Source: Saccharopolyspora sp. NFXS83 (GTDB lineage Bacteria > Actinomycetota > Actinomycetes > Mycobacteriales > Pseudonocardiaceae). Taken from it: DNA of 64,000 nucleotides. The stretch spans positions 1 to 64,000 of the forward strand of contig NZ_JAPFGB010000021.1 in NCBI RefSeq assembly GCF_026241095.1, given 5' to 3'. A program made the translations under genes and the position numbers. Shown here piece after piece: positions 1 to 64,000 of the stretch. The notes under the pieces were generated by a model. That model searched no databases. It saw only the letters and a list, made by a program, of their open reading frames with translations, and had not been told where the DNA came from. Each line of letters opens with the position of its first letter. Within the stretch, counting starts at the first letter, position 1.

Positions 1-77
1 ACAGCTTTTTCCCTCGTGGCGGAGCCACTAGGGAAAAAGATCCCGCAGCGAGAAGACAGCTGAGGTTCCGCCACCCG
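1..77. repeat. Inverted repeat plus copy 1 of an interspersed repeat
   Basis: Bases 5-38 form a near-perfect inverted repeat (cttttt-ccct-c-gtggc, loop gga, gccac-t-aggg-aaaaag). Bases 39-77 match positions 21938-21976 closely, with the same orientation and only a few differences, and share the core cgctgaggttccgccaccc with the complement of 24707-24726. The copy sits just downstream of the 3' end of the oxidoreductase gene. What lies to its left is outside the window. A role in termination or as a REP-like element is inferred, not shown. Confidence 0.6.
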
Positions 78-99
78 ACCCCCAAAGCAGAACGACCCC

Positions 100-1164
100 C
101 TACCCCCGACGAGCGCGTTCGTACTGCTTGGGCCACAGGGTCTCGGCCCGCAGGCGGTCCGCGGCGTGCAGCGGCCAGTGCGGGTCGCGCAGCAGCTCGC
201 GGGCCAGCAGCACCACGTCCGCCGAACCCGAGGTCACGACCTCCTCCGCCTGCTCCGGCGAGGTGATCAGGCCGACGGCGCCGGTCGGCACCTCGGCCTC
301 GATCTTGATCTGCCGCGCGAACCGGGTCTGGTAGCCGGAGCTCACCGGGATCTGCGCGTCCGGCACGGCACCGCCGGTCGACGCGTCGACCAGGTCCACG
401 CCGTGCCGCGCCAGCGACCGGCTCAGCCGCACCGAGTCGTCCCCGGTCCAGCCGCCTTCGACCCAGTCCGTCGCCGACAGCCGGGCCAGCAGCGGGCGGC
501 CTTCCGGCCACACGGCGCGCACCGCGTCGACGATCTCCAGCAGGACCCGGATGCGGCCGTCGAAGTCGCCGCCGTAGCGGTCCGTCCGATCGTTGGTCAG
601 CGGCGAGTAGAACTGGTGCGCCAGGTATCCGTGCGCGAAGTGCAGTTCGATCACCTCGAAGCCGGCTTCGTCGGCGCGGCGCGCGGCGTCGGCGAACTGC
701 TGCGGCAACGCGGCGACCTCGTCCTCGGTGAGCGCGCGCGGGGCGGCGAGTTCGCCGAACGCGTTCGAGGTGGAGCTCACGGTTTGCCAGCCGCCCTCGG
801 ACTCGGGCAGCGTCGCGCCCCCTTCCCACGGTGCGGTGGTCGAAGCCTTGCGGCCCGCGTGCGCCAGCTGCACGGCGGGCGTGGCGCCGTGCTCCCGCAG
901 GAAGTTCGTGACCCGGCGCCAGGCGGTGACCTGCTCGTCGTTCCACAGCCCCGCGTCGCCCGCGCTGATGCGTCCTTCCGGTGCGACGGCGGTCGCCTCG
1001 GCCATGACCAGCCCGGCGCCGCCGATGGCGAACTGGCCTAGGTGCACCAGGTGCCAGTCGCTCGGCAGTCCGTCCACGGCGGAGTACGTGCACATGGGGG
1101 AGACCCAGACGCGGTTGCGGATCGCGGTGTCGCCCAGTTTCAACGGGTCGAAGAGATGGCTCAT
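100..1164 (-). CDS. NADH:flavin oxidoreductase, old yellow enzyme, YqjM type
   Basis: The 354-residue product is a single FMN-binding TIM barrel of the old yellow enzyme family, expected to reduce activated C=C bonds with NAD(P)H in the cytoplasm. It has the YqjM-subclass landmarks: Cys25 and Tyr27 in PMCTYSA, and the His175/His178 pair in ELHFAHGYLAHQFYSP followed by NDRTDRYGG, a family signature. Length is usual for the family. The ATG at 1164 has no obvious Shine-Dalgarno sequence. A 7-bp inverted repeat overlaps the start (see 1163-1196) and may be an operator. The gene is monocistronic and divergent from the peptide-ABC pair. The physiological substrate cannot be told. Confidence 0.93.
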   Translation of the reverse strand: MSHLFDPLKLGDTAIRNRVWVSPMCTYSAVDGLPSDWHLVHLGQFAIGGAGLVMAEATAVAPEGRISAGDAGLWNDEQVTAWRRVTNFLREHGATPAVQLAHAGRKASTTAPWEGGATLPESEGGWQTVSSTSNAFGELAAPRALTEDEVAALPQQFADAARRADEAGFEVIELHFAHGYLAHQFYSPLTNDRTDRYGGDFDGRIRVLLEIVDAVRAVWPEGRPLLARLSATDWVEGGWTGDDSVRLSRSLARHGVDLVDASTGGAVPDAQIPVSSGYQTRFARQIKIEAEVPTGAVGLITSPEQAEEVVTSGSADVVLLARELLRDPHWPLHAADRLRAETLWPKQYERARRG

Positions 1165-1196
1165 ACCTGTACCGACACACTTGCACGCGCAGGTAT
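1163..1196 (-). promoter_or_regulatory. Candidate operator at the oxidoreductase start
   Basis: ATACCTG (1163-1169) and CAGGTAT (1190-1196) form a perfect 7-bp inverted repeat separated by 20 bp. The proximal arm overlaps the start codon of the oxidoreductase gene. No regulator gene lies next to it. It could bind a dimeric repressor, or be chance. Confidence 0.3.
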
Positions 1197-1452
1197 TCCG
1201 CGTCGTGCGTCACTCGGCGTGCGACGTGGCGCACGTCGCTACCGGCGGCGCCTGGGAGCTCGCTCGGCGCCGGGTGGGAATGCGCTGGGAACATCGAATT
1301 CCAACCACGTGGCATGTTTTCGCCCAGTCGTTTCCCAGCTGATCGGCAGTGCTTTCACGTCGAATTCGCCGGAATGCCGTCGGTAGGTTCGTCCATGTCG
1401 GATCCGAACGGACCCGGCGAAGGAGAAAGAATCACGACCAGGAGGTCGCACG

Positions 1453-1539
1453 ATGGGTTTCCCCGTTCCGGTTCCCGGTAAGCGCCCGCACTTCCCGCGT
1501 CCGCACCGCCCCGCTCCGGGTGAGCCACCGCGGAAGTGA
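1453..1539 (+). CDS. 28-residue proline/arginine-rich peptide, PrAMP-like or leader peptide
   Basis: The gene has an ideal ribosome binding site, AGGAGG at 1440-1445, seven bases before the ATG. The product has 28 residues, 10 of them proline, with six Lys/Arg, two His and one Glu (net charge about +5). Its centre reads GKRPHFPRPHRP, with a PRP motif and arginine-proline spacing like insect proline-rich antimicrobial peptides such as drosocin. There is no signal peptide or clear leader. It ends 66 bp before the ABC exporter, with a GC hairpin between. Either it is a secreted or cytosolic bioactive peptide, or a translated leader whose proline codons control the exporter. The resemblance is by eye only and may be convergent. 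Confidence 0.55.
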   Translation: MGFPVPVPGKRPHFPRPHRPAPGEPPRK

Positions 1540-1547
1540 CCGGTTCC

Positions 1548-1583
1548 GGAGGCCGGCGGCGTCCGCATCGCCGCCGGCCCTCC
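1548..1583 (+). other. Intercistronic hairpin between peptide gene and ABC exporter
   Basis: The arms gccggcggc (1552-1560) and gccgccggc (1570-1578) pair perfectly, and outer ggagg/cctcc pairs extend the stem past a one-base bulge. No T-run follows, so this is not a classical terminator. It could stabilise the upstream mRNA, attenuate, or hide the exporter's ribosome binding site region. Confidence 0.5.
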
Positions 1584-1605
1584 GGGCGCTCGAGGGAGGT
1601 GGACG

Positions 1606-3474
1606 ATGACCGCTGCGCCGGGAACTCGAGAGGTGTTCGCCCGGTTCCGCCCGTTCTTGCGGCCGGAACGCGGTGGACTGCTGGTGGCGGCGGTGCTGCT
1701 GGTGCTGGCCGCGCTGGCCGACACCGCGGCGATCCGGATGTTCATGCTGATCACCGACGAGGCGCTGGCCGCGGGCAGCCTCGACGCGTTCTGGACGCCG
1801 GGACTGTCCTGGCTGGCCATCGCGGCGTTCGGAGCGGCGGCCTCGTTCGGCGGGTCCTATCTCGCCGCGCGCACCGCCGAACGATTCCTGGTGCGCTTGC
1901 GCGCGCATGTTTTCGCGCACGTCCAACGATTGTCGCCCGATTTCTTCGCGCGCCGGAAAACGGGTGATCTGGTGGCCCGGTTGTCCGGTGACGTGGAAGC
2001 GGTGGAAAGGCTCGTCGCCTCCGGAATGGTGGAGACGGGAACGGCGTTGTTCAGCGTCGTGCTGTACGCGGGCGCCGCCCTTTACCTGCGCTGGGACCTG
2101 GCGCTGTTGTCCTTCGCGCTCGCCCCCGCTTTCTGGCTGGTGGCGCGCAGGTTCTCCGCCGGGATGCGCACCGCGTCCCGCGAGGAGCGCGCCGGCAACG
2201 GTGAGATCGCCACCGTCGTGGAAGAAGGGCTCTCGCACGTCGAGCTGGTGCAGGCCGGCAACCAGCAGCGCAGCCAGGACGCGAAGCTGCACGCCGCCTC
2301 GATGCGCTGGTTCCGCGCGAAGCTGGCCGAGGCGCGGCTGTCCGCGCTGTACGCGCCGCTGGTCACGATGGTCGAGACGGTGTGCATCCTGCTCGTCATC
2401 GGCGTCGGGGTCTGGGAGATCTCCGCCCAGCGCATCACCATCGGCGGCCTGCTGGCCTTCGCCGCCTACATCGGCTACCTGTACCCGCCGCTGCAGGACC
2501 TGGGCCGCATCACGATGGCCGTCACCGCCGCCCGCGCCGGATCGGAGCGGTTGATCGAGCTGCTCGACGCCCGGCCCGCGGTGGCCGACGCGCCAGGCGG
2601 CACCGCCGGGCTGCCGCCGCACCGGTCCGGCCGCGCCGTCGAGTTCGACCGGGTCGTCTTCCGCTATCCCCAGGCGGCCGAACCCGCGCTGCGGGACTTC
2701 CGGCTGCACGTCCGGCCGGGCGAGTTCGTGCTGATCACCGGGTCGAGCGGGGCGGGGAAGTCGACGCTGGCACGGTTGCTGCTGCGGTTCTACGACCCGG
2801 AGGCCGGGCGCGTGCTGCTCGACGGCGTGGACCTCACCGGACTGCCGCTGCACGTGGTGCGCGACCAGATCGGCCTGGTGCCGCAGGAAGCGGACGTGCT
2901 GCACGGAACGGTGGCGGACAACATCGCGTTCGCGCGGCCGGAGGCCGCCCGCACCGAGATCGTCGCCGCCGCGCGGGAGGCCGACGCCGATGAGTTCGTC
3001 CGCGCGCTGCCCGAGGGCTACGACACGACGCTCGGGGAGCGGGGCGCGTTGCTCTCCGGTGGTCAGCGCCGCCGCATCGCGATCGCCCGCGCGGTGCTGC
3101 GCCGCACCCCGGTGCTGGTGCTCGACGAGCCGACGAACGGCCTGGACGCGGCATCGAAGAGCAAGGTCGTCGCCGCGCTGCGCGCGTTGGCCCGCACCCG
3201 CACGACCATCCTGATCAGCCACGATCCGGAGCTGGCCGAGCTCGCCGACCGAGTCGTCGTGCTCGGAGGCGAGCCGACGTCGCGGCTCGACGTCCGGGAC
3301 GTGGCGGCTCGCTCCGCTGCAGGCACTCGCTCGATGCGGCACGACGTCCCGGCGGGCCGCGTGATCAGCGGCGACCTGTCCGCTCCGGCGCCGGACGACG
3401 CACCGACGGTGCGGCTGCGCCGGCCGTGGCCTGCCGGGTTCACCGATCTGCTGCACGCGCGCGGACGGCCGTGA
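1606..3474 (+). CDS. ABC exporter, fused permease and ATPase half-transporter
   Basis: This 622-residue protein is an ABCB-type half-transporter: an N-terminal six-helix membrane domain (residues about 10-300) and a C-terminal ATPase domain. The ATPase has Walker A GSSGAGKST (about 380), Q-loop VPQE, signature LSGGQRRR, Walker B VLVLDEPT with the catalytic Glu, and the switch His in ISHD. A proline/arginine-rich tail of about 60 residues follows the ATPase and is unusual. No C39 peptidase domain is present. Start ATG 1606 has the site GGGAGG. It lies in tandem with the short proline-rich peptide gene, so export of, or self-protection from, that peptide is plausible. Lipid or drug export is the alternative. 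Confidence 0.93.
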   Translation: MTAAPGTREVFARFRPFLRPERGGLLVAAVLLVLAALADTAAIRMFMLITDEALAAGSLDAFWTPGLSWLAIAAFGAAASFGGSYLAARTAERFLVRLRAHVFAHVQRLSPDFFARRKTGDLVARLSGDVEAVERLVASGMVETGTALFSVVLYAGAALYLRWDLALLSFALAPAFWLVARRFSAGMRTASREERAGNGEIATVVEEGLSHVELVQAGNQQRSQDAKLHAASMRWFRAKLAEARLSALYAPLVTMVETVCILLVIGVGVWEISAQRITIGGLLAFAAYIGYLYPPLQDLGRITMAVTAARAGSERLIELLDARPAVADAPGGTAGLPPHRSGRAVEFDRVVFRYPQAAEPALRDFRLHVRPGEFVLITGSSGAGKSTLARLLLRFYDPEAGRVLLDGVDLTGLPLHVVRDQIGLVPQEADVLHGTVADNIAFARPEAARTEIVAAAREADADEFVRALPEGYDTTLGERGALLSGGQRRRIAIARAVLRRTPVLVLDEPTNGLDAASKSKVVAALRALARTRTTILISHDPELAELADRVVVLGGEPTSRLDVRDVAARSAAGTRSMRHDVPAGRVISGDLSAPAPDDAPTVRLRRPWPAGFTDLLHARGRP

Positions 3475-3547
3475 CCAAGTCCTCTTCCCGCGAACGACCG
3501 CCGGGGGCATGGTCAGGGGCAGCGCTCACTCCGGAGAGGAGCCGGTC

Positions 3548-3745
3548 ATGACCAGGAAAGTGGCGGACTGCCGGAAGTACCCGAGCGAGGTGAACTGCAC
3601 GCTCACCATCAGCGGGGAGGAGGACGAGGTGGTGCAGGCCGCCGCCGCGCACGCGGTCGCGGTGCACGGCCACGAGGACACCCCGCAGCTGCGCGCCGAC
3701 CTGCGCGAGTTCCTCGAACCGGAGTCGGCGACGCTCGCAGACTGA
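3548..3745 (+). CDS. DUF1059 family small protein
   Basis: The 65-residue protein matches the DUF1059 pattern: an N-terminal Cys8 (ADCRKYPSEVNC), a second Cys17, an acidic EEDEVVQAAAAHA helix and an AVHGHEDTPQL segment. The family is small, probably cytoplasmic, and of unknown function. The ATG at 3548 was preferred over an upstream in-frame start because a GGAGAGGA site precedes it by the usual distance. It follows the ABC exporter on the same strand after about 70 bp and may be cotranscribed. Confidence 0.85.
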   Translation: MTRKVADCRKYPSEVNCTLTISGEEDEVVQAAAAHAVAVHGHEDTPQLRADLREFLEPESATLAD

Positions 3746-3862
3746 GTCGAGCGGCGCGGGTCGGCCTCCGCGGGTGAGCGGACTCGGTCTTGCCGAGATC
3801 GCCGACGAGCACGGCCCGCCCACCCGCCGAGAGCGGGGGACGGGCCGGTCGGCGGCACCGCC

Positions 3863-5707
3863 TCAGCCGCGGCCGACGGCGCGACGTGCGAAGTGGATCT
3901 CCGCCGCGACCTGGCGCAAGGTCTCCGCCACCACCAGCGAGCCGTGGCCCGCGTCGTAGCGGTAGAACTCGAACGGCACCTCGCGCTCGACGAGCCGGTC
4001 CAGGTAGTTCAAGATCTGCTGGATCGGGCACCGCGGATCGTTGTCCCCGGCCAGCACCAGCACCGGAGCGCGCACCTCGTCCACGTAGGTCAGCGGGGAG
4101 CACTCCGAGTACACCGCCGGGATCTCCTCCGGCGAACCGCCGAACAACGCGCGGTCGTAGGCGCGCAGCGGCTCCATCTCGTCGGCGTAGGCCGACACGT
4201 AGTCCGCCACCGGCACCCCGGCGACGCCGCCCGCCCAGCGCCCCGGCTGCGTGCCCAGCGCCAGCAACGTCAGGTAGCCGCCCCACGAAGCCCCGGCGAC
4301 CACGCTCAACGCGGGTGTCGTGAGCCCTTCGCGGACCGCCCAGTCGTGCACGTGCGCGACGTCGGCGAGCTCGGTCAGGCCCGGCCTGCCCTCGATCGCA
4401 TCCCGCCACGCCGAGCCGTACCCCGTCGAACCCCGGTAATTGATCTCCACGACGGCGAAGCCCGCGTCCAGCCACGCGGCCCGGTACGCCGAGAACCGGT
4501 CCTCGTCCGCCGCGTGCGGGCCGCCGTGCAGGTTGAACACAGTCGGCACCGGCCCGTCCCCGGCGTCCGCCGGGCGGGACACCAGCGCGTGCACCGCCTC
4601 GTTCGGTCCGTACGGGACCGGCACGAACACGTCGGTCACCGGCTGCGACCCCGGCGGGCGCTCACCGGGAGGAGTCAGCAGCACCTCGTCGGCACCGTCC
4701 GCGCTCAACGTCCGCACCAGCGACGGCGTGGCCGCCGACGACCACGAGTACTCCACCGAGCGGTCCGGGCGCACCGAGGCGTTGCCGACGGTCCCGGCCG
4801 GGGTGGACAGCTCGGTCAGCACTCCCGCTTCCAGGTCGTAGCGGTGCATCGTGGTGCGCGCGTGGTGGGTGTGCGCGATCAGCAGCGCCGTGCCGTCCGG
4901 GTACCAGTCCGCGGAGACCTCACCGGGCAGGCCGAGGTCGATCTCCCGCTCGGTGTCCGCCAGCACGTCCCAGATCAGCAGCTCTTCGCGGCCGTGGCGC
5001 TCGTGCAGCACCAGCAGCCGCGGATCTCCCGCGACCGGCGCGAAGTCCAGCGCGTCCAGGCCCAAGCCCTGCCCGTCCCACTTGTCCGCGACCGTCTCCG
5101 CGCCGTCCACCCGCAGCACCCGCAGCGCCGGGTGCCTGCTGTCGCCGTGCTCGGAGTGCGAGAGCACCAGCAGGTTCTCGTCCCAGGACAGCGAGGACAG
5201 CCCGCCGTCCTGCTCGTGCTCGTAGACGACCTCCGGCGCGCCGCCCGAGCGCGCCACCCACACCGTGACGCCGTCGTCGGTGGACATGCCGACTCCGGTG
5301 ACCGTCGGCCCCAGCTCCAGGCCCGCCGGGTAACCGGCGTGCACACCGGGCAGCGCGGCCTCGGCCTTCCCGCCGGTGGCGGTGAAGTCCTCGCTCACCC
5401 ACGACCCGAACTCGTCGCCGTCGGTGTCGTCGAACCACCACACGCGCGTGCCGTCGGCGGAGAGCGTGCCGTGGAACGTCCCGTTCGGACGGTCGGTGAC
5501 CTGGCGGTGCTCCCCGGAATCCCGGTCCCACGCGTACAACTCCCAGGTACCGCTGGAGTTGGAGACGTACAGGTTGCGCCCCGGCGCGTCCCGCGCCCAG
5601 TCCGGCAGCGACACCCGCGGCGCGCTGAACCGCGCCCGCCACCGAGCCTCCCGCTCGGCGTCGTCGAACAGCTCTTCCGGAATCTTCGCGTCTGGGTAGG
5701 TGCTCAC
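3863..5707 (-). CDS. S9 family peptidase (prolyl oligopeptidase/acylaminoacyl peptidase type)
   Basis: The 614-residue protein has an N-terminal beta-propeller region and a C-terminal alpha/beta-hydrolase domain of family S9. The nucleophile motif GASWGGY is near residue 472, the acid lies in AGDNDPRCP (about 554) and the His in DAGHGSL (about 586). No signal peptide is seen, so it probably trims short peptides in the cytoplasm. The GTG at 5707 (VSTYPDAKIPE) is the likely start; the open frame continues upstream without family similarity. It lies convergent to the ABC/DUF1059 genes. S9 enzymes often prefer bonds after proline, which is of interest beside a proline-rich peptide gene, but the link is speculative. 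Confidence 0.92.
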   Translation of the reverse strand: MSTYPDAKIPEELFDDAEREARWRARFSAPRVSLPDWARDAPGRNLYVSNSSGTWELYAWDRDSGEHRQVTDRPNGTFHGTLSADGTRVWWFDDTDGDEFGSWVSEDFTATGGKAEAALPGVHAGYPAGLELGPTVTGVGMSTDDGVTVWVARSGGAPEVVYEHEQDGGLSSLSWDENLLVLSHSEHGDSRHPALRVLRVDGAETVADKWDGQGLGLDALDFAPVAGDPRLLVLHERHGREELLIWDVLADTEREIDLGLPGEVSADWYPDGTALLIAHTHHARTTMHRYDLEAGVLTELSTPAGTVGNASVRPDRSVEYSWSSAATPSLVRTLSADGADEVLLTPPGERPPGSQPVTDVFVPVPYGPNEAVHALVSRPADAGDGPVPTVFNLHGGPHAADEDRFSAYRAAWLDAGFAVVEINYRGSTGYGSAWRDAIEGRPGLTELADVAHVHDWAVREGLTTPALSVVAGASWGGYLTLLALGTQPGRWAGGVAGVPVADYVSAYADEMEPLRAYDRALFGGSPEEIPAVYSECSPLTYVDEVRAPVLVLAGDNDPRCPIQQILNYLDRLVEREVPFEFYRYDAGHGSLVVAETLRQVAAEIHFARRAVGRG

Positions 5708-5881
5708 CCCGCCGATCCTGCCCGATCCCACCGACGCCGCGCCGCCCCCTGCCGACCCGACCGGGCGAGGAACTCCCGCGCAGGGCCGTCTCCGGCGAAA
5801 TCTCCGGGTGCCCGGCGGACAACCCCGTGCCGCGCCCGGCCGTCTACTCGATGTTCGCGAGACGAGAACGAGGGAGCCGCA

Positions 5882-6900
5882 TTGGTACGCAACGCTAGGG
5901 CGCTGCCCAAGCTCGCCGCGTTGGGCGGCGTGCTCGCCGGATCGGTCGTCGCACTGGTGCCCGTGTCGTCGGCGATCGCCGAGCCGCTGCCCGCCGTGCC
6001 CACCGCGTGCGAGATCCACGAGCTGCCGATGCCGCCGGGCACCACCGAGGGACGCGTCAGCGGCGGCAGCCCGGACGGGCGGACGCTGGTCGGCAGAGCG
6101 GTCGGCTACGACCCGATGACCGAGGTCGACGTCGTGTGGCGCGACGGCGCGATCGTGGACACGCCCGAACTGCCCGACGCGCCGGCCGACGTGAACTCCG
6201 AGGGCGTCGCGGTGGGCGGATCTTCGACGAGTACGGAGACCGCCGCCCGTACGTCCTGCGTGACGGCGAGGTCCAGGTGCTGCCCGGCCGCGTGATGCCG
6301 CGCGGCATCAACGACTCCGGCCGGATCGCCGGGTTCCGGACCGGCGACGCGGGCGCCGAAATCCCCGTCGTCTGGGAACCCGGATCCGACCAGCCGGTCG
6401 ACCTGCCCGGCCCGCGCGGCGTCGCCAACGACGTCTCCGAGGACGGCACCGCGGTCGGCACGGTCGAGGGCGACACCCCCGACGCCCCGGCCGACGGCTT
6501 CGTCTGGCGAGCGGACGGCACCTCCGCTGAGCTGCCGCGCCCCGCGGGCGTCGCGCCGAACGCGCACCTGGAGGCGAACCAGATCAGCGGGCCGTGGGTG
6601 CTCGGTGGCGGCCCCGACGGCGCGATCCGCTGGAACCTCGACACCGGCGCGGCGGAGACCATCCCGGACGCCGCCTTCGGCTCGGGCGCGATCAACGCGC
6701 AGGGCATGCTGGCCACCGCCACGCGGGGCAGCTCCGGCACGGAAGGTGTCCTGATCGCCGACGGGCGGCGAACCCCGCTGCCGGGCAGCGGCGGATGGCA
6801 GCTCGCCCCGCGTTCGATCAGCCCGGACGGCAGCACGATCGCGGGCACCGCCGGACTCCTGCGGGGACCGTCGAAGCCGGTGTCCTGGTCCTGCTCCTGA
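5882..6900 (+). pseudogene. Secreted HAF-repeat protein, interrupted by one frameshift
   Basis: A TTG start at 5882 with AGGGAG just upstream opens a frame with a signal peptide (about 34 residues, ending SSAIAE). The protein is built of HAF-type repeats such as GINDSGRIAGFR, GVANDVSEDGTAVG and SISPDGSTIAG, expected to fold as a beta-propeller outside the cell. The first frame runs off target near 6222 and stops at 6295. The second frame carries the rest, from IFDEYGDRRPYVL to the stop at 6900. One missing base, most simply a G in the ggcgg run at about 6218-6223, restores a single protein of about 340 residues. This may be a true lesion or an assembly error. Confidence 0.75.
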
Positions 6901-7293
6901 CGCAGGCCGAATGACCCGTCGGGTGGCGGCGAGCGGAAAGCCCTCGGGGGAGGGTCGGTCGCCGCTCCGGGCGTGACGGGGCCTGGTCGTAACTTCTCGC
7001 GAAATCCTGACCAGTCCCTTCGTCGTACCGCTGCGCGTCGAGTTCGTCGGGTGTCTCGCGCATCCGATGCCCGTGAACGAGGTGCCCTGCGAGATCTGCC
7101 GATCCGGTCGAACTCCGCACCGCGGCAGGAGCTCCCAGGTTGATCGGCCGGGAACTCCGGCCGATCGGACGGCCTCGGGCGGCCACTTGGACGAGGTGCG
7201 TTCCGTCGTCGGCTGCGAACGTTTCTCCCGATCGACTTCCGCATCAGGTGGTGCGCCGGCACGGCGCGAGATCTCGACCGAGGGGAAGAACGC
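6901..7293. other. Intergenic region without a recognised gene
   Basis: These 393 bp lie upstream of the secreted hydrolase gene. I see no convincing coding sequence, RNA gene or repeat. It presumably holds the promoter of the hydrolase; an AGGGGAAG site precedes the ATG at 7294. Confidence 0.5.
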
Positions 7294-8877
7294 ATGCAGC
7301 AGGGGCACTTAGCGCGTGGAACGGCGGTTCTCGTCGCAGTCCTAGCCGCCGGTTCGCTCACTCCGGCGGCCCTCGCGGGGCCGCCGGCCGCTGACTCCGC
7401 ACCGGCTCCCCTGCGCACCAACGGGGCGGCCGTTCCAACGCTGGACTGGGCGCCGTGCGAAGGCGGAGCCGGCTACGAATGTGCCACGGCCGAGGTCCCG
7501 CTGTCCTATCGCGACCCCGCGGGCCAGAAGATCCAGCTCGCCGTGGGCAAACTGCCCGCCGTCGATCAGGAGCACAAGCTCGGCACGATCTTCTACAACC
7601 CGGGCGGTCCCGGCAACAGCGGCAAGTTCGCGCCGGAGCTGACCCCGGAGTTGCACCAGCGGTTCGACATCGTCGGCTTCGACCCGCGTGGCATCGCCGA
7701 GAGCGACGGATTGAGCTGCTTCACCGAGCCCGGTGATGATTTCCACTGGATGAGCTCCTTTCCCGCGACCCCGGAGCAGGAACGGGCCGCGACCGAGGAG
7801 ACCGCGCGCGGGGTCGAGCAGTGCGCCCGGAACGCGGGGCCGTTGCTGAAGCACACCTCGACCGCGAACGTGGCGCGTGACCTCGATCTGCTGCGCGAGG
7901 CGGTCGGGGAGGACCGGCTCGACTACTACGGGATCTCCTACGGCAGCCACCTCGGCACGGTGTACGCGAACCTGTTCCCGGAGCGGGTGGGCGCGGTGGC
8001 GATCGACGCCGTGGTCGACCCGATCGAATGGACCACCGGATACCGGCCGGGCGAGACGACCGAGCCGATGACCTTCCGGATGGGCGCCCACCGCGGTGCC
8101 CAGCAGGCGCTGCGCGCGTTCCTCGACGCGTGCGCCGCCGATGAGCGCTGCGCGTTCCGGGAGCCGGGTACCGATCTGCTCGGCAAGTACAACGCGCTGC
8201 TGGACCGGCTGTCGGCCGAGCCCGTCATGCTCCCCCAGCCCGACGGGACTTCGAGGGAGGTGACGTACCCGACGGCGGTGATGCGGACGTGGCGTGCGCT
8301 CAACAGCGCCTCGGCCTCGGCCCCCCTCGCCGAGTTCCTGCAGCAGCTGCACGAGCTCTCCCTGCCCGGTGCCGCCGCCGCACCGGAACCGGCCGCATCG
8401 GTTCCGGCAGCCTCGGGAGGAGGCGCCCCGGGGATGGAGCAGATGCTCAGCGTGATGTGCAACGACGGCAGCAACCCCGGTGACCCGTCGGTGTGGCCGG
8501 ACTACGCGCGACGGGCCAACGAGGCCGGCCGCGGTTTCGGCTCGTACTGGACGTACCTGTCGCTGGGCTGCGCGACCTGGCCCGACGGGCCCGACCCGGA
8601 CCGCTACACCGGACCGTGGGACCGGGAGACGGCCGCACCGGTGCTGGTCATCGGCAACCGGCAAGGTGATCCGGCCACTCCGTACGACGACGCGCGCAAG
8701 ACCTCCGAGCTTCTTTCCGGCGCCCGGTTGCTCACGCTCGACTCGTTCGGGCACGGCGCCCGTGGTGCGAGTGCCTGCATCGACGGGGCCTTGAACGCGT
8801 ACTTCACCGACGGCGCGCTGCCCGCCGAGGGCACGGTCTGCCAGCCGGACACAGGCCCGTTCGACCCGGCGCCCTGA
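7294..8877 (+). CDS. Secreted alpha/beta hydrolase, tripeptidyl aminopeptidase (TAP/SlpD-like)
   Basis: The 527-residue protein starts with a signal peptide (LARGTAVLVAVLAAGSLTPAALA). The alpha/beta-hydrolase core carries an oxyanion segment NPGGPGNSG and the nucleophile elbow GISYGSHLG near residue 215. The C-terminal part, with GNRQGDPATPYDDARK and DSFGHGARG, is the TAP-like C-terminal domain holding the acid and the catalytic His. Streptomyces relatives cleave tripeptides or prolyl peptides outside the cell. A central Ala/Pro-rich insertion (about residues 355-375) is likely a loop. It appears to be transcribed alone. Confidence 0.92.
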   Translation: MQQGHLARGTAVLVAVLAAGSLTPAALAGPPAADSAPAPLRTNGAAVPTLDWAPCEGGAGYECATAEVPLSYRDPAGQKIQLAVGKLPAVDQEHKLGTIFYNPGGPGNSGKFAPELTPELHQRFDIVGFDPRGIAESDGLSCFTEPGDDFHWMSSFPATPEQERAATEETARGVEQCARNAGPLLKHTSTANVARDLDLLREAVGEDRLDYYGISYGSHLGTVYANLFPERVGAVAIDAVVDPIEWTTGYRPGETTEPMTFRMGAHRGAQQALRAFLDACAADERCAFREPGTDLLGKYNALLDRLSAEPVMLPQPDGTSREVTYPTAVMRTWRALNSASASAPLAEFLQQLHELSLPGAAAAPEPAASVPAASGGGAPGMEQMLSVMCNDGSNPGDPSVWPDYARRANEAGRGFGSYWTYLSLGCATWPDGPDPDRYTGPWDRETAAPVLVIGNRQGDPATPYDDARKTSELLSGARLLTLDSFGHGARGASACIDGALNAYFTDGALPAEGTVCQPDTGPFDPAP

Positions 8878-9005
8878 CCGACCCGGACGTGCTGCCACGG
8901 CCCGCTCGACCCGCCCGACCCGCCCGGTCGAGCGGGCCGTGCGGCCGTGCTGCGGTGGCGGGAACCCCGCGTTCCGGACGGCAACCACTGGTCAGTGCCG
9001 GATGC

Positions 9006-9114
9006 CGGCTCCCCCTCTGGTCGAGGCCCCGGACGCCGTCCGGGACGAGCTCCGTAAGGAACGAGCGGGGAGCGCCGTTTCCAAGATCGTCTACCGGATT
9101 TCTCCCAAAGGTGG
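9006..9114 (+). repeat. Duplicated tail of the integrase remnant
   Basis: This stretch aligns by eye with about 10722-10843, the 3' end and downstream DNA of the broken integrase, in the same orientation. Shared blocks include gacgagct, gagcggggagcg, ttccaagatcgtct or ttcaagatcgtct, and ttctcccaa. Its reading EAPDAVRDELRKERAGS parallels RSPVLVLDELLKERAGS of the integrase end. It is probably the relic of a second, older integration event or of an element end. Confidence 0.55.
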
Positions 9115-9322
9115 CCGGGTGGGAACTCCCGCCAGCAGTACTCTTCGGCTGTTCCTCCGGTAAGTGGAAAGCGCAGCTACCCGCCTAGCCCGCACGAGGG
9201 TTTTCCCTTCCGTCCACGACCACCTGGGTTCTCACCGGTGCCGGAGTTCTCGACTTCCTACCGTGGTGTTGTGGCGAATCACGTAGTCACCAGCAACTGA
9301 TGTCGATCCACGAGGTCATTTC

Positions 9323-9553
9323 ATGCGTTTTCGGAAGAGCATCTCCGCACTGGTCCTCTGCGCCGCAGGCGCCGGCGCCTCCCTGCTCGGCGCGGGTACC
9401 GCGCTCGCGGACGTCGACAAGGAATACGGACCGTACGACAGCGCCGACAAGTGCGCGGAAGCCGGTGTGGAGCACCGCGGCGACGAGGGAATCGTCGGTT
9501 ACCAGTGCGAGGAGCGGTCGGATGGATTCTACTTGATCGCCACCTACCGGTAA
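9323..9553 (+). CDS. Small secreted protein with two cysteines
   Basis: The 76-residue product has a clear signal peptide (KSISALVLCAAGAGASLLGAGTALA) and a mature part of about 48 residues. The mature part begins DVDKEYGPYDSADKCAE and contains YQCEER; the two Cys residues could form one disulfide. The layout resembles small secreted actinobacterial proteins of unknown role. The ATG follows GAGG within a normal distance. It lies between the two integrase-tail copies and may be cargo of the decayed element. I do not recognise a function. Confidence 0.75.
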   Translation: MRFRKSISALVLCAAGAGASLLGAGTALADVDKEYGPYDSADKCAEAGVEHRGDEGIVGYQCEERSDGFYLIATYR

Positions 9554-9947
9554 GGATCGTTCGAGAACATCACCGGCGGTTCGCGTCGCATTGCCGTGAA
9601 CATTCGCGCGCATTCGCCGGACGGCTCGGGCAGAAAGGGTGGGAATCACGGCGACAGCATCGTTCAACGGTGCTGTCGCAAGTTCCGCCGGGCCGTCCGG
9701 AAATGCGGAACGGCAACGACCGGAACGCGCGAACCGACCACCGAGTTCAGCATCAAGAACCGGCCACGCGCGCAAGGCACCCCCATGCGACACGGCATGG
9801 GGGTGCGTGCGTTCGCCTGGTGGCCCAGGCCTGACCGGCAGGCGGGGGAGCAAGCCTCGGCGGCACCGCGAACCGGCCTCGAACACGAGAACGACCAACG
9901 GCCTGGCCGGGCTCCCCGCGATGGCGGAGCCCGGCCAGGGGCCGCCG
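9554..9947. other. Gene-free stretch with two strong hairpins
   Basis: No convincing gene is seen. Two perfect palindromes stand out: a 12-bp stem at 9777-9806 (gcacccccatgc and its complement around a 6-base loop) and a 14-bp stem at 9902-9939 (cctggccgggctcc and its complement around a 10-base loop). Neither has a T-run. They could be GC-rich terminators or element ends. Confidence 0.6.
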
Positions 9948-10084
9948 GTCCACGGGCTCACCCAAGCCAAGTTGTCCCGGCTCCTCGGGGAGTTCGACAT
10001 CCGATCCGGCAACGTCCGCTTCCTGGCGGCTCCCAAACCAAGGGCTACCGCCGCACCGACTTCGCCGACGCCTGGACGCCGTAG
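9948..10084 (+). pseudogene. C-terminal fragment of a DUF3631-type protein
   Basis: The translation LTQAKLSRLLGEFDIRSGNVRF, then after a frameshift GSQTKGYRRTDFADAWTP and a stop, matches the usual end of DUF3631 proteins (a winged-helix-like segment, then K-GYRRxDFxDAW). These proteins occur on actinobacterial plasmids, integrative elements and phages. The start and centre of the gene are missing here. A piece of the same gene lies inverted just downstream. Confidence 0.55.
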
Positions 10085-10098
10085 TCCCGCCACGGTGC

Positions 10099-10222
10099 TT
10101 CGCGGCGTTGAGCCGGCGGATGAGTTCCGCGCTGGGGATCTCGCTCTGGTCGCCGAAGATCGTGCGGCAGTCGATGAGCAGCCGGGTGCGCAAGGTTCCT
10201 TCGTCGTTAGCCGCCTGATTCA
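10099..10222 (-). pseudogene. Inverted internal fragment of a DUF3631-type protein
   Basis: On the minus strand the segment LLIDCRTIFGDQSEIPSAEL followed by IRRLNA resembles the DUF3631 region that precedes the C-terminal piece seen at 9948-10084. The two pieces are on opposite strands, so the gene was broken by a local inversion or by joining of two elements. Confidence 0.5.
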
Positions 10223-10807
10223 CCGGGCTGCGGTGGGGCGAACTCGTCGGGCTGGAGACGGAGTTCGCCCGTACGGGAGCGGTGCGGGTGCAGTGGCAGC
10301 TCTACGAGCTGGACAATGGCGAGCTGACGCGGTGCCCGCCCCAGGACGACTCCTACGCACGATCGACGCCCCGCCGTGTGTTCCAGCCGGCGGTGACCGG
10401 CTGGAACCCGAAGAAGAGCCCTCAGCCCGCGCGTCCGGTGCCTGTCCTGGCTGAGCCGTGGCCTGGAGTACCGGTGCGCGGTCGCGGCGCGCACGGGCGG
10501 GCTGACGCCTGCTGGTTGCCGATCGCACGGGGTCTGACACCGCACGGCCTGCGGCACTCGCACCGGACCTTGATGGAGGAGCTGGGGACGCCCGGAGTGC
10601 TGGCCGATGAGCGGATCGGGCACACGGACGCCTCAGTCCAGCGGCGCTGCCGCACGTGACGGCAGGGATGCGGGCGCGACTCGCCGAGGACCTGACGAAG
10701 CGAGGGGAAGCAGCGCTGGACGCTCGGCTCACCCTCTCGCCGAGGTCCCCGGTGCTCGTCTTGGACGAGCTTCTGAAGGAGCGAGCGGGGAGCGGCTGGG
10801 AGAGCTA
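10218..10807 (+). pseudogene. Tyrosine integrase remnant, 3' half
   Basis: Pieces of a phage-type tyrosine recombinase occur in order but in several frames: FTGLRWGELVGLE (around the catalytic Arg), then YARSTP/RTIDAPP, then GLTPHGLRHSHRTLMEELG (the H-x-x-R box), ERIGHTDASVQRR, and a tail SHVTAGMRARLAED ending LLKERAGSGWES. The catalytic Tyr codon is lost at the QRRCRT frameshift, where an RRYSHVT-like order is expected. At least two frameshifts make it inactive. It ends about 100 bp from tRNA-Pro, the usual layout of pSAM2-like elements. Confidence 0.8.
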
Positions 10808-10857
10808 ATTTCAAGATCGTCTCCCAGAATTCTCCCAAGAGGGGGTCCGAGCATGAG

Positions 10858-10901
10858 AAAAAGGCCTGGCCGGAACTCCTTGCGGAGTCCTGACCAGGCC
10901 C
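10858..10901 (-). terminator. Rho-independent terminator of tRNA-Pro
   Basis: Read on the minus strand, ggcctggtcaggactcc pairs with ggagttccggccaggcc around gcaa, with one mismatch region, and is followed by TTTTT. It lies directly after the 3' end of the tRNA gene. Confidence 0.8.
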
Positions 10902-10909
10902 TTTACTTG

Positions 10910-10983
10910 TCGGGGTGGCGGGATTTGAACCCACGACCTCTTCGACCCGAACGAAGCGCGCTCCCAAGCTGCGCCACACCCCG
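10910..10983 (-). tRNA. tRNA-Pro(CGG)
   Basis: The 74-base minus-strand sequence folds as a cloverleaf. The acceptor stem is CGGGGTG/CACCCCG with A73. The anticodon loop TTCGGGT on stem CTTCG/CGAAG gives anticodon CGG. The T-arm contains GTTCAAATC. The CCA end is not encoded. A terminator follows. tRNA-Pro genes are attachment sites for pSAM2-type elements, in keeping with the integrase relic alongside. Confidence 0.95.
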
Positions 10984-11032
10984 ATCACTCAGCGGGAACT
11001 TCTCGGGTACTCGTCCGCCGCTGAGAGGAAGT

Positions 11033-11995
11033 CTAGCGGATGTTCGCGCGTGCCCCGGAAGGGGGGTTGCCGAACAGGCCGGTGGACTTCAGCGAGCCGC
11101 CCTTCGAACGCGGGACCAGCGTCAACAGCGTCGCCTCCGGCGGGCAGGCGAAGCGCACCGGCGCGTACGGGGAGGTGCCGAGGCCCGCCGAGACGTGCAG
11201 GTGCATCCGGTCGCCCCACGTCGACGCGCCGCGCGCTCGCGCCCGGTCCAGCTCGCAGTTCGTCACGATCGGCCCGTAGCCCGGCACCCGCAGCTGGCCA
11301 CCGTGGGTGTGCCCGGCGAGCACCAGGTCGTAGGCGTCGTCGGCGAACGCGTCGAGCACTCGCGGTTCCGGCGAGTGCGTCAGGCCCAGGCTCAGCTGCG
11401 ACTCCTGCGGGGGCGTGCCCGCGATCTTGGAGTACTTGTCCCGCTTCAGGTGCGGATCGTCCAGACCGGCGATGTGGATCCGGATGCCGGAGATCTCGAT
11501 GTCGTGCCAGCGGTGCGTCACGTCCACCCAGCCGCGTTCGGTCATGGCCGCCCGCAGGTCCCGCCACGGCAGCGGATCGCCGTGGATCCGCTTCGTCTTC
11601 GCCGACGGGAGCAGGTAGCGCGCCGGGTTCTTCGGCTTCGGACCGTAGTAGTCGTTGCTGCCGAACACGAACACGCCGGGCCGGTCCAGCAGCGAGCCCA
11701 TCGCGCGCAGCGCGGCGGGAACCGCCTGCGGGTGGGCGAGGTTGTCACCGGTGTTGACCACCAGGTCGGGGGCGAGCTCGGCCAGCGCGGCGACCCAGCG
11801 CTGCTTGGACCGCTGGTTCGGCATCATGTGCAGGTCGGAGATGTGCAGGACGCGCAGCTCGGGAGCGCCTTCGGCGAGCACTGGGACGGTGGCGCGTCGT
11901 AGCGTCCAGTGCCTTCGTTCCACGCCTGCGGCGTAACCGAAGGTCGCGGCGCCCAGAGCACCGCCGGCGAGCATGATCCGACCCAGCTTGTTCAC
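11033..11995 (-). CDS. Membrane-anchored metallophosphoesterase (Rv3683-like)
   Basis: The 320-residue protein starts at a GTG at 11995 (VNKLGRIMLAGGALGAATFG), whose hydrophobic segment is a signal anchor. The calcineurin-like domain has the metal motifs ISDLHMM, NTGDN, GSNDYYG (variant of GNHD) and AGHTHGG. It probably hydrolyses a phosphoester at the outer membrane face; related YkuE- and YaeI-type enzymes act near the envelope. It lies downstream of the PBP and siderophore-interacting genes on the same strand, the order found around M. tuberculosis ponA2. The substrate is unknown. Confidence 0.92.
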   Translation of the reverse strand: MNKLGRIMLAGGALGAATFGYAAGVERRHWTLRRATVPVLAEGAPELRVLHISDLHMMPNQRSKQRWVAALAELAPDLVVNTGDNLAHPQAVPAALRAMGSLLDRPGVFVFGSNDYYGPKPKNPARYLLPSAKTKRIHGDPLPWRDLRAAMTERGWVDVTHRWHDIEISGIRIHIAGLDDPHLKRDKYSKIAGTPPQESQLSLGLTHSPEPRVLDAFADDAYDLVLAGHTHGGQLRVPGYGPIVTNCELDRARARGASTWGDRMHLHVSAGLGTSPYAPVRFACPPEATLLTLVPRSKGGSLKSTGLFGNPPSGARANIR

Positions 11996-12123
11996 GCCTT
12001 CCAGCCTACGGCCGGTGGTGGGCCCGCGACGCTCGGGATGGGGCCCGCCGGGCGAGCGCGCGGGCCGCCGTCGCGCTCGGGGATCGGGTCTCGCGAGCCC
12101 TCCGCGACGAGCCCGCCGCCTGA

Positions 12124-12906
12124 TCAGGCCGGGTCGGCGTGGCGCCAGTACGCCAGCGCGTACACCCGGCGACGATCCAGCACGAGCTCCCGCTGGCAGT
12201 GCTCGCGGATGTGGTGCACCGCCTCGGCTTCCGCGCCCACCCACACGTCCGGCCGCGGGCCGAGGTCGGCGGCTCGCACGGCGTCCGCCAGCACCGTGCT
12301 CCGCCCGGCGGGAACGCCGTCCCGGTGCAGCCAGGTCCACGTCACGTCCGCCCGGGTGCGGACCTCCTGGCGCTCCGCCTCGTCGGCGATCTCGGCGAAC
12401 ACCTGCACCCGAGCGCTCTCGTCCAGTTCGGCGACCATCGCCAGCATCGCGGGCAGCGCCGTCTCGTCCCCGGCGAGCACGAGCCGGTCCGCCGCCGGGT
12501 CCGCCTGATACGACGGGCTCGGCCCCACCGCGACGATCTGATCACCGGGCCGGACGGTGCTCGCCCAGGTGGATCCGGGGCCGTCGTGGTCGTGCACCAC
12601 CAGGTCGATCGCGAGCCGCTGCCGCGCCGCGTCGAACCAGCGAACCGTGTAGGTGCGCTGCTTCGGCTGCTGCTCGCGCGGCAGCGCGAACACCTCCGCC
12701 CGGTCGCGGCCCAGCGGTGTCGGCTGGCCGGGTCGCGGCAGGCACAGCTTGATCCGCTGATCGCTGCCCGTGCTGTCGAAGTCGGCGAGCTCCTCCCCGC
12801 CGAGCACCACCCGCACCATGCGCGGGGTGACCCGCTCGACCTCGGAGACCCGGAGCAACCGGTACCGGGAGCGCACGCGCCGCGTGCTCACCTGCGTGTC
12901 CGTCAC
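12124..12906 (-). CDS. Siderophore-interacting protein, FAD/NADPH ferric reductase
   Basis: The SIP-family protein (about 260 residues) has an N-terminal FAD-binding barrel (RYRLLRVSEVERVTPRMVRV, then RTYTVRWFD) and a C-terminal NAD(P)H domain (VLAGDETALPAMLAM). It should reduce ferric siderophore in the cytoplasm to release iron. GTG 12906 gives the usual family start. A GTG at 12933 overlapping the PBP stop by 4 bp is an alternative and would couple translation. This gene is an insertion between the PBP and phosphoesterase compared with the mycobacterial order. Confidence 0.9.
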   Translation of the reverse strand: MTDTQVSTRRVRSRYRLLRVSEVERVTPRMVRVVLGGEELADFDSTGSDQRIKLCLPRPGQPTPLGRDRAEVFALPREQQPKQRTYTVRWFDAARQRLAIDLVVHDHDGPGSTWASTVRPGDQIVAVGPSPSYQADPAADRLVLAGDETALPAMLAMVAELDESARVQVFAEIADEAERQEVRTRADVTWTWLHRDGVPAGRSTVLADAVRAADLGPRPDVWVGAEAEAVHHIREHCQRELVLDRRRVYALAYWRHADPA

Positions 12907-12929
12907 AACCGCCGAGTGTAGGCAGCGGG

Positions 12930-15392
12930 TCACGGCGGGAAGATGCCCGGCGGGATCGGGATGAACGGCTGATCCGGCTGCTGCTCACCCGGTGGCCGTC
13001 CCGGCTCGCCCGGAGGGGGCGGCTGCTGCGGGGGCGGCGGTGGCTTCGGGGCCGGCGACGGCGGCGGGACGTAGCCGGTGCTGACCGACAGCGTCACCGT
13101 CTCGCCGGGCAGGGCGAAACCGCGCGGGGTCTGGCTGGTCACCGAGCCCTTCCTGCGTTCGCTGTTGACCGACCGCTGCTCGACCTTGTACCCGGCCTTC
13201 TCCAGGGCGCGCTTGGCCCGATCGGCGCTGATGCCGACGACGTTGGGCACCTGGAACTCGTCGCCGCCGTTCTCGTACCGGTCGGTGACCTCCGGCAACG
13301 GGGCCGTGGGCAGGCCCTCGTGGATCGGTTTCATCGCGTCGAACCAGGTGCGCGCAGGCACCTTGCCGCCGTAGATGTTGCCGCCGTTGGCACCGCACAG
13401 CGTCGGTGGCGTGCTGTCGCAGATGCCCTGCGGGTTGTTCCCGTCGGAGAACGTCAGCACCGAACCGGCGAACTGCGGGGTGGCACCGATGAACCCGGCG
13501 GACTGGTGGGCTTCGGTGGTTCCCGTCTTGCCCGCCATCGGCCGGGACCAGCCCGCGTTGTTCGCGGCGCCGTAGGCGGTACCGCCCGCTTGGTCGTCCT
13601 GGCTCATGCCGACCGCCATCGCGTTCGCGAGGCCCTCGTCGACGGCCTGCTCGCAGGGGTCCTCGGTGATCGAAATCGGATTCCCGTTGCGGTCGACGAT
13701 CTGGTCGACCGGCGTCGGCGGGCACCAGGTGCCGCCGCTCATCAGGGTCGCGGAGACGTTCGCGAGCTCCAGCGGGCTGGTCGGCCCGAAGCCGAGGGTG
13801 AACGCCCCGATCTTCTTCTCCTTGACGACGTCGCCCATCGACGGCCCGTTCGCTCCGTTCGGCGCGATCGGATCACCGCTGAAGTTCGAGTGCAGCAGCG
13901 TCTGCCGCATGCCCAGCCGGGTCGCCATGTCGACCGTCTGATCCAGGCCCACTCGTTCCTCCAGCGCGACGAACGCGGTGTTCGGCGAGGTGGCGAGGGC
14001 CTTCTGCAAGGTCCGCGGGCCGGGGGTGACCCCTTCGGCGTTGCCGACGGTGTAGGGCGCGGAACCGTTGCGGTACTCGGTCGAGGTGTAGTTGCCGGGA
14101 GCTTGGATGGTGTTCTTGATCCCCATCCCCTTCTCCAGGGCGGCGGCTGCCGTGAACACCTTGAACACGGATCCGGCACCGAACTTCGCCACGCCGCTGG
14201 GCAGCGCGTACGAGGTCTGGCCGCGTTTCGCGTCGTTGCCGAAGTCGCGGTTGGCGACCAGCGCACGCACCTCGTGCTTGTCCTTGCCGGGTTCGACGAC
14301 CGCCATCACGTTCGCGATGCCCTTGGTGTCCTTGGGCACGTGCCTCTCGGCCGCGGCTTTCGCCGCGTTGGTCGCCTTCTGGTCCAGCGTGGTGCGGATC
14401 GTGTAGCCGCCGGTGCGCAGTTCCTGCTCGGCGAACCCGGCGTTCTGCAGGTAGTCGACGACGTACTTGCAGAAGAAGCCGTCGGCGGGACCGGCTCCGA
14501 CGCAGTTGTTCGGCAGCGCGTTGACCGGCGAGACGATGCCGAGCGGCGCGGCGCGGGCGGCGTCCGCGGTGCGCCGGTCGATCCGGTGCTGCGCCTGCAT
14601 CGTGTCGATGACGATGTTGCGCCGCAGGGTCGCCTCCTGCGGGTTCGTCTCCGGGTTGAGGGCGCTGGGGCTGTTGACGATGCCGGCCAGCAGCGCGGAC
14701 TGCGGGACGTCGAGCTTGTCCGGGGTGGTGTTGAAGTAGGCCCGGGACGCGGCGGCGACGCCGTAGGTCTGGTTCCCGAACGGCACCACGTTCAGGTAGC
14801 GGGCGAGGATCTCCTCTTTGCCGAGCCGCTTCTCCAGCTGCAGCGCGATGCGGATCTCCCGCAGCTTGCGCGCCGGGGTCTGCTCGACGGCCTTGGCCTG
14901 CTTGATCGGGTCGTCGGCGGCCACCACGTGCACCTGGTAGTTCTTCACGTACTGCTGGGTGAGCGTCGAGCCGCCCTGCGCGATCTCACCGGACATCTGG
15001 TTGGTGATCGCGGCGCGGACGGTGCCCGCCCAGTCGACGCCTTCGTGGTCGAAGAACCGGCGGTCCTCGATCGCGATGATCGCGGCTTTCATCGAGTCGG
15101 AGATCTGATCCGGCGCCGCGGGCGTCCGGTTCTGATCGAATAGGTAGGCGATCGGCACGCCCGCCCGGTCGGTGACCGTGGTCACGAGGGGCGGGTCCTG
15201 CGTCATCAGCTCGGAGGAGATGTTGTTCACCGCGTCACCAGCGCGGTTGGACACCACCCCTAGGGCTCCCGCGGCCGGGAAGAGCATCCCGGCGACGAGA
15301 ACTCCTGCGAGCACACACAGGCCGAAGAGCTTCAGCAAGCTGTCCCGGACACGCACGACGGCAAGACTAAGTGGTTTTACTGACATCAACAC
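12930..15392 (-). CDS. ponA2: Class A penicillin-binding protein with PASTA domain (PonA2-like)
   Basis: The 820-residue bifunctional enzyme builds peptidoglycan outside the membrane. It has one N-terminal membrane helix, a GT51 glycosyltransferase domain with the EDRRFFDHEGVDW motif, and a transpeptidase domain with SVFK (nucleophile Ser), SPN and KTGTT. One PASTA repeat (VPNVVGISADRAKRALEKAG) and a Pro-rich tail end the protein. The start may be GTG 15392 or, better, ATG 15386. It is divergent from the Wbl gene, the same arrangement as ponA2-whiB4 in mycobacteria and the PBP gene beside wblA in Streptomyces. Gene symbol is given by homology and context. Confidence 0.95.
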   Translation of the reverse strand: MLMSVKPLSLAVVRVRDSLLKLFGLCVLAGVLVAGMLFPAAGALGVVSNRAGDAVNNISSELMTQDPPLVTTVTDRAGVPIAYLFDQNRTPAAPDQISDSMKAAIIAIEDRRFFDHEGVDWAGTVRAAITNQMSGEIAQGGSTLTQQYVKNYQVHVVAADDPIKQAKAVEQTPARKLREIRIALQLEKRLGKEEILARYLNVVPFGNQTYGVAAASRAYFNTTPDKLDVPQSALLAGIVNSPSALNPETNPQEATLRRNIVIDTMQAQHRIDRRTADAARAAPLGIVSPVNALPNNCVGAGPADGFFCKYVVDYLQNAGFAEQELRTGGYTIRTTLDQKATNAAKAAAERHVPKDTKGIANVMAVVEPGKDKHEVRALVANRDFGNDAKRGQTSYALPSGVAKFGAGSVFKVFTAAAALEKGMGIKNTIQAPGNYTSTEYRNGSAPYTVGNAEGVTPGPRTLQKALATSPNTAFVALEERVGLDQTVDMATRLGMRQTLLHSNFSGDPIAPNGANGPSMGDVVKEKKIGAFTLGFGPTSPLELANVSATLMSGGTWCPPTPVDQIVDRNGNPISITEDPCEQAVDEGLANAMAVGMSQDDQAGGTAYGAANNAGWSRPMAGKTGTTEAHQSAGFIGATPQFAGSVLTFSDGNNPQGICDSTPPTLCGANGGNIYGGKVPARTWFDAMKPIHEGLPTAPLPEVTDRYENGGDEFQVPNVVGISADRAKRALEKAGYKVEQRSVNSERRKGSVTSQTPRGFALPGETVTLSVSTGYVPPPSPAPKPPPPPQQPPPPGEPGRPPGEQQPDQPFIPIPPGIFPP

Positions 15393-15602
15393 GCCGTCTT
15401 TGGTGGGTTCCGCCCGATGTGATGAGGGTCAAAGATAACGGAGCGACAACCCTTGGTTGGTTATGGAACCGGGGGGCTCTAAAGTTCGTCCACGTCCAGC
15501 GACAGCATCGTTGCGGCGCGACACGCGTCGTGGCATCCGGTGCCGGGGGGCTCCGGACGAAATTCGGTCGCCGACGATCCAGTGAGGAGCTGGGGGAGCC
15601 TT

Positions 15603-15902
15603 ATGTTCGAGCAGGGGGACTGGCGGGTTCAGGCAGCATGCCGGGATGAAAATCCGGACCAGTTGTTCGTCAGGGGAGCTGAGCAGCGCAAAGCGCGAAT
15701 GATCTGCTTCGGCTGCCCGGTGCGGACGGAGTGCCTCGGAGAGGCGCTCGACAACAAGATCGAGTTCGGTGTCTGGGGTGGAATGACCGAGCGGGAGCGG
15801 CGTGCGTTGTTGCGTCGCCGCCCGGAAGTCCGCAACTGGCGTGAGCTTCTGGAAGCCGCGCGAGACGACTACGCGGACATCGACGAGTACCAGGTGGGCT
15901 GA
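15603..15902 (+). CDS. whiB4: WhiB4/WblA-type iron-sulfur transcription factor
   Basis: The 99-residue protein has the four Wbl cysteines (13, 35, 38, 44) that hold a 4Fe-4S cluster, the GVWGG turn (56-60), and a basic tail RERRALLRRRPEVRNW for DNA binding. The ATG at 15603 follows GGGGGAG. In mycobacteria WhiB4 answers redox stress; in Streptomyces the orthologue WblA represses sporulation and antibiotics (family knowledge). Position between ponA2 and the two ArsA-like ATPases supports orthology. Regulation of the divergent ponA2 is possible but not shown by the sequence. Confidence 0.95.
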   Translation: MFEQGDWRVQAACRDENPDQLFVRGAEQRKARMICFGCPVRTECLGEALDNKIEFGVWGGMTERERRALLRRRPEVRNWRELLEAARDDYADIDEYQVG

Positions 15903-16038
15903 TTCGCCCGTCGTGAGCACGGGCCGGGCGGCTCGATTCTTCGAGCCGCCCGGAATCCCGGTTCACTCGTTCAGCGGGCCGGTTTTCGGTGGATTGTGAT
16001 CACCGAGCTGCGGATTCTTGCTGGTTAGAATTTTTGGA

Positions 16039-17169
16039 TTATTCCACTGCGAGTCGGCGGCCGATCTCTCGCAAGCCGTCGAGATCATGCACATCTGCGG
16101 GAAGTGCGGGCACGCCCACCAACGACACCTCCGGGTGCGCCCGGGTGAACCGGGCGAGCATCCGGCGTTCCCGGTCGGCGACCGCGACGCGGTCCGCGTG
16201 CACCCGCAGCACGGCCGCGGCCAGCGGCGAGTTCCCCGCGGCGTCGAGCTCTTCGGCTGCCGACAGCGCCCTGCTGCCGGTCAGCTCGGCGAACACCGGG
16301 TGCGTCCGGTTCGCGACCAGCCCTGCCAGCGGCATGCCCTCCGCGGTGAGCCGCTCCACGAAGAACGAGGCCTCCCGCAACGCGTCCGGCTCCGGCGCGG
16401 CGATCACCACGAACGACGTGCCCGGCGAGCGCAGCAGCCGGTAGGTGTGGTCGGCGCGTTCCCGGAACCCGCCGAACGTCGAGTCGAAGGCCTGCACGAA
16501 CGCCGAGGCGTCGGACAGCAACTGGCCGCCGATGACGGTGGACACGGCCTTGGAGAACATCCCGAACCCGGCGCCGACGATCTTGCGGAGCCCCTTGCCG
16601 CCCGCCTTGGCGGGGGAGGACAGCAGCTTGATCAGCCGGCCGTCGAGCACCGTGGACAGCCGCTGCGGCGCGTCCAGGAAGTCCAGCGCGGACCGGCTCG
16701 GCGGGGTGTCCACGATGATCAGGTCCCACTCCCCGGAGGCGGCGAGCTGGCCCAGCTTCTCCATCGCCATGTACTCCTGCGTGCCGGAGAACGACGTGGA
16801 AATCGTCTGGTAGAAGGGGTTCTCCAAGATCTGCTGGGCCCGCTCCTCCCCGGCGTGCGCGAGCACCATGTCGTCGAAGGTGCGCCGCATGTCCAGCATC
16901 ATCGCGTTGAGATCACCGGCGGGCTCGAAGTCGTCGAGGACCACTTGGCGCGGCTGGTTGCCGAGTTCCCGCATGCCGAGCGCCTGCGCGAGCCGGCGCG
17001 CCGGGTCGATGGTGAGCACGACGGTCTTGCGACCGCGTTCGGCGGCGCGCACCGAGAGCGCGGCGGCCGTGGTGGTCTTGCCGACGCCGCCGGATCCGCA
17101 GCACACCACGATCCGGTTCTCCGGGTCGTCGAGCAGCGCGTCGACGTCGAGTGCGGCGGGGGCGGTCAT
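16039..17169 (-). CDS. ArsA/Get3-like ATPase, second of a pair (Rv3680-like)
   Basis: The 376-residue P-loop ATPase starts at ATG 17169, overlapping the upstream partner by ATGA. The P-loop GSGGVGKTT lacks the signature Lys that precedes the loop in true ArsA/Get3 proteins (KGGxGKT), while the rest of the fold is conserved ([26 protein letters not shown]). In mycobacteria the pair Rv3679-Rv3680 forms a soluble complex linked to tolerance of nitrosative stress and glycerol (BagAB). The missing Lys suggests the two subunits split roles. Cytoplasmic. Confidence 0.92.
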
Positions 17170-18167
17170 CGTGGTCTCCCGACGCCGTGTTCGGTGAGGA
17201 TCTCGGCCAGCTCGTAGAGCTCGGCCACGTCGATCCCGGCGGTCAGATCGGGCAGCGCGATGTTCGGCAGGTCGGTGGCGGCGAGCCGTTCCTCGGCCTC
17301 CCGCTCGGCCTGGGCGCGCACCGCGTGCTCCACCGTCTCGTCGGTGAGCCCGCTCAGCAGGTCGTCGTCGACCTGCACGCCTGCCGCTTCCAGGCCGGAG
17401 CGCAACCGGTCCGCGTCGACCCGGCCCGCCGCTGCCGCCGCCACCGAGCGGGAGGGCAGGTGGCCGGGGCGCACCCGGTTCAGCAGCACCGCGCCGGGCC
17501 GCAGATCGGCGGCGTCGAGTTCGGCGACGGCCTCCAAGGTCTCCCGCACCGGCAGGTCTTCGAGCAGCGACACGAGGTGCACCACGGTGTCGGCGGAGTG
17601 CAGCAGCCGCACCACGCCTTCGCTCTGCCCGCGGATCGGGCCGACCTTCGCCAGGTCGGCCATGGCGCGGGTGACGTCGAGGAACTTCACGACCCGCCCG
17701 GTCGGCGGCGCGTCCAGCACGACCGCGTCGTAGACGTGGCGGCCGTGTTCGTCGGTGCGCCCGACGCACTCCTTGACCTTGCCAGTGAACAGCACGTCCC
17801 GGAGTCCGGGTGCCAGGGTGGTGGCGAACTCGATCGCGCCCATCCGCTTGAGCGTGCGGCCGGCGAAGCCGAGGTTGTAGAACATCGACAGGTATTCCAG
17901 CAGCGCCGGTTCGGCGTCGATGGCCAGTGCCCGCAGCTCACCCCCGCCGGGCGCCGCGGCGATCGTCTCCTCGGAGTACGGCAGCGGCGCGGTGTCGAAC
18001 AGCTGCGCAATGCCTTGGCGGCCTTCGACCTCGACCAGCAGCACCCGCCGGCCTCCGGTCGCCAGCGCCAGCGCCAGCGCCGCGGCGACCGTGGTCTTGC
18101 CGGTGCCGCCCTTGCCGCTGACGATGTGCAGCCGAGCGTCGTCGAGTTCGGCGTCCCATCCGGTCAC
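17166..18167 (-). CDS. ArsA/Get3-like ATPase, first of a pair (Rv3679-like)
   Basis: The 333-residue protein has a complete deviant Walker [17 protein letters not shown], including the signature Lys. Switch II is [10 protein letters not shown], and [14 protein letters not shown] follows the P-loop as in the family. Start GTG 18167 ([14 protein letters not shown]) was chosen because the upstream frame shows no similarity. Its stop overlaps the start of the partner ATPase, so the two are translationally coupled. It is expected to form a hetero-complex with that partner; the cargo is unknown. Confidence 0.93.
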
Positions 18168-18406
18168 ACGATCAGCGTAGGCGGGATTCCGGGGTGCTGT
18201 CTCCCGCACGTAGCAGCCATCTCCTCGTTCCGCCTCGTCATTTCTGCGTAGGCGCGCATGCGCAGTACTCAGGCGCGGGGCGGTCCGGTCGGCTCCGGAC
18301 TGAGTAGTTCTGCGCGCACGCCGACGGCTCGCCGCGGTGCTCCGGGAGTGGGACGACCGGCGCGGCCGGTCATGACGCGGTCGTCGCGCGGACGGCTCGG
18401 CGGCGG

Positions 18407-18658
18407 TCAGTCGACGACGAAGCGGACCGACATGATCAGCGCGGTGCCCACGAGCAGCGCCCACACCGCGGTCGCCGGGAGCACGGTGGCGACCAGTGCC
18501 ACGCTCGCGGCCAGCAGCAGCACGCCGCGGATGCCGGTGCGCAGCCGCCGGGTTCGGCGCCGCACCCGATCTCCGCGGATCTTGCCGACCGAGTCCATGA
18601 TCAGCAGGGTGCCGATGACGAGCGTCAGCGCGATCGCCACGATCCGCCAGGTCTCCAT
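18407..18658 (-). CDS. Small membrane protein, two or three helices
   Basis: The 83-residue protein starts at ATG 18658. It has a hydrophobic N-terminal helix (WRIVAIALTLVIGTLLIM), a very basic loop (RGDRVRRRTRRLRTGIR) and a hydrophobic C-terminal half (GVLLLAASVALVATVLPA and WALLVGTALIMSV). The loop is probably cytoplasmic by the positive-inside rule. No family is recognised. It is divergent from the DUF4177-RidA pair. Confidence 0.7.
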   Translation of the reverse strand: METWRIVAIALTLVIGTLLIMDSVGKIRGDRVRRRTRRLRTGIRGVLLLAASVALVATVLPATAVWALLVGTALIMSVRFVVD

Positions 18659-18809
18659 GGGACGGAAGCTAGCCCGATCCGGCGATCGGCAAGGCGCGAA
18701 CGTGTGAATCCTCGGTCGCGTTTCGGTCGTGTCCGGGCGTCCCCGGCCCCGAGCGCGGCGGTGCGGGCCAGCGGCGCGTCGCGGGCGGGGCGTCTCTACG
18801 CTGGCGGGC

Positions 18810-18968
18810 ATGACCAAATGGGAGTACGCGACCGTGCCGCTGTTGACCCACGCGACCAAGCAGATCCTGGACCAGTGGGGTGAGGACGGGTGGGAACTCG
18901 TCTCCGTCCTGCCGGGGCCGACCGGTGAGCAGCACGTCGCTTACCTGAAGCGCTCGAAGGAGTCCTGA
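18810..18968 (+). CDS. DUF4177 family protein (Rv3678A-like)
   Basis: The 52-residue protein begins MTKWEYATVPLLTHATKQIL and contains QWGEDGWELVSVLPG, the W-E-Y and D-G-W-E-L-V signature of DUF4177. It ends two bases before the GTG of the RidA gene, so the two are almost certainly cotranscribed. The same small gene precedes the RidA gene in mycobacteria. Function is unknown. Confidence 0.88.
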   Translation: MTKWEYATVPLLTHATKQILDQWGEDGWELVSVLPGPTGEQHVAYLKRSKES

Positions 18969-18970
18969 CC

Positions 18971-19429
18971 GTGGGCGCCTGGAAGCAGCGGCTGGCCGAG
19001 CTGGGCATCGAGCTGCCGGAGGTGGCGACCCCGGTCGCGGCCTACGTGCCCGCGGTGCGCAGCGGATCGCAGGTGTTCACCTCCGGCCAGCTCCCGTTCG
19101 TCGGCGGCAGGCTCGCAGCGACGGGCAAGGTCGGCGCGGAGGTCGACGCGGACGAGGCGAAGGAGCACGCCCGCACGTGCGCGCTCAACGCGCTCGCGGC
19201 GGTGGACGCGCTGGTCGGGCTGGACGCGATCGTGCGGATCGTGAAGGTCGTCGGCTTCGTGTCCTCCGCGGAGGGCTTCACCGGACAGCCCGGCGTGATC
19301 AACGGTGCTTCGGAGGTGCTCGGGGAGATCTTCGGCGACGCGGGCATCCACGCCCGTTCCGCCGTCGGCGTCGCCGGGCTGCCCGTCGGGGCACCGGTCG
19401 AGGTGGAGATGATCGTCGAGGTCGCGTGA
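18971..19429 (+). CDS. RidA family protein (Rv3678c-like)
   Basis: The 152-residue YjgF/YER057c/RidA protein probably deaminates reactive enamine/imine intermediates or acts on related compounds. The fold segments are visible: VFTSGQLPFVGG, HARTCALNALAAVDALVG, VKVVGFVSSAEGFTGQP and a C-terminal GLPVGAPVEVEMIVEV. The Arg that anchors carboxylates in canonical RidA lies in a different context here (HARSAVG), as in the longer YjgF-like branch. GTG start, two bases after the DUF4177 stop. Cytoplasmic. Confidence 0.9.
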   Translation: MGAWKQRLAELGIELPEVATPVAAYVPAVRSGSQVFTSGQLPFVGGRLAATGKVGAEVDADEAKEHARTCALNALAAVDALVGLDAIVRIVKVVGFVSSAEGFTGQPGVINGASEVLGEIFGDAGIHARSAVGVAGLPVGAPVEVEMIVEVA

Positions 19430-19509
19430 TCGATCGTCTGCGAACCGGTTCCGGTGCGCGGACGATCGTCGTCCGGGGGTCCACAGCGGACTCCCGGCGT
19501 CGGCCGAGG

Positions 19510-19545
19510 AGCCGCGGTGCGTTGGCGCCGCGGCTCTTCCTCGTT
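19510..19545 (+). terminator. Terminator after RidA
   Basis: agccgcgg (19510-19517) pairs with ccgcggct (19528-19535), followed by the pyrimidine-rich cttcctcgtt. It is placed 80 bp after the RidA stop. Confidence 0.6.
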
Positions 19546-19839
19546 CGAGCGTCGCCCGGCCGGACCGATTGATCCGGATCTCGACTGGGGGTTGCACGAG
19601 TTTCTTGCCAGGTACGCCCCGAGCCCGCTCTACCAACCAGTACGCTTCGGTCGCCGCTACTTCGAGTGATCACGCGTGGGTCACCCGAATGGCGGTATCA
19701 AGACCGGCGAGTGATCGATCGGGCTTGCTCTTCCGCTCCGCGGAGGGAGAGGGTTTGCCCTGATCGAGTGCTCGCGGCGTGAGGGGTGCGAGTGTCGCTC
19801 GCACCGGGTGACGAGCGAACGAAGCTGGGAGGGGGCGAC
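19546..19839. other. Upstream region of the 19.8 kb gene, no gene seen
   Basis: Together with the terminator this leaves about 410 bp without a convincing coding sequence between RidA and the next gene. Short open frames here show no ribosome binding site or family pattern. A promoter for the two-gene unit at 19840-21812 is expected. Confidence 0.4.
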
Positions 19840-20448
19840 GTGGCGGTACGCGAAACGGACCTCTTGTGCCACGAGTTGCTGCTTCGACTTGCCGGGCGGC
19901 TGCCGGATCGGCATCTCTGGCGCTATCGGGACTGGCTGGCGGGTGGCGCCGCCGATGTTCTCGCGCGCTCGCTGCCCGCGACGCTGGTGCGAGAGCGCGT
20001 CGCGCTGTCCGACGCGGACCACCGCAGGCTCGCCGAGGCGCTGCTGCCGCTGGGGGCCGACCCGTCCGTGGTGCACGCGGTGCTGCCGGGAGCCGACCCG
20101 GACCGGTACACCTTCCGCGCGGAGTCCCACGTGGACGACAAGGGCGACCCGGCGGTGCTGGTGCTCGGGGCGACGCTGCGCGGCAGGCAGGGCGTGCGCG
20201 AGACCCGCAGTTCCTGGCGCCACCTGCCGGGCACGCGGCCGAAGCGGATCATCCTGGTGACGGGCTCCGCGGATCCCGTCGAGCTCACCAGTGAACTGCA
20301 ACGCATCCTGCGCGCGCTCGGGGACACCGAGCCGTGCGTCGAGGTGCTGCCACCCGAGGTGGAACCGACCGCCTACCACCGCGCCGCGCTCGCCGAGTCG
20401 GCGCTGGTGTGCTTGGGCGCCGACGAACTCGTGGGACATCGTGGCTGA
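19840..20448 (+). CDS. Conserved hypothetical protein sharing a domain with its neighbour
   Basis: The 202-residue protein starts at GTG 19840, just after a GGGAGGGGG site. It is predicted soluble, with an alpha-helical N-terminus (ETDLLCHELLLRLAGRLPD) and a C-terminal half containing ADPDRYTFRAESHVDDKGDP, RPKRIILVTGS and VEVLPPEVEPTAYHRAALAES. The last motif parallels VDVFSSGMDLPPYHRNALAT in the next protein, so the two share a C-terminal domain. The pair lies 35 bp apart on one strand. I do not recognise a family; partner subunits are a reasonable guess. Confidence 0.75.
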   Translation: MAVRETDLLCHELLLRLAGRLPDRHLWRYRDWLAGGAADVLARSLPATLVRERVALSDADHRRLAEALLPLGADPSVVHAVLPGADPDRYTFRAESHVDDKGDPAVLVLGATLRGRQGVRETRSSWRHLPGTRPKRIILVTGSADPVELTSELQRILRALGDTEPCVEVLPPEVEPTAYHRAALAESALVCLGADELVGHRG

Positions 20449-20483
20449 CGGTGCCGGTGCAGGCATCGTAGAAGGAGGCATTC

Positions 20484-21812
20484 GTGGTGGACGTCGCTGA
20501 GGGTGCGGGGCCGGTGGAACGCCTGCACAACCTCCTGCTGGCCCTGACCGGCCGGGTGGACGACGACGCCGTCAATTCGGTTCGCGAGATGCTCGGCATC
20601 GGTCAGCTCGACTCGGCCGCCGAGTTCCTGATCGGCTGCTTGCTGGCCGGCCGGATCCCGGTGACCTCGACGGAGCAGTACCACCTGCGCCGGGCGCTGG
20701 ACGAATCCGGTTCGCCGCACGCGCCCGCCGACCGGTTGCACGTCGTGGAAACGGTGCAGGACGAAGGGCACCGGTTCAGCGAGAACCACGAGGCGGACCG
20801 GTCGGATCACGAGCTGGTGGACGCGATCGCGCCGATCGCGGGACGCCTGCACGGGGTGCGGGCGCTGTGGTGCACCTGGCGGACGACTCCGGCGGGCGTG
20901 ACCTACGGCGCGGTGCCGCGACGGGTGCTGCTGGCCGAGGTCGGCGCCGATGGTTCGGTCACCGCCGCCGGCTACCAGCTGCTGGAGGCGTTGCGGCGGG
21001 CCGGCGTGGGCTGCTCGGTGGACGTGTTCAGCAGCGGGATGGATCTGCCGCCGTACCACCGCAACGCGCTGGCCACGGCTCGCCGGGTGCACCTGGACCT
21101 GGTCGCGCAGGTGGCGATCCCGAACGGTTCCTCGAACCACGCGCGGGCACCGCGGGCCACCGCGGGGAGCAAGCCCGGAGGCGGCGACGTTCCGAGTGAG
21201 CCAGTCGCGGGGCCGGGAAGACGCGTCGAGGCCCCGGTTCCTGACAGCGTCTCCCTCGACTCGGCACGCCCGGAACGCGCTCGCCCCGAGCCGGTTCGTC
21301 CGGAACCGCCTCGGGCCGAGCACCGCCCCGAGCATCGCGAAGCCAAGGCTCGTCCCGAGCCCGCCCGCCCCGCGCCCCGCCCGGAGCCGGCACCCGAGCA
21401 GCTCAGCCCGGAGCCGGTGCGGGAGACCGCGGTCGCCGAAGCGCCCGAGCAGGGCGCCGAGCCGACGCTGCGGCAACGCCCGGTGAACCAGGAGGACCTG
21501 CAGGCGCCGGACGCCGAGCAGGCGAAGTCGGGGGAGCAGGCGCAGCAGCAGGGCGGCGGGAAGAACACCCGCGTCCCCGCTGCGGTCGACGCGAAGCTCA
21601 CCGACCGGGAGCGCAACCTGCTGCGCAAGCTGCACGAGGAGCTGGCACAACGGGAGCAGGACCGCGGTGGCTCGGGCGAGCAGCAGCAGGCGCAGCCGGT
21701 GGCCAACGGAGCGGGCGGCGCGCAGGTCCAAGGCCAGGACGCCTGGAACACGACCATGCCCGGCGGCTCGGCCACCGGAGGCTTCCCGCCGATAGACGCC
21801 AAACCCAGGTGA
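20484..21812 (+). CDS. Conserved hypothetical protein with long Pro/Glu/Arg-rich disordered tail
   Basis: The 442-residue protein starts at GTG 20484 after AAGGAGG. Residues 1-215 are folded: a helical start (VERLHNLLLALTGRVDDDAVN) and a domain shared with the preceding protein (AEVGADGSVTAAGYQLLEAL, DLPPYHRNALATARRVHLDL). From about residue 220 it becomes low-complexity, with repeated RPEP/RPAP units, Gln-rich stretches and one helical segment (KLTDRERNLLRKLHEELAQ). No membrane segment is present. The tail may bind partners or cell-wall polymers. Function unknown; the paired order suggests a two-component complex. Confidence 0.75.
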   Translation: MVDVAEGAGPVERLHNLLLALTGRVDDDAVNSVREMLGIGQLDSAAEFLIGCLLAGRIPVTSTEQYHLRRALDESGSPHAPADRLHVVETVQDEGHRFSENHEADRSDHELVDAIAPIAGRLHGVRALWCTWRTTPAGVTYGAVPRRVLLAEVGADGSVTAAGYQLLEALRRAGVGCSVDVFSSGMDLPPYHRNALATARRVHLDLVAQVAIPNGSSNHARAPRATAGSKPGGGDVPSEPVAGPGRRVEAPVPDSVSLDSARPERARPEPVRPEPPRAEHRPEHREAKARPEPARPAPRPEPAPEQLSPEPVRETAVAEAPEQGAEPTLRQRPVNQEDLQAPDAEQAKSGEQAQQQGGGKNTRVPAAVDAKLTDRERNLLRKLHEELAQREQDRGGSGEQQQAQPVANGAGGAQVQGQDAWNTTMPGGSATGGFPPIDAKPR

Positions 21813-21869
21813 TCCCGTCCTGTCAGCGGCGAAGCCGCTGAGCAGCGACCACCCGAGCAAGGCGAACAC

Positions 21870-21976
21870 CAGCGGGTTCTCAGCGTTCTTCTCGCGAGGA
21901 CAGCACTTCTGCGCGTGGCCGAGCCGCTCGGAGAAGTGATCCCGCAGCGAGGAGAACGCTGAGGTTCCGCCACCCG
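21870..21976. repeat. Interspersed repeat, copy 2
   Basis: The copy lies between two convergent genes. Its right end (21938-21976) matches bases 39-77. Its left part cagcgggttctcagcg (21870-21885) is the complement of 24892-24907. An inverted repeat agcggcgaagccgct just to its left at about 21825 resembles sequence in copy 3. Confidence 0.65.
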
Positions 21977-21999
21977 GCCACGAGAGCGGGCCGGGAACG

Positions 22000-22890
22000 T
22001 CAGCTCGCAGCCCGCTGGACGCCGTCCAGGACTCGTTGCAGGTGCAGCCCGCGCCGGACGTCGCAGGGGTGGGCGGTGCGGCCGGAGCGGATCATCGCGA
22101 GGAACTCGTCGAGCAGCTGCGCGTAGCACTCGTGCGCGGCGGTGCGCCTGCCGGTGAGCTGGGACTTCCCGTTCGCGCCGTACAGCGTGAACTCGATCAG
22201 CGCCGGTTGCACCGGTACGCGCAGCGACAAGGTGAGCGTGCTGCTGGCGCCGCTGGCGTGCTCGAAGGCCATCTGCCAGGTGTCCGACTTGTCCCGCCGG
22301 GCGTGGTGCACCCGGTTGATCCGGCCGAGTGCCGCGTCGAGCAGGTCCAGCGCGTGCGGGCCCGCGTCCAGCAGCGTCCCGGTGCGTTCCTGCCGCCACG
22401 GCGTCGCCGCGTAGTCCCCGGCGAGCAGCCCGCCCGCGAGCCACTGCGCGGTGCCGCCGGTCCAGCCGCCGAGGTGTCCCAGCCCGGTGAGCCAGTCCCG
22501 GACTTCGGGCGCGAACCGGCGGGTCAGCATCAGCAGGGCCGCCACGCCGCTCTGGCGCACTGCGGTGGCCACGGCCTCCGCGGCGGGCACGTCACCGGCC
22601 AGCGGCTTCTCCAGGATCAGGTGCTTGCCTTCGCGGGCCGCTCGGACCGCCAGCTCGCCTTGCACGGCCGGTGGCGCGGCGAACGCGACGGCGTCCACGG
22701 CGGACAGCAGCGAGTCGTAGCCGTCGGCGACGTCCGCGTCGTACTGGTAGGCGAGCGCTTTCGCGGAGTCGGGGCGCCGCGACCACACGGCGGCCAGCCG
22801 CATTCCGGGGTGCGCGTGCAAGCCGGGTGCGTGGACGCGCCTAGCCCACGGCCCCGCTCCGACGATCCCGACCCGAAGTGCTTCGCTCAT
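22000..22890 (-). CDS. Gfo/Idh/MocA family oxidoreductase
   Basis: The 296-residue protein has an N-terminal Rossmann fold with GIVGAGPWARRVHAPG, the segment EKPLAGDVPAAEAVA (the E-K-P-L motif of the family, which includes the Lys near the active site) and a C-terminal substrate domain. It should oxidise or reduce a sugar-like substrate with NAD(P) in the cytoplasm. Length is slightly short for the family (usually 330-390). ATG start at 22890. No sugar genes adjoin, so the substrate cannot be inferred. Confidence 0.88.
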   Translation of the reverse strand: MSEALRVGIVGAGPWARRVHAPGLHAHPGMRLAAVWSRRPDSAKALAYQYDADVADGYDSLLSAVDAVAFAAPPAVQGELAVRAAREGKHLILEKPLAGDVPAAEAVATAVRQSGVAALLMLTRRFAPEVRDWLTGLGHLGGWTGGTAQWLAGGLLAGDYAATPWRQERTGTLLDAGPHALDLLDAALGRINRVHHARRDKSDTWQMAFEHASGASSTLTLSLRVPVQPALIEFTLYGANGKSQLTGRRTAAHECYAQLLDEFLAMIRSGRTAHPCDVRRGLHLQRVLDGVQRAAS

Positions 22891-23038
22891 GCGGTCATCG
22901 TCCCCGTGTCCCGATCAACGCGCAGACCGTGGGGGCCGCGATGTGGGCGGGTGACAGGGGAAACGGTGCACCGCGAGCCATTTGTTGATCTTGGTCACAG
23001 GGGTGTTCGCGAATGTTCTTCGGTTTAAGGTGACCGGC

Positions 23039-23878
23039 ATGGTGCGACTGCCGGAGGACCTCACGCTGCCCGACGAGTTCGTTCCTCCCGAGCGGCCCGA
23101 GCGCCCGGCGACCCCGAAGGACGCCGCGACGGTCGTGCTGCTGCGCGACTCCGCGCACGGGCCGGAGGTGTTCCTGCAGCGCCGGGTCCAGAACATGCCG
23201 TTCGCCGGTGGCATGACGGTCTTCCCCGGCGGCGGCGTGGACCCCCGCGACGCGGACGCTTCGGTGGCCTGGAGCGGCCCGCCGCCGCAGTGGTGGGCGC
23301 GGCGCTTCGAATGCTCCGAGGAGACCGCCCGCGCCCTGGTGTGCGCGGCGGTCCGCGAGACGTTCGAGGAATCGGGTGTCCTGCTGGCCGGACCCGACGC
23401 AGACTCCGTCGTCGCCGACACCCGCCCGTACGCGGACGCGCGGCCGAGGCTGGTCTCCAAGGAGCTGTCGCTGGCCGGGTTCCTCGCCGACTCGGGCCTG
23501 GTGCTGCGCGCCGACCTGCTGCGGCCCTGGTCGAACTGGGTGACTCCGGAAGCCGAACCGCGCCGGTACGACACGCGGTTCTTCCTGGCCGCGATGCCCG
23601 CCGGACAGCGCGCCGACGCCGTCACCACGGAGGCCGTGGACGCGTACTGGCGCACTCCCGGGGACGCTCTGGGGGACTGGCGGCAGCAGCGCTGCGGCCT
23701 GCTGCCGCCGACCTGGGTGACCTTGTCGGAGGTCGGCGCCTGCGGCAGCGTCGACGCCGCGCTGGAACTGGAGCGCCCGCTGGGCAAGGTGCTGCCGCAA
23801 CTGGTGCACCGCGACGGGGCGTGGCGCGTGGTGCTGCCGGGCGATCCCGGGTACCGCGCCGACCCGGACGAGGAGTGA
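23039..23878 (+). CDS. NUDIX hydrolase, NUDT19-like
   Basis: The 279-residue protein starts at ATG 23039 (MVRLPEDLTLPDEF). The Nudix box is split as in NUDT7/NUDT19-type enzymes: FAGGMTVFPGGGVDPRD, an insertion of about 25 residues, then CAAVRETFEESGVLL carrying the metal-binding R-E-x-x-E-E. Relatives hydrolyse CoA or acyl-CoA diphosphate links. It ends five bases before the MBL hydrolase start, so the two form an operon. Confidence 0.88.
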   Translation: MVRLPEDLTLPDEFVPPERPERPATPKDAATVVLLRDSAHGPEVFLQRRVQNMPFAGGMTVFPGGGVDPRDADASVAWSGPPPQWWARRFECSEETARALVCAAVRETFEESGVLLAGPDADSVVADTRPYADARPRLVSKELSLAGFLADSGLVLRADLLRPWSNWVTPEAEPRRYDTRFFLAAMPAGQRADAVTTEAVDAYWRTPGDALGDWRQQRCGLLPPTWVTLSEVGACGSVDAALELERPLGKVLPQLVHRDGAWRVVLPGDPGYRADPDEE

Positions 23879-23883
23879 GACCC

Positions 23884-24672
23884 GTGACCCACCCCGCTTA
23901 CGGCGAGCTGCGGCCGGTGACGCCGTTCGCCTCGGTGCTGCTCGCCGCCAACCCGGGCCCGATGACGCTGGACGGCACCAACACCTGGCTGATCGGCACG
24001 GGAGACGACCGCGCCGTGCTCGACCCCGGCCCCGACGACGGTGCGCACCTGGAGCGGATCGTCGAGCACGGCCCGGTGTCGCTGATCCTGCTCAGCCACC
24101 ACCACTTCGACCACGCCGAGGGCGTGGCGGAGCTGGCGGCCCGCACCGGAGCCCCCGTGCGGGCGCTGGACCCGCAGCTGTGCGCCGAGGCGGAACCGCT
24201 CACCGACGGCGAGGTCGTCGACGCTGCGGGAGTGCCGCTCACCGTGCTCGCCACCCCCGGTCACACCAGGGATTCGGTGTGCTTCCGCGCCGAGCACGAG
24301 GGTGCGTCGGCGGTGTTCACCGGCGACAGCATCCTGGGCCGGGGCACCACGGTCGTCGCCCACCCGGACGGGCACCTGGGGTCGTACCTGGCAACGCTGC
24401 GCGCCTTGGCGGCGTTGCCCGCGGGCGTTCCGGCGTTGCCGGGGCACGGCCCGGAACTGCCGGACGTCGCGGCGGCGGCGACCGGCTACCTGGCGCACCG
24501 GGAGCAGCGGCTCGGCCAGATCCGCGAGGTGGTGCGGAACAACGGCCCGCGCGTCACCGCCCGGGAGGTCGTGGAGATCGTCTACGCCGACGTGGACCCC
24601 GCGGTGTGGCCCGCCGCGGAGTGGAGCGTCGAAGCCCAGCTCACCTACCTCGCGGAACTGGGCGAACGCTGA
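23884..24672 (+). CDS. MBL-fold metallohydrolase (Rv3677c-like)
   Basis: The 262-residue metallo-beta-lactamase fold protein has the two-metal motif SHHHFDHAEG, a following His in TPGHTRDSVCF and an Asp in FTGDSILGRGT. The C-terminal winged-helix tail (REQRLGQIREVV, YLAELGE) is that of the LACTB2-like group, whose members act on RNA or thioesters. GTG start at 23884. It is cotranscribed with the NUDIX gene. Its place beside crp corresponds to Rv3677c in mycobacteria, although an MFS gene is inserted here. Confidence 0.9.
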   Translation: MTHPAYGELRPVTPFASVLLAANPGPMTLDGTNTWLIGTGDDRAVLDPGPDDGAHLERIVEHGPVSLILLSHHHFDHAEGVAELAARTGAPVRALDPQLCAEAEPLTDGEVVDAAGVPLTVLATPGHTRDSVCFRAEHEGASAVFTGDSILGRGTTVVAHPDGHLGSYLATLRALAALPAGVPALPGHGPELPDVAAAATGYLAHREQRLGQIREVVRNNGPRVTAREVVEIVYADVDPAVWPAAEWSVEAQLTYLAELGER

Positions 24673-24706
24673 CCGCCCGTTGTTGCTCGTGTGCCGCGTG
24701 GCGGTG

Positions 24707-24907
24707 CGGGTGGCGGAACCTCAGCGCCTGTCCGTGCACTTGTCTTGTCCTGTGTCTTGTCAGCCGGAGCCGCTGACGTTCCGCTGAGCGAGCAACCACG
24801 CAGACCAAGTGCGCGGACAGGCTTTCAGCGGCCTCCCGCAGCGGGATCGGTTCTCCCCTGCACGGCGAAATCGCCGTCCTCATGAGGAGGCCGCTGAGAA
24901 CCCGCTG
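24707..24907. repeat. Interspersed repeat, copy 3 (opposite orientation, with insert)
   Basis: cgggtggcggaacctcagcg (24707-24726) is the reverse complement of the right end of copies 1 and 2. cgctgagaacccgctg (24892-24907) matches the complement of the left end of copy 2. The interior differs and includes the palindromes cagccggagccgctg and cggcgaaatcgccg. It fills the gap between two convergent genes, in which no coding sequence is seen. Confidence 0.6.
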
Positions 24908-25013
24908 CGGTGCCGGCGCTTCGGGGGTTCCCGCTCCGCGGCTCCGCCGCTGGCAAGACAACGACCAACGAGCCCGGCAGGCTCCGAGGCGCCCTGGGCG
25001 GCGGGGCGTCACG

Positions 25014-26234
25014 TCACACCAGCGCGGCCTCGCGCGCGGGGAGCAGCGTGCCGCGCCGCAGCCACAGGCCGCCGGCCAGCAGTGCGCCGACCACTCCGGC
25101 GACGACGAACGCCGTCGGGGGTCCGGACGTCTCGACGAGCCTGCCGCTGACCGACTGGCCGACCGCCGAGCCCAGCGTCACCGCCGTCACCACCCAGCCG
25201 AACGCCTCCGTCTCGGTCCCCGCGGGCGCGGCGAGGTCCAGCGCGACCGAATGCGCCGTCGACTGCGGCGTGATCAGGCATCCGGCCAGCAGCAGCGCGA
25301 AGCACAGCCCCCACAGCGACTCCGGCACCGCCAGCAGGGCGACGAGCGCGGCGAAGCCCAGCAGCAGCGCGGGCAACCGCAGGTGCATCGGCCGCGGCCA
25401 GGGCCGCATCCCGTACAGCACGCCGAACACCACGGACGTCACCGACAGCGCGCTCAGCAGCAGGCCGCCCGCGTTCGGCGCCCCGGCCTGCACCGCGGAG
25501 GCGGGCACGCCGACCTCGACGAAGCCGATGAGGACGCCGAAGCCGAGCGCGGCCAGCGCCACCGTCCGCATCCCCGGCGCCCGGAACGCGCCGAGCATCC
25601 CGCCGCGCGGCCCGGTGTGCTGCGGGCGGAGCCTGCGGGCCGCTGGCGTCGCCGCGAAGCCGAGGCTGCCGATGATCATGCAGGCGGAGCCCGCGACGAC
25701 GCCGGTTCCGGGCCACGGCAGGGCGACCAGCAGCCCGGCCAGGCCGGGGCCCAGGATGAAGAACACCTCCATGCTGATCGCCTCGTACGAGTAGGCGGCG
25801 TCCCGGACCGGCCCGGCGGGCAGGAGCTGCGACCACAGCGCCCGGGAGGCCGGGGCGACCGTCGGCTGGCTGAGGCCCAGGGCGAACCCGAGCACCGTCA
25901 GCACCGCGACCGGTGCGCCCGCCTCGATGGCGGTGATCTCGGCGGCGGTGAGCAGGGCGAGCGCCGCGGACATCACCAGCATTGGGCGGCTCGGCCCGAT
26001 CCGGTCGATCACCCGGCTCTGCACCACCGAGCCGCACGCGACGCCGACCAGTTCGCCCGCCGAGACGAGCCCGGCGATGGCGAAGCTGCCGGTCTCCTTC
26101 TGCACGTAGAGCATCAGGGCCAGCCCGATCATGGCGATCGGCAGCCGCCCCAGCAGGGAGGTCAGGACGGGAGCGGTGGCTCCTGGTGTGCGCAGCGCAG
26201 CTCGGTAGTCGGCCAGCGTGATCGAATGGGACAC
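25014..26234 (-). CDS. MFS transporter
   Basis: The 406-residue protein has about 12 hydrophobic helices with typical MFS loops (LGRLPIAMIGLALMLYV at the start of the first helix, and SRVIDRIGPSRPML in the loop between helices 2 and 3). It is probably a drug or metabolite exporter in the inner membrane. The GTG at 26234 (VSHSITLADYRAAL) is preferred: a -10-like GATACT lies seven bases upstream, which fits a leaderless transcript. Repeated TGGTAC/GTACCA half-sites overlap the promoter (26237-26276), so a repressor probably controls it. No regulator gene adjoins. Confidence 0.9.
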   Translation of the reverse strand: MSHSITLADYRAALRTPGATAPVLTSLLGRLPIAMIGLALMLYVQKETGSFAIAGLVSAGELVGVACGSVVQSRVIDRIGPSRPMLVMSAALALLTAAEITAIEAGAPVAVLTVLGFALGLSQPTVAPASRALWSQLLPAGPVRDAAYSYEAISMEVFFILGPGLAGLLVALPWPGTGVVAGSACMIIGSLGFAATPAARRLRPQHTGPRGGMLGAFRAPGMRTVALAALGFGVLIGFVEVGVPASAVQAGAPNAGGLLLSALSVTSVVFGVLYGMRPWPRPMHLRLPALLLGFAALVALLAVPESLWGLCFALLLAGCLITPQSTAHSVALDLAAPAGTETEAFGWVVTAVTLGSAVGQSVSGRLVETSGPPTAFVVAGVVGALLAGGLWLRRGTLLPAREAALV

Positions 26235-26236
26235 GC

Positions 26237-26276
26237 GTACCAGTATCCGCGTAGTGGTACGCAAGTACCAAGTCAA
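26237..26276 (-). promoter_or_regulatory. Promoter with three GTACCA-type half-sites, MFS gene
   Basis: On the minus strand TTGACT (26276-26271) is a -35-like hexamer and GATACT (26247-26242) a -10-like hexamer, though 23 bp apart. The perfect 16-bp palindrome TGGTACgcaaGTACCA lies at 26255-26270, and a further GTACCA at 26237-26242. Repeats covering the region between the two boxes are a common operator design for TetR- or MarR-type repressors. Confidence 0.55.
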
Positions 26277-26897
26277 TTGATGGTGTTCTCCGTCGCCACC
26301 GGCGGTGGCCGGGCGCCCGGCCGGGACCAGGGCCGCTGACATGCGAAAGGACTGGGGCGTCGCCCCCGACGCGACGCTCCAGTCCTTTCGCTTGCGCGGC
26401 CCGTCCCCCGACCAACCACGCCTTCCTGCCCTCCGATCGTCGGCCCCGAACCCGGTACCGGAGGTGGTCCGTGCTGTTGTGCGACTTCGCCGCCCTCCCC
26501 GATGGGGAGGTCCCGCGAGGGGGCGACGCCGCTGGAATGCGAGTCCTTCTCTAGGTAAGACGTTGCGACCTCAGGTCCGGTTGCACGAGCCGGTGAATTC
26601 TTTCCCGATCGCCGTCGTTCCTCGTGACACCAGTGTGCCCCCGGACCACACCGCAGAAACCGGGTACAACGTCCCCTACATGAGTGGTCACCCGGCGTGT
26701 CCGTCGTCGGCCGCTTGCTTCCGCGGCTCCGCGGCTGCCGCCGAGCGGGCTCGGGGAAGGCCGCAGGGCCGCCGTGCGGCGCTGCGCCGTCCGCTGCGGG
26801 GCGTTCATCGGCCGCATGGGAACGCGGGCGCCCACGGCGTGCGCGAGGAGCGCGGAGGGCGTCCGGCGGGGAGGCGCGGACCGCATGCGGGCATGCG
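26277..26897. other. 620-bp gene-free region with a large hairpin
   Basis: An inverted repeat gcgaaaggactgg (26343-26355) and ccagtcctttcgc (26379-26391) flanks an inner gcgtcg/cgacgc pairing; it may be a transcription end point. The remainder up to the crp terminator has open frames but none with a ribosome binding site or recognisable family. Codon pattern does not look coding. Confidence 0.5.
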
Positions 26898-26953
26898 AAA
26901 ACGCGCGCCGGCTGATGGGTCCGAACTCAGGCGGACCCATCAGGCGACGCGCG
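26898..26953 (-). terminator. Terminator of crp
   Basis: Read on the minus strand, CGCGCG and CTGATGGGTCCG pair with CGGACCCATCAG and CGCGCG around a short loop, followed by TTTT. It begins 49 bases after the crp stop codon. Confidence 0.85.
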
Positions 26954-27001
26954 TTACGACGAACCGGTCGGTGGACCGGCCGACGCGCGAGCCGTGGGGG
27001 C

Positions 27002-27676
27002 TCAGCGTGCGCGGCGGGCCAACCGCTCCGGGTCGAGGATCAGCACGCTCTTGCCTTCCAGGCGCAGCCAGCCGCGGTGCGCGAAGTCGGCCAACGCCTT
27101 GTTCACGGTCTCCCGCGAGGCGCCGACGTACTGCGCGATCTCTTCCTGCGTGAGGTCGTGGGTGACCCGCAGCAGGCCCGCTTCCTGGCTGCCGAAGCGC
27201 TGCGCGAGCTGCAGCAGCGCCTTGGCGACGCGACCGGGCACGTCGGTGAAGATCAGGTCGGCGAGCATGCCGTTGGTCCGGCGCAGCCTGCGCGCGACGA
27301 CCCGCAGCAGCTGCTCGGCGATCTCCGGCCGGGTGCCGATCCACTGCCGCAGCGCGCTGCGGTCCATGGTCAGCGCGCGCACCTCGGTCACGGTGGTGGC
27401 CGTCGACGTGCGCGGGCCCGGATCGAAGATGGACAGCTCGCCGAACATGTCCGACGGGCCCATGATCGCCAGCAGGTTCTCGCGGCCGTCCGGAGACTTG
27501 CGCCCGAGCTTGACCTTGCCGTTCTGGATGATGTAGAGCCGGTCGCCCGGCTCGCCTTCGGCGAAGATCACGTGTCCACGCGGGAACTCAGACGGTTCCA
27601 GCGATTGGGTCAGCGCCTCCGCTGCGGCCGGTTCCACGCCCTGGAAGATTCCGGCGCGGGAAAGGGTCTCGTCCAC
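27002..27676 (-). CDS. crp: Crp/Fnr-family transcription regulator (Rv3676/GlxR orthologue)
   Basis: The 224-residue protein is a cAMP-type regulator. The N-terminal cyclic-nucleotide domain contains [19 protein letters not shown] and [18 protein letters not shown], where the Glu and the Arg-Thr of the phosphate cassette contact cAMP. A dimer helix and a C-terminal winged helix ([20 protein letters not shown]) follow. Length and sequence style match mycobacterial Crp and corynebacterial GlxR. GTG start 27676 has GGAGGGA upstream. It is monocistronic, with a strong terminator. It should be a global regulator of carbon and energy genes; a direct target in the window was not found. Confidence 0.95.
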
Positions 27677-27769
27677 CTCGTCCCTCCATGTTGAGACGCG
27701 GCGGCTCGTTCGATGCGGCACCCGCGTGCGCGGGCACCGGACTGTGCCGCCGATCACTACCAGTTGAGT

Positions 27770-28045
27770 TTAAGACTGGTCGCGGGAACGGCGAGTTCGC
27801 AGCTTGCCGGCGCGTCCCACCCTGCGTAGCTGGAACAGCTCCAGCGCACGTCCAATTCCCTGCCGGAACAGCGCCCGGACCTCGTCCGGCCGGGCGTTCT
27901 CCAGCAGCTCTTCAACCTCGTTCTCTTGCACCGCGACGTGCCGCAAGCGTGCCTCCACGCGCTCCATGAAGAGCGTGAAGAACATGATCACTAGCGGAAC
28001 GACGATAACGAACCAGGCAGTCATGATGCTTGAATCCTCGCTCAT
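27770..28045 (-). CDS. Small single-pass membrane protein (Rv3675 position)
   Basis: The 91-residue protein begins [20 protein letters not shown] and has one N-terminal membrane helix (to about residue 26). A cytoplasmic tail follows, with a charged helix ([20 protein letters not shown]) and a basic C-terminus ([18 protein letters not shown]). ATG 28045 is preferred; a second Met (MTAWF) seven codons later is possible. A small membrane protein stands between crp and nth in mycobacteria too. Function unknown. Confidence 0.7.
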
Positions 28046-28129
28046 GCCTTCGAGACGGACGCAACCGGGGGTGGGTTGCCCGTCGATGGGGTCGGGTTCG
28101 GGTGTCGCCGTGGTCCGTACTCTGGTGGA

Positions 28130-29122
28130 GTGCCGGAGCCAGCCCACGACAGTTCTCAGCCTGGTCGATCATCCTCACATCAGCCTTCGGCGGGCCGGTC
28201 GGCGCCCACCCGAACCACGGTCGCCGGGAAGGTGAACACCGGCTCTTCGCGTGCCCGACCAGCGGAAACAACCGGTGGGGCGGCGGCGAGCCGCTCCTCG
28301 GCACCCGGCCGGGCGAAGCCCGCGGCCCGTCGTGCCGCGTCCCGCGCGGAGACGCGGACCGGGTTGGTCCGGCGGGCGCGGCGCATGGTCCGCACCCTCG
28401 CCGAAGCCTATCCGGACGCGCACTGCGAGCTCGACTTCGGTGACCCGCTGCAACTGGCGGTGGCGACCATCCTGTCCGCGCAGTGCACGGACAAGCGGGT
28501 CAACCAGGTCACCCCCGCCTTGTTCGCGCGCTACCCGGAGGCCGCCGACTACGCGGGCGCCGACCGGACCGAGCTGGAGGAGATGATCCGCTCCACCGGC
28601 TTCTACCGGAACAAGGCGAACTCCCTGATGGGCCTGGGCGCCGCGCTCGTGGACGAGCACGGCGGGCAGGTGCCGCCGCGGCTGGCGGACCTGGTGAAGC
28701 TGCCGGGCATCGGCCGCAAGACCGCCAACGTGATCCTCGGCAACGCCTTCGACGTCCCCGGCATCACCGTGGACACGCACTTCGGTCGGCTGGTGCGCCG
28801 CTGGGGCTGGACGGCGGAGGAGGACCCGGTCAAGGTCGAGCACGCGATCGGCGAGCTGATCCCCCGCAAGGAGTGGACGATGCTCTCGCACTACGTGATC
28901 TTCCACGGGCGCCGCGTGTGCCACGCGCGCAAGCCCGCGTGCGGCGCGTGCCTGCTGGCGAAGGACTGCCCGGCGTTCGGCGCGGGCCCCGAGGAGCCGC
29001 GGGCGGCGGCGAAGCTGGTCCGCGGCCCGGAGGCGCCGCGGCTGCTGGAGCTGGCCGGGGTCGCCGACGAGCTGGACGAGAAGACCGTCGAGCAGGCCGC
29101 GGCGAAGGAGCCGGACGCGTGA
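28130..29122 (+). CDS. nth: Endonuclease III, base-excision repair glycosylase/AP lyase
   Basis: The core (about residues 90-310 of 330) is endonuclease III, which removes oxidised pyrimidines from DNA. It shows [19 protein letters not shown] with the catalytic Lys region, the helix-hairpin-helix [13 protein letters not shown], catalytic Asp in [13 protein letters not shown], and the 4Fe-4S ligands C-x6-C-x2-C-x5-C in [17 protein letters not shown]. The N-terminal 85 residues are Ser/Arg/Ala-rich and disordered; the true start may be later, for example the ATG at about 28385. The last four bases overlap the TlpA-like gene. Confidence 0.93.
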
Positions 29123-29772
29123 GCCGGTGGCGGGGTCTGCGCGAGTTCCGCCGCGAGATCCAGTGGACGGTCGTCGTGCTGGTGCTGGCGGGGCTGGCCG
29201 TGATCGCGCTGTGGCCGGGCGGTTCCGGCGACGGTGGTGGACCGGCGGGGAGCCCTCCCGGCTCGGAGCAACGCGCGGCGCCCCCGGTCGACCCGGCGCT
29301 GCGCGGCGGGCTCGAGCCCTGCCCGGCGCCGCAGCCCGGCGGACCCGCGGAGCTGGCCGGGGCGACCGGCACCTGCCTGGCCGACGGCCGCCCGGTGGAC
29401 GTCGGCGCCGCCCTCGCGGGACGGCCCGCGCTGGTCAACGTGTGGGCGACCTGGTGCGGCCCGTGCCGCACCGAGCTGCCCGCGCTGCAGGCCTACTCCG
29501 AGCGCCCCGGCTCGATCCCGGTGCTGGGAGTGCAGGTGCAGAGCGACGAGGCTGGCGGCCTGGAACTGCTGCGCGACCTCGGCGTGCGGTTCCCCGCCGT
29601 GCACGACGCGGACGGGGCGGTGCGGTCGGCGCTGCGGGTGCCGAACGTGCTGCCCGCGAGCTTCGTGATCACCGCGGGCGGTGAGGTCCGGCGGATCGAT
29701 CCGCCGGAGGTGTTCGAGTCCGCGGACGCGGTCGACGCCGCCGTCCGCCGCACCTTGGGAGGCCGGTCGTGA
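29119..29772 (+). CDS. Membrane-anchored thioredoxin-like (TlpA/ResA) protein (Rv3673c-like)
   Basis: The 217-residue protein has an N-terminal membrane helix ([19 protein letters not shown]), a Gly/Pro-rich linker and an extracytoplasmic thioredoxin fold. The redox motif is WCGPC in [18 protein letters not shown], and the cis-Pro segment is [10 protein letters not shown]. It probably reduces or shuffles disulfides of envelope proteins or cytochrome c apoproteins. GTG start overlaps nth by GTGA, and its own stop overlaps the NUDIX start: a tight operon nth-tlpA-nudix-marP conserved in mycobacteria. Confidence 0.92.
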
Positions 29773-30464
29773 CGGACCGCGTGGTCGACGGAGCGGACGC
29801 GCCGGAGTGGCTGCGCCCGCTGGTCCAGCGCAGCGTCGACATCGACCAGGGGCATTTCGGCTGGCCGCGCCTGCGGCCCCCGCGCAGCGCCCGCCCGGCG
29901 GCGGTCCTGATCTTGTTCGGGGAGCACGAGGACGGCCCGGACGTCCTGCTGCTGCGCCGCGCGGACGGGCTCAGCTCGCACCCCGGCCAGGTCGCGTTCC
30001 CCGGCGGCTCGATCGACGACACCGATGCCGGCCCGGTCGATGCGGCCCTGCGCGAGGCGCAGGAGGAGGTCGGCGTGCTGCCCGCGGGCATCCGGCCGCT
30101 GGCGACGCTGCCGGAGCTGCACGTGCCGCACAGCGGTTTCCGGGTGACACCGGTGCTCGCGCATTGGCGGGAACCGTCTCCGGTGGCCCCGGTCGATCTC
30201 GGGGAGACTCGGGCGGTGGCGCGGGTGCCGTTGTCGTGGCTGGCGGATCCGGTGAACCGGGTCCTGGTGGGGCTGCGGGACGGGCGGCGGGGACCCGCCT
30301 TCCTCGTGCCGGGGATGCTGGTCTGGGGGTTCACCGGCGCGTTGCTGTCCGGCGTGCTCGACCTCGGGGGTTGGTCCGAGAGCTGGGAGGGTGCCGAGAT
30401 GCTGGAGTTGGACGAGGCGTGGCGGGCCGCGGAAGAGGCTGCCGACGTCGGCTTCGACCGGTGA
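29769..30464 (+). CDS. NUDIX hydrolase, CoA-diphosphatase type (Rv3672c-like)
   Basis: The 231-residue protein has a NUDIX box in GQVAFPGGSIDD, then ALREAQEEVGV with the metal-binding R-E-x-x-E-E. The preceding LRRADGLSSHPGQVAFPGG pattern is that of the CoA pyrophosphatase (NudL-like) group. GTG start at 29769 overlaps the upstream stop. It sits directly before marP, as in M. tuberculosis. Cytoplasmic; the exact nucleotide substrate is not certain. Confidence 0.9.
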   Translation: MTDRVVDGADAPEWLRPLVQRSVDIDQGHFGWPRLRPPRSARPAAVLILFGEHEDGPDVLLLRRADGLSSHPGQVAFPGGSIDDTDAGPVDAALREAQEEVGVLPAGIRPLATLPELHVPHSGFRVTPVLAHWREPSPVAPVDLGETRAVARVPLSWLADPVNRVLVGLRDGRRGPAFLVPGMLVWGFTGALLSGVLDLGGWSESWEGAEMLELDEAWRAAEEAADVGFDR

Positions 30465-30520
30465 TGGTGAGCTGATCGGGTCGTGCCGGTAGGGGGCGGG
30501 ACGCGGAGGAAGGGTGTTCG

Positions 30521-31705
30521 GTGAACTGGGTCGATCTGCTGGTGGTGGCGCTGGCGTTGCTGGCCGCCGTGTCCGGCGCGCGCAACGGCCTGGTCACCGC
30601 GTTGTTCTCGTTCCTCGGGGTGTTCGTCGGCGCGATCGTGGGGCTGCGGGTGGCGCCGTTGCTGCTGGAGCGCTTGGACAGCCAACCGGCCCGGATCGGT
30701 TTCGGCGTGGGCATCGTCGTGCTGCTGGTGGCGTTCGGCGAGACCTTCGGCATGTGGGCGGGCCGGGAGCTGCGGGACCGCATCACCTCGCCGAAGTTGA
30801 CCGGCGTGGACAACGTGCTGGGCGCGGTGCTGCAGTGCGTGGCGGTGTTCGTGGTCGCCTGGCTGGTGGCGCTGCCGTTCACCTCGGCCACGGCGATGCC
30901 GGGGCTGGCGTCGGCGATCACCCGGTCGCAGGTGCTCAGCCAGGTGGACTCGGTCATGCCGCCGGCGGTGAAATCGTTGCCGGACGAGTTGCGCCGGATG
31001 CTCGGCGTGAGCGGGTTCCCGGACGCGTTGGAGCCGTTCTCGCAGACGCCCGTGGCCGCGATCGACCCGCCGGACCAGGCGCTGGCCGACAGCGACGTGG
31101 TGCGCAACGCGCAGACCAGCGTGGTGAAGGTGCGGGGCCGCGCGGCCTCGTGCGCGCGGGCGCTGGAGGGCACCGGGTTCGTCGTGGCCCCGAACCGGGT
31201 GATGACGAACGCCCACGTGGTGGCCGGGACGGATCGGGTGGCGATCGAGGTGGGCCGCGGTGAGTTCGCCGCGGACGTGGTGATGTTCGATCCGGCGACC
31301 GACCTCGCGGTGCTGGCGGTGCCGGACCTGGACGCGGACGCGATGCCGCTGGACCAGGCGGAGGTACCGCCCGGCGCCAGCGTGATCGCGCTGGGCTACC
31401 CGCTGGACGGCCCGTACACGGCGTCCGCGGGCCGGTTGCGCCAGCGCATCAACCTGCGCGGTCCGGACATCTACGACGCGAACACCGTGGTGCGGGACGT
31501 GTACACGGTGCGCGGCAAGGTGCAGAGCGGGAACTCGGGCGGTCCGCTGATCGACCCGCAGGGCGATGTGGTGGGCGTCGTGTTCGGCGCCGCGGTGGAC
31601 GACCCGGAGACGGGTTTCGCGCTGACCGCGGACGAGGTGTTCGACGAGGTCGCGGAGGCCTCGTCGTTGACGACGCCGGTCCCCACCGGCGAGTGCACCG
31701 GCTGA
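30521..31705 (+). CDS. marP: Membrane serine protease MarP
   Basis: The 394-residue protein has four N-terminal membrane helices (residues about 1-130, CvpA-like) and a periplasmic chymotrypsin-fold protease. The triad residues lie in TNAHVVAG (His), DLAVLAV (Asp) and GNSGGPL (Ser). A Cys pair around RAASCARA and TGECTG could form the redox-sensitive disulfide known in MarP. In M. tuberculosis MarP gives resistance to acid and oxidative stress by processing a peptidoglycan hydrolase (family knowledge). GTG start with GGAAGGG upstream. It ends the nth-tlpA-nudix unit. Confidence 0.95.
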   Translation: MNWVDLLVVALALLAAVSGARNGLVTALFSFLGVFVGAIVGLRVAPLLLERLDSQPARIGFGVGIVVLLVAFGETFGMWAGRELRDRITSPKLTGVDNVLGAVLQCVAVFVVAWLVALPFTSATAMPGLASAITRSQVLSQVDSVMPPAVKSLPDELRRMLGVSGFPDALEPFSQTPVAAIDPPDQALADSDVVRNAQTSVVKVRGRAASCARALEGTGFVVAPNRVMTNAHVVAGTDRVAIEVGRGEFAADVVMFDPATDLAVLAVPDLDADAMPLDQAEVPPGASVIALGYPLDGPYTASAGRLRQRINLRGPDIYDANTVVRDVYTVRGKVQSGNSGGPLIDPQGDVVGVVFGAAVDDPETGFALTADEVFDEVAEASSLTTPVPTGECTG

Positions 31706-31754
31706 CCCGTCCGGCCGGTCGCTCCGGGCGGAACTCCGCGCCGTGGACGCGCGA

Positions 31755-31794
31755 AAGGCCAGGGACCCGGTTCGCACCGGGTGCACCTGGCCTT
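31755..31794. terminator. Bidirectional terminator between marP and holin-like gene
   Basis: aaggccagg and cctggcctt flank an inner cccgg/ccggg stem. The palindrome sits between two convergent gene ends and can act on both strands, although T-runs are short. Confidence 0.65.
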
Positions 31795-31838
31795 GACGGC
31801 GACTCGTCCGACGTCCGCGCGGGACGTCGCGGTTCGCA

Positions 31839-32351
31839 CTAGCTCGTGATGGCCTCTTGGGCCGCGTCCTGCCCGCGACGCTGGGTGAGCTGCTTGGTGT
31901 CCTTGAGCGTCGCGATGGTGCGCTTCGGCGCTCGGATCTTGCGCACCCGCAGGTAGCCGAGCAGGCCGAACAGACCGGCGACGAGCAGCATCAGCAGGAA
32001 CACGATCCCGAAGGAAGCCCAGCGCCAGATGCCCAGCGCGTTGAGGCCTTCGGCGAGCGTGAAGAAGAGGAAGAACATGCTGAAGCCGAGCACGGCCAGC
32101 GCGAGGACGAAGTAGACGCTGCCTTTGACGCCCTTCTTGACCTCGCCGGTGACCTCGGCCTTCGCCAGTTCGATCTCCGCGCGGACCAGCGTCGACAGGT
32201 GCGCGGTCGCGTCGCGCACGAGGGCGCCGATCGACTGCTCGCTGCCCGCGCCAGTGCCCTCTTCGGACAGCGGGAGGGACGTGACGGCCGACCAGGCTGC
32301 GCCGTCGCTGCTGCCTTGCTGGTTCTTCTGGGCGCTGTTCACGCCCGCCAT
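31839..32351 (-). CDS. Phage-holin-superfamily III membrane protein (Rv3669-like)
   Basis: The 170-residue protein has an N-terminal soluble helix (SIGALVRDATAHLSTLVRAEIELAKAE is the family signature region) and two membrane helices (about 75-100 and 105-130). A basic C-terminal tail follows. Such DUF1469 proteins are common housekeeping membrane proteins and not true phage holins. It keeps the position of Rv3669 downstream of marP. Function unknown. Confidence 0.85.
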   Translation of the reverse strand: MAGVNSAQKNQQGSSDGAAWSAVTSLPLSEEGTGAGSEQSIGALVRDATAHLSTLVRAEIELAKAEVTGEVKKGVKGSVYFVLALAVLGFSMFFLFFTLAEGLNALGIWRWASFGIVFLLMLLVAGLFGLLGYLRVRKIRAPKRTIATLKDTKQLTQRRGQDAAQEAITS

Positions 32352-32423
32352 CGTGCCACGCCGCCCGAACCGTGACCGAGCGAGACTCCTCGGGTGTTAT
32401 CGGTGAGTGATCTCCGAGACTGC

Positions 32424-33647
32424 TCAGTTCAGCTCCCGGGCGGCCCTCCGGCCTCGCCGCAGCAGCATCGCGGAAGCGACGAGCGAGGCGAGCGCGGAGG
32501 CGATGAGCACGGCCGTCTTGGCGCGTTCGGCCGCGTCCCCGGCCAGCGACAGCTCGGCGATGAGCAGGCTCACGGTGAAACCGACGCCGCCGAGCATCGC
32601 CAGCGCCGACAGGTCCAGCCAGGTGACTCCGGTGGGCCGGGAACCGAGCCCGAGCTTCACCGCGAGGTAGGAGATGCCGAAGATCCCGATGAACTTGCCG
32701 AAGAACAACCCGGCCATCACGGCGATCGGGATCCGGTCGTGGAACAGCGCGCCGAGCGCTTCGCCGTTCACCGGCACCCCGGCGGCGAAGAACGCGAACA
32801 CCGGCACGATCAGCCCCGCCGACCAGGGCTGCAGCCGGTGTTCGAGCCGCATCGACGGCGAGGCGGTCTCGTCCGGGTCGGTCCTCACCCTGGTGAGCAG
32901 CCCGAGCGCGACCCCGGCGATGGTGGCGTGGATGCCGCTGCTGTGCACCGCGACCCAGGTGGCGAGCGCCAGCGGGAGGTAGAGGAAGGGCGTGGTGATC
33001 CGCTTGCGCTGGGCGAACCAGTAGGCGGCGCAGAGCACGACCGCCGCGAGCAGCGCGAGCACGCTCAGCCCGTCGGTGAACAGCACGGCGATGATGATGA
33101 TGGCGCCGAGGTCGTCGACGACGGCGAGGCTGAGCAGGAACACCCGAGCCGCGGTCGGCATCCCCGATCCGGTCAGCGACAGCACGCCCAGCGCGAACGC
33201 GATGTCGGTGGCCACCGGGATCGCCCACGCCTGGTCCGCGCCCGGTGCGCCGTGCCCGATGGCGAAGGCCATCGCGGCGGGCACGACCATGCCGCCGAAC
33301 GCGGCCAGCACGGGCAGCGTCGCGGTCTTGCGGTCGGCGAGCTCCCCGACGACGAGCTCCCGCTTGAGTTCGAGCCCGGCGACGAAGAAGAAGATCGCCA
33401 GCAGCCCGTCCTTGACCCACTCGCCGACGGTGAGGTCGAGATGCAGCGCGTGCGGTCCGATCGGGAAGTCCCGCACGCCTTCGTAGAGGCCGCTGATCGG
33501 GGAGTTCGCCGCGATCAGCGCGAGGGCCGTCGCGACCAGCAGGACCATGCCACCGACGGTTTCGGTGCGCAGGTACTCGGCGAAGTCGAAGACCTTGGCG
33601 CGCGCCGTGCCGCCGTGCGCGGCGGGGTCGGATTCGGGTTCGGTCAT
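32424..33647 (-). CDS. nhaA: Na+/H+ antiporter NhaA
   Basis: The 407-residue protein has about 12 membrane helices and clear NhaA motifs: ANSPISGLYEG near the start, AVVDDLGAIIIIAVLF with the paired Asp residues that carry Na+/H+, FALGVLSL, and PVFAFFAAGVPVNG. It exchanges Na+ for H+ at the plasma membrane to control pH and sodium. ATG start 33647 follows GGAAGG. It lies between the holin-like gene and acs on the same strand. Confidence 0.95.
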   Translation of the reverse strand: MTEPESDPAAHGGTARAKVFDFAEYLRTETVGGMVLLVATALALIAANSPISGLYEGVRDFPIGPHALHLDLTVGEWVKDGLLAIFFFVAGLELKRELVVGELADRKTATLPVLAAFGGMVVPAAMAFAIGHGAPGADQAWAIPVATDIAFALGVLSLTGSGMPTAARVFLLSLAVVDDLGAIIIIAVLFTDGLSVLALLAAVVLCAAYWFAQRKRITTPFLYLPLALATWVAVHSSGIHATIAGVALGLLTRVRTDPDETASPSMRLEHRLQPWSAGLIVPVFAFFAAGVPVNGEALGALFHDRIPIAVMAGLFFGKFIGIFGISYLAVKLGLGSRPTGVTWLDLSALAMLGGVGFTVSLLIAELSLAGDAAERAKTAVLIASALASLVASAMLLRRGRRAARELN

Positions 33648-33798
33648 CGGTAAGCCTTCCGGTCGCGAGCACGTTGACGCCTCGCCGACCAGACTTCCCG
33701 GCACACCCTGCGAGGGACCCTAACAGCCACGGTGCGGGTCATCGCCGTGTCGAACATCTCGATGCCTCGCGGAGGCGGCGCACCGCGGGCGTCCGCGC

Positions 33799-33838
33799 GC
33801 GGAGAAGGCCCGACCCCGTGGGGCCGGGCCTTCTCCGC
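33799..33838 (-). terminator. Terminator of acs
   Basis: gcggagaaggcccg and its complement cgggccttctccgc pair perfectly around accccgtggggc, which can pair further. It starts 11 bases after the acs stop codon. Confidence 0.75.
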
Positions 33839-33848
33839 GGTGCCGATG

Positions 33849-35828
33849 TCACTCGTCGGAGGACTTGTTCAGGCCCTTCGAGATGAGGTCCATGACCGAG
33901 GAGTCCGCCAGCGTCGAGACGTCGCCGACCTCGCGGTTCTCCGCCACGTCCCGCAGCAGCCTGCGCATGATCTTGCCGGAGCGCGTCTTCGGCAGCTCCT
34001 GCACGACCATGATCTGCCGCGGCTTCGCGATCGGGCCGATCTCGTGCGAGACGTGGTCGCGCAGCGCCTTCAGCGCCGCTTCCCCGCCCGAGCCGTCGGC
34101 GGCGTTGCCGCGCAGGATGACGAACGCGACGATGCCCTGCCCGGTGGTCGGGTCGCTCGCGCCGACGACCGCGGCCTCCGCGACCGTCGGGTGCGACACC
34201 AGCGCCGATTCGACCTCGGTGGTGGAGATGCGGTGCCCGGAGACGTTCATGACGTCGTCCACCCGGCCCAGCAGCCACACGTCGCCGTCCTCGTCGTACT
34301 TCGCGCCGTCACCGGCGAAGTAGTACCCGAGGTCGGCGAACTTCGACCAGTAGGTGTCCTTGAAGCGCTGGTCGTCGCCCCAGATGCCGCGCAGCATCGC
34401 CGGCCACGGCTTGTCCAGCACCAGCAGACCGCCTCCGCCGGGGCCGACGTCCTCGCCGGTCTCGTCGACGACCTTCGCGGAGATGCCGGGCAGCGCGACC
34501 TGCGCCGAACCGGGCTTGGTCGCCGTGACACCGGGCAGCGGCGAGATCATGATCGCGCCGGTCTCGGTCTGCCACCAGGTGTCCACGATCGGGGCCGTGC
34601 CGCCGCCGATGTTGTCCCGGTACCAGATCCAGGCCTCGGGGTTGATCGGTTCGCCGACCGAGCCGAGCACGCGCAGCGAGGACAGGTCGTACTTCGCCGG
34701 GATCTCCGCGCCCCACTTCATGAACGTGCGGATCGTCGTCGGCGCCGTGTAGTACAGCGTCACGCCGTACTTCTGCACGATCTCCCAGTGCCTGCCCTCG
34801 TGCGGGCTGTTCGGCGTGCCCTCGTAGATGACCTGCGACGATCCGTTCGCCAGCGGCCCGTACACGATGTAGGTGTGCCCGGTGACCCAGCCGATGTCGG
34901 CGGTGCACCAGTACACGTCCGACTCCGGCTTCAGGTCGAAGACGTTGCGGTGCGTGTAGGCGGCCTGGGTGAGGTAGCCGCCGGAGGTGTGCAGGATGCC
35001 CTTCGGGCTCCCGGTGGTGCCGGAGGTGTAGAGGATGAACAGCGGGTGCTCGGAGTCGAACACCTCCGGGGTGTGCTGGTCGGACTGCGGCTCGACGACG
35101 TCGTGCCACCACTTGTCCCGCTCGTTCCACTGCACGTCGGTGGCGGTGCGCTTGACCACGAGCACGTGCTCGACGCTCGGCGTGTGCTGCACGGCCTCGT
35201 CGACGTTGGCCTTCAGCGGCGCGGCCTTGCCGCGGCGGTACTGGCCGTCGCAGGTGATGACGACCTTCGCCTCGGCGTCGTTGATCCGGGCGCGCAGCGC
35301 TTCCGAGGAGAAGCCGCCGAACACGACGCTGTGCAGCGCGCCGAGGCGCGCGCAAGCGAGCATCGAGAACACGGCTTCGGGCAGCATCGGCAGGTAGATG
35401 GCGACGCGGTCGCCCGCGCCGACGCCGAGCGAGGCGAGCGCGTTCGCGGTGCGGCTGACTTCGCGCTGCAGCTCGGCGTAGGTGATCTCGCGGCTGTCGC
35501 CGGGCTCGCCTTCCCAGTGGATCGCGACGCGGTCGCCGTTGCCGTCGTCGACGTGGCGGTCCACGCAGTTGTAGGCGACGTTGAGCTTGCCGCCGACGAA
35601 CCACTTCGCGAACGGCGCGTCGGACCAGTCGAGGACCTGCTCCCACTTGGTGTCCCAGTGCAGGTGTTCGGCTTGGTCGGCCCAGAACCCCTCCCGGTCG
35701 GCCGCTGCCCTGTCGTACATCTCCGACGTGGCGTTGGCCGCTGCGGCGAACTCCGCCGGCGGCGGGAACGTCCTGCTCTCGGTGAGCAGGTTGTCCAGGG
35801 TCTTGCTCGGCCCGTCGGGCTGGCTCAT
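33849..35828 (-). CDS. acs: Acetyl-CoA synthetase
   Basis: The 659-residue AMP-forming enzyme makes acetyl-CoA from acetate, ATP and CoA. Visible motifs are the P-loop-like [11 protein letters not shown], the acyl-binding [27 protein letters not shown] and the C-terminal acetylatable Lys in [10 protein letters not shown]. Length is normal. ATG start 35828 has GGGAGG upstream. It is divergent from the Rv3662c-like gene, with a promoter region of 270 bp between them in which I see no further gene. Pat-type acetylation of the Lys is likely from the family. Confidence 0.97.
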
Positions 35829-36098
35829 TGCGGGGAACCTCCCTGCTGGCGGACGGCTGATGTCTTCTAGACCGTAATGCGATGGGGCTCACTCCGACAG
35901 AGCCGGCAAATTCGGTGTGGACCAATTCGGCGGAGGAGGTGTTCCCCCCGAGCCCCGCACCAGGGAGTCAGTCTCAAGCCGAAAACGTTGCAATCGAGTT
36001 GCCAAACGATCGGGCGACCCGCCGTGACGAGGGGGCGAGCGGCGTCCGAGCACGGGTTGTCCGCTCGCCGTACCGACCGGCAGGTAGCGTCCAGCCTC

Positions 36099-36854
36099 GT
36101 GAGTGCCCAAGAGTCGTTGCTCCCGCTGCTGGAGCTGCCCGGTGTCACCGACGCGGTCGCCGCCGCGCGGACGGCGATCGACGAGATCCACCGGCACCCG
36201 GCGAACCGCCGCGGCTGGCCCGCGACCAGCGCCGAGGCCTCGGTGCGAGCCGCGCGCGCCTCGGCCGCCGTCGCCGGTGGCGCCACCGAGATCCCGGACA
36301 GCGGCGAGGTCAGCGACCCGCTGCTGGCGGGCGCGTTGCGCGTGGCGGAGGCGCTGGGGCCGTTGCTGCCCACCTGGCAGCGCGCGCCGCTGCAGGCGCT
36401 GGCGCGACTGCACGTGCTGGCCGCCGCGGACCTCCCCGGCGACCCGGAGCGGCTGGGCAGGCCGCGGGCCGACGAGGCGGTGTCCGGCCGGCTCGACCTG
36501 CTCTCCCAGGTGGTCGCGGACGCGGGCGGCAAATCTCAAGGCGTCGTGCCGGGGCCCGTGCAGGCGGCGGTGGTGCACGGCGAACTGCTCGCGCTGGCCC
36601 CGTTCGGCGAGGTCGACGGCATCGTGGCGCGGGCCGCCGCGCGGCTCAGCGTGATCGGCAGCGGACTCGACCCGAAGGGCCTGGTCGTCCCGGAGGTCGC
36701 CTACTTCCGGCGGCAGGCCGACTACGAGGCCGCGGCGGCGGCCTTCGCCACCGGCGAACCCGACGGGGTCGCGCGGTGGATCGTGCACTGCTGCACGGCG
36801 CTGGAGACCGGCGCGCGCGAGGCGAAGTCCATCGCCGACGCCGTCGAAGCCTGA
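36099..36854 (+). CDS. Conserved actinobacterial protein (Rv3662c position)
   Basis: The 251-residue soluble protein starts at GTG 36099 (VSAQESLLPLLELPG). It is mostly alpha-helical, with conserved-looking segments HRHPANRRGWPATSAEASVR, LPTWQRAPLQALARLHVLA and GVARWIVHCCTALETGAREA. Its place between acs and the HAD phosphatase corresponds to Rv3662c of M. tuberculosis. Databases often label such proteins oxidoreductase without proof; no cofactor motif is seen. Function unknown. Confidence 0.82.
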   Translation: MSAQESLLPLLELPGVTDAVAAARTAIDEIHRHPANRRGWPATSAEASVRAARASAAVAGGATEIPDSGEVSDPLLAGALRVAEALGPLLPTWQRAPLQALARLHVLAAADLPGDPERLGRPRADEAVSGRLDLLSQVVADAGGKSQGVVPGPVQAAVVHGELLALAPFGEVDGIVARAAARLSVIGSGLDPKGLVVPEVAYFRRQADYEAAAAAFATGEPDGVARWIVHCCTALETGAREAKSIADAVEA

Positions 36855-36972
36855 CCTTCGCGGTCGGCGCGAGGAGTCCTCGCAGGACGATTCCTCGGTC
36901 GTCGTCTCGTCCGCGGCGGAGCCGCCGGGGGCTGCGCCGCGCGAACAGTTCTGGAAATGCCGAGGAGCGGAC

Positions 36973-37905
36973 GTGCCCAAGAAAGTCCTGATCGACTGCG
37001 ATCCGGGTATCGACGACGCGCTGGCGATCGCGTTCGCGCACGGCCGCCCGGAGCTCGAACTCGTCGGGCTCACCACCGTCGCGGGCAACGTGGGGCTGGA
37101 GCACACCACGAACAACGCGCGGTGCCTGGCCGAGTTCTACGGCATGGACGTGCCGATCGCGGCGGGAGCCGACCGCCCGCTGGTGCGGGAGCGCGTGCTC
37201 GCCGACCAGGTGCACGGCGGAAACGGGCTCGGCGGAGTCGTGCTGCCCGCCGCCGCGACACCGGTGGTCGACCGGCACGCGGTCGACTTCATCATCGACG
37301 AGCTGGCCGCCGCGCCCGGGCAGATCAGCCTGCTCGCCGTGGGGCCGCTGACGAACATCGCGCTGGCCGTGCGCAAGGAACCCCGGATCGTCGAGTGGGC
37401 CCGCGAGTTCGTGATCATGGGCGGGTCGTACACGCGCGGCAACCGCACCCCGGCCGCCGAGTTCAACGTCCTCGCCGACCCCGAAGCCGCCGCGGTCGTG
37501 TTCGACGCGGGCTGGCGCACCACGATGATCGGCCTCGACCTGACCGCCCAGGCCCGCGCCACCGCCGACGTGCGCGGCCGGTTCGCCGTGCTGGGCCGGT
37601 TGGAGTCGGAGCTGATCTCACCGATCCTGGACTTCTACGGGCGGCACCCGCAGTACCGGGAGCACGGCCCGGCGGTGCACGACGCCTGCGCGGTGGCCTA
37701 CGCGCTCGACCCCGGTCTGTTCACCACGGTGCCCGCGCGGGTCGACGTGGAGATCCACGGCCGGTTCACCTCGGGCATGACCGTCACGGACTTCGCCGCC
37801 CCGGCCGCACGGCACAACGCCGAGGTGGCGACGGTCCTCGACGCGGAGCGCTTCTGGAACCGCCTCCTGGAGGCCTTCAGCCACGTCGCGACCAGGATGC
37901 CCTGA
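36973..37905 (+). CDS. Inosine-uridine nucleoside N-ribohydrolase
   Basis: The 310-residue nucleoside hydrolase splits ribonucleosides into base and ribose. The calcium-binding DCDPGIDDALAIA motif is at residues 8-20. The second metal site lies in VGPLTNIALA, GGSYTRGNRTPAAEFN binds the ribose, and the His near HDACAVAYALDP is the family acid region. GTG start 36973 follows GAGGAG. Cytoplasmic, salvage pathway. It is downstream of the Rv3662c-like gene but separated by 118 bp. Confidence 0.95.
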   Translation: MPKKVLIDCDPGIDDALAIAFAHGRPELELVGLTTVAGNVGLEHTTNNARCLAEFYGMDVPIAAGADRPLVRERVLADQVHGGNGLGGVVLPAAATPVVDRHAVDFIIDELAAAPGQISLLAVGPLTNIALAVRKEPRIVEWAREFVIMGGSYTRGNRTPAAEFNVLADPEAAAVVFDAGWRTTMIGLDLTAQARATADVRGRFAVLGRLESELISPILDFYGRHPQYREHGPAVHDACAVAYALDPGLFTTVPARVDVEIHGRFTSGMTVTDFAAPAARHNAEVATVLDAERFWNRLLEAFSHVATRMP

Positions 37906-37944
37906 CATGCGCGGAGCGCCGGACTCGACGGGTCGGCTTCCGCT

Positions 37945-38271
37945 TCACTCCGGGTAGGCCAGGTCGAGCCAGACCCAGCGGGCGACGGCGGCGACGAGCA
38001 CGAGGCCTGGGACGACGAACCACCACCAGCGCAGCCAGTGCAACGCCACCGGCAGCGCGCGCAGCAGGCCGCCGAACACGGCGAGCACGATCGCCAGCAG
38101 GGCGCTCACCGAGATCGCGGTGAGCACGTCGTCGTCCCACGCCGCGCGCGGCACCATGGACCAGGACGAGACCACGGCGAACACCGCCACGACGTCCACC
38201 GCGACGCAGAGCACCGCGCTCAGCCAGGTGCCGATCACCCGGCCGGTGCGGCGGGGGTCGTTCTCGTTCAC
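37945..38271 (-). CDS. Small membrane protein, three helices
   Basis: The 108-residue protein has hydrophobic segments at about 14-38, 48-72 and 80-102, with polar ends. Its ATG overlaps the stop of the WXG100/lysozyme-like gene by ATGA, so it belongs to that operon. No family is recognised. Such a coupled membrane protein may serve as immunity or export partner for the upstream product, but this is inference from position only. Confidence 0.72.
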   Translation of the reverse strand: MNENDPRRTGRVIGTWLSAVLCVAVDVVAVFAVVSSWSMVPRAAWDDDVLTAISVSALLAIVLAVFGGLLRALPVALHWLRWWWFVVPGLVLVAAVARWVWLDLAYPE

Positions 38272-39645
38272 TCCATCGCCTTCCTCGCCTGCGGCAGGTT
38301 CTCGACCAACGTCTTGCCGTAGTCCTGCGCCGCCGCGCTGTCCTTGCCCTCAGCGCCATCGTTGTACAGCGCGCCGATCTCGGCGTAGTGCTCCTCGGTC
38401 ATCTCACCGGCAGGGACATCAGCGGATCCGGACTGCGCCTTGAGATCGGCGACGTGCTGGGCGCTGATCAGGATGTTCGTCGTCGGGTCCTCGGAAGCGG
38501 CGATGACCTCTTCCCGCTTGTCGTCGGTCAGCGACTCGGGGTCGTAGCCGAGCACTTCGGCGCTGCGCCGGACCTGCACGGACAACGGGCCGTAGGAGGT
38601 CTCGTCGACGTCGCCACCGGCTCGGCTGGTTCTCGGGGCTGATCGGGGACCAGTCCGGCTCGGCCAGGTCGCGTGCGGTTCCCGTGGCGTCGTCCCACAC
38701 GCGGCCCTTGCCGCCCACTTCTTGCCAGGCGATACCGGCGACCAGTTCGGCGGGCAGGCCCGATTCGCGCGCGGCGGCTTCGATGGCGGCCTTGTTGTCG
38801 CCGATCCACTGCTCGCGGAACTCGTCGGAGTTCTCGCTAAGCCAGTACGGCGTGTTCTTCCCTTCGGGAAGCGTCCCGGCCAGGTCCCGGAAGCGCTGCA
38901 AGGTCGGGGACACCGCGTCCGTTCCGTTGAACGTCTCCAGTTCGGTCTTCGGCCCGCCACCGGGCAGCGCGACGTTGGCGTCGCCCGCCGCCTGCTGCGC
39001 CTCGGAGCCCACTTCGGCGATTCCCGCGAGGATCACGGCGGTGTCCGCGGACTGCGCCCGGAAGTCGGGCAGCCCCTCGTACGCCGCGTTCAGCTGGCCG
39101 AGGCAGGTTCCGCGGGCCGCTGACTCGATCTGCTCGGCTTCGCCGAACTTGCCGCCTGCCTGGTCGTAGTACCGCTGCGCGGCGTCCCGGATGGAGTCGA
39201 CGTCCACGCCGAGTTCGGCGAACCAGTCGAGCACCCCGGTGGTGCTGCTGATGTCCTCCCACTGCCGCATCGGCTCGGCCTCCTGCGCCGTCCGGGTGAG
39301 CGCGGTCGCGACCTTGCCGATCTCCTCGCTGAGCTTCTGCTCGCTGAGCTGACCTTCCTGGACCAGCCGTTGCGCCTCGGCCAGCTCCGGGGCGTACCCG
39401 TCGAGGGCTTTGCACGCGGTGTCGAAGCCGACCGCGAGCTCGTCCACGAGCTGGGCGACCTCCTGCAACCGCGCGTCGTACTGCTCCCGGCCGGTGCCTT
39501 CCCATTCGGTCTCGTCGCGGACCCGGTCGACCGTCGGCCGGGTCGACGAGAGCAGGTCGTGCATGCGCCGGAATTCGTCGGCGTTGCGCTCGACCATCGA
39601 GGGCACGACCTCGCTGAGGAACTCGACGTCCGCGTAGTAGGTCAC
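38268..39645 (-). pseudogene. WXG100-like plus lysozyme-like protein, interrupted by one frameshift
   Basis: The first frame (GTG 39645) reads MTYYADVEFLSEVVPSMVER and has a helical, ESX-type N-terminal region with a W-x-G motif (EWEGTG). It continues to a lysozyme/transglycosylase-like segment LPAELVAGIAWQEVGGKG with a candidate catalytic Glu. At about 38608 the frame changes; GGDVDETSYGPLSVQVRRSA through LVENLPQARKAME continues in another frame to 38268. Removing one C in ccgagccgg restores a protein of about 458 residues. It could be a T7SS-secreted cell-wall enzyme. It follows murQ and the small gene, with overlaps, so glycan turnover is the likely theme. Confidence 0.7.
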
Positions 39646-39648
39646 GGA

Positions 39649-39804
39649 TCACCGGTCCTCGGGTGCGATGAAGGCCCCCTCGGACAGGAATCGGCTGAGT
39701 TCGTCGCGGACTTGGCCGTCCACGGTGACGTGCTCCTCGCCGACCGCCTTCAACTTCGTGGACAGCGCGGCCAGCAACGCGGCGAGGTCCGTGTACTGGT
39801 TCAG
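39649..39804 (-). CDS. Small helical protein between murQ and the WXG100-like gene
   Basis: This short frame of about 51 residues reads NQYTDLAALLAALSTKLKAV, then a polar middle, and ends FLSEGAFIAPEDR. It overlaps the murQ stop and ends three bases before the next gene. No normal start is present at the overlap: CTG 39804 is the only early candidate, and TTG codons occur later. The gap-free packing and coding-like sequence support a gene, perhaps an ESX-type partner, but the start is unsure. Confidence 0.5.
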   Translation of the reverse strand: MNQYTDLAALLAALSTKLKAVGEEHVTVDGQVRDELSRFLSEGAFIAPEDR

Positions 39805-40730
39805 CCGGTGAGGGAGCGCAGGGCTTCGCGGACCTGGCCGTCGGAGACCGCGAGCGCGGCGGCGGCGCGTTCCACGTCGGCGCCGGTGAGCAGGTGCACC
39901 AGCGCGGTCTTGAGATCGCCGCCCGCGGCGCCGAGCGCGTGCGCGCACTCGTCCTCGGAGGCGTTCGTGGCCTCCCGCAGGATCCCCACGGTGCGTCCGC
40001 GCAGCTTCGCGTTCGTCGCGAGGAGGCTGACCATCAGGTTGGAGTAGGTGCGCCCCATCCGGACCATCACGGCCGTGGAGAACGACGTGAGCACCAGCTT
40101 CTGCGCGGTGCCCGCCTTCATCCGGGTGGAGCCCGCGATGGGCTCGGGGCCGGTGTCCACCGCGATCGTCAGGTCGGCGGGGGCGTCGGCGGCCGACTCC
40201 GGGTTGGCCGACATCAACGCCGTGCCCGCTCCGATCTCGCGGGCCGCGCGCAACGCGCCCAGCACGTACGGCGTGCGGCCGGAGGCGGTCAGCCCGAGCA
40301 CGAAGTCCGAGCTGGTCACCGCCGAGCGGATCGCCGACGCACCCGATTCGGTGTCGTCCTCGGCATTCTCCACCGGCTTCTGGAACGCGCCGCTGCCACC
40401 GGCCTGGTGCGCGACGACCCAGTCCGCGGGCACGTTGTAGGTGGGGATGAGCTCGGCCGCGTCGAGCACCGCGAGCCGCCCCGAGGTGCCCGCGCCGACG
40501 TAGTGCACCCGCCCGCCGCCGCGCAGCGCGGTGACGGCCAGGTCCACCGCGCGCGCCAGTTCGGGCAGCGCCCGGCCCACCGCCTCCGGCACGGTGCGGT
40601 CCTCGGCGTTGAGCACCTGCAGGATGTCCAGCGTCGGCAGCAGGTCGATGTCCCTGGTCCGGTCGTTGGTGCGCTCCGTGGGCGCGTTCACTCTCACGGC
40701 GGGCTCGTCCGCCGGTGTGTTGCGGCTCAT
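39801..40730 (-). CDS. murQ: N-acetylmuramic acid 6-phosphate etherase MurQ
   Basis: The 309-residue enzyme cleaves the lactyl ether of MurNAc-6-phosphate to give GlcNAc-6-phosphate and lactate in the cytoplasm. It has a SIS sugar-isomerase domain: YVGAGTSGRLAVLDAAELIPT, ASGRTPYVLGAL and GPEPIAGSTRMKAGTAQK, all strong MurQ signatures. The ATG overlaps the regulator gene by 4 bp. It is the catabolic partner of the secreted glycosidases encoded at 45.8-50.6 kb. No MurP-type PTS or MurNAc kinase is visible in the window, so the uptake and phosphorylation route is not shown. Confidence 0.96.
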   Translation of the reverse strand: MSRNTPADEPAVRVNAPTERTNDRTRDIDLLPTLDILQVLNAEDRTVPEAVGRALPELARAVDLAVTALRGGGRVHYVGAGTSGRLAVLDAAELIPTYNVPADWVVAHQAGGSGAFQKPVENAEDDTESGASAIRSAVTSSDFVLGLTASGRTPYVLGALRAAREIGAGTALMSANPESAADAPADLTIAVDTGPEPIAGSTRMKAGTAQKLVLTSFSTAVMVRMGRTYSNLMVSLLATNAKLRGRTVGILREATNASEDECAHALGAAGGDLKTALVHLLTGADVERAAAALAVSDGQVREALRSLTG

Positions 40731-41653
40731 CGACCGTCCTCCTTGTGCCTGCGGCGATCGGGGCGGGCACCGAGCCGGTGCGCGCCGACCGCCTCGTAGG
40801 TGACTTCCAGCGCTGCCTTGGTGTCGTCGATCCGGCGTTGCGCCACGCCGATGAACAGGCAGTCGATCACGGTGAGCTGGCCGATGCGGCTGGCCATCGC
40901 CCCGGAACGGTAGGTCGTCTCGCGCACCGCCGTGGTGAGCACGTGGTCGGCGATCTCGGTGATGGGGGAGCGGCTGAAGTTGGTGAGCGCCGCCGTGACC
41001 GCGCCGCGGTGGCCCGCTTCGCGCAGCGCCTCGATGGTCTCGGTGGTGGCGCCGGTGTGCGAGATGCCGAGCGCCACGTCGCCGTCGCGCAGCAGCGCCG
41101 CCGAGGTCAACGCCGCGTGCGTGTCCGACCAGGCGAAGCAGGTCAGCCCGATGCGGTGCAGCTTCTGCTGCAGGTCGAGGGCGACGAAGGCGCTGGCGCC
41201 GACGCCGTAGACGTCGATCCGGCGGGCTTGCGCGACGGCGTCGACCACCGCGGACAGCGCGTCCGCGTCGAGCTGGCCGGCGGTCTCCTCCACCGCTTTC
41301 GCGTCTGCGTACGCGACCTTGTCGATGATCTGGTCCAGCCGGTCGTCCGGCTCGATGTCGCCGCCCAGGTCGCGGTCCCGGTTGGAGGTGCGCGCGGTGT
41401 CGGCGGCGAGGGCGATGCGCAGGTCCGGGTAGCCGCCGACTCCGATGGCCTTGCAGAACCGGGTCACGGTGGTTTCGCTGGTGCCCGCGGCCTCGGCCAC
41501 GTCGGTGATGCTGCGCCGCGCGATGGAGGCGGGCGCGGACAGCACGATGTTGGCCACCCGCTGTTCGGCTTTGGCCAGACCGGGGAGCAGGGAGCGGATG
41601 CGGACCAGGGGGCTGGTCGCACCGGCTTCGGCGGAGGCTTCGTCAATGGCCAT
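40727..41653 (-). CDS. murR: MurR/RpiR-family transcription regulator
   Basis: The 308-residue protein has an N-terminal RpiR-type helix-turn-helix (IARRSITDVAEAAGTSETTV, then TRFCKAIGVGGYPDL) and a C-terminal SIS domain (DVYGVGASAFVALDLQQKL, LGISHTGATTETIEAL). Such regulators sense sugar phosphates; here MurNAc-6-phosphate is likely because murQ is translationally coupled. A well-placed promoter seven bases before the ATG suggests a leaderless message for the whole operon. Confidence 0.93.
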   Translation of the reverse strand: MAIDEASAEAGATSPLVRIRSLLPGLAKAEQRVANIVLSAPASIARRSITDVAEAAGTSETTVTRFCKAIGVGGYPDLRIALAADTARTSNRDRDLGGDIEPDDRLDQIIDKVAYADAKAVEETAGQLDADALSAVVDAVAQARRIDVYGVGASAFVALDLQQKLHRIGLTCFAWSDTHAALTSAALLRDGDVALGISHTGATTETIEALREAGHRGAVTAALTNFSRSPITEIADHVLTTAVRETTYRSGAMASRIGQLTVIDCLFIGVAQRRIDDTKAALEVTYEAVGAHRLGARPDRRRHKEDGR

Positions 41654-41659
41654 GTGGGA

Positions 41660-41689
41660 AACTTACTAACGTCGATCTGCGCAGGTCAA
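41660..41689 (-). promoter_or_regulatory. SigA-type promoter of the murR-murQ operon
   Basis: On the minus strand TTGACC (41689-41684) and TAAGTT (41665-41660) are 18 bp apart, and the ATG of murR begins six bases further on. This spacing fits transcription starting at or near the A of the start codon, as in leaderless actinobacterial genes. Confidence 0.7.
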
Positions 41690-41834
41690 TGCGGGTATCT
41701 CCGGGGTGTGCGGGATCTTGCCGGTTTGGGCGCGTGGGAGCCTGTCATCGGGGGGACGGTGTTCGGCGCCCGCCGGGTTGCACCGCGGATTCGCTACCCT
41801 GCGCAGAGCCGCCGACGGTGCGAAGCGGGGTGAC

Positions 41835-43484
41835 ATGAGCGGGCCAGCGGACCTCGGCTCCGAGTTGTTCTGCGCGACCGGGTCGGTCTCGACGTCCGTC
41901 GCCGAGCACGCAGAATTCCTGCTCCAGCAGCACGAGACCGGAGCCCTGCGGCTCTACGACCGCGGTGCGCTGGACCCCGCGGACCCGGCGACCCCGCTGC
42001 GCCACCGGATGACGTGGCTGCGCGACGGCGACCCGGTCTCGGCCGTGCTGGTGCTGCTGGCGCGGGACGAGCAGGTGCGGTTGTGGTTCGCCGCCCGCTG
42101 CCCCGCCGGGTGGGGGCACGGCGTGCCGTCGCCGCTGATCCGGGCCGGTCTGTCGCGGTTCCCGCTGGCCGATCCGCGCAGCGGCCTCGCCGTCACCGGT
42201 TCCACGCTGCGCGACGACCCCGAGGACCTGGCGGGACTGCTCGCGGCCACCCGGGATCGGCGCGGGGAGACGGCGGTGCTGGTGCGCCACGTCGACCGGG
42301 AGCCGGGGAGCCCGCTGGTGGTGCCGCGCCGGTCGGCGGAGTTCCGGAAGGCGACGATGGGCTGCGCGTCGATGGTGTTCATCGGCGACGCCGTGGCGTG
42401 GCGGCTCGCCGCGGAACTGCCCGAGCGGCTGCGGATCCCGTGGCGGGGCGCCAGGTTGTTCCTCCCAAGCGCCTGGTCCGCCGAGTGCGACGACCCTCGA
42501 ATGTCCGAAGTGGACGCCGAGGGTGCCGGGTCGTGGCCGGATGCGGTCGACCTCGCGCTGCGGGTGTCGCGGAGCAGGGAGAGCGGCACGGCGGACGCCG
42601 AACTGTGGTCGATGCTGTTCGCCACCGCCTGGCACGACGAGCGCGTCGCCGACACCCCCGCCGGGCCGGGGGAGCGCTGGTTCGCGGTCGCCGGTGGAGC
42701 GGACAAGTCCGACCTGCGCCAGCGCATCCAGGGCTCCGGCGCGCGGCAGGCGGAATCGAAGGAGGTCGCGGCCCGGCGCGCGGACGCGGTGAGCGGGCTG
42801 AACGCGGAGATCGACCAGGCCACCGCCAGGCTCGCCGGACTGGACCGGTCCCGGCGCGCTCTGGCGGGCGCCGCGCTGCGGCTGCGCGCCGAACGCGACG
42901 CCGCGCGGGAACGGCTCGCAGGCACCTCCCTCGGCGTCGCTCGCCGAAGGCAGGACGTGGCGGTGCGCTCGGCGCGGGCCGGGGCGCGGCGGCTGGCCGA
43001 CCGCGAGCGGGACCTGGAACGGTTGCGGGATCGGGAGGATCGGCTGCGCAGCGAGCTCGGCCGCGCCGCGGCGCCCGAGGTGATCCGGCCGGTGGAGCCG
43101 GCGGGGGTGCGCTTCGGTCCGGGAGTCGGTGCGGAGATCGAGCGCCTCGGCGACGCGCCGGCGCGGCGGTGCGGGCAGGTGCTCGACCTGCTCGCCGCGC
43201 ACGCCGCCGCCCCCGGCGCTTCGCTCGCCGAGCGGCTGCGCGCCGCGGGGATCTCGCCGGTGGGGGATCCGCGCCCGTGGCCGGTCGAGCACCTCGCCGC
43301 CGTCACCTTCCGGGTGCCGATCGAGGTCGACCCGTCCGGGTGGGCGCCGTTTCCCGAGTTCGCGCGGCTGGACCACGCTGGTGATCCGAGGTTCGTGCTG
43401 CACTACCTCGACGACACCGCTGGGGCGACCGGCGTGGTGCACGTCGGCCACGTCGGTCCCGAACTCGCGGTCGGTGCGCCATGA
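41835..43484 (+). CDS. Coiled-coil protein of unknown function, first of a paralogous pair
   Basis: The 549-residue protein has three parts: an N-terminal domain (residues about 8-250: ELFCATGSVSTSVAEHAEFL, EFRKATMGCASMVF, WRGARLFLP), an Arg-rich coiled coil (about 300-420), and a C-terminal domain ending RFVLHYLDDTAGATGVVHVG. Each part has a counterpart in the next gene. No signal peptide, membrane helix or nucleotide-binding motif is visible. Its last four bases overlap the next start (ATGA), so both products are made together and may form a complex. Family not recognised. Confidence 0.82.
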   Translation: MSGPADLGSELFCATGSVSTSVAEHAEFLLQQHETGALRLYDRGALDPADPATPLRHRMTWLRDGDPVSAVLVLLARDEQVRLWFAARCPAGWGHGVPSPLIRAGLSRFPLADPRSGLAVTGSTLRDDPEDLAGLLAATRDRRGETAVLVRHVDREPGSPLVVPRRSAEFRKATMGCASMVFIGDAVAWRLAAELPERLRIPWRGARLFLPSAWSAECDDPRMSEVDAEGAGSWPDAVDLALRVSRSRESGTADAELWSMLFATAWHDERVADTPAGPGERWFAVAGGADKSDLRQRIQGSGARQAESKEVAARRADAVSGLNAEIDQATARLAGLDRSRRALAGAALRLRAERDAARERLAGTSLGVARRRQDVAVRSARAGARRLADRERDLERLRDREDRLRSELGRAAAPEVIRPVEPAGVRFGPGVGAEIERLGDAPARRCGQVLDLLAAHAAAPGASLAERLRAAGISPVGDPRPWPVEHLAAVTFRVPIEVDPSGWAPFPEFARLDHAGDPRFVLHYLDDTAGATGVVHVGHVGPELAVGAP

Positions 43485-45295
43485 ACGAGGACGCCGGCGG
43501 TCCGGCACCGCTGCGCCGCACCGCGTTCTGCGCGGCGGGGCACGCCGACACCTCGCTGCGGGATGCCGAGCGGTGGCTCGTCCGGTCGCACGAATCAGGG
43601 GAGCTGCGGCTGATCGACGCGGGTAGCGAAGCCGGTGGTGACCTGCCGCGACGCTGGCGGGTGAGCTGGGGTCAGGGCTCCGCCGCGGTGCGCGCGGCGC
43701 TCGTGGTGTCCCGCGGCGCGGACGGCGGGAACGCGTTCTGGGTGTACGCGGAAGCCGCCCGGCCCTGGTCGATCCGGGACCAGGTCACCCCGGTGCAGAA
43801 GCTGGGCCTGCTCGAATCAGGGCTGCGGGATTCGCGCGGGGCGTACTCGCTGACCGAGCAGAACCCGTTGGTGGGCTTGGACGACGTGGACTTCCTGGTG
43901 CACACGTTCGCCGAGGGCATGCGGGATTCGCCGGTGCTCGTCTACAACGACGACTTCGGCCGGTCGCTGCCATCGGAGCTGGTGCGCTTCCGCAACGCCA
44001 CCCGCGGATTGTGCGGGCTGCTGCCCGCCGACGACTCGGTCCGCGACCGCGTGAACGCCTTGCTGCCACCCGAGCGCCGCATTCCCGCCCGCGCCGCTCG
44101 TCTGTACCTGCCGCCGTGGTGGGTGGACCGCGAAGCAGACCCGGTGATCCCGCAGGACCGGTTCAACCGGCCCGGCGACTGGCGGAAGCTGGTGGACGCG
44201 GTGCTGCGGGCGAGCACGTGGCGCGCGGGCGGCGCCATCCGCATGACCGGCCAGGCGTGGCAGGCGCTGCTGTTCGATCCGATGCACGACCGGCGGGTCA
44301 CCGAGGACGCCCGCGGCGGGGTGCTGCGCTGGCTGCCCGCCGCGGACGACGGCGGAGCGCGGGTGCTGCGCAACCGGCTCAGCGCCGCCGCCGAGCAGGA
44401 GGACGCCGCCCGCGACCAGGCGGAATCCGCCGCCGAAGTGCTCGCCGAACGGCGTGCCCGCGCGCACCGGCTGCGGGGGCGGGAGCAGCGGGAGCAGCGG
44501 TCCCGGCGGCGGCTGGCGGAACTGACGGTCCGATTGCGGCGGGAACGCGACGAGGCGGACGAGGCGCTGCGGTCCGGTTCGGTTCCGGCGGCGTGGCGCG
44601 CGGCGCGCGACGCCGAACTGGAAGCGGAGCTGTACGCGGCGGAACTGGACGACGTCGAGGACGAGCTGCTCCGGCTGCGCCACCGGGTCGCCGCGTTGGA
44701 ACGCGCCGCCCGCGTGGACGAAGACCCCGGCGTGAGCGGGAGTCCCGGTGAGGGCGGGGATTCCGGCGACGCCCCACCGGCCGGAACACCCGACCCAGCC
44801 GACTTCGCCGACCTGCTCACCGCCGTCCGCCGGGACCTGCCCGCGCTGCGCATCGGCCCCCAGGTTGAACCGTCCGAATTGAACGGTCACCGCCGCAGCG
44901 CGCAGTGGTTGCGGCGCACCTGGAACGTGCTGGTCCTGCTGGACTCCTACGCCCACGACCGGGCCGCCGCCACCGATCACGGCCGTCTCGACCTGCGCGG
45001 CTTCGCGCACTACGTGCGGGTGCACGGGGGCGTGCGGGGGATCAGCGCGGCATCCGTCGCCTCGGGCGAGACGGAGATGGTGGTCAACACCCCGCGGTTC
45101 CGCAACGCCCGCACCTTCCCGGTGCCGCCGGAGGTCGACGCCTCCGGCCACGCCTTCTTCGGCGCCCACGTCAAGATCGACCGCAGCGGCGGTGTCGCTC
45201 CCCGGCTGCACTACTTCGACGACACCCGCGGCCCCACCGCCGCCGTCCACATCGGCTACCTCGGCCCGCACCTGCCCAGCCCGGAATCCAACTGA
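43481..45295 (+). CDS. Coiled-coil protein of unknown function, second of a paralogous pair
   Basis: The 604-residue protein repeats the plan of its neighbour: N-terminal domain (TAFCAAGHADTSLRDAERWL, VRFRNATRGLCGLL, ARAARLYLPPWW), a long charged coiled coil (about 295-410) with a Gly/Pro linker, and a C-terminal domain with ARTFPVPPEVDASGHAFFG and RLHYFDDTRGPTAAVHIGYL. Between linker and C-terminus lies a helical module (SAQWLRRTWNVLVLLDSYA) that is shorter in the partner. I recall similar C-terminal domains in other actinobacterial proteins of unknown role, but cannot name a family. Confidence 0.82.
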   Translation: MNEDAGGPAPLRRTAFCAAGHADTSLRDAERWLVRSHESGELRLIDAGSEAGGDLPRRWRVSWGQGSAAVRAALVVSRGADGGNAFWVYAEAARPWSIRDQVTPVQKLGLLESGLRDSRGAYSLTEQNPLVGLDDVDFLVHTFAEGMRDSPVLVYNDDFGRSLPSELVRFRNATRGLCGLLPADDSVRDRVNALLPPERRIPARAARLYLPPWWVDREADPVIPQDRFNRPGDWRKLVDAVLRASTWRAGGAIRMTGQAWQALLFDPMHDRRVTEDARGGVLRWLPAADDGGARVLRNRLSAAAEQEDAARDQAESAAEVLAERRARAHRLRGREQREQRSRRRLAELTVRLRRERDEADEALRSGSVPAAWRAARDAELEAELYAAELDDVEDELLRLRHRVAALERAARVDEDPGVSGSPGEGGDSGDAPPAGTPDPADFADLLTAVRRDLPALRIGPQVEPSELNGHRRSAQWLRRTWNVLVLLDSYAHDRAAATDHGRLDLRGFAHYVRVHGGVRGISAASVASGETEMVVNTPRFRNARTFPVPPEVDASGHAFFGAHVKIDRSGGVAPRLHYFDDTRGPTAAVHIGYLGPHLPSPESN

Positions 45296-45298
45296 CCG

Positions 45299-45688
45299 TC
45301 AGCCCGGCACGTGCTCCGGCTCGACGAGCACGACCACGCGCTCATCTCCGGGCTGCCCCCACTGGTAGACGTCCTCGCCGGTGTACTTCTTCGCCATCTT
45401 GTTGATGAACGCGTTCTCCGGGTCCGGTTCCGCTCCGACGACTCGGCCGCGGATCTCGACGTAGAGGTACGGGTTGTCCGGGTCGTGCGCGGACAGCGCG
45501 ATGCGCGGATCCCGTTGCAGGTTCCGGAACTTCTGCCTGGTCGTGGTCTGGCTGAACTTCAAGTGCGTGCCGTCCCAGTCGATCCACACCGGGCTGGACT
45601 GCGGCTCGCCACGCGGACCGAGCGTGGCGATGTGCGCGAAAGCGCGCTTGCCGAGGATCTCTTCCAATTCCCGGGGAATCGCGGACAT
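45299..45688 (-). CDS. PPOX-class F420-dependent oxidoreductase
   Basis: The 129-residue split-barrel protein begins MSAIPRELEEILGKRAFAHI and has GEPQSSPVWIDWDGTHLKFS, RQKFRNLQRDPRIALSAHDP and a tail with MAKKYTGEDVY, the pattern of the pyridoxamine-phosphate-oxidase-like F420 group. It probably reduces a small molecule with reduced F420, a cofactor typical of actinobacteria. It is convergent with the coiled-coil pair (3 bp apart). ATG start at 45688. Confidence 0.9.
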   Translation of the reverse strand: MSAIPRELEEILGKRAFAHIATLGPRGEPQSSPVWIDWDGTHLKFSQTTTRQKFRNLQRDPRIALSAHDPDNPYLYVEIRGRVVGAEPDPENAFINKMAKKYTGEDVYQWGQPGDERVVVLVEPEHVPG

Positions 45689-45795
45689 GGCACTGCCTCC
45701 CGACGCTCGACTGCGAACACCAGGAACGACACCGCGCTCGCGACCGCTATTCCGGATCGCGGCGCGGTTCCCCCGTTCGGGAAATGGGGGAGCCG

Positions 45796-47547
45796 TCAGC
45801 GGTCCACCCGCCGCCATCCCCGCGGGACGAGTCCGCCCGGTTCGCGCTCATCGTCGAGCAGCGTGCGCTGCTGGTCGGCGACGGAGATGCCGTCCAGCAG
45901 CACTCCGCGCCCGACGTACTGGTCGTCCGGGGAGTAGCGCCAGCGCAGCTGCACCCGCTGCCCCGGCCGTGCGTCCACCGTGCCGCGGACCTGCCACCAC
46001 GCGCGGTGCCCGGACCCCGCCAGCTCCTGCTGCGGGCCGTCCGGCGCGCCCTCGCCTTCCGCCGCCACCGGCACGGGACGCCACGACCTGCCGCCGTCCA
46101 CACTGGACTCGACGGTGAGCGGGTCGGCGCCGTCGCCGTCCCGCTGGGTGTCCACGAACGAATCGAAGGTCACCTCCGCGGGCCCGGCGACCGGACCCAG
46201 CTCCCGCGTCGTCAACGTCGCCGGAGCCGATGCGGGAGCCGCCCACTCCCGCGAACCGCGCGCCGGGCGCACCGCCAGCGACTCCGCCATGCCCTGCGCG
46301 AGCGCCTGGCGGGCTTCGTTGTTCGAACCCCACTCGCGCGACGGGTGCACCCGGTTCGTCAGCAGCACCACCACCGAACGCGACAACGGGTCCAGCACCA
46401 GCGACGTCCCGGTGTAGCCCGTGTGCCCCGCGGTCCGGGGACTACTGAGCCCGGCCATGTACCAGCGCTGGTCCAGCTCGAAGCCCAGGCCGTGCGAGTT
46501 GCCGGGGAAACCGCCGTTGAAGTCGGTGAGCATCTGATCCACCGAGTCCTCGTCCAGCAGCTCGGCCTCGCCGTAAGTGCCGCCGTTGAGCAGCGCCTGC
46601 CCCAGGATCGCCAGGTCGTGCGCGGTGGAGAAGATCCCGGCCTCCCCGGCGACACCGCCCAGCGACCACGCGTTCTCGTCGTGCACCTGGCCGCGGACCA
46701 TGCCGCGCGGAGGGTCCGCCTGGAACTCCGTGGCCGCGATCCGATCCCGCTTGTCCGCGGGCGGGTTGTAGCCCGTGTCGACCATGCCCAGCGGCTCGGT
46801 GATCCGATGGCGCACCACCTCGTCGAGCGGCTCACCCGCCACGCGCGCCACCAGCAGACCCAGCGTGATCATGTTCGGGTCGGAGTACTCGTACCCCGAA
46901 CCCGGTGGGTGCTGCGGCGTCAGGTTCATGACGTGCGGAATCCGCTCCTGCGGCGGCAGCTTCCACAGCTGTACCTCGGCCTGCAGCCCCGAGGTGTGCG
47001 TGAGCAGCTGCCGCACGGTGATCGCTTCCTTGCCGTGGGCGCCGAACTCCGGCAGGTACCGGGCGACCGGCGCGTCCAGCTCCACCGCACCGTCTTCGAC
47101 CTGCTGCAACGCGGCGATCGAGGTGAACAGCTTCGTGATCGAGGCGACGTCGAAGATCGTGTCCGGGCGCATCGGCTCCTGCTGCTGCGGTGGCAGCTCG
47201 GTGCCCCGGCCGTCGGCGTAGCGGACCTCCCGGCCGAACGCGTCCTGGCGGACCACCACGCCGTCGTGCGCCAGCAGCGCCACCGCACCCGCGTACATCG
47301 GGTGCCGGCGCCCCGGAGTCACCTCCGTCCACGCCGCGATGCGCCGCATCGCCGCGTCGATCGGTTTCGCGTCGAGCCCCGCCTCCTGCGCGGAACCGGG
47401 CCGCAGCACGGTGTCCGAGGCCGCGAAGCCCTCCTGCGGACGGTCGAACCGGCCCCCCGCGCCCTCCGGTGCCGAAGCGCACGCGGGACTCGCGGTGGCC
47501 GCGGCGACCGATGCCAAGACCAGCGCCGACAGCGTTCTGCGCATCAC
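45796..47547 (-). CDS. Secreted serine hydrolase of the beta-lactamase/PBP4* family (AmiE-like)
   Basis: The 583-residue protein has a signal peptide (SALVLASVAAATASPACAS), perhaps with a lipobox at Cys23. The beta-lactamase-fold domain has the SITK nucleophile box in DVASITKLFTSIAAL, a YSD triad-like motif, and HTGYTG in place of KTG. A C-terminal beta-sandwich (about 430-583) probably binds substrate. In Bacillus the YbbE/AmiE enzyme of this family acts with NagZ and NamZ on muropeptides. Here it is the third gene of the same trio, so an N-acetylmuramoyl-L-alanine amidase role is inferred. Confidence 0.85.
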   Translation of the reverse strand: MMRRTLSALVLASVAAATASPACASAPEGAGGRFDRPQEGFAASDTVLRPGSAQEAGLDAKPIDAAMRRIAAWTEVTPGRRHPMYAGAVALLAHDGVVVRQDAFGREVRYADGRGTELPPQQQEPMRPDTIFDVASITKLFTSIAALQQVEDGAVELDAPVARYLPEFGAHGKEAITVRQLLTHTSGLQAEVQLWKLPPQERIPHVMNLTPQHPPGSGYEYSDPNMITLGLLVARVAGEPLDEVVRHRITEPLGMVDTGYNPPADKRDRIAATEFQADPPRGMVRGQVHDENAWSLGGVAGEAGIFSTAHDLAILGQALLNGGTYGEAELLDEDSVDQMLTDFNGGFPGNSHGLGFELDQRWYMAGLSSPRTAGHTGYTGTSLVLDPLSRSVVVLLTNRVHPSREWGSNNEARQALAQGMAESLAVRPARGSREWAAPASAPATLTTRELGPVAGPAEVTFDSFVDTQRDGDGADPLTVESSVDGGRSWRPVPVAAEGEGAPDGPQQELAGSGHRAWWQVRGTVDARPGQRVQLRWRYSPDDQYVGRGVLLDGISVADQQRTLLDDEREPGGLVPRGWRRVDR

Positions 47548-47565
47548 GACCTCACCCCTCGAACG

Positions 47566-48813
47566 TCACCGGTACAGCGAATAACGTCCCCGCGACCGGC
47601 GGAACCCGGCCAGCTCGGCGTCCCACGAGCCGACGATCTCGTCCGCCCCCGCGCCCGCGTCGATCATGGTGCGAACCCGGTCGGTACCGGCCAACTTGTC
47701 GAACATGCCGTCCGGGCGCCAGCCGAACACCTGCGGGTACAGCCGCTTCACCGAGACCAGCATGGTGATCGCCACCCGCACCGGGTCCAGCTCGCCGTGC
47801 CGGTACAGCTGCACACCGCCGCAGGTCGCGTCGGCGTGCTTGGAGAACGTCGGCACGAAGTAGGTCTCGCGGAACCGCACGCCTTCCAGCCCGGCCGCGT
47901 TCAGCTCCTCGGCCCACCGCCAGTCGATGCCTGGCGCGCCGATGATCTCGAAGGGCCGCGTCGTGCCCCGACCCTCGGACAGCAGCGTGCCCTCGAACAA
48001 CCCGGTTCCGGGATACACCATCGCGGTGTCCGGCGTCGGCATGTTCGGGCTCGGCGGCACCCACGGCACCGCGGGCTCCGCGCCGCGACCGCGCCAGCCC
48101 TCGACGCGCACCACCTGCAACCGGTCGCCCAGCGGCGCGTCGAGGAACTCGGCGTCGAACATCTTCGCCAGCTCGCCGATCGTCATACCGTGCTGCTGCG
48201 CGATCGGCAGCAGCCCCACCCCGGAGGCGAACCGCGGATCGAGGACCGGCCCCGCCACCTGGTGCCCGCCGATCGGGTTCGGCCGGTCCAGCACCACGAA
48301 CTCCGCGCCGACCTCGGCGGCGGCCCGCATCGCCTCGTACATCGTCCAGATGTAGGTGTAGAAGCGGGCGCCGACGTCGGCGATGTCGAACACGACCCGC
48401 TGCACCCCGGCCTTGCGGAACATGCCGGCCAGCGCCGCCACGTCCGCGCCGTACGCGTCGTACACCGGGATCCCGGTGCGCGGGTCGGTGACGTCGCCCT
48501 CCGAACCGCCGGCCTGCGACGTTCCCCGGAAACCGTGCTCGGGGCCGAACACCGCCGCGATGTCCACCCCCTCGGTCCCGTGCATCGCGTCCACCACGTG
48601 CTCCAGCGATGCCAGCACCCCGGTCGGGTTGGTGACCACTCCGAGCCTGAGCCCGGTCAGCCGCTGCCAGCCCTCCGCGGCCAGCACGTCCGCGCCCGTG
48701 CGCACCTGCCCGGTCGCCGGATCGTCCGGTGCCGCCGCGCACGCGCTGCCCGCGCCCAGCAGCGGGGCGGTGAGCGCGGTCGTCGTCAGGAATCCCCGCC
48801 TGTTCAGCGGCAT
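47566..48813 (-). CDS. namZ: Exo-beta-N-acetylmuramidase NamZ (DUF1343/YbbC)
   Basis: The 415-residue protein carries a Tat-like signal (NRRGFLTTTALTAPLLGAGS) directly followed by Cys, suggesting a Tat-exported lipoprotein. The DUF1343 domain shows GLRLGVVTNPTGV, VFGPEHGFRG, IPVYDAYG, FDIADVGARFYTYIWTM and the segment VLDRPNPIGG. NamZ removes terminal MurNAc from muropeptides and glycans. The stop of nagZ lies four bases upstream of its ATG, so they are cotranscribed. Confidence 0.93.
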   Translation of the reverse strand: MPLNRRGFLTTTALTAPLLGAGSACAAAPDDPATGQVRTGADVLAAEGWQRLTGLRLGVVTNPTGVLASLEHVVDAMHGTEGVDIAAVFGPEHGFRGTSQAGGSEGDVTDPRTGIPVYDAYGADVAALAGMFRKAGVQRVVFDIADVGARFYTYIWTMYEAMRAAAEVGAEFVVLDRPNPIGGHQVAGPVLDPRFASGVGLLPIAQQHGMTIGELAKMFDAEFLDAPLGDRLQVVRVEGWRGRGAEPAVPWVPPSPNMPTPDTAMVYPGTGLFEGTLLSEGRGTTRPFEIIGAPGIDWRWAEELNAAGLEGVRFRETYFVPTFSKHADATCGGVQLYRHGELDPVRVAITMLVSVKRLYPQVFGWRPDGMFDKLAGTDRVRTMIDAGAGADEIVGSWDAELAGFRRSRGRYSLYR

Positions 48814-48817
48814 CGGG

Positions 48818-50623
48818 TCACCAGCTCAATCCGTGGCCGAACGGGAAGCGCTCCGTTCCGGGGGCGTCCGGATCGGGCACCGGAACCGGCAGCTTCCCGG
48901 TGGGGCCGACCTCGCCGAGCAGCACCCGCGCCAGCGACTCCATCGCCACCGGCTTGTCCGAGTACGTCGCCACCCAGGTGGGCACCGCTTCCACGTACGC
49001 GGCGTCGTACGGGTCCCGCACCGGGACCGCGATCACCCGCGCGCCGGAGGCCTGCAACTCGCGCACCAGCGCGCGTTGCGGCGCGTTGTCCTCGTTCCAC
49101 GCCGCGTTGGTGAGCACCACGGTCGTGTCGTGGCCCTTGGCCGCGTCGACCGCCCGCGCGATCTGGGCGGACGTCGGCGCCATGCCGGTGGGCAGCGCGG
49201 TCGTCCGAGGCCCGCGCGCCCCGATCCGGTCCGCGAGCGACTTCGCCGCCTCGTCCCCGGCGCCGGTGACCAGCACCCGGCCCGGGGCCCGCAGCGGCAG
49301 CTCGTTCGCGTCGTTGCGCAGCACCGTCGTCGTGCGGTCGGTGATCCGCTGCGCCTGCTCCCGGTGCTCGGCGTTGCCGACGAGCTCGCCCACCTTCGCC
49401 GGGTCGACGAACGGTGCGTCGAGCACGCCGCGCACCCGCTTCATCTCCAAGATCCGTTCGACGCTGGCGTCGATGCGGTCCTCGGTCAACGCCCCTGAGC
49501 GCACCGCGCCCAGCACGCCGTCGATCGCCACCGGCAGGTTCTGCGGCATCAGCAGCTGATCCGCGCCCGCCTGCAGCGCCAGCACCGGGATCTCCGCGTC
49601 CGAGTGCTGTTGGCGCACCCCGTCCATCTGCAGCGAATCGGTGGAGATCACGCCCCGGAAGCCCAGCTCGTCCCGCAGCATGCCGGTGAGCACCGCGGGC
49701 GACAGCGTCGAGGGCTCACCCGAATCGTCCAGCTTCGGCACCACGATGTGCCCGCTCATCACGACGTCGGTGCCCGCGGCGATCGCCTCCCGGAACGGGG
49801 GCGCGTCGAGCTGCTCCCACTGCTCGCGGGTGTGCTCGATGACCGGCAACGAGGTGTGGCTGTCCTGGTTCGTGTCGCCGTGGCCGGGGAAGTGCTTGAT
49901 CGCCGCCGAGACCCCCGCCACGCCCGGATCCTGGTAGCCGCGCACCGCGGCGGCCGACAGCTGCGCGGCCAGCGCCGGGTCGGAGGAGAAGGAGCGCACC
50001 CCGATCACCGGGTTCGCCGGGTTCACGTTCACGTCCCCGCTCGGCGCGAAGTCCTGGTTGAGCCCCATCGCGCGCAGTTCCTCACCGGTGATCCGGGCGG
50101 ACGCCGCGGCGTCCTGCGGGCTGCGGCCCGCGCCCAGCGCCATGTTGCCGGGCAGCTGCGTCGCGGGCTCCCCGATCCGGGTCACCTGGCCCTGCTCCTG
50201 ATCGGTGGAGATCAGCAGCGGCACCTCGGCCCCGGAGGACACCGCGGCGCGCTGCACGCCGTTGGAGTGCTCCGCGATCTGCTCCGGGTCGTGGAGGCTG
50301 TCGGTCCAGTTGAAGTGGATCAGTCCGCCCAGGTGGTAGCGCTGCACCACCTGCGCCGGGGTGTCCACGCCGAACTCGACCTTGTTCTCGGGGTGCGCTG
50401 CGTCGGCGGAGCGCCCGTAGGCGTAGGTGGTGAACAGCTGGCCGACCTTCTGCTCCAGCGTCATGGCCTGCACCTTGGCCTTGACCGAGGGGTCCACCTC
50501 GCTGTGCACGGTGGGCGCGGCCGGTTCCTGGGCGCCGGCGGCGGACAGGCCGCCGCCGACGGCGAGCACCGCGACCGCGCTGCCGAGGACCGCCGTGATC
50601 CGGCGGGACTGTTTCGAGCCCAC
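48818..50623 (-). CDS. nagZ: Secreted beta-N-acetylglucosaminidase NagZ (GH3)
   Basis: The 601-residue protein starts at GTG 50623 behind an AGGAGG site, with a signal peptide ending AAGAQE. The GH3 barrel has KHFPGHGDTNQDSHTSLPV, containing the Lys-His and the His/Asp loop that mark NagZ, and the nucleophile Asp in GVISTDSLQMDGV. A C-terminal GH3_C sandwich follows. It releases GlcNAc from peptidoglycan fragments, giving the substrate for NamZ. It is the first gene of the nagZ-namZ-amiE unit. Unlike the one-domain cytoplasmic enzyme of Gram-negatives, this is the exported two-domain form, as in Bacillus. Confidence 0.95.
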   Translation of the reverse strand: MGSKQSRRITAVLGSAVAVLAVGGGLSAAGAQEPAAPTVHSEVDPSVKAKVQAMTLEQKVGQLFTTYAYGRSADAAHPENKVEFGVDTPAQVVQRYHLGGLIHFNWTDSLHDPEQIAEHSNGVQRAAVSSGAEVPLLISTDQEQGQVTRIGEPATQLPGNMALGAGRSPQDAAASARITGEELRAMGLNQDFAPSGDVNVNPANPVIGVRSFSSDPALAAQLSAAAVRGYQDPGVAGVSAAIKHFPGHGDTNQDSHTSLPVIEHTREQWEQLDAPPFREAIAAGTDVVMSGHIVVPKLDDSGEPSTLSPAVLTGMLRDELGFRGVISTDSLQMDGVRQQHSDAEIPVLALQAGADQLLMPQNLPVAIDGVLGAVRSGALTEDRIDASVERILEMKRVRGVLDAPFVDPAKVGELVGNAEHREQAQRITDRTTTVLRNDANELPLRAPGRVLVTGAGDEAAKSLADRIGARGPRTTALPTGMAPTSAQIARAVDAAKGHDTTVVLTNAAWNEDNAPQRALVRELQASGARVIAVPVRDPYDAAYVEAVPTWVATYSDKPVAMESLARVLLGEVGPTGKLPVPVPDPDAPGTERFPFGHGLSW

Positions 50624-50846
50624 GGGGGACCTCCTGGGGCTGTTGCCCACAGTCCCGTGGCGGGGCGCCGGTTCGGGGTCGGCGGGCGAGGGCGGAAAGT
50701 CGTCCACCACAACGCGGGTGGAATCCGGAAGCTACCCACATGCCCGTGCCCGGTCAACGCCATCCGGCGGCGGTGGCGGGGAAAATCCCTGATCAGCTCA
50801 TCGGGGTGACGTTCCCCGCGCCGGGGAACGGGGCCCGGCGGCCTGG

Positions 50847-51145
50847 CGCAAGAACGGCGGCGCCCGCCTTGGCGAGCGCCGCCTTTCGCGTGGTGGACGG
50901 GTTACCAAGCGTGCACGAATGTCGTAACTTCCGGGCTAGGCGTCCGGCGTCCCGGTACGCAACCCCGTCGACGACCGGCCTCACGTGGCGGCAGCGCGTG
51001 GGTGCTCCGTCTCTACGCACGGAGCCCGGTCCGGGGTGGACGGTGCTTCTCCTCCGCACCGTCCCTGGCCGAGCCAGGGTCCGCACCTCCTTTGTAGCCC
51101 TAGGCGCGGACCGCGGCAATCCCTGGCCCGTGGTTGTTTCGGGTG
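50847..51145 (-). ncRNA. Candidate Ms1/MTS2823-type RNA
   Basis: The gap between nagZ and the HAD phosphatase holds about 300 bp of densely folded sequence. On the minus strand there are, in order, GGUCCGC/GCGGACC, CCUGGC/GCCAGG, GGACGGUGC/GCACCGUCC and GCUCCGU/ACGGAGC hairpins. At the 3' end a GGCGGCGC/GCGCCGCC hairpin (50856-50883) is followed by a U-rich GUUCUUG. In M. tuberculosis the core-polymerase-binding Ms1 homologue MTS2823 (about 300 nt) lies just downstream of Rv3661 on the same strand, exactly this position. No clear promoter is visible, so the 5' end is a guess. Confidence 0.65.
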
Positions 51146-51158
51146 GTGTTCCCGCTGC

Positions 51159-51986
51159 TCAGCGAGCCCGGCGGAAGCGACGCAGGCCCCACCAGGCAGC
51201 ACCGGCCGCGGCGACGGCGCCGACGCCGACTCCGGCGGCGGTGACCGCCGCGCGGGACGGGGTGGGGAAGCGGGCGCGCAGCGAGATCGGCTGCTCGAAC
51301 GCGAGGGACGGCCAGCCGCGCTGCGCGGCCTCCTTGCGCAGGCCGCGGTCCGGGTTGACGGCGGTGGGGTGGCCGACGGCCTCCAGCAGCGGCAGGTCGG
51401 TCACCGAGTCCGAATAGGCGTGGCTGGCGGTGAGGTCGTAGCCGTGCCGCTCGGCGAGTTCGCGGGCCGCCGCGGCTTTGTTCTCCGCCGAGCAGTAGAA
51501 CTCCACTTCGCCCGTGTACCTGCCGTCGGCGACCACCATCCGGGTGCCGGCGGAATGGTTCGCGCCGAGCAAGGTGGCGATCGGAGCTACGACTTCTTGC
51601 CCGGAAGCGGAGAGCACCACAATGTCGTGCCCCTGCTCTTTGTGCTCGGTGATCAGCTGGGTGGCTTCCTTGTAGACCAGCGGATCGACGATGTCGTGGA
51701 GGGTTTCCTCGACGATGGCGTTGACCTGCTCGACGTCCCACCCGGCGCACAGCGAGGTGATGTGCGCCCGCATCCGGTCCATCTGGTCGGCGTCGGCACC
51801 CGCCAGCATGAAGACGAATTGCGCGTAGGCGCTTTTGAGCACCGCCCTGCGGTTGATGAGACCTTCTTGGAAGAACGGCCTGCTGAATGCGAGCGTGCTC
51901 GATTTCGCGATGACCGTTTTGTCCAGGTCGAAGAACGCTGCCGCCCGAGGCTCGGTGGCGGCCGGAGGGTTCGCGGGCGCTGTCAC
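51159..51986 (-). CDS. HAD-IB family hydrolase (Rv3661-like)
   Basis: The 275-residue protein has HAD motif I FFDLDKTVIAKSS, a helical cap, motif II in VVLSASGQEVV, the lysine region and motif III around YSDSVTDLPLL. This SerB-like branch (HAD-IB) probably dephosphorylates a small metabolite or lipid head group. The C-terminus ends in a hydrophobic segment (AAVTAAGVGVGAVAAAGAAW) and basic residues, so it is likely tail-anchored in the membrane. GTG start 51986. It sits between the two sRNA candidates, as Rv3661 does. Confidence 0.9.
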   Translation of the reverse strand: MTAPANPPAATEPRAAAFFDLDKTVIAKSSTLAFSRPFFQEGLINRRAVLKSAYAQFVFMLAGADADQMDRMRAHITSLCAGWDVEQVNAIVEETLHDIVDPLVYKEATQLITEHKEQGHDIVVLSASGQEVVAPIATLLGANHSAGTRMVVADGRYTGEVEFYCSAENKAAAARELAERHGYDLTASHAYSDSVTDLPLLEAVGHPTAVNPDRGLRKEAAQRGWPSLAFEQPISLRARFPTPSRAAVTAAGVGVGAVAAAGAAWWGLRRFRRAR

Positions 51987-52208
51987 GCCGCACAGCATAC
52001 GAAACCCCGGGGGTGTCCGGACGGCTGCACGTTCCGCCGAATGCATCAGTCACGCTGGGTGTCGAGCAGGGTTCCCGGTCAGGGTGAGCCAGGCGTGCGC
52101 GTTGGCCCGATGCCCTGCACGCGGAGTTTCCAGGGGTGCGACCGGAGTCCGACGTTCCTCCTAATGGACGGGGCGCGTGTGGGGGTCCTGGGGCGCTACA
52201 GTTAGAGG

Positions 52209-52300
52209 GTCCGGGAGCCCCGGATGAGTTCAGCTCGACCCCCCGGAGCTGAACTCTCGACGACCCCCGTCCCTCCCCCCTGACGGGGGTCGTCCTTATT
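52209..52300 (+). ncRNA. 6C RNA
   Basis: Two perfect stem-loops define the 6C motif. GAGTTCAGCTC (52226-52236) pairs with GAGCTGAACTC (52246-52256) around a loop containing CCCCCC. CGACCCCCGTC (52261-52271) pairs with GACGGGGGTCG (52282-52292) around a loop also containing CCCCCC. TCCTTATT follows as a terminator tail. A -10-like TACAGT (52197-52202) fits a start near 52209. In M. tuberculosis the 6C RNA (B11, ncRv13660c) lies in the same gap between the Rv3661 and Rv3660c genes. C-rich loops pair with G-rich mRNA leaders. Confidence 0.93.
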
Positions 52301-52546
52301 CTCCCGTCCCGCCGACCGGTTCGGCGCATTCGGCGGCCTCTTCCGCTCCGGCCCCTCCGGCGCTTCGCCCGAACCGCTTCGCGCCTTTGCCCGAAGTGTG
52401 CCGCGGGCGCTTCTCATTTCGTTCGTCACCGGTGTCGGCGTGCTGCGCGTGACATTGTCCGGCAGGTGTGCATGTGCGATTTTCGCTGACCAGAGGTTCG
52501 TTTTCGACAACTCTCAACCTTCGGCTTCACCGAACCGAGGGACGGG

Positions 52547-52574
52547 TTATCCACAGGCCTTCGATTCATCCACA
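52547..52574. promoter_or_regulatory. Two DnaA-box-like sites upstream of ssd
   Basis: TTATCCACA at 52547-52555 is a perfect DnaA box, and TCATCCACA at 52566-52574 differs in one base. Both point the same way and are 19 bp apart, about two helical turns. They lie 120-150 bp before the ssd start. Two boxes are too few for an origin; transcriptional control by DnaA or chance are both possible. Confidence 0.45.
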
Positions 52575-52693
52575 GATTTGCGAATTGGGGATCGACGACG
52601 CGTTCCGGCTGGGTCACCGTTGAAGGCGAGCGGGAATTCACCGGATTCACACTTCCGGCCCCGCGATCATCGTGATTCGAACGGGGTCCGCGC

Positions 52694-53812
52694 ATGTCCA
52701 CGACCACGCCCTTGATCATCACCCAGGACGACGCGCTCGCCGAGGACGTCACCCGGCTCGCCGCCGTGGCGGGCTGTGAGCTGCGCAGACGGGACGGCGC
52801 CAACGGGGCGGGCGGCCACTGGCGGGACGCCGCGCTCATCCTGCTCGACGGCCCCGCCGCCGCGGAGGCGTTGGCAGCGGGATTTCCGCGAAGAACGGGT
52901 GTCGTGCTGCTGACCAGAGGACAGGTGGAATCGCTGTGGCGACCGGCGTTCGAAGTGGGCGCCGACGCGCTGCTCGACCTGCCTGGCCAGGAATTCCGCC
53001 TCGTCGACATGTTCACCGACATCGTCGACGGCGTCCGGGCATCGGCTGCCGGGCGGGTGCTGGCCGTGCTCGGCGGGACCGGTGGCGCCGGTGCCTCCAC
53101 GCTCGCCGCCGCGACCGCGGTGGCCGCCGCCCGCGGTGGTGCCCGGTCGCTGTTGCTGGACTGCGATCCGGCGGGCGGTGGGCTGGACCTGACGGTGGGC
53201 GTCGAACGCACCTGCGGCCTGCGCTGGTCCGGGCTGACCATCAGCGGCGGCCGGGTCCCGTCCGGTGCGCTGCACGAGGCGCTTCCCGGCCGGCGCCTGG
53301 GGGCGGGTCGGCTCACCGTGCTGTCCTGCGATCGCGACGGCCCGTCGGACGGGTTGACCGCGACCTCGGTCCGCGCCGTGCTGGACGCGGGCCGCCGAGC
53401 GGGGGAGACCGTGGTGTGCGATTTGCCGCGAGCCCCGTCCGAACCGGCGTCGGCGGTGCTGCGCCGGGCGGATCTCACGATCATGGTGGTACCGGCGGAG
53501 GTCCGCGCGTGCGCCGCCGCCGCGAGCACCGCCGAGCTGGTGCGCGAACACTCCGCTGGGCCGGTGTGCGCCGTGGTGCGCGGCCCGGCGCCCGGCGGCC
53601 TCCTGGTCGAGGACATCGAGCGGGCCGTGGGGGTCGACGTGCTGTCGGTGCTGCGCGCGCAGCCGAGCCTGGCCTCCGCCGTCGACCGGGGCGGGTTGTG
53701 CGCGACGAGGTCCGGCAGTCGCGGTCCGATCGTGCGCACCGCGGGTGACATCCTCCGCGCGCTCGACGAGCTCGCGTCCGGACGGGCGGTGGCGTCGTGC
53801 ACACCGAGCTGA
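52694..53812 (+). CDS. ssd: Septum-site-determining protein Ssd, MinD/CpaE-like
   Basis: The 372-residue protein has an N-terminal receiver-like domain without a standard phospho-site (residues 1-105) and a C-terminal MinD/ParA-type ATPase. The P-loop is altered: [16 protein letters not shown], in which the usual GKT/S is GAS, so ATP hydrolysis may be lost. [13 protein letters not shown] follows. Orthologues (Rv3660c in M. tuberculosis) inhibit division or position the Tad secretion system. It overlaps the TadA gene by 16 bp and leads the Tad cluster. Confidence 0.92.
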
Positions 53813-54966
53813 TCGAGCGGGTGCGGCGCCGCCTCGCGGGCAGCGGTGCGCCGGTGAGCCCGTCCGCGGTCGCCGCCGCGGTGCGCGAGGAGTCCGGCGG
53901 GCTGGTCGCCGACACCGACCTGCTCACCGCTCTTCGCGCGCTGCAACAGGAATTCCTCGGTGCCGGGGTCCTCGAACCGCTGCTGCGGGATCCGCGGGTC
54001 ACCGACGTGCTGGTGACCGCGCCCGACCAGGTGTGGGTCGATCGAGGTGACGGCCTGCGCCGCTGCTCGGTCGTGTTCCCCGACGACGACGGGGTGCGCA
54101 GGCTCGCCCAGCGACTCGCGGTGGCCACCGGCCGGCGGTTGGACGAGGCACAACCGTGGGTCGACGCGTGGCTGCCCGGCGCGGAGGCGGGTGAGGCCGT
54201 GCGCCTGCACGCGGTGCTGCCGCCGATCGCCGCGGGCGGCACCTGCCTGTCGCTGCGCGTGCTGCGCCCGGCCTCGCACGACGTCGCCGCGCTGCGACGG
54301 CTCGGGGCGTTCGACGAGGAGCTCGCCGAGGTGCTGCGGGAGATCGTGCGCCACCGGTTGGCGTTCCTGGTCACCGGTGGCACCGGCGCGGGCAAGACGA
54401 CCTTGCTCGCCGCGCTGCTGGGCGAGGTCCCCCGGGACGAACGGATCGTCTGCGTCGAGGAGGCCGGGGAGCTGCGGCCCGAACACCCGCACGTCGTCCG
54501 GCTGCTCACCAGGCCGCCGAACGTCGAGGGCGCGGGTGAGATCCGGGTGCGCGATCTGGTCCGCCAAGCCCTGCGGATGCGGCCGGACCGGTTGATCGTC
54601 GGCGAGGTGCGCGGCGCCGAGGTGTGCGAGCTGCTCGCGGCCTTGAACACCGGCCACGACGGGGGCGGCGGCACCGTGCACGCGAACTCGCCCGCCGAGG
54701 TCCCGGCGCGGCTGGAAGCACTGGCCGCGTTGGGCGGGCTGTCCCGGCAGGCGCTGCACAGCCAGCTGGCGGCGGCCGTGCAGGTCGTGCTGCACGTCCG
54801 GCGTTCCACCGGCCGGGGCAGGTACCTCGCGGCGGTCGGCGTCCTGCGCCGCGAGCACGAGCTGGTGCGGGTGGTGCCCGCTTGGGACCGGGACGCGGGT
54901 TGGGGCGATGGGCGGCCGGACCTGCTGGCACTGCTGCGGTCCAGGGGAGGTGCGGTGCCGTGCTGA
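53797..54966 (+). CDS. TadA/CpaF-type secretion ATPase (Rv3659c-like)
   Basis: The 389-residue hexameric ATPase would power assembly of a Flp-type pilus at the inner membrane face. It has an N-terminal domain with [19 protein letters not shown], Walker [20 protein letters not shown] (about residue 192), the Asp box [18 protein letters not shown], Walker [16 protein letters not shown] and the His box [17 protein letters not shown] start inside ssd. Shorter than proteobacterial TadA, as usual in actinobacteria. Confidence 0.94.
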
Positions 54967-55775
54967 GCTTGCTGTTGCCCGCGGCGGCCTTGCTGAGCTG
55001 GCCGGACCCGCGCGCCCGAACCCGCCTCGCCGCGGTGCGGCCCTCGAACGTGACGGGGTTCGGGTCCGGTTCGCCGCGCGTCCGAGCGGTACCGATCGCC
55101 GTGCCGTGCGGAGTCGTGGTCGCCGCGCTGCTCGCCGGGGTCGGGGGCGCGTTGGCGTCCGGAGTCGCTGCTGCGGTGGGGCTGTGGTGGTGGCGGGGGC
55201 GTGGCGCCGATCGGCGCCGCCTGGCCCGCGCGGCTGCGCTCGCCGCCGGACTCCGGCTCCTCGTCGCGGAACTGCGCGCCGGGTCGCATCCGGCCTCCGC
55301 CGCGGAAGGCGCCGCGGCGGAAGCGGATCCCGCGGTGAGCGGGGTGTTCCGGGACCTCGCCGCGACCGCCCGGCTCGGTGGCGACGCGGCGGCGGTGCTC
55401 ATCTCGGCCGCCGGATCCGGTCCGGTCGAGCGGGGCGGGGATCCGCTGGCACGAGCGGGCCGGGCCTGGGCCTTGGCCGATCGCCACGGCGTCGCGCTGG
55501 CGGAACTGCTCGACTCGGTGCGCCGCGACCTCGAGCACCGGGTGGCCTTTGCCCACGACGTCGAGGCGAAGCTGGCCGGCCCGCGCTCGACGGCCGCGGT
55601 GCTGGCCGGGTTGCCGCTGCTCGGGCTGGCGCTCGGGCAGGCGTCCGGGGCGGATCCGCTGGCAGTTCTGGCGAACGGGCTGCTCGGGCAGGCGTTGCTG
55701 GTCGCCGGGGTCTCGTTGCTGTGCGCCGGTGTGGTGTGGACCGTGCGGCTGACCGAGTCGGTGGTGCGGCCATGA
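54960..55775 (+). CDS. TadB-like membrane platform protein (Rv3658c-like)
   Basis: The 271-residue protein has an N-terminal pair of membrane helices ([13 protein letters not shown] and [20 protein letters not shown]), a cytoplasmic type-II-secretion F domain ([20 protein letters not shown]) and a C-terminal pair of helices. It forms the inner-membrane platform with the following protein. GTG 54960 overlaps the ATPase stop by 7 bp. Coupled translation is evident through the whole cluster. Confidence 0.88.
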
Positions 55776-56530
55776 GCGCGCACCCGGGGCTGCCGTTCGC
55801 GGCGTTCCCGCTCGGCGGGCCGTTGCTGCCGTGGGCGATGGTGTTGTTCGGGGCCGCGCTGCTCGCGGTTCCGCGTCGTCGACCTCGGGCCCGATTGCCG
55901 CCGAGCCCCGACGGCCCAGGACGGTTCCCGGGCAGGTGGCTCGACAAGCGGCGGGCGGTGGTTCCCGCGGCAGCTGCCGCGGGCGTGCTCGGCGCGCTGG
56001 TCGGCGGGCCGGCGGTGGGCTTCGCGGTCGCGGCCGGAGTGCTCTGGTGGCTGCGCCGCGCCGCGCGCCAGGTCCGTCCGGACCCGGTGGATCCGCTGGT
56101 GCTGGCGGCCGGCTGGGATCTGCTCGCCGCCGGCATGCGAGCGGGCCTGCCGCCGGTGGTGCTGGTGCGCGCGGTGGCGGCGGAGTTCACCGGTACCGCG
56201 AGCGCGGCCTTGCGGGAAGTGGCGGGGCTGCTCGAACTCGGGGCCGACCCGGCCGCCGCGTGGGAACCCGCGTTGCGCCATCCCGGCACCGCGGAACTGG
56301 GGCGGGCGGCTCGGCGGACTGCCCGCACCGGCAGCGCGCTGGCCGAGGTCGCGACCGAACTCGCGGCCGAAGCCAGGACGGCGTTGGCCGACCGCGCGCA
56401 AGCGCGGGCGCAGCGGGCGGCGGTGTGGGTCGCCGCTCCGCTGGGGCTGTGCTTCCTGCCCGCGTTCCTGTGCTTGGGCGTGCTTCCGGTGGTGGTGGGC
56501 ATGGTGCAGCGGCTGCCGATGTCCTGGTGA
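55772..56530 (+). CDS. TadC-like membrane platform protein (Rv3657c-like)
   Basis: The 252-residue protein mirrors its neighbour: N-terminal helices ([31 protein letters not shown]), a T2SSF domain with [20 protein letters not shown] and [20 protein letters not shown], and C-terminal helices ([20 protein letters not shown]). ATG 55772 overlaps the upstream stop by ATGA. It is the second half of the pilus assembly platform. Confidence 0.9.
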
Positions 56531-56664
56531 CGGGCGTCCGCAAACAGTCCACTGTGGACTTGGCGAAGGTCTGGATCCGGGCGCTCGCGTCCGGAAACAA
56601 CAGCGAGGCCGAATTCGGCGACAGAGGACCGGCCGCACCGGCCGGTGGACGAAAGGAGATGACC

Positions 56665-56937
56665 ATGGCCATTCGATCGGCCGAGTCGACGGTGGGGACG
56701 ATCCGCGCGTGCGGCGGCGGGCCGCTGTCCTGGGTGGCGTTCGGCAACGAGCTCGCCCGACGGCGCTGGCGGGCGCTGCTGCGTGGCGACGGTGGGATGA
56801 GCACGGCCGAATACGCGATCGGGACCGTCGCCGCAGCCGCGTTCGCCGGATTGCTCTACACCGTGGTGACCGGGGATTCCGTGACCGCGGCGCTCACCTC
56901 GCTCGTCGAGCGCGCACTGCAGAGCGGTGTCGAGTGA
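56665..56937 (+). CDS. Flp-type pilin-like protein, DUF4244 (Rv3656c-like)
   Basis: The 90-residue protein has the pilin pattern: a short basic leader ending RGDGG, then MSTAEYAIGTVAAAAFAGLL with Glu five residues into the hydrophobic helix, as in prepilins cut after Gly. It is probably the main subunit of the Tad pilus. AAGGAG at 56653-56658 decides the ATG at 56665 rather than the one at 56659. A 134-bp gap before it may hold a separate promoter giving more pilin than machinery. No prepilin peptidase is in the window. Confidence 0.9.
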   Translation: MAIRSAESTVGTIRACGGGPLSWVAFGNELARRRWRALLRGDGGMSTAEYAIGTVAAAAFAGLLYTVVTGDSVTAALTSLVERALQSGVE

Positions 56938-57404
56938 GCGCCCCGCCGACCTCACCCCGAAGCTCGCGCGGTCCGACGGCCGTCCCTGATCACCCCGCCG
57001 GAACGGTCCGCGGATCAGCGGCGGTCGCTCGGGACGGTGGTGCGGTGACCGTCGAAGCGGCGCTGGGCATCGGTGCGGTGGTCGCGGTGTTCCTGCTCGC
57101 GGTGTCCGCGATGAGCGCGTTGCTGGGCCAGTTGCGCTGCATCGACGCCTCCGTCGAAGCCGCCCGGCTGGCTGCGCGGGGCGACCGGGCCGGAGCTCGC
57201 GCCGCGGTGGCGCGACTCGCCCCGGCGGGCACGACGCTGACGATCTCCATCGGGACCGAGCTGGCCACGGCGGAGGTCACGGCGCCGCCCGGCACAGGAC
57301 TGCTTCCGGAGAGCTGGCGCCGCAGCCGCGCCTCGGCGGTCGTCGAACCGGGGGTGGAGGTGCCCGGGAGCGTGGAACCGGGGCGGCCGGAGGCGGTGCC
57401 GTGA
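56934..57404 (+). CDS. TadE-like minor pseudopilin (Rv3655c-like)
   Basis: The 156-residue protein has a hydrophilic N-terminus of about 40 residues and then GGAVTVEAALGIGAVVAVFL, the TadE-type helix with its Glu at position five. The extracytoplasmic part contains ARLAARGDRAGARAAVARL. GTG 56934 overlaps the pilin stop by GTGA. It probably acts as a minor pilin or assembly factor. Confidence 0.88.
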   Translation: MSAPPTSPRSSRGPTAVPDHPAGTVRGSAAVARDGGAVTVEAALGIGAVVAVFLLAVSAMSALLGQLRCIDASVEAARLAARGDRAGARAAVARLAPAGTTLTISIGTELATAEVTAPPGTGLLPESWRRSRASAVVEPGVEVPGSVEPGRPEAVP

Positions 57405-57826
57405 GCAGCGGTGCGGCGGGCGCGATTCGGCACGCGCCCGCCGTCCACCGCCGGGACGAGCGGACCGAACGGCGAGAGCGCCGGGAGTGCGGGGTCGCCA
57501 CCGTGGTCGCGGCGGTGCTCACCATCGGGCTGGTCGTGATCGCAGGTTTCGGTCTGGCGCTCGGATCAGCCATGCTGGCACGGCATCGGGCCGAAGGAGC
57601 CGCGGATCTCGCGGCGCTCGGGGCGGCGGCGCGTGCTCCGCGAGGTCCGGCGTCGGCGTGCTCGGCGGCGGGTGAGGTCGCCGACGCGATGCGGGTGCGG
57701 CTGCTCGACTGCGCGCTCGACGGGCCGGACGCCCGGATCGTGGTCGAAACCCGCGTGCCGGTCGGGCTGGGGGCGCTATCAGCGCAGGTCACGGCGCGAT
57801 CGAGGGCGGGTCCGGTACGCCGCTGA
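57401..57826 (+). CDS. Pilus-associated Tad-cluster protein (Rv3654c-like)
   Basis: The 141-residue protein has a charged N-terminus and one TadE/TadG-like membrane segment, ATVVAAVLTIGLVVIAGFGL, followed by LARHRAEGAADLAALGAA, a typical pattern of the TadG-related secretion-helicase-neighbourhood family. The C-terminal part is outside the membrane. ATG overlaps the preceding stop by ATGA. In mycobacteria the equivalent gene is last in the cluster before the helicase, as here. Confidence 0.87.
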   Translation: MSSGAAGAIRHAPAVHRRDERTERRERRECGVATVVAAVLTIGLVVIAGFGLALGSAMLARHRAEGAADLAALGAAARAPRGPASACSAAGEVADAMRVRLLDCALDGPDARIVVETRVPVGLGALSAQVTARSRAGPVRR

Positions 57827-58121
57827 CGGTCGCGGGACGGCGCTGAGCGGTCACGCTTCCCGGTCCAGCGACCGATGATCGCGAGCGAGCGGCCGGGAAC
57901 CGACACTCCGGCATATCAGCGCCCCTCTCGGCACCCGCACGCTCGTCGCCGCTGAGCGACCGGTCGTCGACATGGGGGGTGTACGGGGGTGGGGGGGATG
58001 ACGTTGATTGATGGTGCGGAAGCGAGCAGGAGATCCCGACATCGTGGTCGGTCTCAGGTGCAGTCGCGGGGCAGTGACCCACCGGTGCGAAAGCATCCGC
58101 CACGTCAGGTGAGGAGAGGTA
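57827..58121. other. Gap after the Tad cluster, no gene seen
   Basis: About 295 bp without a convincing gene. It includes a G-rich run at about 57973-57997 (ggggggt, gggggtgggggg on the plus strand), which could be a target for C-rich 6C-type loops or a G-quadruplex. GAGGAGAGG near 58108-58116 is the ribosome binding site of the next gene. Confidence 0.4.
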
Positions 58122-58835
58122 ATGGACTGGTCAGCGGACAGGCGGCCCAGTGCTTCCGGAGCGAACGCTTCCGGAGGGGCCGGTGTTGCTGTGGAGGCCA
58201 GTGTCTCCGGATGGGCGAGCGCCTTCCGGATCGAGTTGCGGGTGCAGGCCATCGAGCTGGCATCCCGCGGCTGGTCGGTGCTGCCCGGCACGTACCCGAC
58301 CGGATACGAGGCGGGTGTTCCCGTCTGGTCCGGTTCCGAGGCTGCGCGGCCGAGCGGATCGACCCACCCCGTTCCCGTCCACGCGGACTGGCAGGAGCGG
58401 CTCGGCGCCGACGTGCGCCAGGTCGCGAACTGGTGGTCCGACGAGCCGTACAGCCTGCTCGTCGCCACCGGTGAGCAGGTCGAAGCGCTGGAAACCGGCC
58501 CCGAGCTGGGTAGGCGCGCCGCGCGGGCACTGCGCTCGCTGGGCGTTCCGGTCCCGATCGTGGCCACCCCCGACGCCCGCTGGTACTTCCTCGCCGCCGG
58601 TGGATCCGCTACCGCGGCGTGCCCCGAGCTCGTGGCGGCGGGAGCAGTCCGCAGGCACAGCACCGGCAGCTGGCTGCCGGTTCCCCCGAGCACTTTCCAC
58701 CACGGTGTCGTGCACTGGCGGGTCAAGCCGGAGGTCTGCGGGTGGCGGCTGCCGTCGCCCGAGATCATCGGTGACGCCCTGCGCATCGGTGCGGACGCCG
58801 TCCCAGACGTGGCAGAACTCGTCGTGGCGGGTTAA
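58122..58835 (+). CDS. Bifunctional primase/polymerase-domain protein
   Basis: The 237-residue protein resembles the prim-pol N-terminal domain found as single proteins in actinobacteria: AIELASRGWSVLPGTYPTGY, DWQERLGADVRQVANWW, YSLLVATGEQVEALE and STFHHGVVHWRVKPE. The classical D-x-D/D-x-E metal pair is not evident, so catalytic activity is doubtful; a regulatory or structural role is possible. ATG 58122 follows GAGGAGAGG closely. It is convergent with the helicase. Confidence 0.8.
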   Translation: MDWSADRRPSASGANASGGAGVAVEASVSGWASAFRIELRVQAIELASRGWSVLPGTYPTGYEAGVPVWSGSEAARPSGSTHPVPVHADWQERLGADVRQVANWWSDEPYSLLVATGEQVEALETGPELGRRAARALRSLGVPVPIVATPDARWYFLAAGGSATAACPELVAAGAVRRHSTGSWLPVPPSTFHHGVVHWRVKPEVCGWRLPSPEIIGDALRIGADAVPDVAELVVAG

Positions 58836-58910
58836 TTCCCGCGACGACCGCGAACCGAGTCGCAAGGCACTGGACGCCCGACCCGTCCAGGGGCACCCCC
58901 GATAGGGGCC

Positions 58911-58963
58911 GGCGGCGGGAGCGAGTGGGACCGGCGAACCCCCTCGCTCACCCGATCCGCCGT
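58911..58963. terminator. Possible bidirectional terminator
   Basis: ggcgg and gagcgag-tggg pair with ccc-ctcgctc and ccgcc between two convergent genes. The stem has interruptions and lacks a T-run. Confidence 0.4.
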
Positions 58964-58969
58964 CGGCCC

Positions 58970-61333
58970 TCAGCCCTGCCCGGCGACTCCCCCGTGCGCG
59001 GTCGAGAGCACGTCGAGAACAGCCACCGCCCCCGCCTTGTCCAATGGTTCGTTGCCGTTCCCGCACTTCGGCGATTGAACACAGGACGGGCAACCCGCCG
59101 GGCAGTCGCAGGAGACGATCGCCTCCCGCGTCGCGGCCAACCAGGGGAACAACGCGGCGAAGCCGCGGTCGGCGAAGCCGGCTCCTCCTGGGTGACCGTC
59201 GTGCACGAACACCGTGGCTTGGCCCGTGTGTTCGTGCAGGGCAGTGGAGACGCCACCGATGTCCCACCGGTCACAGGTCGCGAACAGCGGCAGCAGGCCG
59301 ATCGCCGCGTGCTCGGCGGCGTGCAGCGCGCCGGGGATGCGCGCCGGGTCCAGCCCGGCGCCCCCCGGCGCGCTGTCGGTCAACAACTCGTCGGAGATCG
59401 TGTACCAGACCGCGCGGGTCACCAGCTTGCGCGCGGGAAGCTCCAGCGGAACCTGGTCGAGGACTTGGCCGGACGGCAGCGTGCGGAGGTAGCCGACGAC
59501 CTGCGAGGTGACCTCGACGTCGCCGAGGCAGACCGTCACCCCCGGCGCCGGACGCCGCTCCTGCACCGTGGTGAGCACCGAGATGTCCACCAGATCGCGC
59601 GGCGAGGTCGTCCAGTCCGGGTTCTCCCCGTGCACCAGCGCCAGCCCGTCGTCCAGGTCGAGCTCGTCGACCACGAACGACTGCCCTTGGTGCAGGTACA
59701 CCGCTCCGGGATGCACCGTCGCGCACGCCGACTCCGGGTCGACGGTGCCGAGCATCCGCCCGGAGTCGCCTTCGACCACGGCGATCTGCTGACCGCCGGA
59801 CCCGCGCAGCTCCACCTCCCGGTGCGGCCGTTCCCGCGAGGTCCAGTACCAGCCGTGCGGTCGGCGCCGCAGCACGCCCGCGTCGGTCAGCGCCTCGGTC
59901 GCGGTGCGCGCGGGGGCGCCGCCGAAGACCTCGAACGCCGCCTCGTCCAGCGGTAACTCCGCCGCCGCGCACGCCAGGTGCGGTTCGAGGACGTAAGGGT
60001 TGGCCGGGTCCAGCACCGTCGACTCCACCGGCCGATCCAGCACGGCGGGCGGGTGGTGCACCAGGTAGGTGTCCAGCGGATCGTCGCGGGCCACGAAGAT
60101 GACCAGCGCATCGTCGCCGTCCCGCCCGGCCCGGCCTGCCTGCTGCCAGAACGAGGCGAGCGTGCCCGGATAACCGGCGACTACCACCGCGTCGAGCCCC
60201 GCGATGTCCACGCCGAGCTCCAGCGCGTTCGTCGCGGCGACCGCGAGCAGCTCCCCGGTCAGCAGCGACCGCTCCAGCTTCCGCCGGTCCTCCGGGAGGT
60301 ACCCGCCCCGGTAGGCGGCGACCTTGTCCACCAGCTCGTCGTCCACTTCGGCCAGCGCGCGCCTCGCCGCCAGCGCGGCCAGTTCGGTACCGCGCCGGGA
60401 CCGGATGAACGCCAGCGTGCGGGCGCCCTCGACGACCAGCTCGGTCAAGATCCGGGCCGTCTCCGCGCCCGCCGACCGCCGCACCGGGGCGTCGTTCTCG
60501 CCCGCGACGTGCTCCAACAGCGGCGGTTCCCACAGCACGACGGTCCGGGCGCCGCGTGGCGATCCGTCCTCGGTGACCGCCCGGCACGCGCTGCCGATCA
60601 GCCGCTCCCCGAGCGACGCCGGATCGGACACCGTCGCGGAGGCGAGCACGAACACCGGATCCGCCCCGTAGTACCGGGCGATCCGCCGCAACCGCCGCAG
60701 CAGCAGCGCCACGTGCGAGCCGAACACGCCCCGGTAGGTGTGGCATTCGTCGATGACCACGTACGCGAGGTTCCGGAAGAACCGAGCCCAGCGGGAATGC
60801 CGGGCGAGCACCCCGTGGTGCAGCATGTCCGGGTTCGTGAACACCCAGCGCGCGTGGGCCCGCACCCAGTCCCGCTCAACGCGCGGGGTGTCGCCGTCGT
60901 AGGAGGCGGCGCGGATCCCGTCCACGCCGAGTTCGGTGATGGTCCGGAGCTGATCGGCGCCCAGCGCCTTCGTCGGAGACAGGTAGAGCGCGGTGGCCCT
61001 CGTGTCGGTGAGCAGCCGGGACAGCACCGGCAGCTGGTAGACCATCGATTTGCCGGAGGCGGTGCCGGTCGCGACCACCAGGTGCTCGCCGGCCCACGCC
61101 GCTTCGGCGCCGTCGGCCTGGTGCGTCCAGGGGCGCTCGGCACCGCGGGCGCGCAGCGCGCCGATCAGCTCGTCCGGAGCCCAACCGGGCCAGTCCGCGT
61201 GCCGCGCGGGGCGGTCGGGGAGCTGTTCGACGTGCCGCAGCGGTGACTCGTCCGCGGGCACTCCGGCCAGCACCCGGTCCAGCAGCCGCTTCCCGCTGCT
61301 CGTCCTGCCCGCGTTCCGGTGCGCCGAGTTCAC
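58970..61333 (-). CDS. DEAD/DEAH-box helicase with DUF1998 domain (Rv3649/MrfA-like)
   Basis: The 787-residue superfamily 2 helicase has motif I GTASGKS (about residue 94), motif Ia LYLSPTKALGADQ, motif II VIDECHTYRG, motif III SATVSD, and motif VI QQAGRAGRDGD. The C-terminal DUF1998 region carries a Cys cluster, CDCPAGCPSC and CGNGNEPLDK, likely a zinc site. Bacterial relatives (MrfA in Bacillus) repair mitomycin C damage. GTG 61333 (VNSAHRNAGRTSSGK) is the likely start; the frame extends upstream without similarity. In mycobacteria it also follows the Tad-like cluster. Confidence 0.93.
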   Translation of the reverse strand: MNSAHRNAGRTSSGKRLLDRVLAGVPADESPLRHVEQLPDRPARHADWPGWAPDELIGALRARGAERPWTHQADGAEAAWAGEHLVVATGTASGKSMVYQLPVLSRLLTDTRATALYLSPTKALGADQLRTITELGVDGIRAASYDGDTPRVERDWVRAHARWVFTNPDMLHHGVLARHSRWARFFRNLAYVVIDECHTYRGVFGSHVALLLRRLRRIARYYGADPVFVLASATVSDPASLGERLIGSACRAVTEDGSPRGARTVVLWEPPLLEHVAGENDAPVRRSAGAETARILTELVVEGARTLAFIRSRRGTELAALAARRALAEVDDELVDKVAAYRGGYLPEDRRKLERSLLTGELLAVAATNALELGVDIAGLDAVVVAGYPGTLASFWQQAGRAGRDGDDALVIFVARDDPLDTYLVHHPPAVLDRPVESTVLDPANPYVLEPHLACAAAELPLDEAAFEVFGGAPARTATEALTDAGVLRRRPHGWYWTSRERPHREVELRGSGGQQIAVVEGDSGRMLGTVDPESACATVHPGAVYLHQGQSFVVDELDLDDGLALVHGENPDWTTSPRDLVDISVLTTVQERRPAPGVTVCLGDVEVTSQVVGYLRTLPSGQVLDQVPLELPARKLVTRAVWYTISDELLTDSAPGGAGLDPARIPGALHAAEHAAIGLLPLFATCDRWDIGGVSTALHEHTGQATVFVHDGHPGGAGFADRGFAALFPWLAATREAIVSCDCPAGCPSCVQSPKCGNGNEPLDKAGAVAVLDVLSTAHGGVAGQG

Positions 61334-61860
61334 ACCGTCGAGCGTCGCACAACGCTGTTCCCGCACGGCACGCGCTCGGTGCGGAGCGCGCTCGATGATC
61401 TCGTTCGGGTGGACACGGCCGCCGAGGCACTGGCATTGGGCTCGTGCGGGGGCCGTTCGGGTGTGAGGTGGCCATCGGACGCGCAGAGCCCGCCCGTGCG
61501 CGCGGACGGGCTCCGCGCTGATCGCTCGCTCCGGAACCGCCGAAGAGGCGACACGCCGAATCGATCCGGCCAGCGACACGCGATACACGAAGTAACCCGT
61601 TCGGTCCACATAGAAGTGTGGCTGAACGGGTGATCAAGTCCAAACTGGATCGATTCGCAGATAACAAAGCAGCACGTCGTGGAGAGGCGCGTATCACATC
61701 GTGAAGTAAGACACGTCAGGCCTGAATAGACTTCGCGGCCACGACAACGCTCGCGGACGGCTCCTGGCGGACCGCGCCGCGGGCGAGGCCGTACCGAGCG
61801 TCGGAGTGGACGCACCACCGCCCCTCCGGCGTGCCACCGAGCCACACCCGAGGAGGACGG
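61334..61860. other. Divergent promoter region between helicase and pyrophosphatase
   Basis: These 527 bp hold no convincing gene. The stretch at about 61590-61720 is notably richer in A and T than its surroundings and is the likely promoter area. The cold-shock gene found here in mycobacteria is absent. Confidence 0.5.
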
Positions 61861-64000
61861 ATGTCCCTGCTGTCCCCGGTCCAGCCCGGCTGGGTCGCCC
61901 AGGGCACTGCACCACCGAGCTCGACGCACCGGATGGACCTCGCTCAGAACGCCCCCGGCGCACTCGAACTCAGCGGCTCCGACTACGCCATCGTCGGCGT
62001 GGTCATGATCATCGCTTTGGCGGCGCTCGCCTTCGGCTACGTGCTGATCAAGGAGGTGCTGGCGGCCGGCCAGGGTTCGGCCAAGATGCAGCAGATCTCG
62101 CAGGCGGTGCAGGAAGGTGCCGCCGCGTACCTCAACCGGCAGTTCCGGACGCTGAGCGGCTTCGCCGTGATCGTGTTCCTGGTGCTGTTCGTACTACCCG
62201 CCAACAGCACCGGCGAACGCATCGGGCGTTCGATCTTCTTCCTGTTCGGCGCGGCGTTCTCCGCGGCCATCGGCTACCTCGGCATGTGGTTGTCCACCCG
62301 CGCGAACGTGCGGGTCGCGGCGGCGTCCAACGATCCCGGCGAGGGCCGGGAGAAGGCGATGCGCGTCGCGTTCCGCACCGGTGGCGTCGTCGGCATGACG
62401 ACGGTCGGCCTCGGTCTGTTCGGCGCATCCCTGGTGGTGCTGGTCTACGCCGGTGAGGCGCCCAGGGTGCTGGAGGGCTTCGGCTTCGGCGCCGCGCTAC
62501 TCGCGATGTTCATGCGAGTCGGCGGCGGCATCTTCACCAAGGCGGCCGACGTGGGCGCCGACCTCGTCGGCAAGGTCGAGCAGGACATCCCGGAGGACGA
62601 TCCGCGCAACGCGGCGACCATCGCCGACAACGTGGGCGACAACGTCGGGGACTGCGCGGGGATGGCGGCCGACCTGTTCGAGTCCTACGCGGTGACCCTG
62701 GTGGCCTCGCTGATCCTGGGCACCGCCGCGTTCGGGTTGAAGGGCCTGCTGTTCCCGCTGATCGTGCCCGCGATCGGCGTGGTCACCGCGGTGATAGGCG
62801 TGTACATCACGAAGGCGAAGGCGACGGAGAGCGCGCTGACCGCGATCAACCGGTCCTTCTTCATCTCGGCCGGGATCTCGGCGGTGCTGTGCGCCGCGGC
62901 GGCGCTGCTGTACCTGCCGTCCTCGTTCTCGGCCCTGACCGGCGTGTCCGAGGAGGTCCGCGCCAGCTCCGGGAGCCCGGCGCTGATCGCGCTCGTGGCG
63001 GTGCTCATCGGCATCCTGCTCGCCGCGGTGATCCTGAAGCTGACCGGCTACTTCACCGCCACCGAGCACCGCCCGGTGCAGGACGTCGGCAAGTCCTCGA
63101 TGACCGGTGCGGCCACGGTGATCCTCACCGGCCTGTCGGTCGGTTTCGAGTCCGCCGTCTACACGGCGCTGGTGATCGGGGTCGCCGTGTTCGGCGCCTT
63201 CCTGCTCTCCAGCACGCTGACGGTCGCGTTGTTCGCGATCGCGCTGGCCGGGTGCGGTCTGCTGACCACGGTCGGCGTGATCGTCGCGATGGACACCTTC
63301 GGTCCGGTGGCCGACAACGCGCAGGGCATCGCGGAGATGTCCGGCGAGTTCGAGGGCGACGGCGCGAAGATCCTGACCGAGCTGGACGCGGTCGGGAACA
63401 CGACGAAGGCCATCACCAAGGGCATCGCCATCGCCACGGCGGTGCTGGCGGCGACCGCGCTGTTCGGCTCCTACCAGGACGCGATCACGCAGGCCGCCCG
63501 CGAGGTCGGTGCGGAGATCACGGCGGCCTCCTACCAGGTGTTCGCGCCGAACATCCTGGTCGGCATCCTGATCGGGGCGTCGGTGGTGTTCCTGTTCTCC
63601 GGCTTGGCTATCAACGCCGTGTCCCGGGCCGCGGGCGCCGTGGTCTACGAGGTTCGGCGGCAGTTCAAGCAGAACCCGGGGATCATGGACGGTTCGACCC
63701 GGCCGGAGTACCACCGCGTCGTCGACATCTGCACCCGCGATTCGCTGCGCGAACTGGCGACGCCGGGCCTGCTGGCGGTGCTGGCGCCGATCGCGGTGGG
63801 CTTCGGCCTCGGGGTCGGGCCGCTGGCCGGGTACCTGGCCGGTGCGATCGCCACGGGCACCCTGATGGCGGTCTTCCTGGCCAACTCCGGCGGTGCCTGG
63901 GACAACTCGAAGAAGCTGGTCGAGGACGGGCATCACGGTGGCAAGGGGTCCGATGCGCACGCGGCGACGGTCATCGGTGACACCGTCGGCGACCCGTTCA
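61861..64000 (+). CDS. hppA: Membrane H+-translocating pyrophosphatase (partial, runs off the window)
   Basis: The visible 713 residues hydrolyse pyrophosphate to pump H+ across the membrane. They show about 15 helices and the catalytic loop GGIFTKAADVGADLVGKVEQ followed by DIPEDDPRNAATIADNVGDN. The later segment GNTTKAITKG has Lys where K+-dependent enzymes have Ala, so this is the K+-independent type. The ATG at 61861 follows GAGGAGG; a later in-frame ATG (MDLAQNAPG) is possible. The C-terminal 50 or so residues lie beyond base 64000. Confidence 0.97.
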   Translation, partial: MSLLSPVQPGWVAQGTAPPSSTHRMDLAQNAPGALELSGSDYAIVGVVMIIALAALAFGYVLIKEVLAAGQGSAKMQQISQAVQEGAAAYLNRQFRTLSGFAVIVFLVLFVLPANSTGERIGRSIFFLFGAAFSAAIGYLGMWLSTRANVRVAAASNDPGEGREKAMRVAFRTGGVVGMTTVGLGLFGASLVVLVYAGEAPRVLEGFGFGAALLAMFMRVGGGIFTKAADVGADLVGKVEQDIPEDDPRNAATIADNVGDNVGDCAGMAADLFESYAVTLVASLILGTAAFGLKGLLFPLIVPAIGVVTAVIGVYITKAKATESALTAINRSFFISAGISAVLCAAAALLYLPSSFSALTGVSEEVRASSGSPALIALVAVLIGILLAAVILKLTGYFTATEHRPVQDVGKSSMTGAATVILTGLSVGFESAVYTALVIGVAVFGAFLLSSTLTVALFAIALAGCGLLTTVGVIVAMDTFGPVADNAQGIAEMSGEFEGDGAKILTELDAVGNTTKAITKGIAIATAVLAATALFGSYQDAITQAAREVGAEITAASYQVFAPNILVGILIGASVVFLFSGLAINAVSRAAGAVVYEVRRQFKQNPGIMDGSTRPEYHRVVDICTRDSLRELATPGLLAVLAPIAVGFGLGVGPLAGYLAGAIATGTLMAVFLANSGGAWDNSKKLVEDGHHGGKGSDAHAATVIGDTVGDPF

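Follow-up and report, generated by a model that had tools for sequence, protein, structure and literature searches.

A peptide encoded together with its own exporter is in itself an already known kind of system, as in the leaderless bacteriocins and the lasso peptide and lanthipeptide systems. McjD-like RiPP half-exporters are half-size ABC exporters without a peptidase that are devoted to one peptide, and the SapB and class III lanthipeptide operons (ramCSAB) combine a small precursor with ABC exporters and with a kinase domain contained in the modifying enzyme. Proline-rich antimicrobial peptides (PrAMPs) are represented by drosocin and apidaecin in insects and by Bac7 in mammals. According to a passage in PMC11580447, leaderless bacteriocins of the aureocin A53/lacticin Q type, the actinobacterial ones included, are small and act without a cleaved leader, aureocin A53 being a highly cationic peptide of 51 residues with five tryptophans. 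In Bacillus subtilis, as outlined in an excerpt of PMC4191407, the small ORF bmrB, a hairpin and an ABC exporter follow one another, the terminator being situated within the bmrB coding region.

In the window, the stretch of 64,000 nucleotides of Saccharopolyspora sp. NFXS83 DNA that we analysed, a peptide gene, a GC hairpin and an ABC exporter gene follow one another (Table 1), the order that a sequence-only reading of this DNA had proposed. The 28-codon gene with an AGGAGG site described in that reading was also confirmed from the window sequence; the encoded peptide, MGFPVPVPGKRPHFPRPHRPAPGEPPRK, has 36% proline and six Lys/Arg residues, as had been stated. A high proline content combined with arginine and lysine is a PrAMP feature, and the PRP motif is present as well; serine, threonine and cysteine are absent. 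The peptide matched none of the Pfam/NCBIfam families. The CGACCAGGAGGTC stretch at the stem-loop around the ribosome binding site is kept in the genus sequences compared, and this structure may gate translation of the peptide gene. A TAGGTT (1384–1389), kept as TAG[GAT]TT in the genus sequences, was noticed by eye some 50 nt before the ribosome site and could be a candidate −10 element; a sigma-70 scan around these positions did not find a promoter. The exporter belongs by sequence to the broad MsbA/ABCB group, which also transports lipids and drugs, and it does not reach the cut-off of any of the 25 NCBIfam models listed; the Pfam scan listed no C39 peptidase domain in it.

Table 1. Features of the peptide–exporter cassette in the window
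Feature	Position	Strand	Basis or remark
CGACC-AGGA-GGTCG stem-loop, 5-bp stem, Shine-Dalgarno AGGA in the loop	1435..1448	+	sequence and predicted fold
AGGAGG ribosome binding site of the peptide gene	1440..1445	+	7 nt before ATG 1453; kept in G001–G005
28-aa peptide gene: MGFPVPVPGK front, then a Pro/Arg/His tail	1453..1539	+	ORF, orthologues, dN/dS
GC hairpin core, no T tract	1551..1579	+	predicted; starts 11 nt after the peptide stop
ABC half-exporter, 622 aa, one TMD and one NBD	1606..3474	+	PF00664 (ABC_membrane), PF00005 (ABC_tran)

A proline-rich ORF with a Shine-Dalgarno sequence precedes the orthologous exporter in five other genomes of the genus (G001–G005), and also in S. rosea, S. 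flava, S. ipomoeae and strain HNM0986, the last apparently being G004 again and not an extra genome. Length differences between these ORFs preserve the frame. Among the four closest sequences dN was 0.02–0.11 versus a dS of 0.15–0.44, and in comparisons with the more divergent G004 the values were 0.29–0.36 and 0.52–1.00, all of them based on few changes (three synonymous and one nonsynonymous in the closest pair). Within the first 10 codons each pair differs by 1–4 synonymous and 0–1 nonsynonymous changes. The proline-rich ORF retained ahead of the same exporter in the orthologues, together with a dN lower than dS, makes the peptide ORF of the window look like a real gene. Two of the checks suggested with the sequence-only reading, the presence of the peptide at orthologous exporters and purifying selection on it, thus came out in its favour in the orthologues read, the second on a small number of changes.

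The exporter searches (E up to 1e-108) gave matches in 58 of the 297 genomes of the window's family and, at the class level, in 25 of 394, the window's own included. The 107 loci read comprise 77 of the 97 places from the family search, L081, all 27 class-search places outside the window's genome, and L035 and L036; the 20 family-search places left out are L098, where the contig ends close upstream, L140, whose stretch gave no exporter match, and 18 others. A small ORF of biased composition lies upstream of 106 of these 107 exporters, 104 of the ORFs being assigned with a script and two by eye (L118, L144); for nine of the 104 a choice by eye replaced the script's pick, and by-eye trimming was applied to 11 start sites. 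No peptide was visible in the upstream DNA of L173 only, the candidates in L155 and L170 are weak, and three of the 104 peptides have no Shine-Dalgarno match. The automated rule accepted ORFs of 22–85 aa starting with ATG and a Shine-Dalgarno match of at least three bases, or with GTG and a match of at least four, in which the three commonest residues make up at least half. By this rule, sense stretches contained an ORF in 91 of 105 cases, antisense stretches in 28 of 105, stretches lying 700 nt further upstream in 18 of 65, and stretches at other ABC exporters from relatives in 3 of 20; chance alone lets roughly one in four GC-rich control stretches through. An earlier version of the rule gave 92 of 106 versus 6 of 36, with L037–L052 used as controls (L053–L068, L053 being from Halosaccharopolyspora, were excluded from the upstream reading), and its third control, other genes with 14 of 60, is of little use, 7 of these 14 being cassettes themselves. 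The 91/105 run and the earlier 92/106 run are the only automated counts free of by-eye picks. Both named records found, one of Nonomuraea gerenzanensis and one of a Streptomyces nigrescens plasmid, contain the expected peptide; they are related to loci already read and serve as a check of the rule, not as an independent lineage. The window pair is one member of a large, apparently undescribed actinobacterial set of peptide–exporter cassettes.

Two arrangements were also observed in this set. In contig 234 of G299 (24093–28475) two exporters of the subfamily are adjacent, each with its own candidate peptide (L154 and the weak L155). A kinase-type cassette, L225, is located on the Streptomyces nigrescens plasmid SNP1, and cassettes can therefore occupy accessory replicons.

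The 101 distinct peptides (L118, L144 and L173 are excluded from the composition statistics) have 25–68 residues, with a median of 43, and the net charge (K+R−D−E) is positive in 93 of them. Phe, Ile, Leu and Val account for 38% of residues 3–9 versus 6% from residue 13 onward, and the front is more hydrophobic than the tail in 90 of the 101; control ORFs that pass the rule have a weaker contrast (0.18 vs. 0.08 in antisense and 0.25 vs. 0.13 further upstream). Judged by these compositions, the putative hydrophobic front tag is a statistical trend and not a strict motif. The tails are rich in Pro, Trp/Gly, Cys/His, Lys/Ala/Pro, Arg/Trp, His/Arg/Ser, Tyr/Gly or Arg/Ser according to class, and their compositions differ between exporter clades. 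On the maximum-likelihood tree of 64 exporters (L079, with a peptide identical to that of L090, is excluded from the trees) the peptide class changes 12 times, the minimum being 9 and the mean after shuffling 44.4, with none of 200 shuffles as low; near relatives in the tree inflate this clustering, and the ten class labels were assigned by us, one being 'other' and several not being single clades (FPxP needs four changes). Ten representative peptides compared with Pfam/NCBIfam did not reach the cut-off of any family, the one weak match being to KRTAP at 16.4 bits versus 21.1.

Some of the classes have features of their own. All ten tree cassettes of the Trp/Gly class (L077, L084–L088, L105, L109, L110, L112) have the same downstream neighbour, co-directional in some cassettes and convergent in others. 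In L077, L085, L088 and L109 this neighbour was interpreted by eye as an FAD monooxygenase; it is possibly Trp-modifying or possibly mere synteny. The Cys/His-class exporters L106, L111, L113, L114 and L115, and also L159, bear a long C-terminal extension (808–932 aa in total), in which no Pfam domain was found in the four scanned (L106, L111, L113, L159).

Two related peptide genes precede one exporter in seven loci (L093, L095, L097, L107, L108, L156, L176). In five of the six pairs compared, similarity is higher over the first 12 residues than over the tail, and in L107 these 12 are identical; L176 behaves in the opposite way. The tandem scan also returned L128, L145 and L148, which have 5 of 12 matching front residues and were taken for chance. 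The tandem pairs with alike fronts therefore favour a product with a shared front and argue against a cis-acting leader.

In our opinion these data probably reflect an exported-peptide cassette, in which the front of the peptide would be a tag for a dedicated ABC half-exporter and the tail would be the cargo. This interpretation builds on what the sequences themselves offer: the pairing, the two-part trend, the coding selection on the window peptide, the co-divergence of peptide class and exporter clade, the tandem paralogues and the hairpin; we infer from them the recognition, export and activity of the peptide. The peptide would be made from a strong ribosome site and would consist of a short hydrophobic front (MGFPVPVPGK in the window) and a low-complexity, non-hydrophobic and usually cationic tail. 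The adjacent exporter would recognise the front as a tag and extrude the peptide, the hairpin would lower exporter output relative to that of the peptide, and outside the cell the peptide may bind anionic surfaces or polymers and play a bacteriocin-like or cell-surface role. Both a PrAMP and an attenuator leader are less likely than such a cassette.

One of the two possibilities put forward in the sequence-only reading was a bacterial PrAMP with export and immunity. Such a peptide would make its way into competitors and obstruct the exit tunnel of the ribosome, the ABC protein providing both export and immunity. One part of this proposal stood: a cationic proline-rich peptide is encoded beside its own exporter, as orthology, coding selection, tandem paralogues and the family-wide pairing indicate. 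Its PrAMP identity, on the other hand, appears weak. The composition and the PRP motif of the window peptide speak for it, as does the fact that 20 of the 101 family peptides have at least 20% proline, including a P/K-rich clade (PLKK) outside the window's family. However, proline-richness is one of about ten compositions paired with the same exporter subfamily, which also accompanies Trp/Gly-, Cys/His- or Arg/Ser-rich peptides, and the PrAMP-like centre GKRPHFPRPHRP is replaced in the more distant orthologues. The best-conserved part of the peptide is the N-terminus (MGFPxPxPGK) and not this centre, a start like MGFPxPxP being kept across the Saccharopolyspora orthologues with a varying tail. 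A further check suggested with that reading, the conservation of PRP-type peptides upstream of orthologous exporters, gave a divided answer: the proline-rich ORF is kept, but PRP was found in 7 of the 11 FPxP-class peptides listed and is absent in four. No PDB chain of at least 20 residues matched the window peptide at E values up to 10; many PrAMPs, with fewer than 20 residues, fall outside the set searched. Taken together, we regard a tunnel-blocking PrAMP as unlikely at this locus.

The hairpin between the two genes is a family-wide feature. An inverted repeat above all 20 mononucleotide shuffles lies between peptide and exporter in 91 of 101 loci, with a median stem of 15 bp and a median distance of 18 nt from the stop; a T-rich tail follows in 10 of 101, the window not among them. 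In the window, a fold as good as the extended stem is reached by 12 of 200 dinucleotide shuffles (z −1.8). The stem is kept in the seven aligned orthologues, and for four of the 16 predicted pairs at least one sequence has both partners replaced; the net covariation term over these seven is slightly unfavourable (+0.78). None of 200 shuffles of the larger 183-nt region (1430–1612) folds as well as the native sequence (z −3.2), and the hairpin is still formed in the best fold of this region. The hairpin may be a partial terminator or an RNA stabiliser that raises peptide output above that of the exporter.

The order of a small ORF, a hairpin and an ABC exporter also invites comparison with the B. 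subtilis bmrBCD precedent (PMC4191407, in the part describing this operon), and the stable fold of the 183-nt region agrees with a regulatory leader, in which ribosome stalling in the ORF would alter RNA folding and so control the exporter, as in bmrB-bmrCD. A proline-stalling leader of this kind had been put forward as the second possibility in the sequence-only reading, and it fits poorly. The hairpins begin after the stop codon, whereas that account places the bmrB terminator inside the coding region; no terminator with a T tract in the ORF or overlapping it was found in the window, and the rarity of T-rich tails across the family also speaks against attenuation, as may the persistence of the hairpin in the best fold. 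Stalling does not readily account for tandem paralogues, some ten tail compositions (W/G, H/C, R/S or K tails among them) or a linked kinase. We consequently give little credence to a stalling leader and return to the exported-peptide cassette.

In a sister branch of the cassettes, the peptide and the exporter are joined by a third gene. A Hanks-type kinase follows the exporter in 23 of the 84 cassettes with the peptide and downstream DNA in view, where 'no kinase' stands for no match in the downstream stretch covered (for 54 loci this was 420 to 3327 nt, with a median of 1465), and the L182 match among the 23 spans 31 residues. For the window cassette (L001) no kinase match was found in 1.5 kb downstream. 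The kinases are stand-alone proteins of about 270–340 aa, and the two that were scanned matched Pfam Pkinase and PK_Tyr_Ser-Thr only. The exporter stop and the kinase start overlap in the 10 junctions inspected (ATGA in nine, GTGA in one), the S. nigrescens junction, outside these ten, likewise being ATGA, and a possible overlapping start exists in 22 of the 23, the exception being L126; for L178 and L179 the overlap was counted from the junction reading, the scan having stopped at the wrong place. Kinases overlapping the exporter stop by ATGA or GTGA were seen in L036, L082, L107, L108, L175, L177–L181 and L225. In several of them, by eye, HLDxKP and DLS replace the HRD and DFG motifs.

Serine and threonine make up at least 10% of the peptide in 22 of the 23 kinase cassettes versus 8 of 60 others, with medians of 15% and 5% (Mann-Whitney p 2e-11, 23 vs. 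61). Because kinase presence changes only about 3–4 times on the exporter tree, which leaves a sign test unable to reach significance, this correlation is not independent evidence, and the association of the kinase with Ser/Thr, drawn from these compositions, is offered as a hypothesis only. Within the exported-peptide cassette, the kinase of this branch would probably phosphorylate Ser/Thr residues of the tail before export.

The linked kinase also bears on another interpretation, namely that the small protein binds and regulates the ABC transporter, the true substrate of which is something else, a lipid or a drug. The MsbA/ABCB-like character of the exporter is in line with it, and the peptide class tracks the exporter phylogeny as would be the case for any interacting pair. 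A binding surface would, however, be expected to be kept, yet the tail composition changes entirely, and the coupling of a kinase with Ser/Thr-richer tails suggests the processing of a product; we find a regulatory role improbable. A spurious ORF in a GC-rich spacer with codon-like bias is very improbable, for although chance yields biased ORFs in roughly one in four GC-rich stretches and the dN/dS values are based on few changes, dN is lower than dS, the Shine-Dalgarno sequence is kept, the length differences preserve the frame and the ORF occupies the same place in the orthologues read.

Several neighbouring genes were set aside when the limits of the exported-peptide cassette were drawn. 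An OYE oxidoreductase upstream and an S9 prolyl oligopeptidase downstream, on the convergent strand, are common to close relatives. The S9 gene had no match in S. rosea (L032, with about 3 kb of flank, and L093) or in L035, L095 and L097 (of which the last two have shorter flanks), the peptide–exporter pair being present in all of them. Since the S9 gene gave no match where the pair remains, both it and the OYE gene were excluded from the cassette, and the position of a prolyl peptidase beside a proline-rich peptide is probably a coincidence. A downstream DUF1059 gene was likewise rejected: of the 13 loci compared, L078 and L095 alone gave matches.

Going beyond the single locus, we suggest tentatively that the cassettes constitute a new class of secreted peptides, in which one exporter subfamily would serve a short hydrophobic tag with interchangeable, hypervariable low-complexity tails (Pro, Trp/Gly, Cys/His, Arg/Ser) across Actinomycetes, one branch having acquired a Hanks kinase, its start overlapping the exporter stop, that would phosphorylate the tail before export. 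The literature search found no description of such a peptide–exporter pairing with exchangeable low-complexity tails, a hairpin and an optional kinase, which is not proof of novelty. If this view is correct, actinobacterial genomes store very small exported peptides that are missed by the Pfam/NCBIfam libraries, the exporter is an easy handle for finding them, and the kinase branch represents a new kind of peptide tailoring. The cassettes may also be considered a natural experiment, in which one ABC exporter would recognise a short tag and carry unrelated tails, and they make the role of low-complexity secreted peptides directly testable.

Among the described systems, the McjD type resembles the window in that a half-size exporter, with no peptidase listed, is paired with one peptide, to which we propose that it is devoted; in contrast to the McjD type, no modifying enzyme was recognised in the window cassette and the cargo differs. 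A small precursor with an ABC exporter, and a kinase in the kinase-bearing cassettes, are shared with SapB and the class III lanthipeptides, but the cassette kinase is a stand-alone protein, and the window version has no kinase match and neither a Ser/Thr/Cys core nor LanKC. The window peptide is Pro/Arg-rich with a PRP motif like the PrAMPs; unlike them, it belongs to a two-gene exporter cassette and has a core that varies among distant orthologues behind a conserved hydrophobic front. The succession of small ORF, hairpin and ABC exporter is that of bmrB-bmrCD as far as the operon is outlined in PMC4191407, while the cassettes differ from it in a hairpin that lies beyond the ORF and in most cases lacks a T tract, in tandem paralogues and in coding selection on the peptide. 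Finally, the peptides are small, like the leaderless bacteriocins, which the passage in PMC11580447 describes as active without a cleaved leader. In contrast to those bacteriocins, the window peptide and the ten representatives stay below every family cut-off, and the cassettes combine varied low-complexity tails with one fixed subfamily of exporters and a hairpin, and some of them include a kinase as well.
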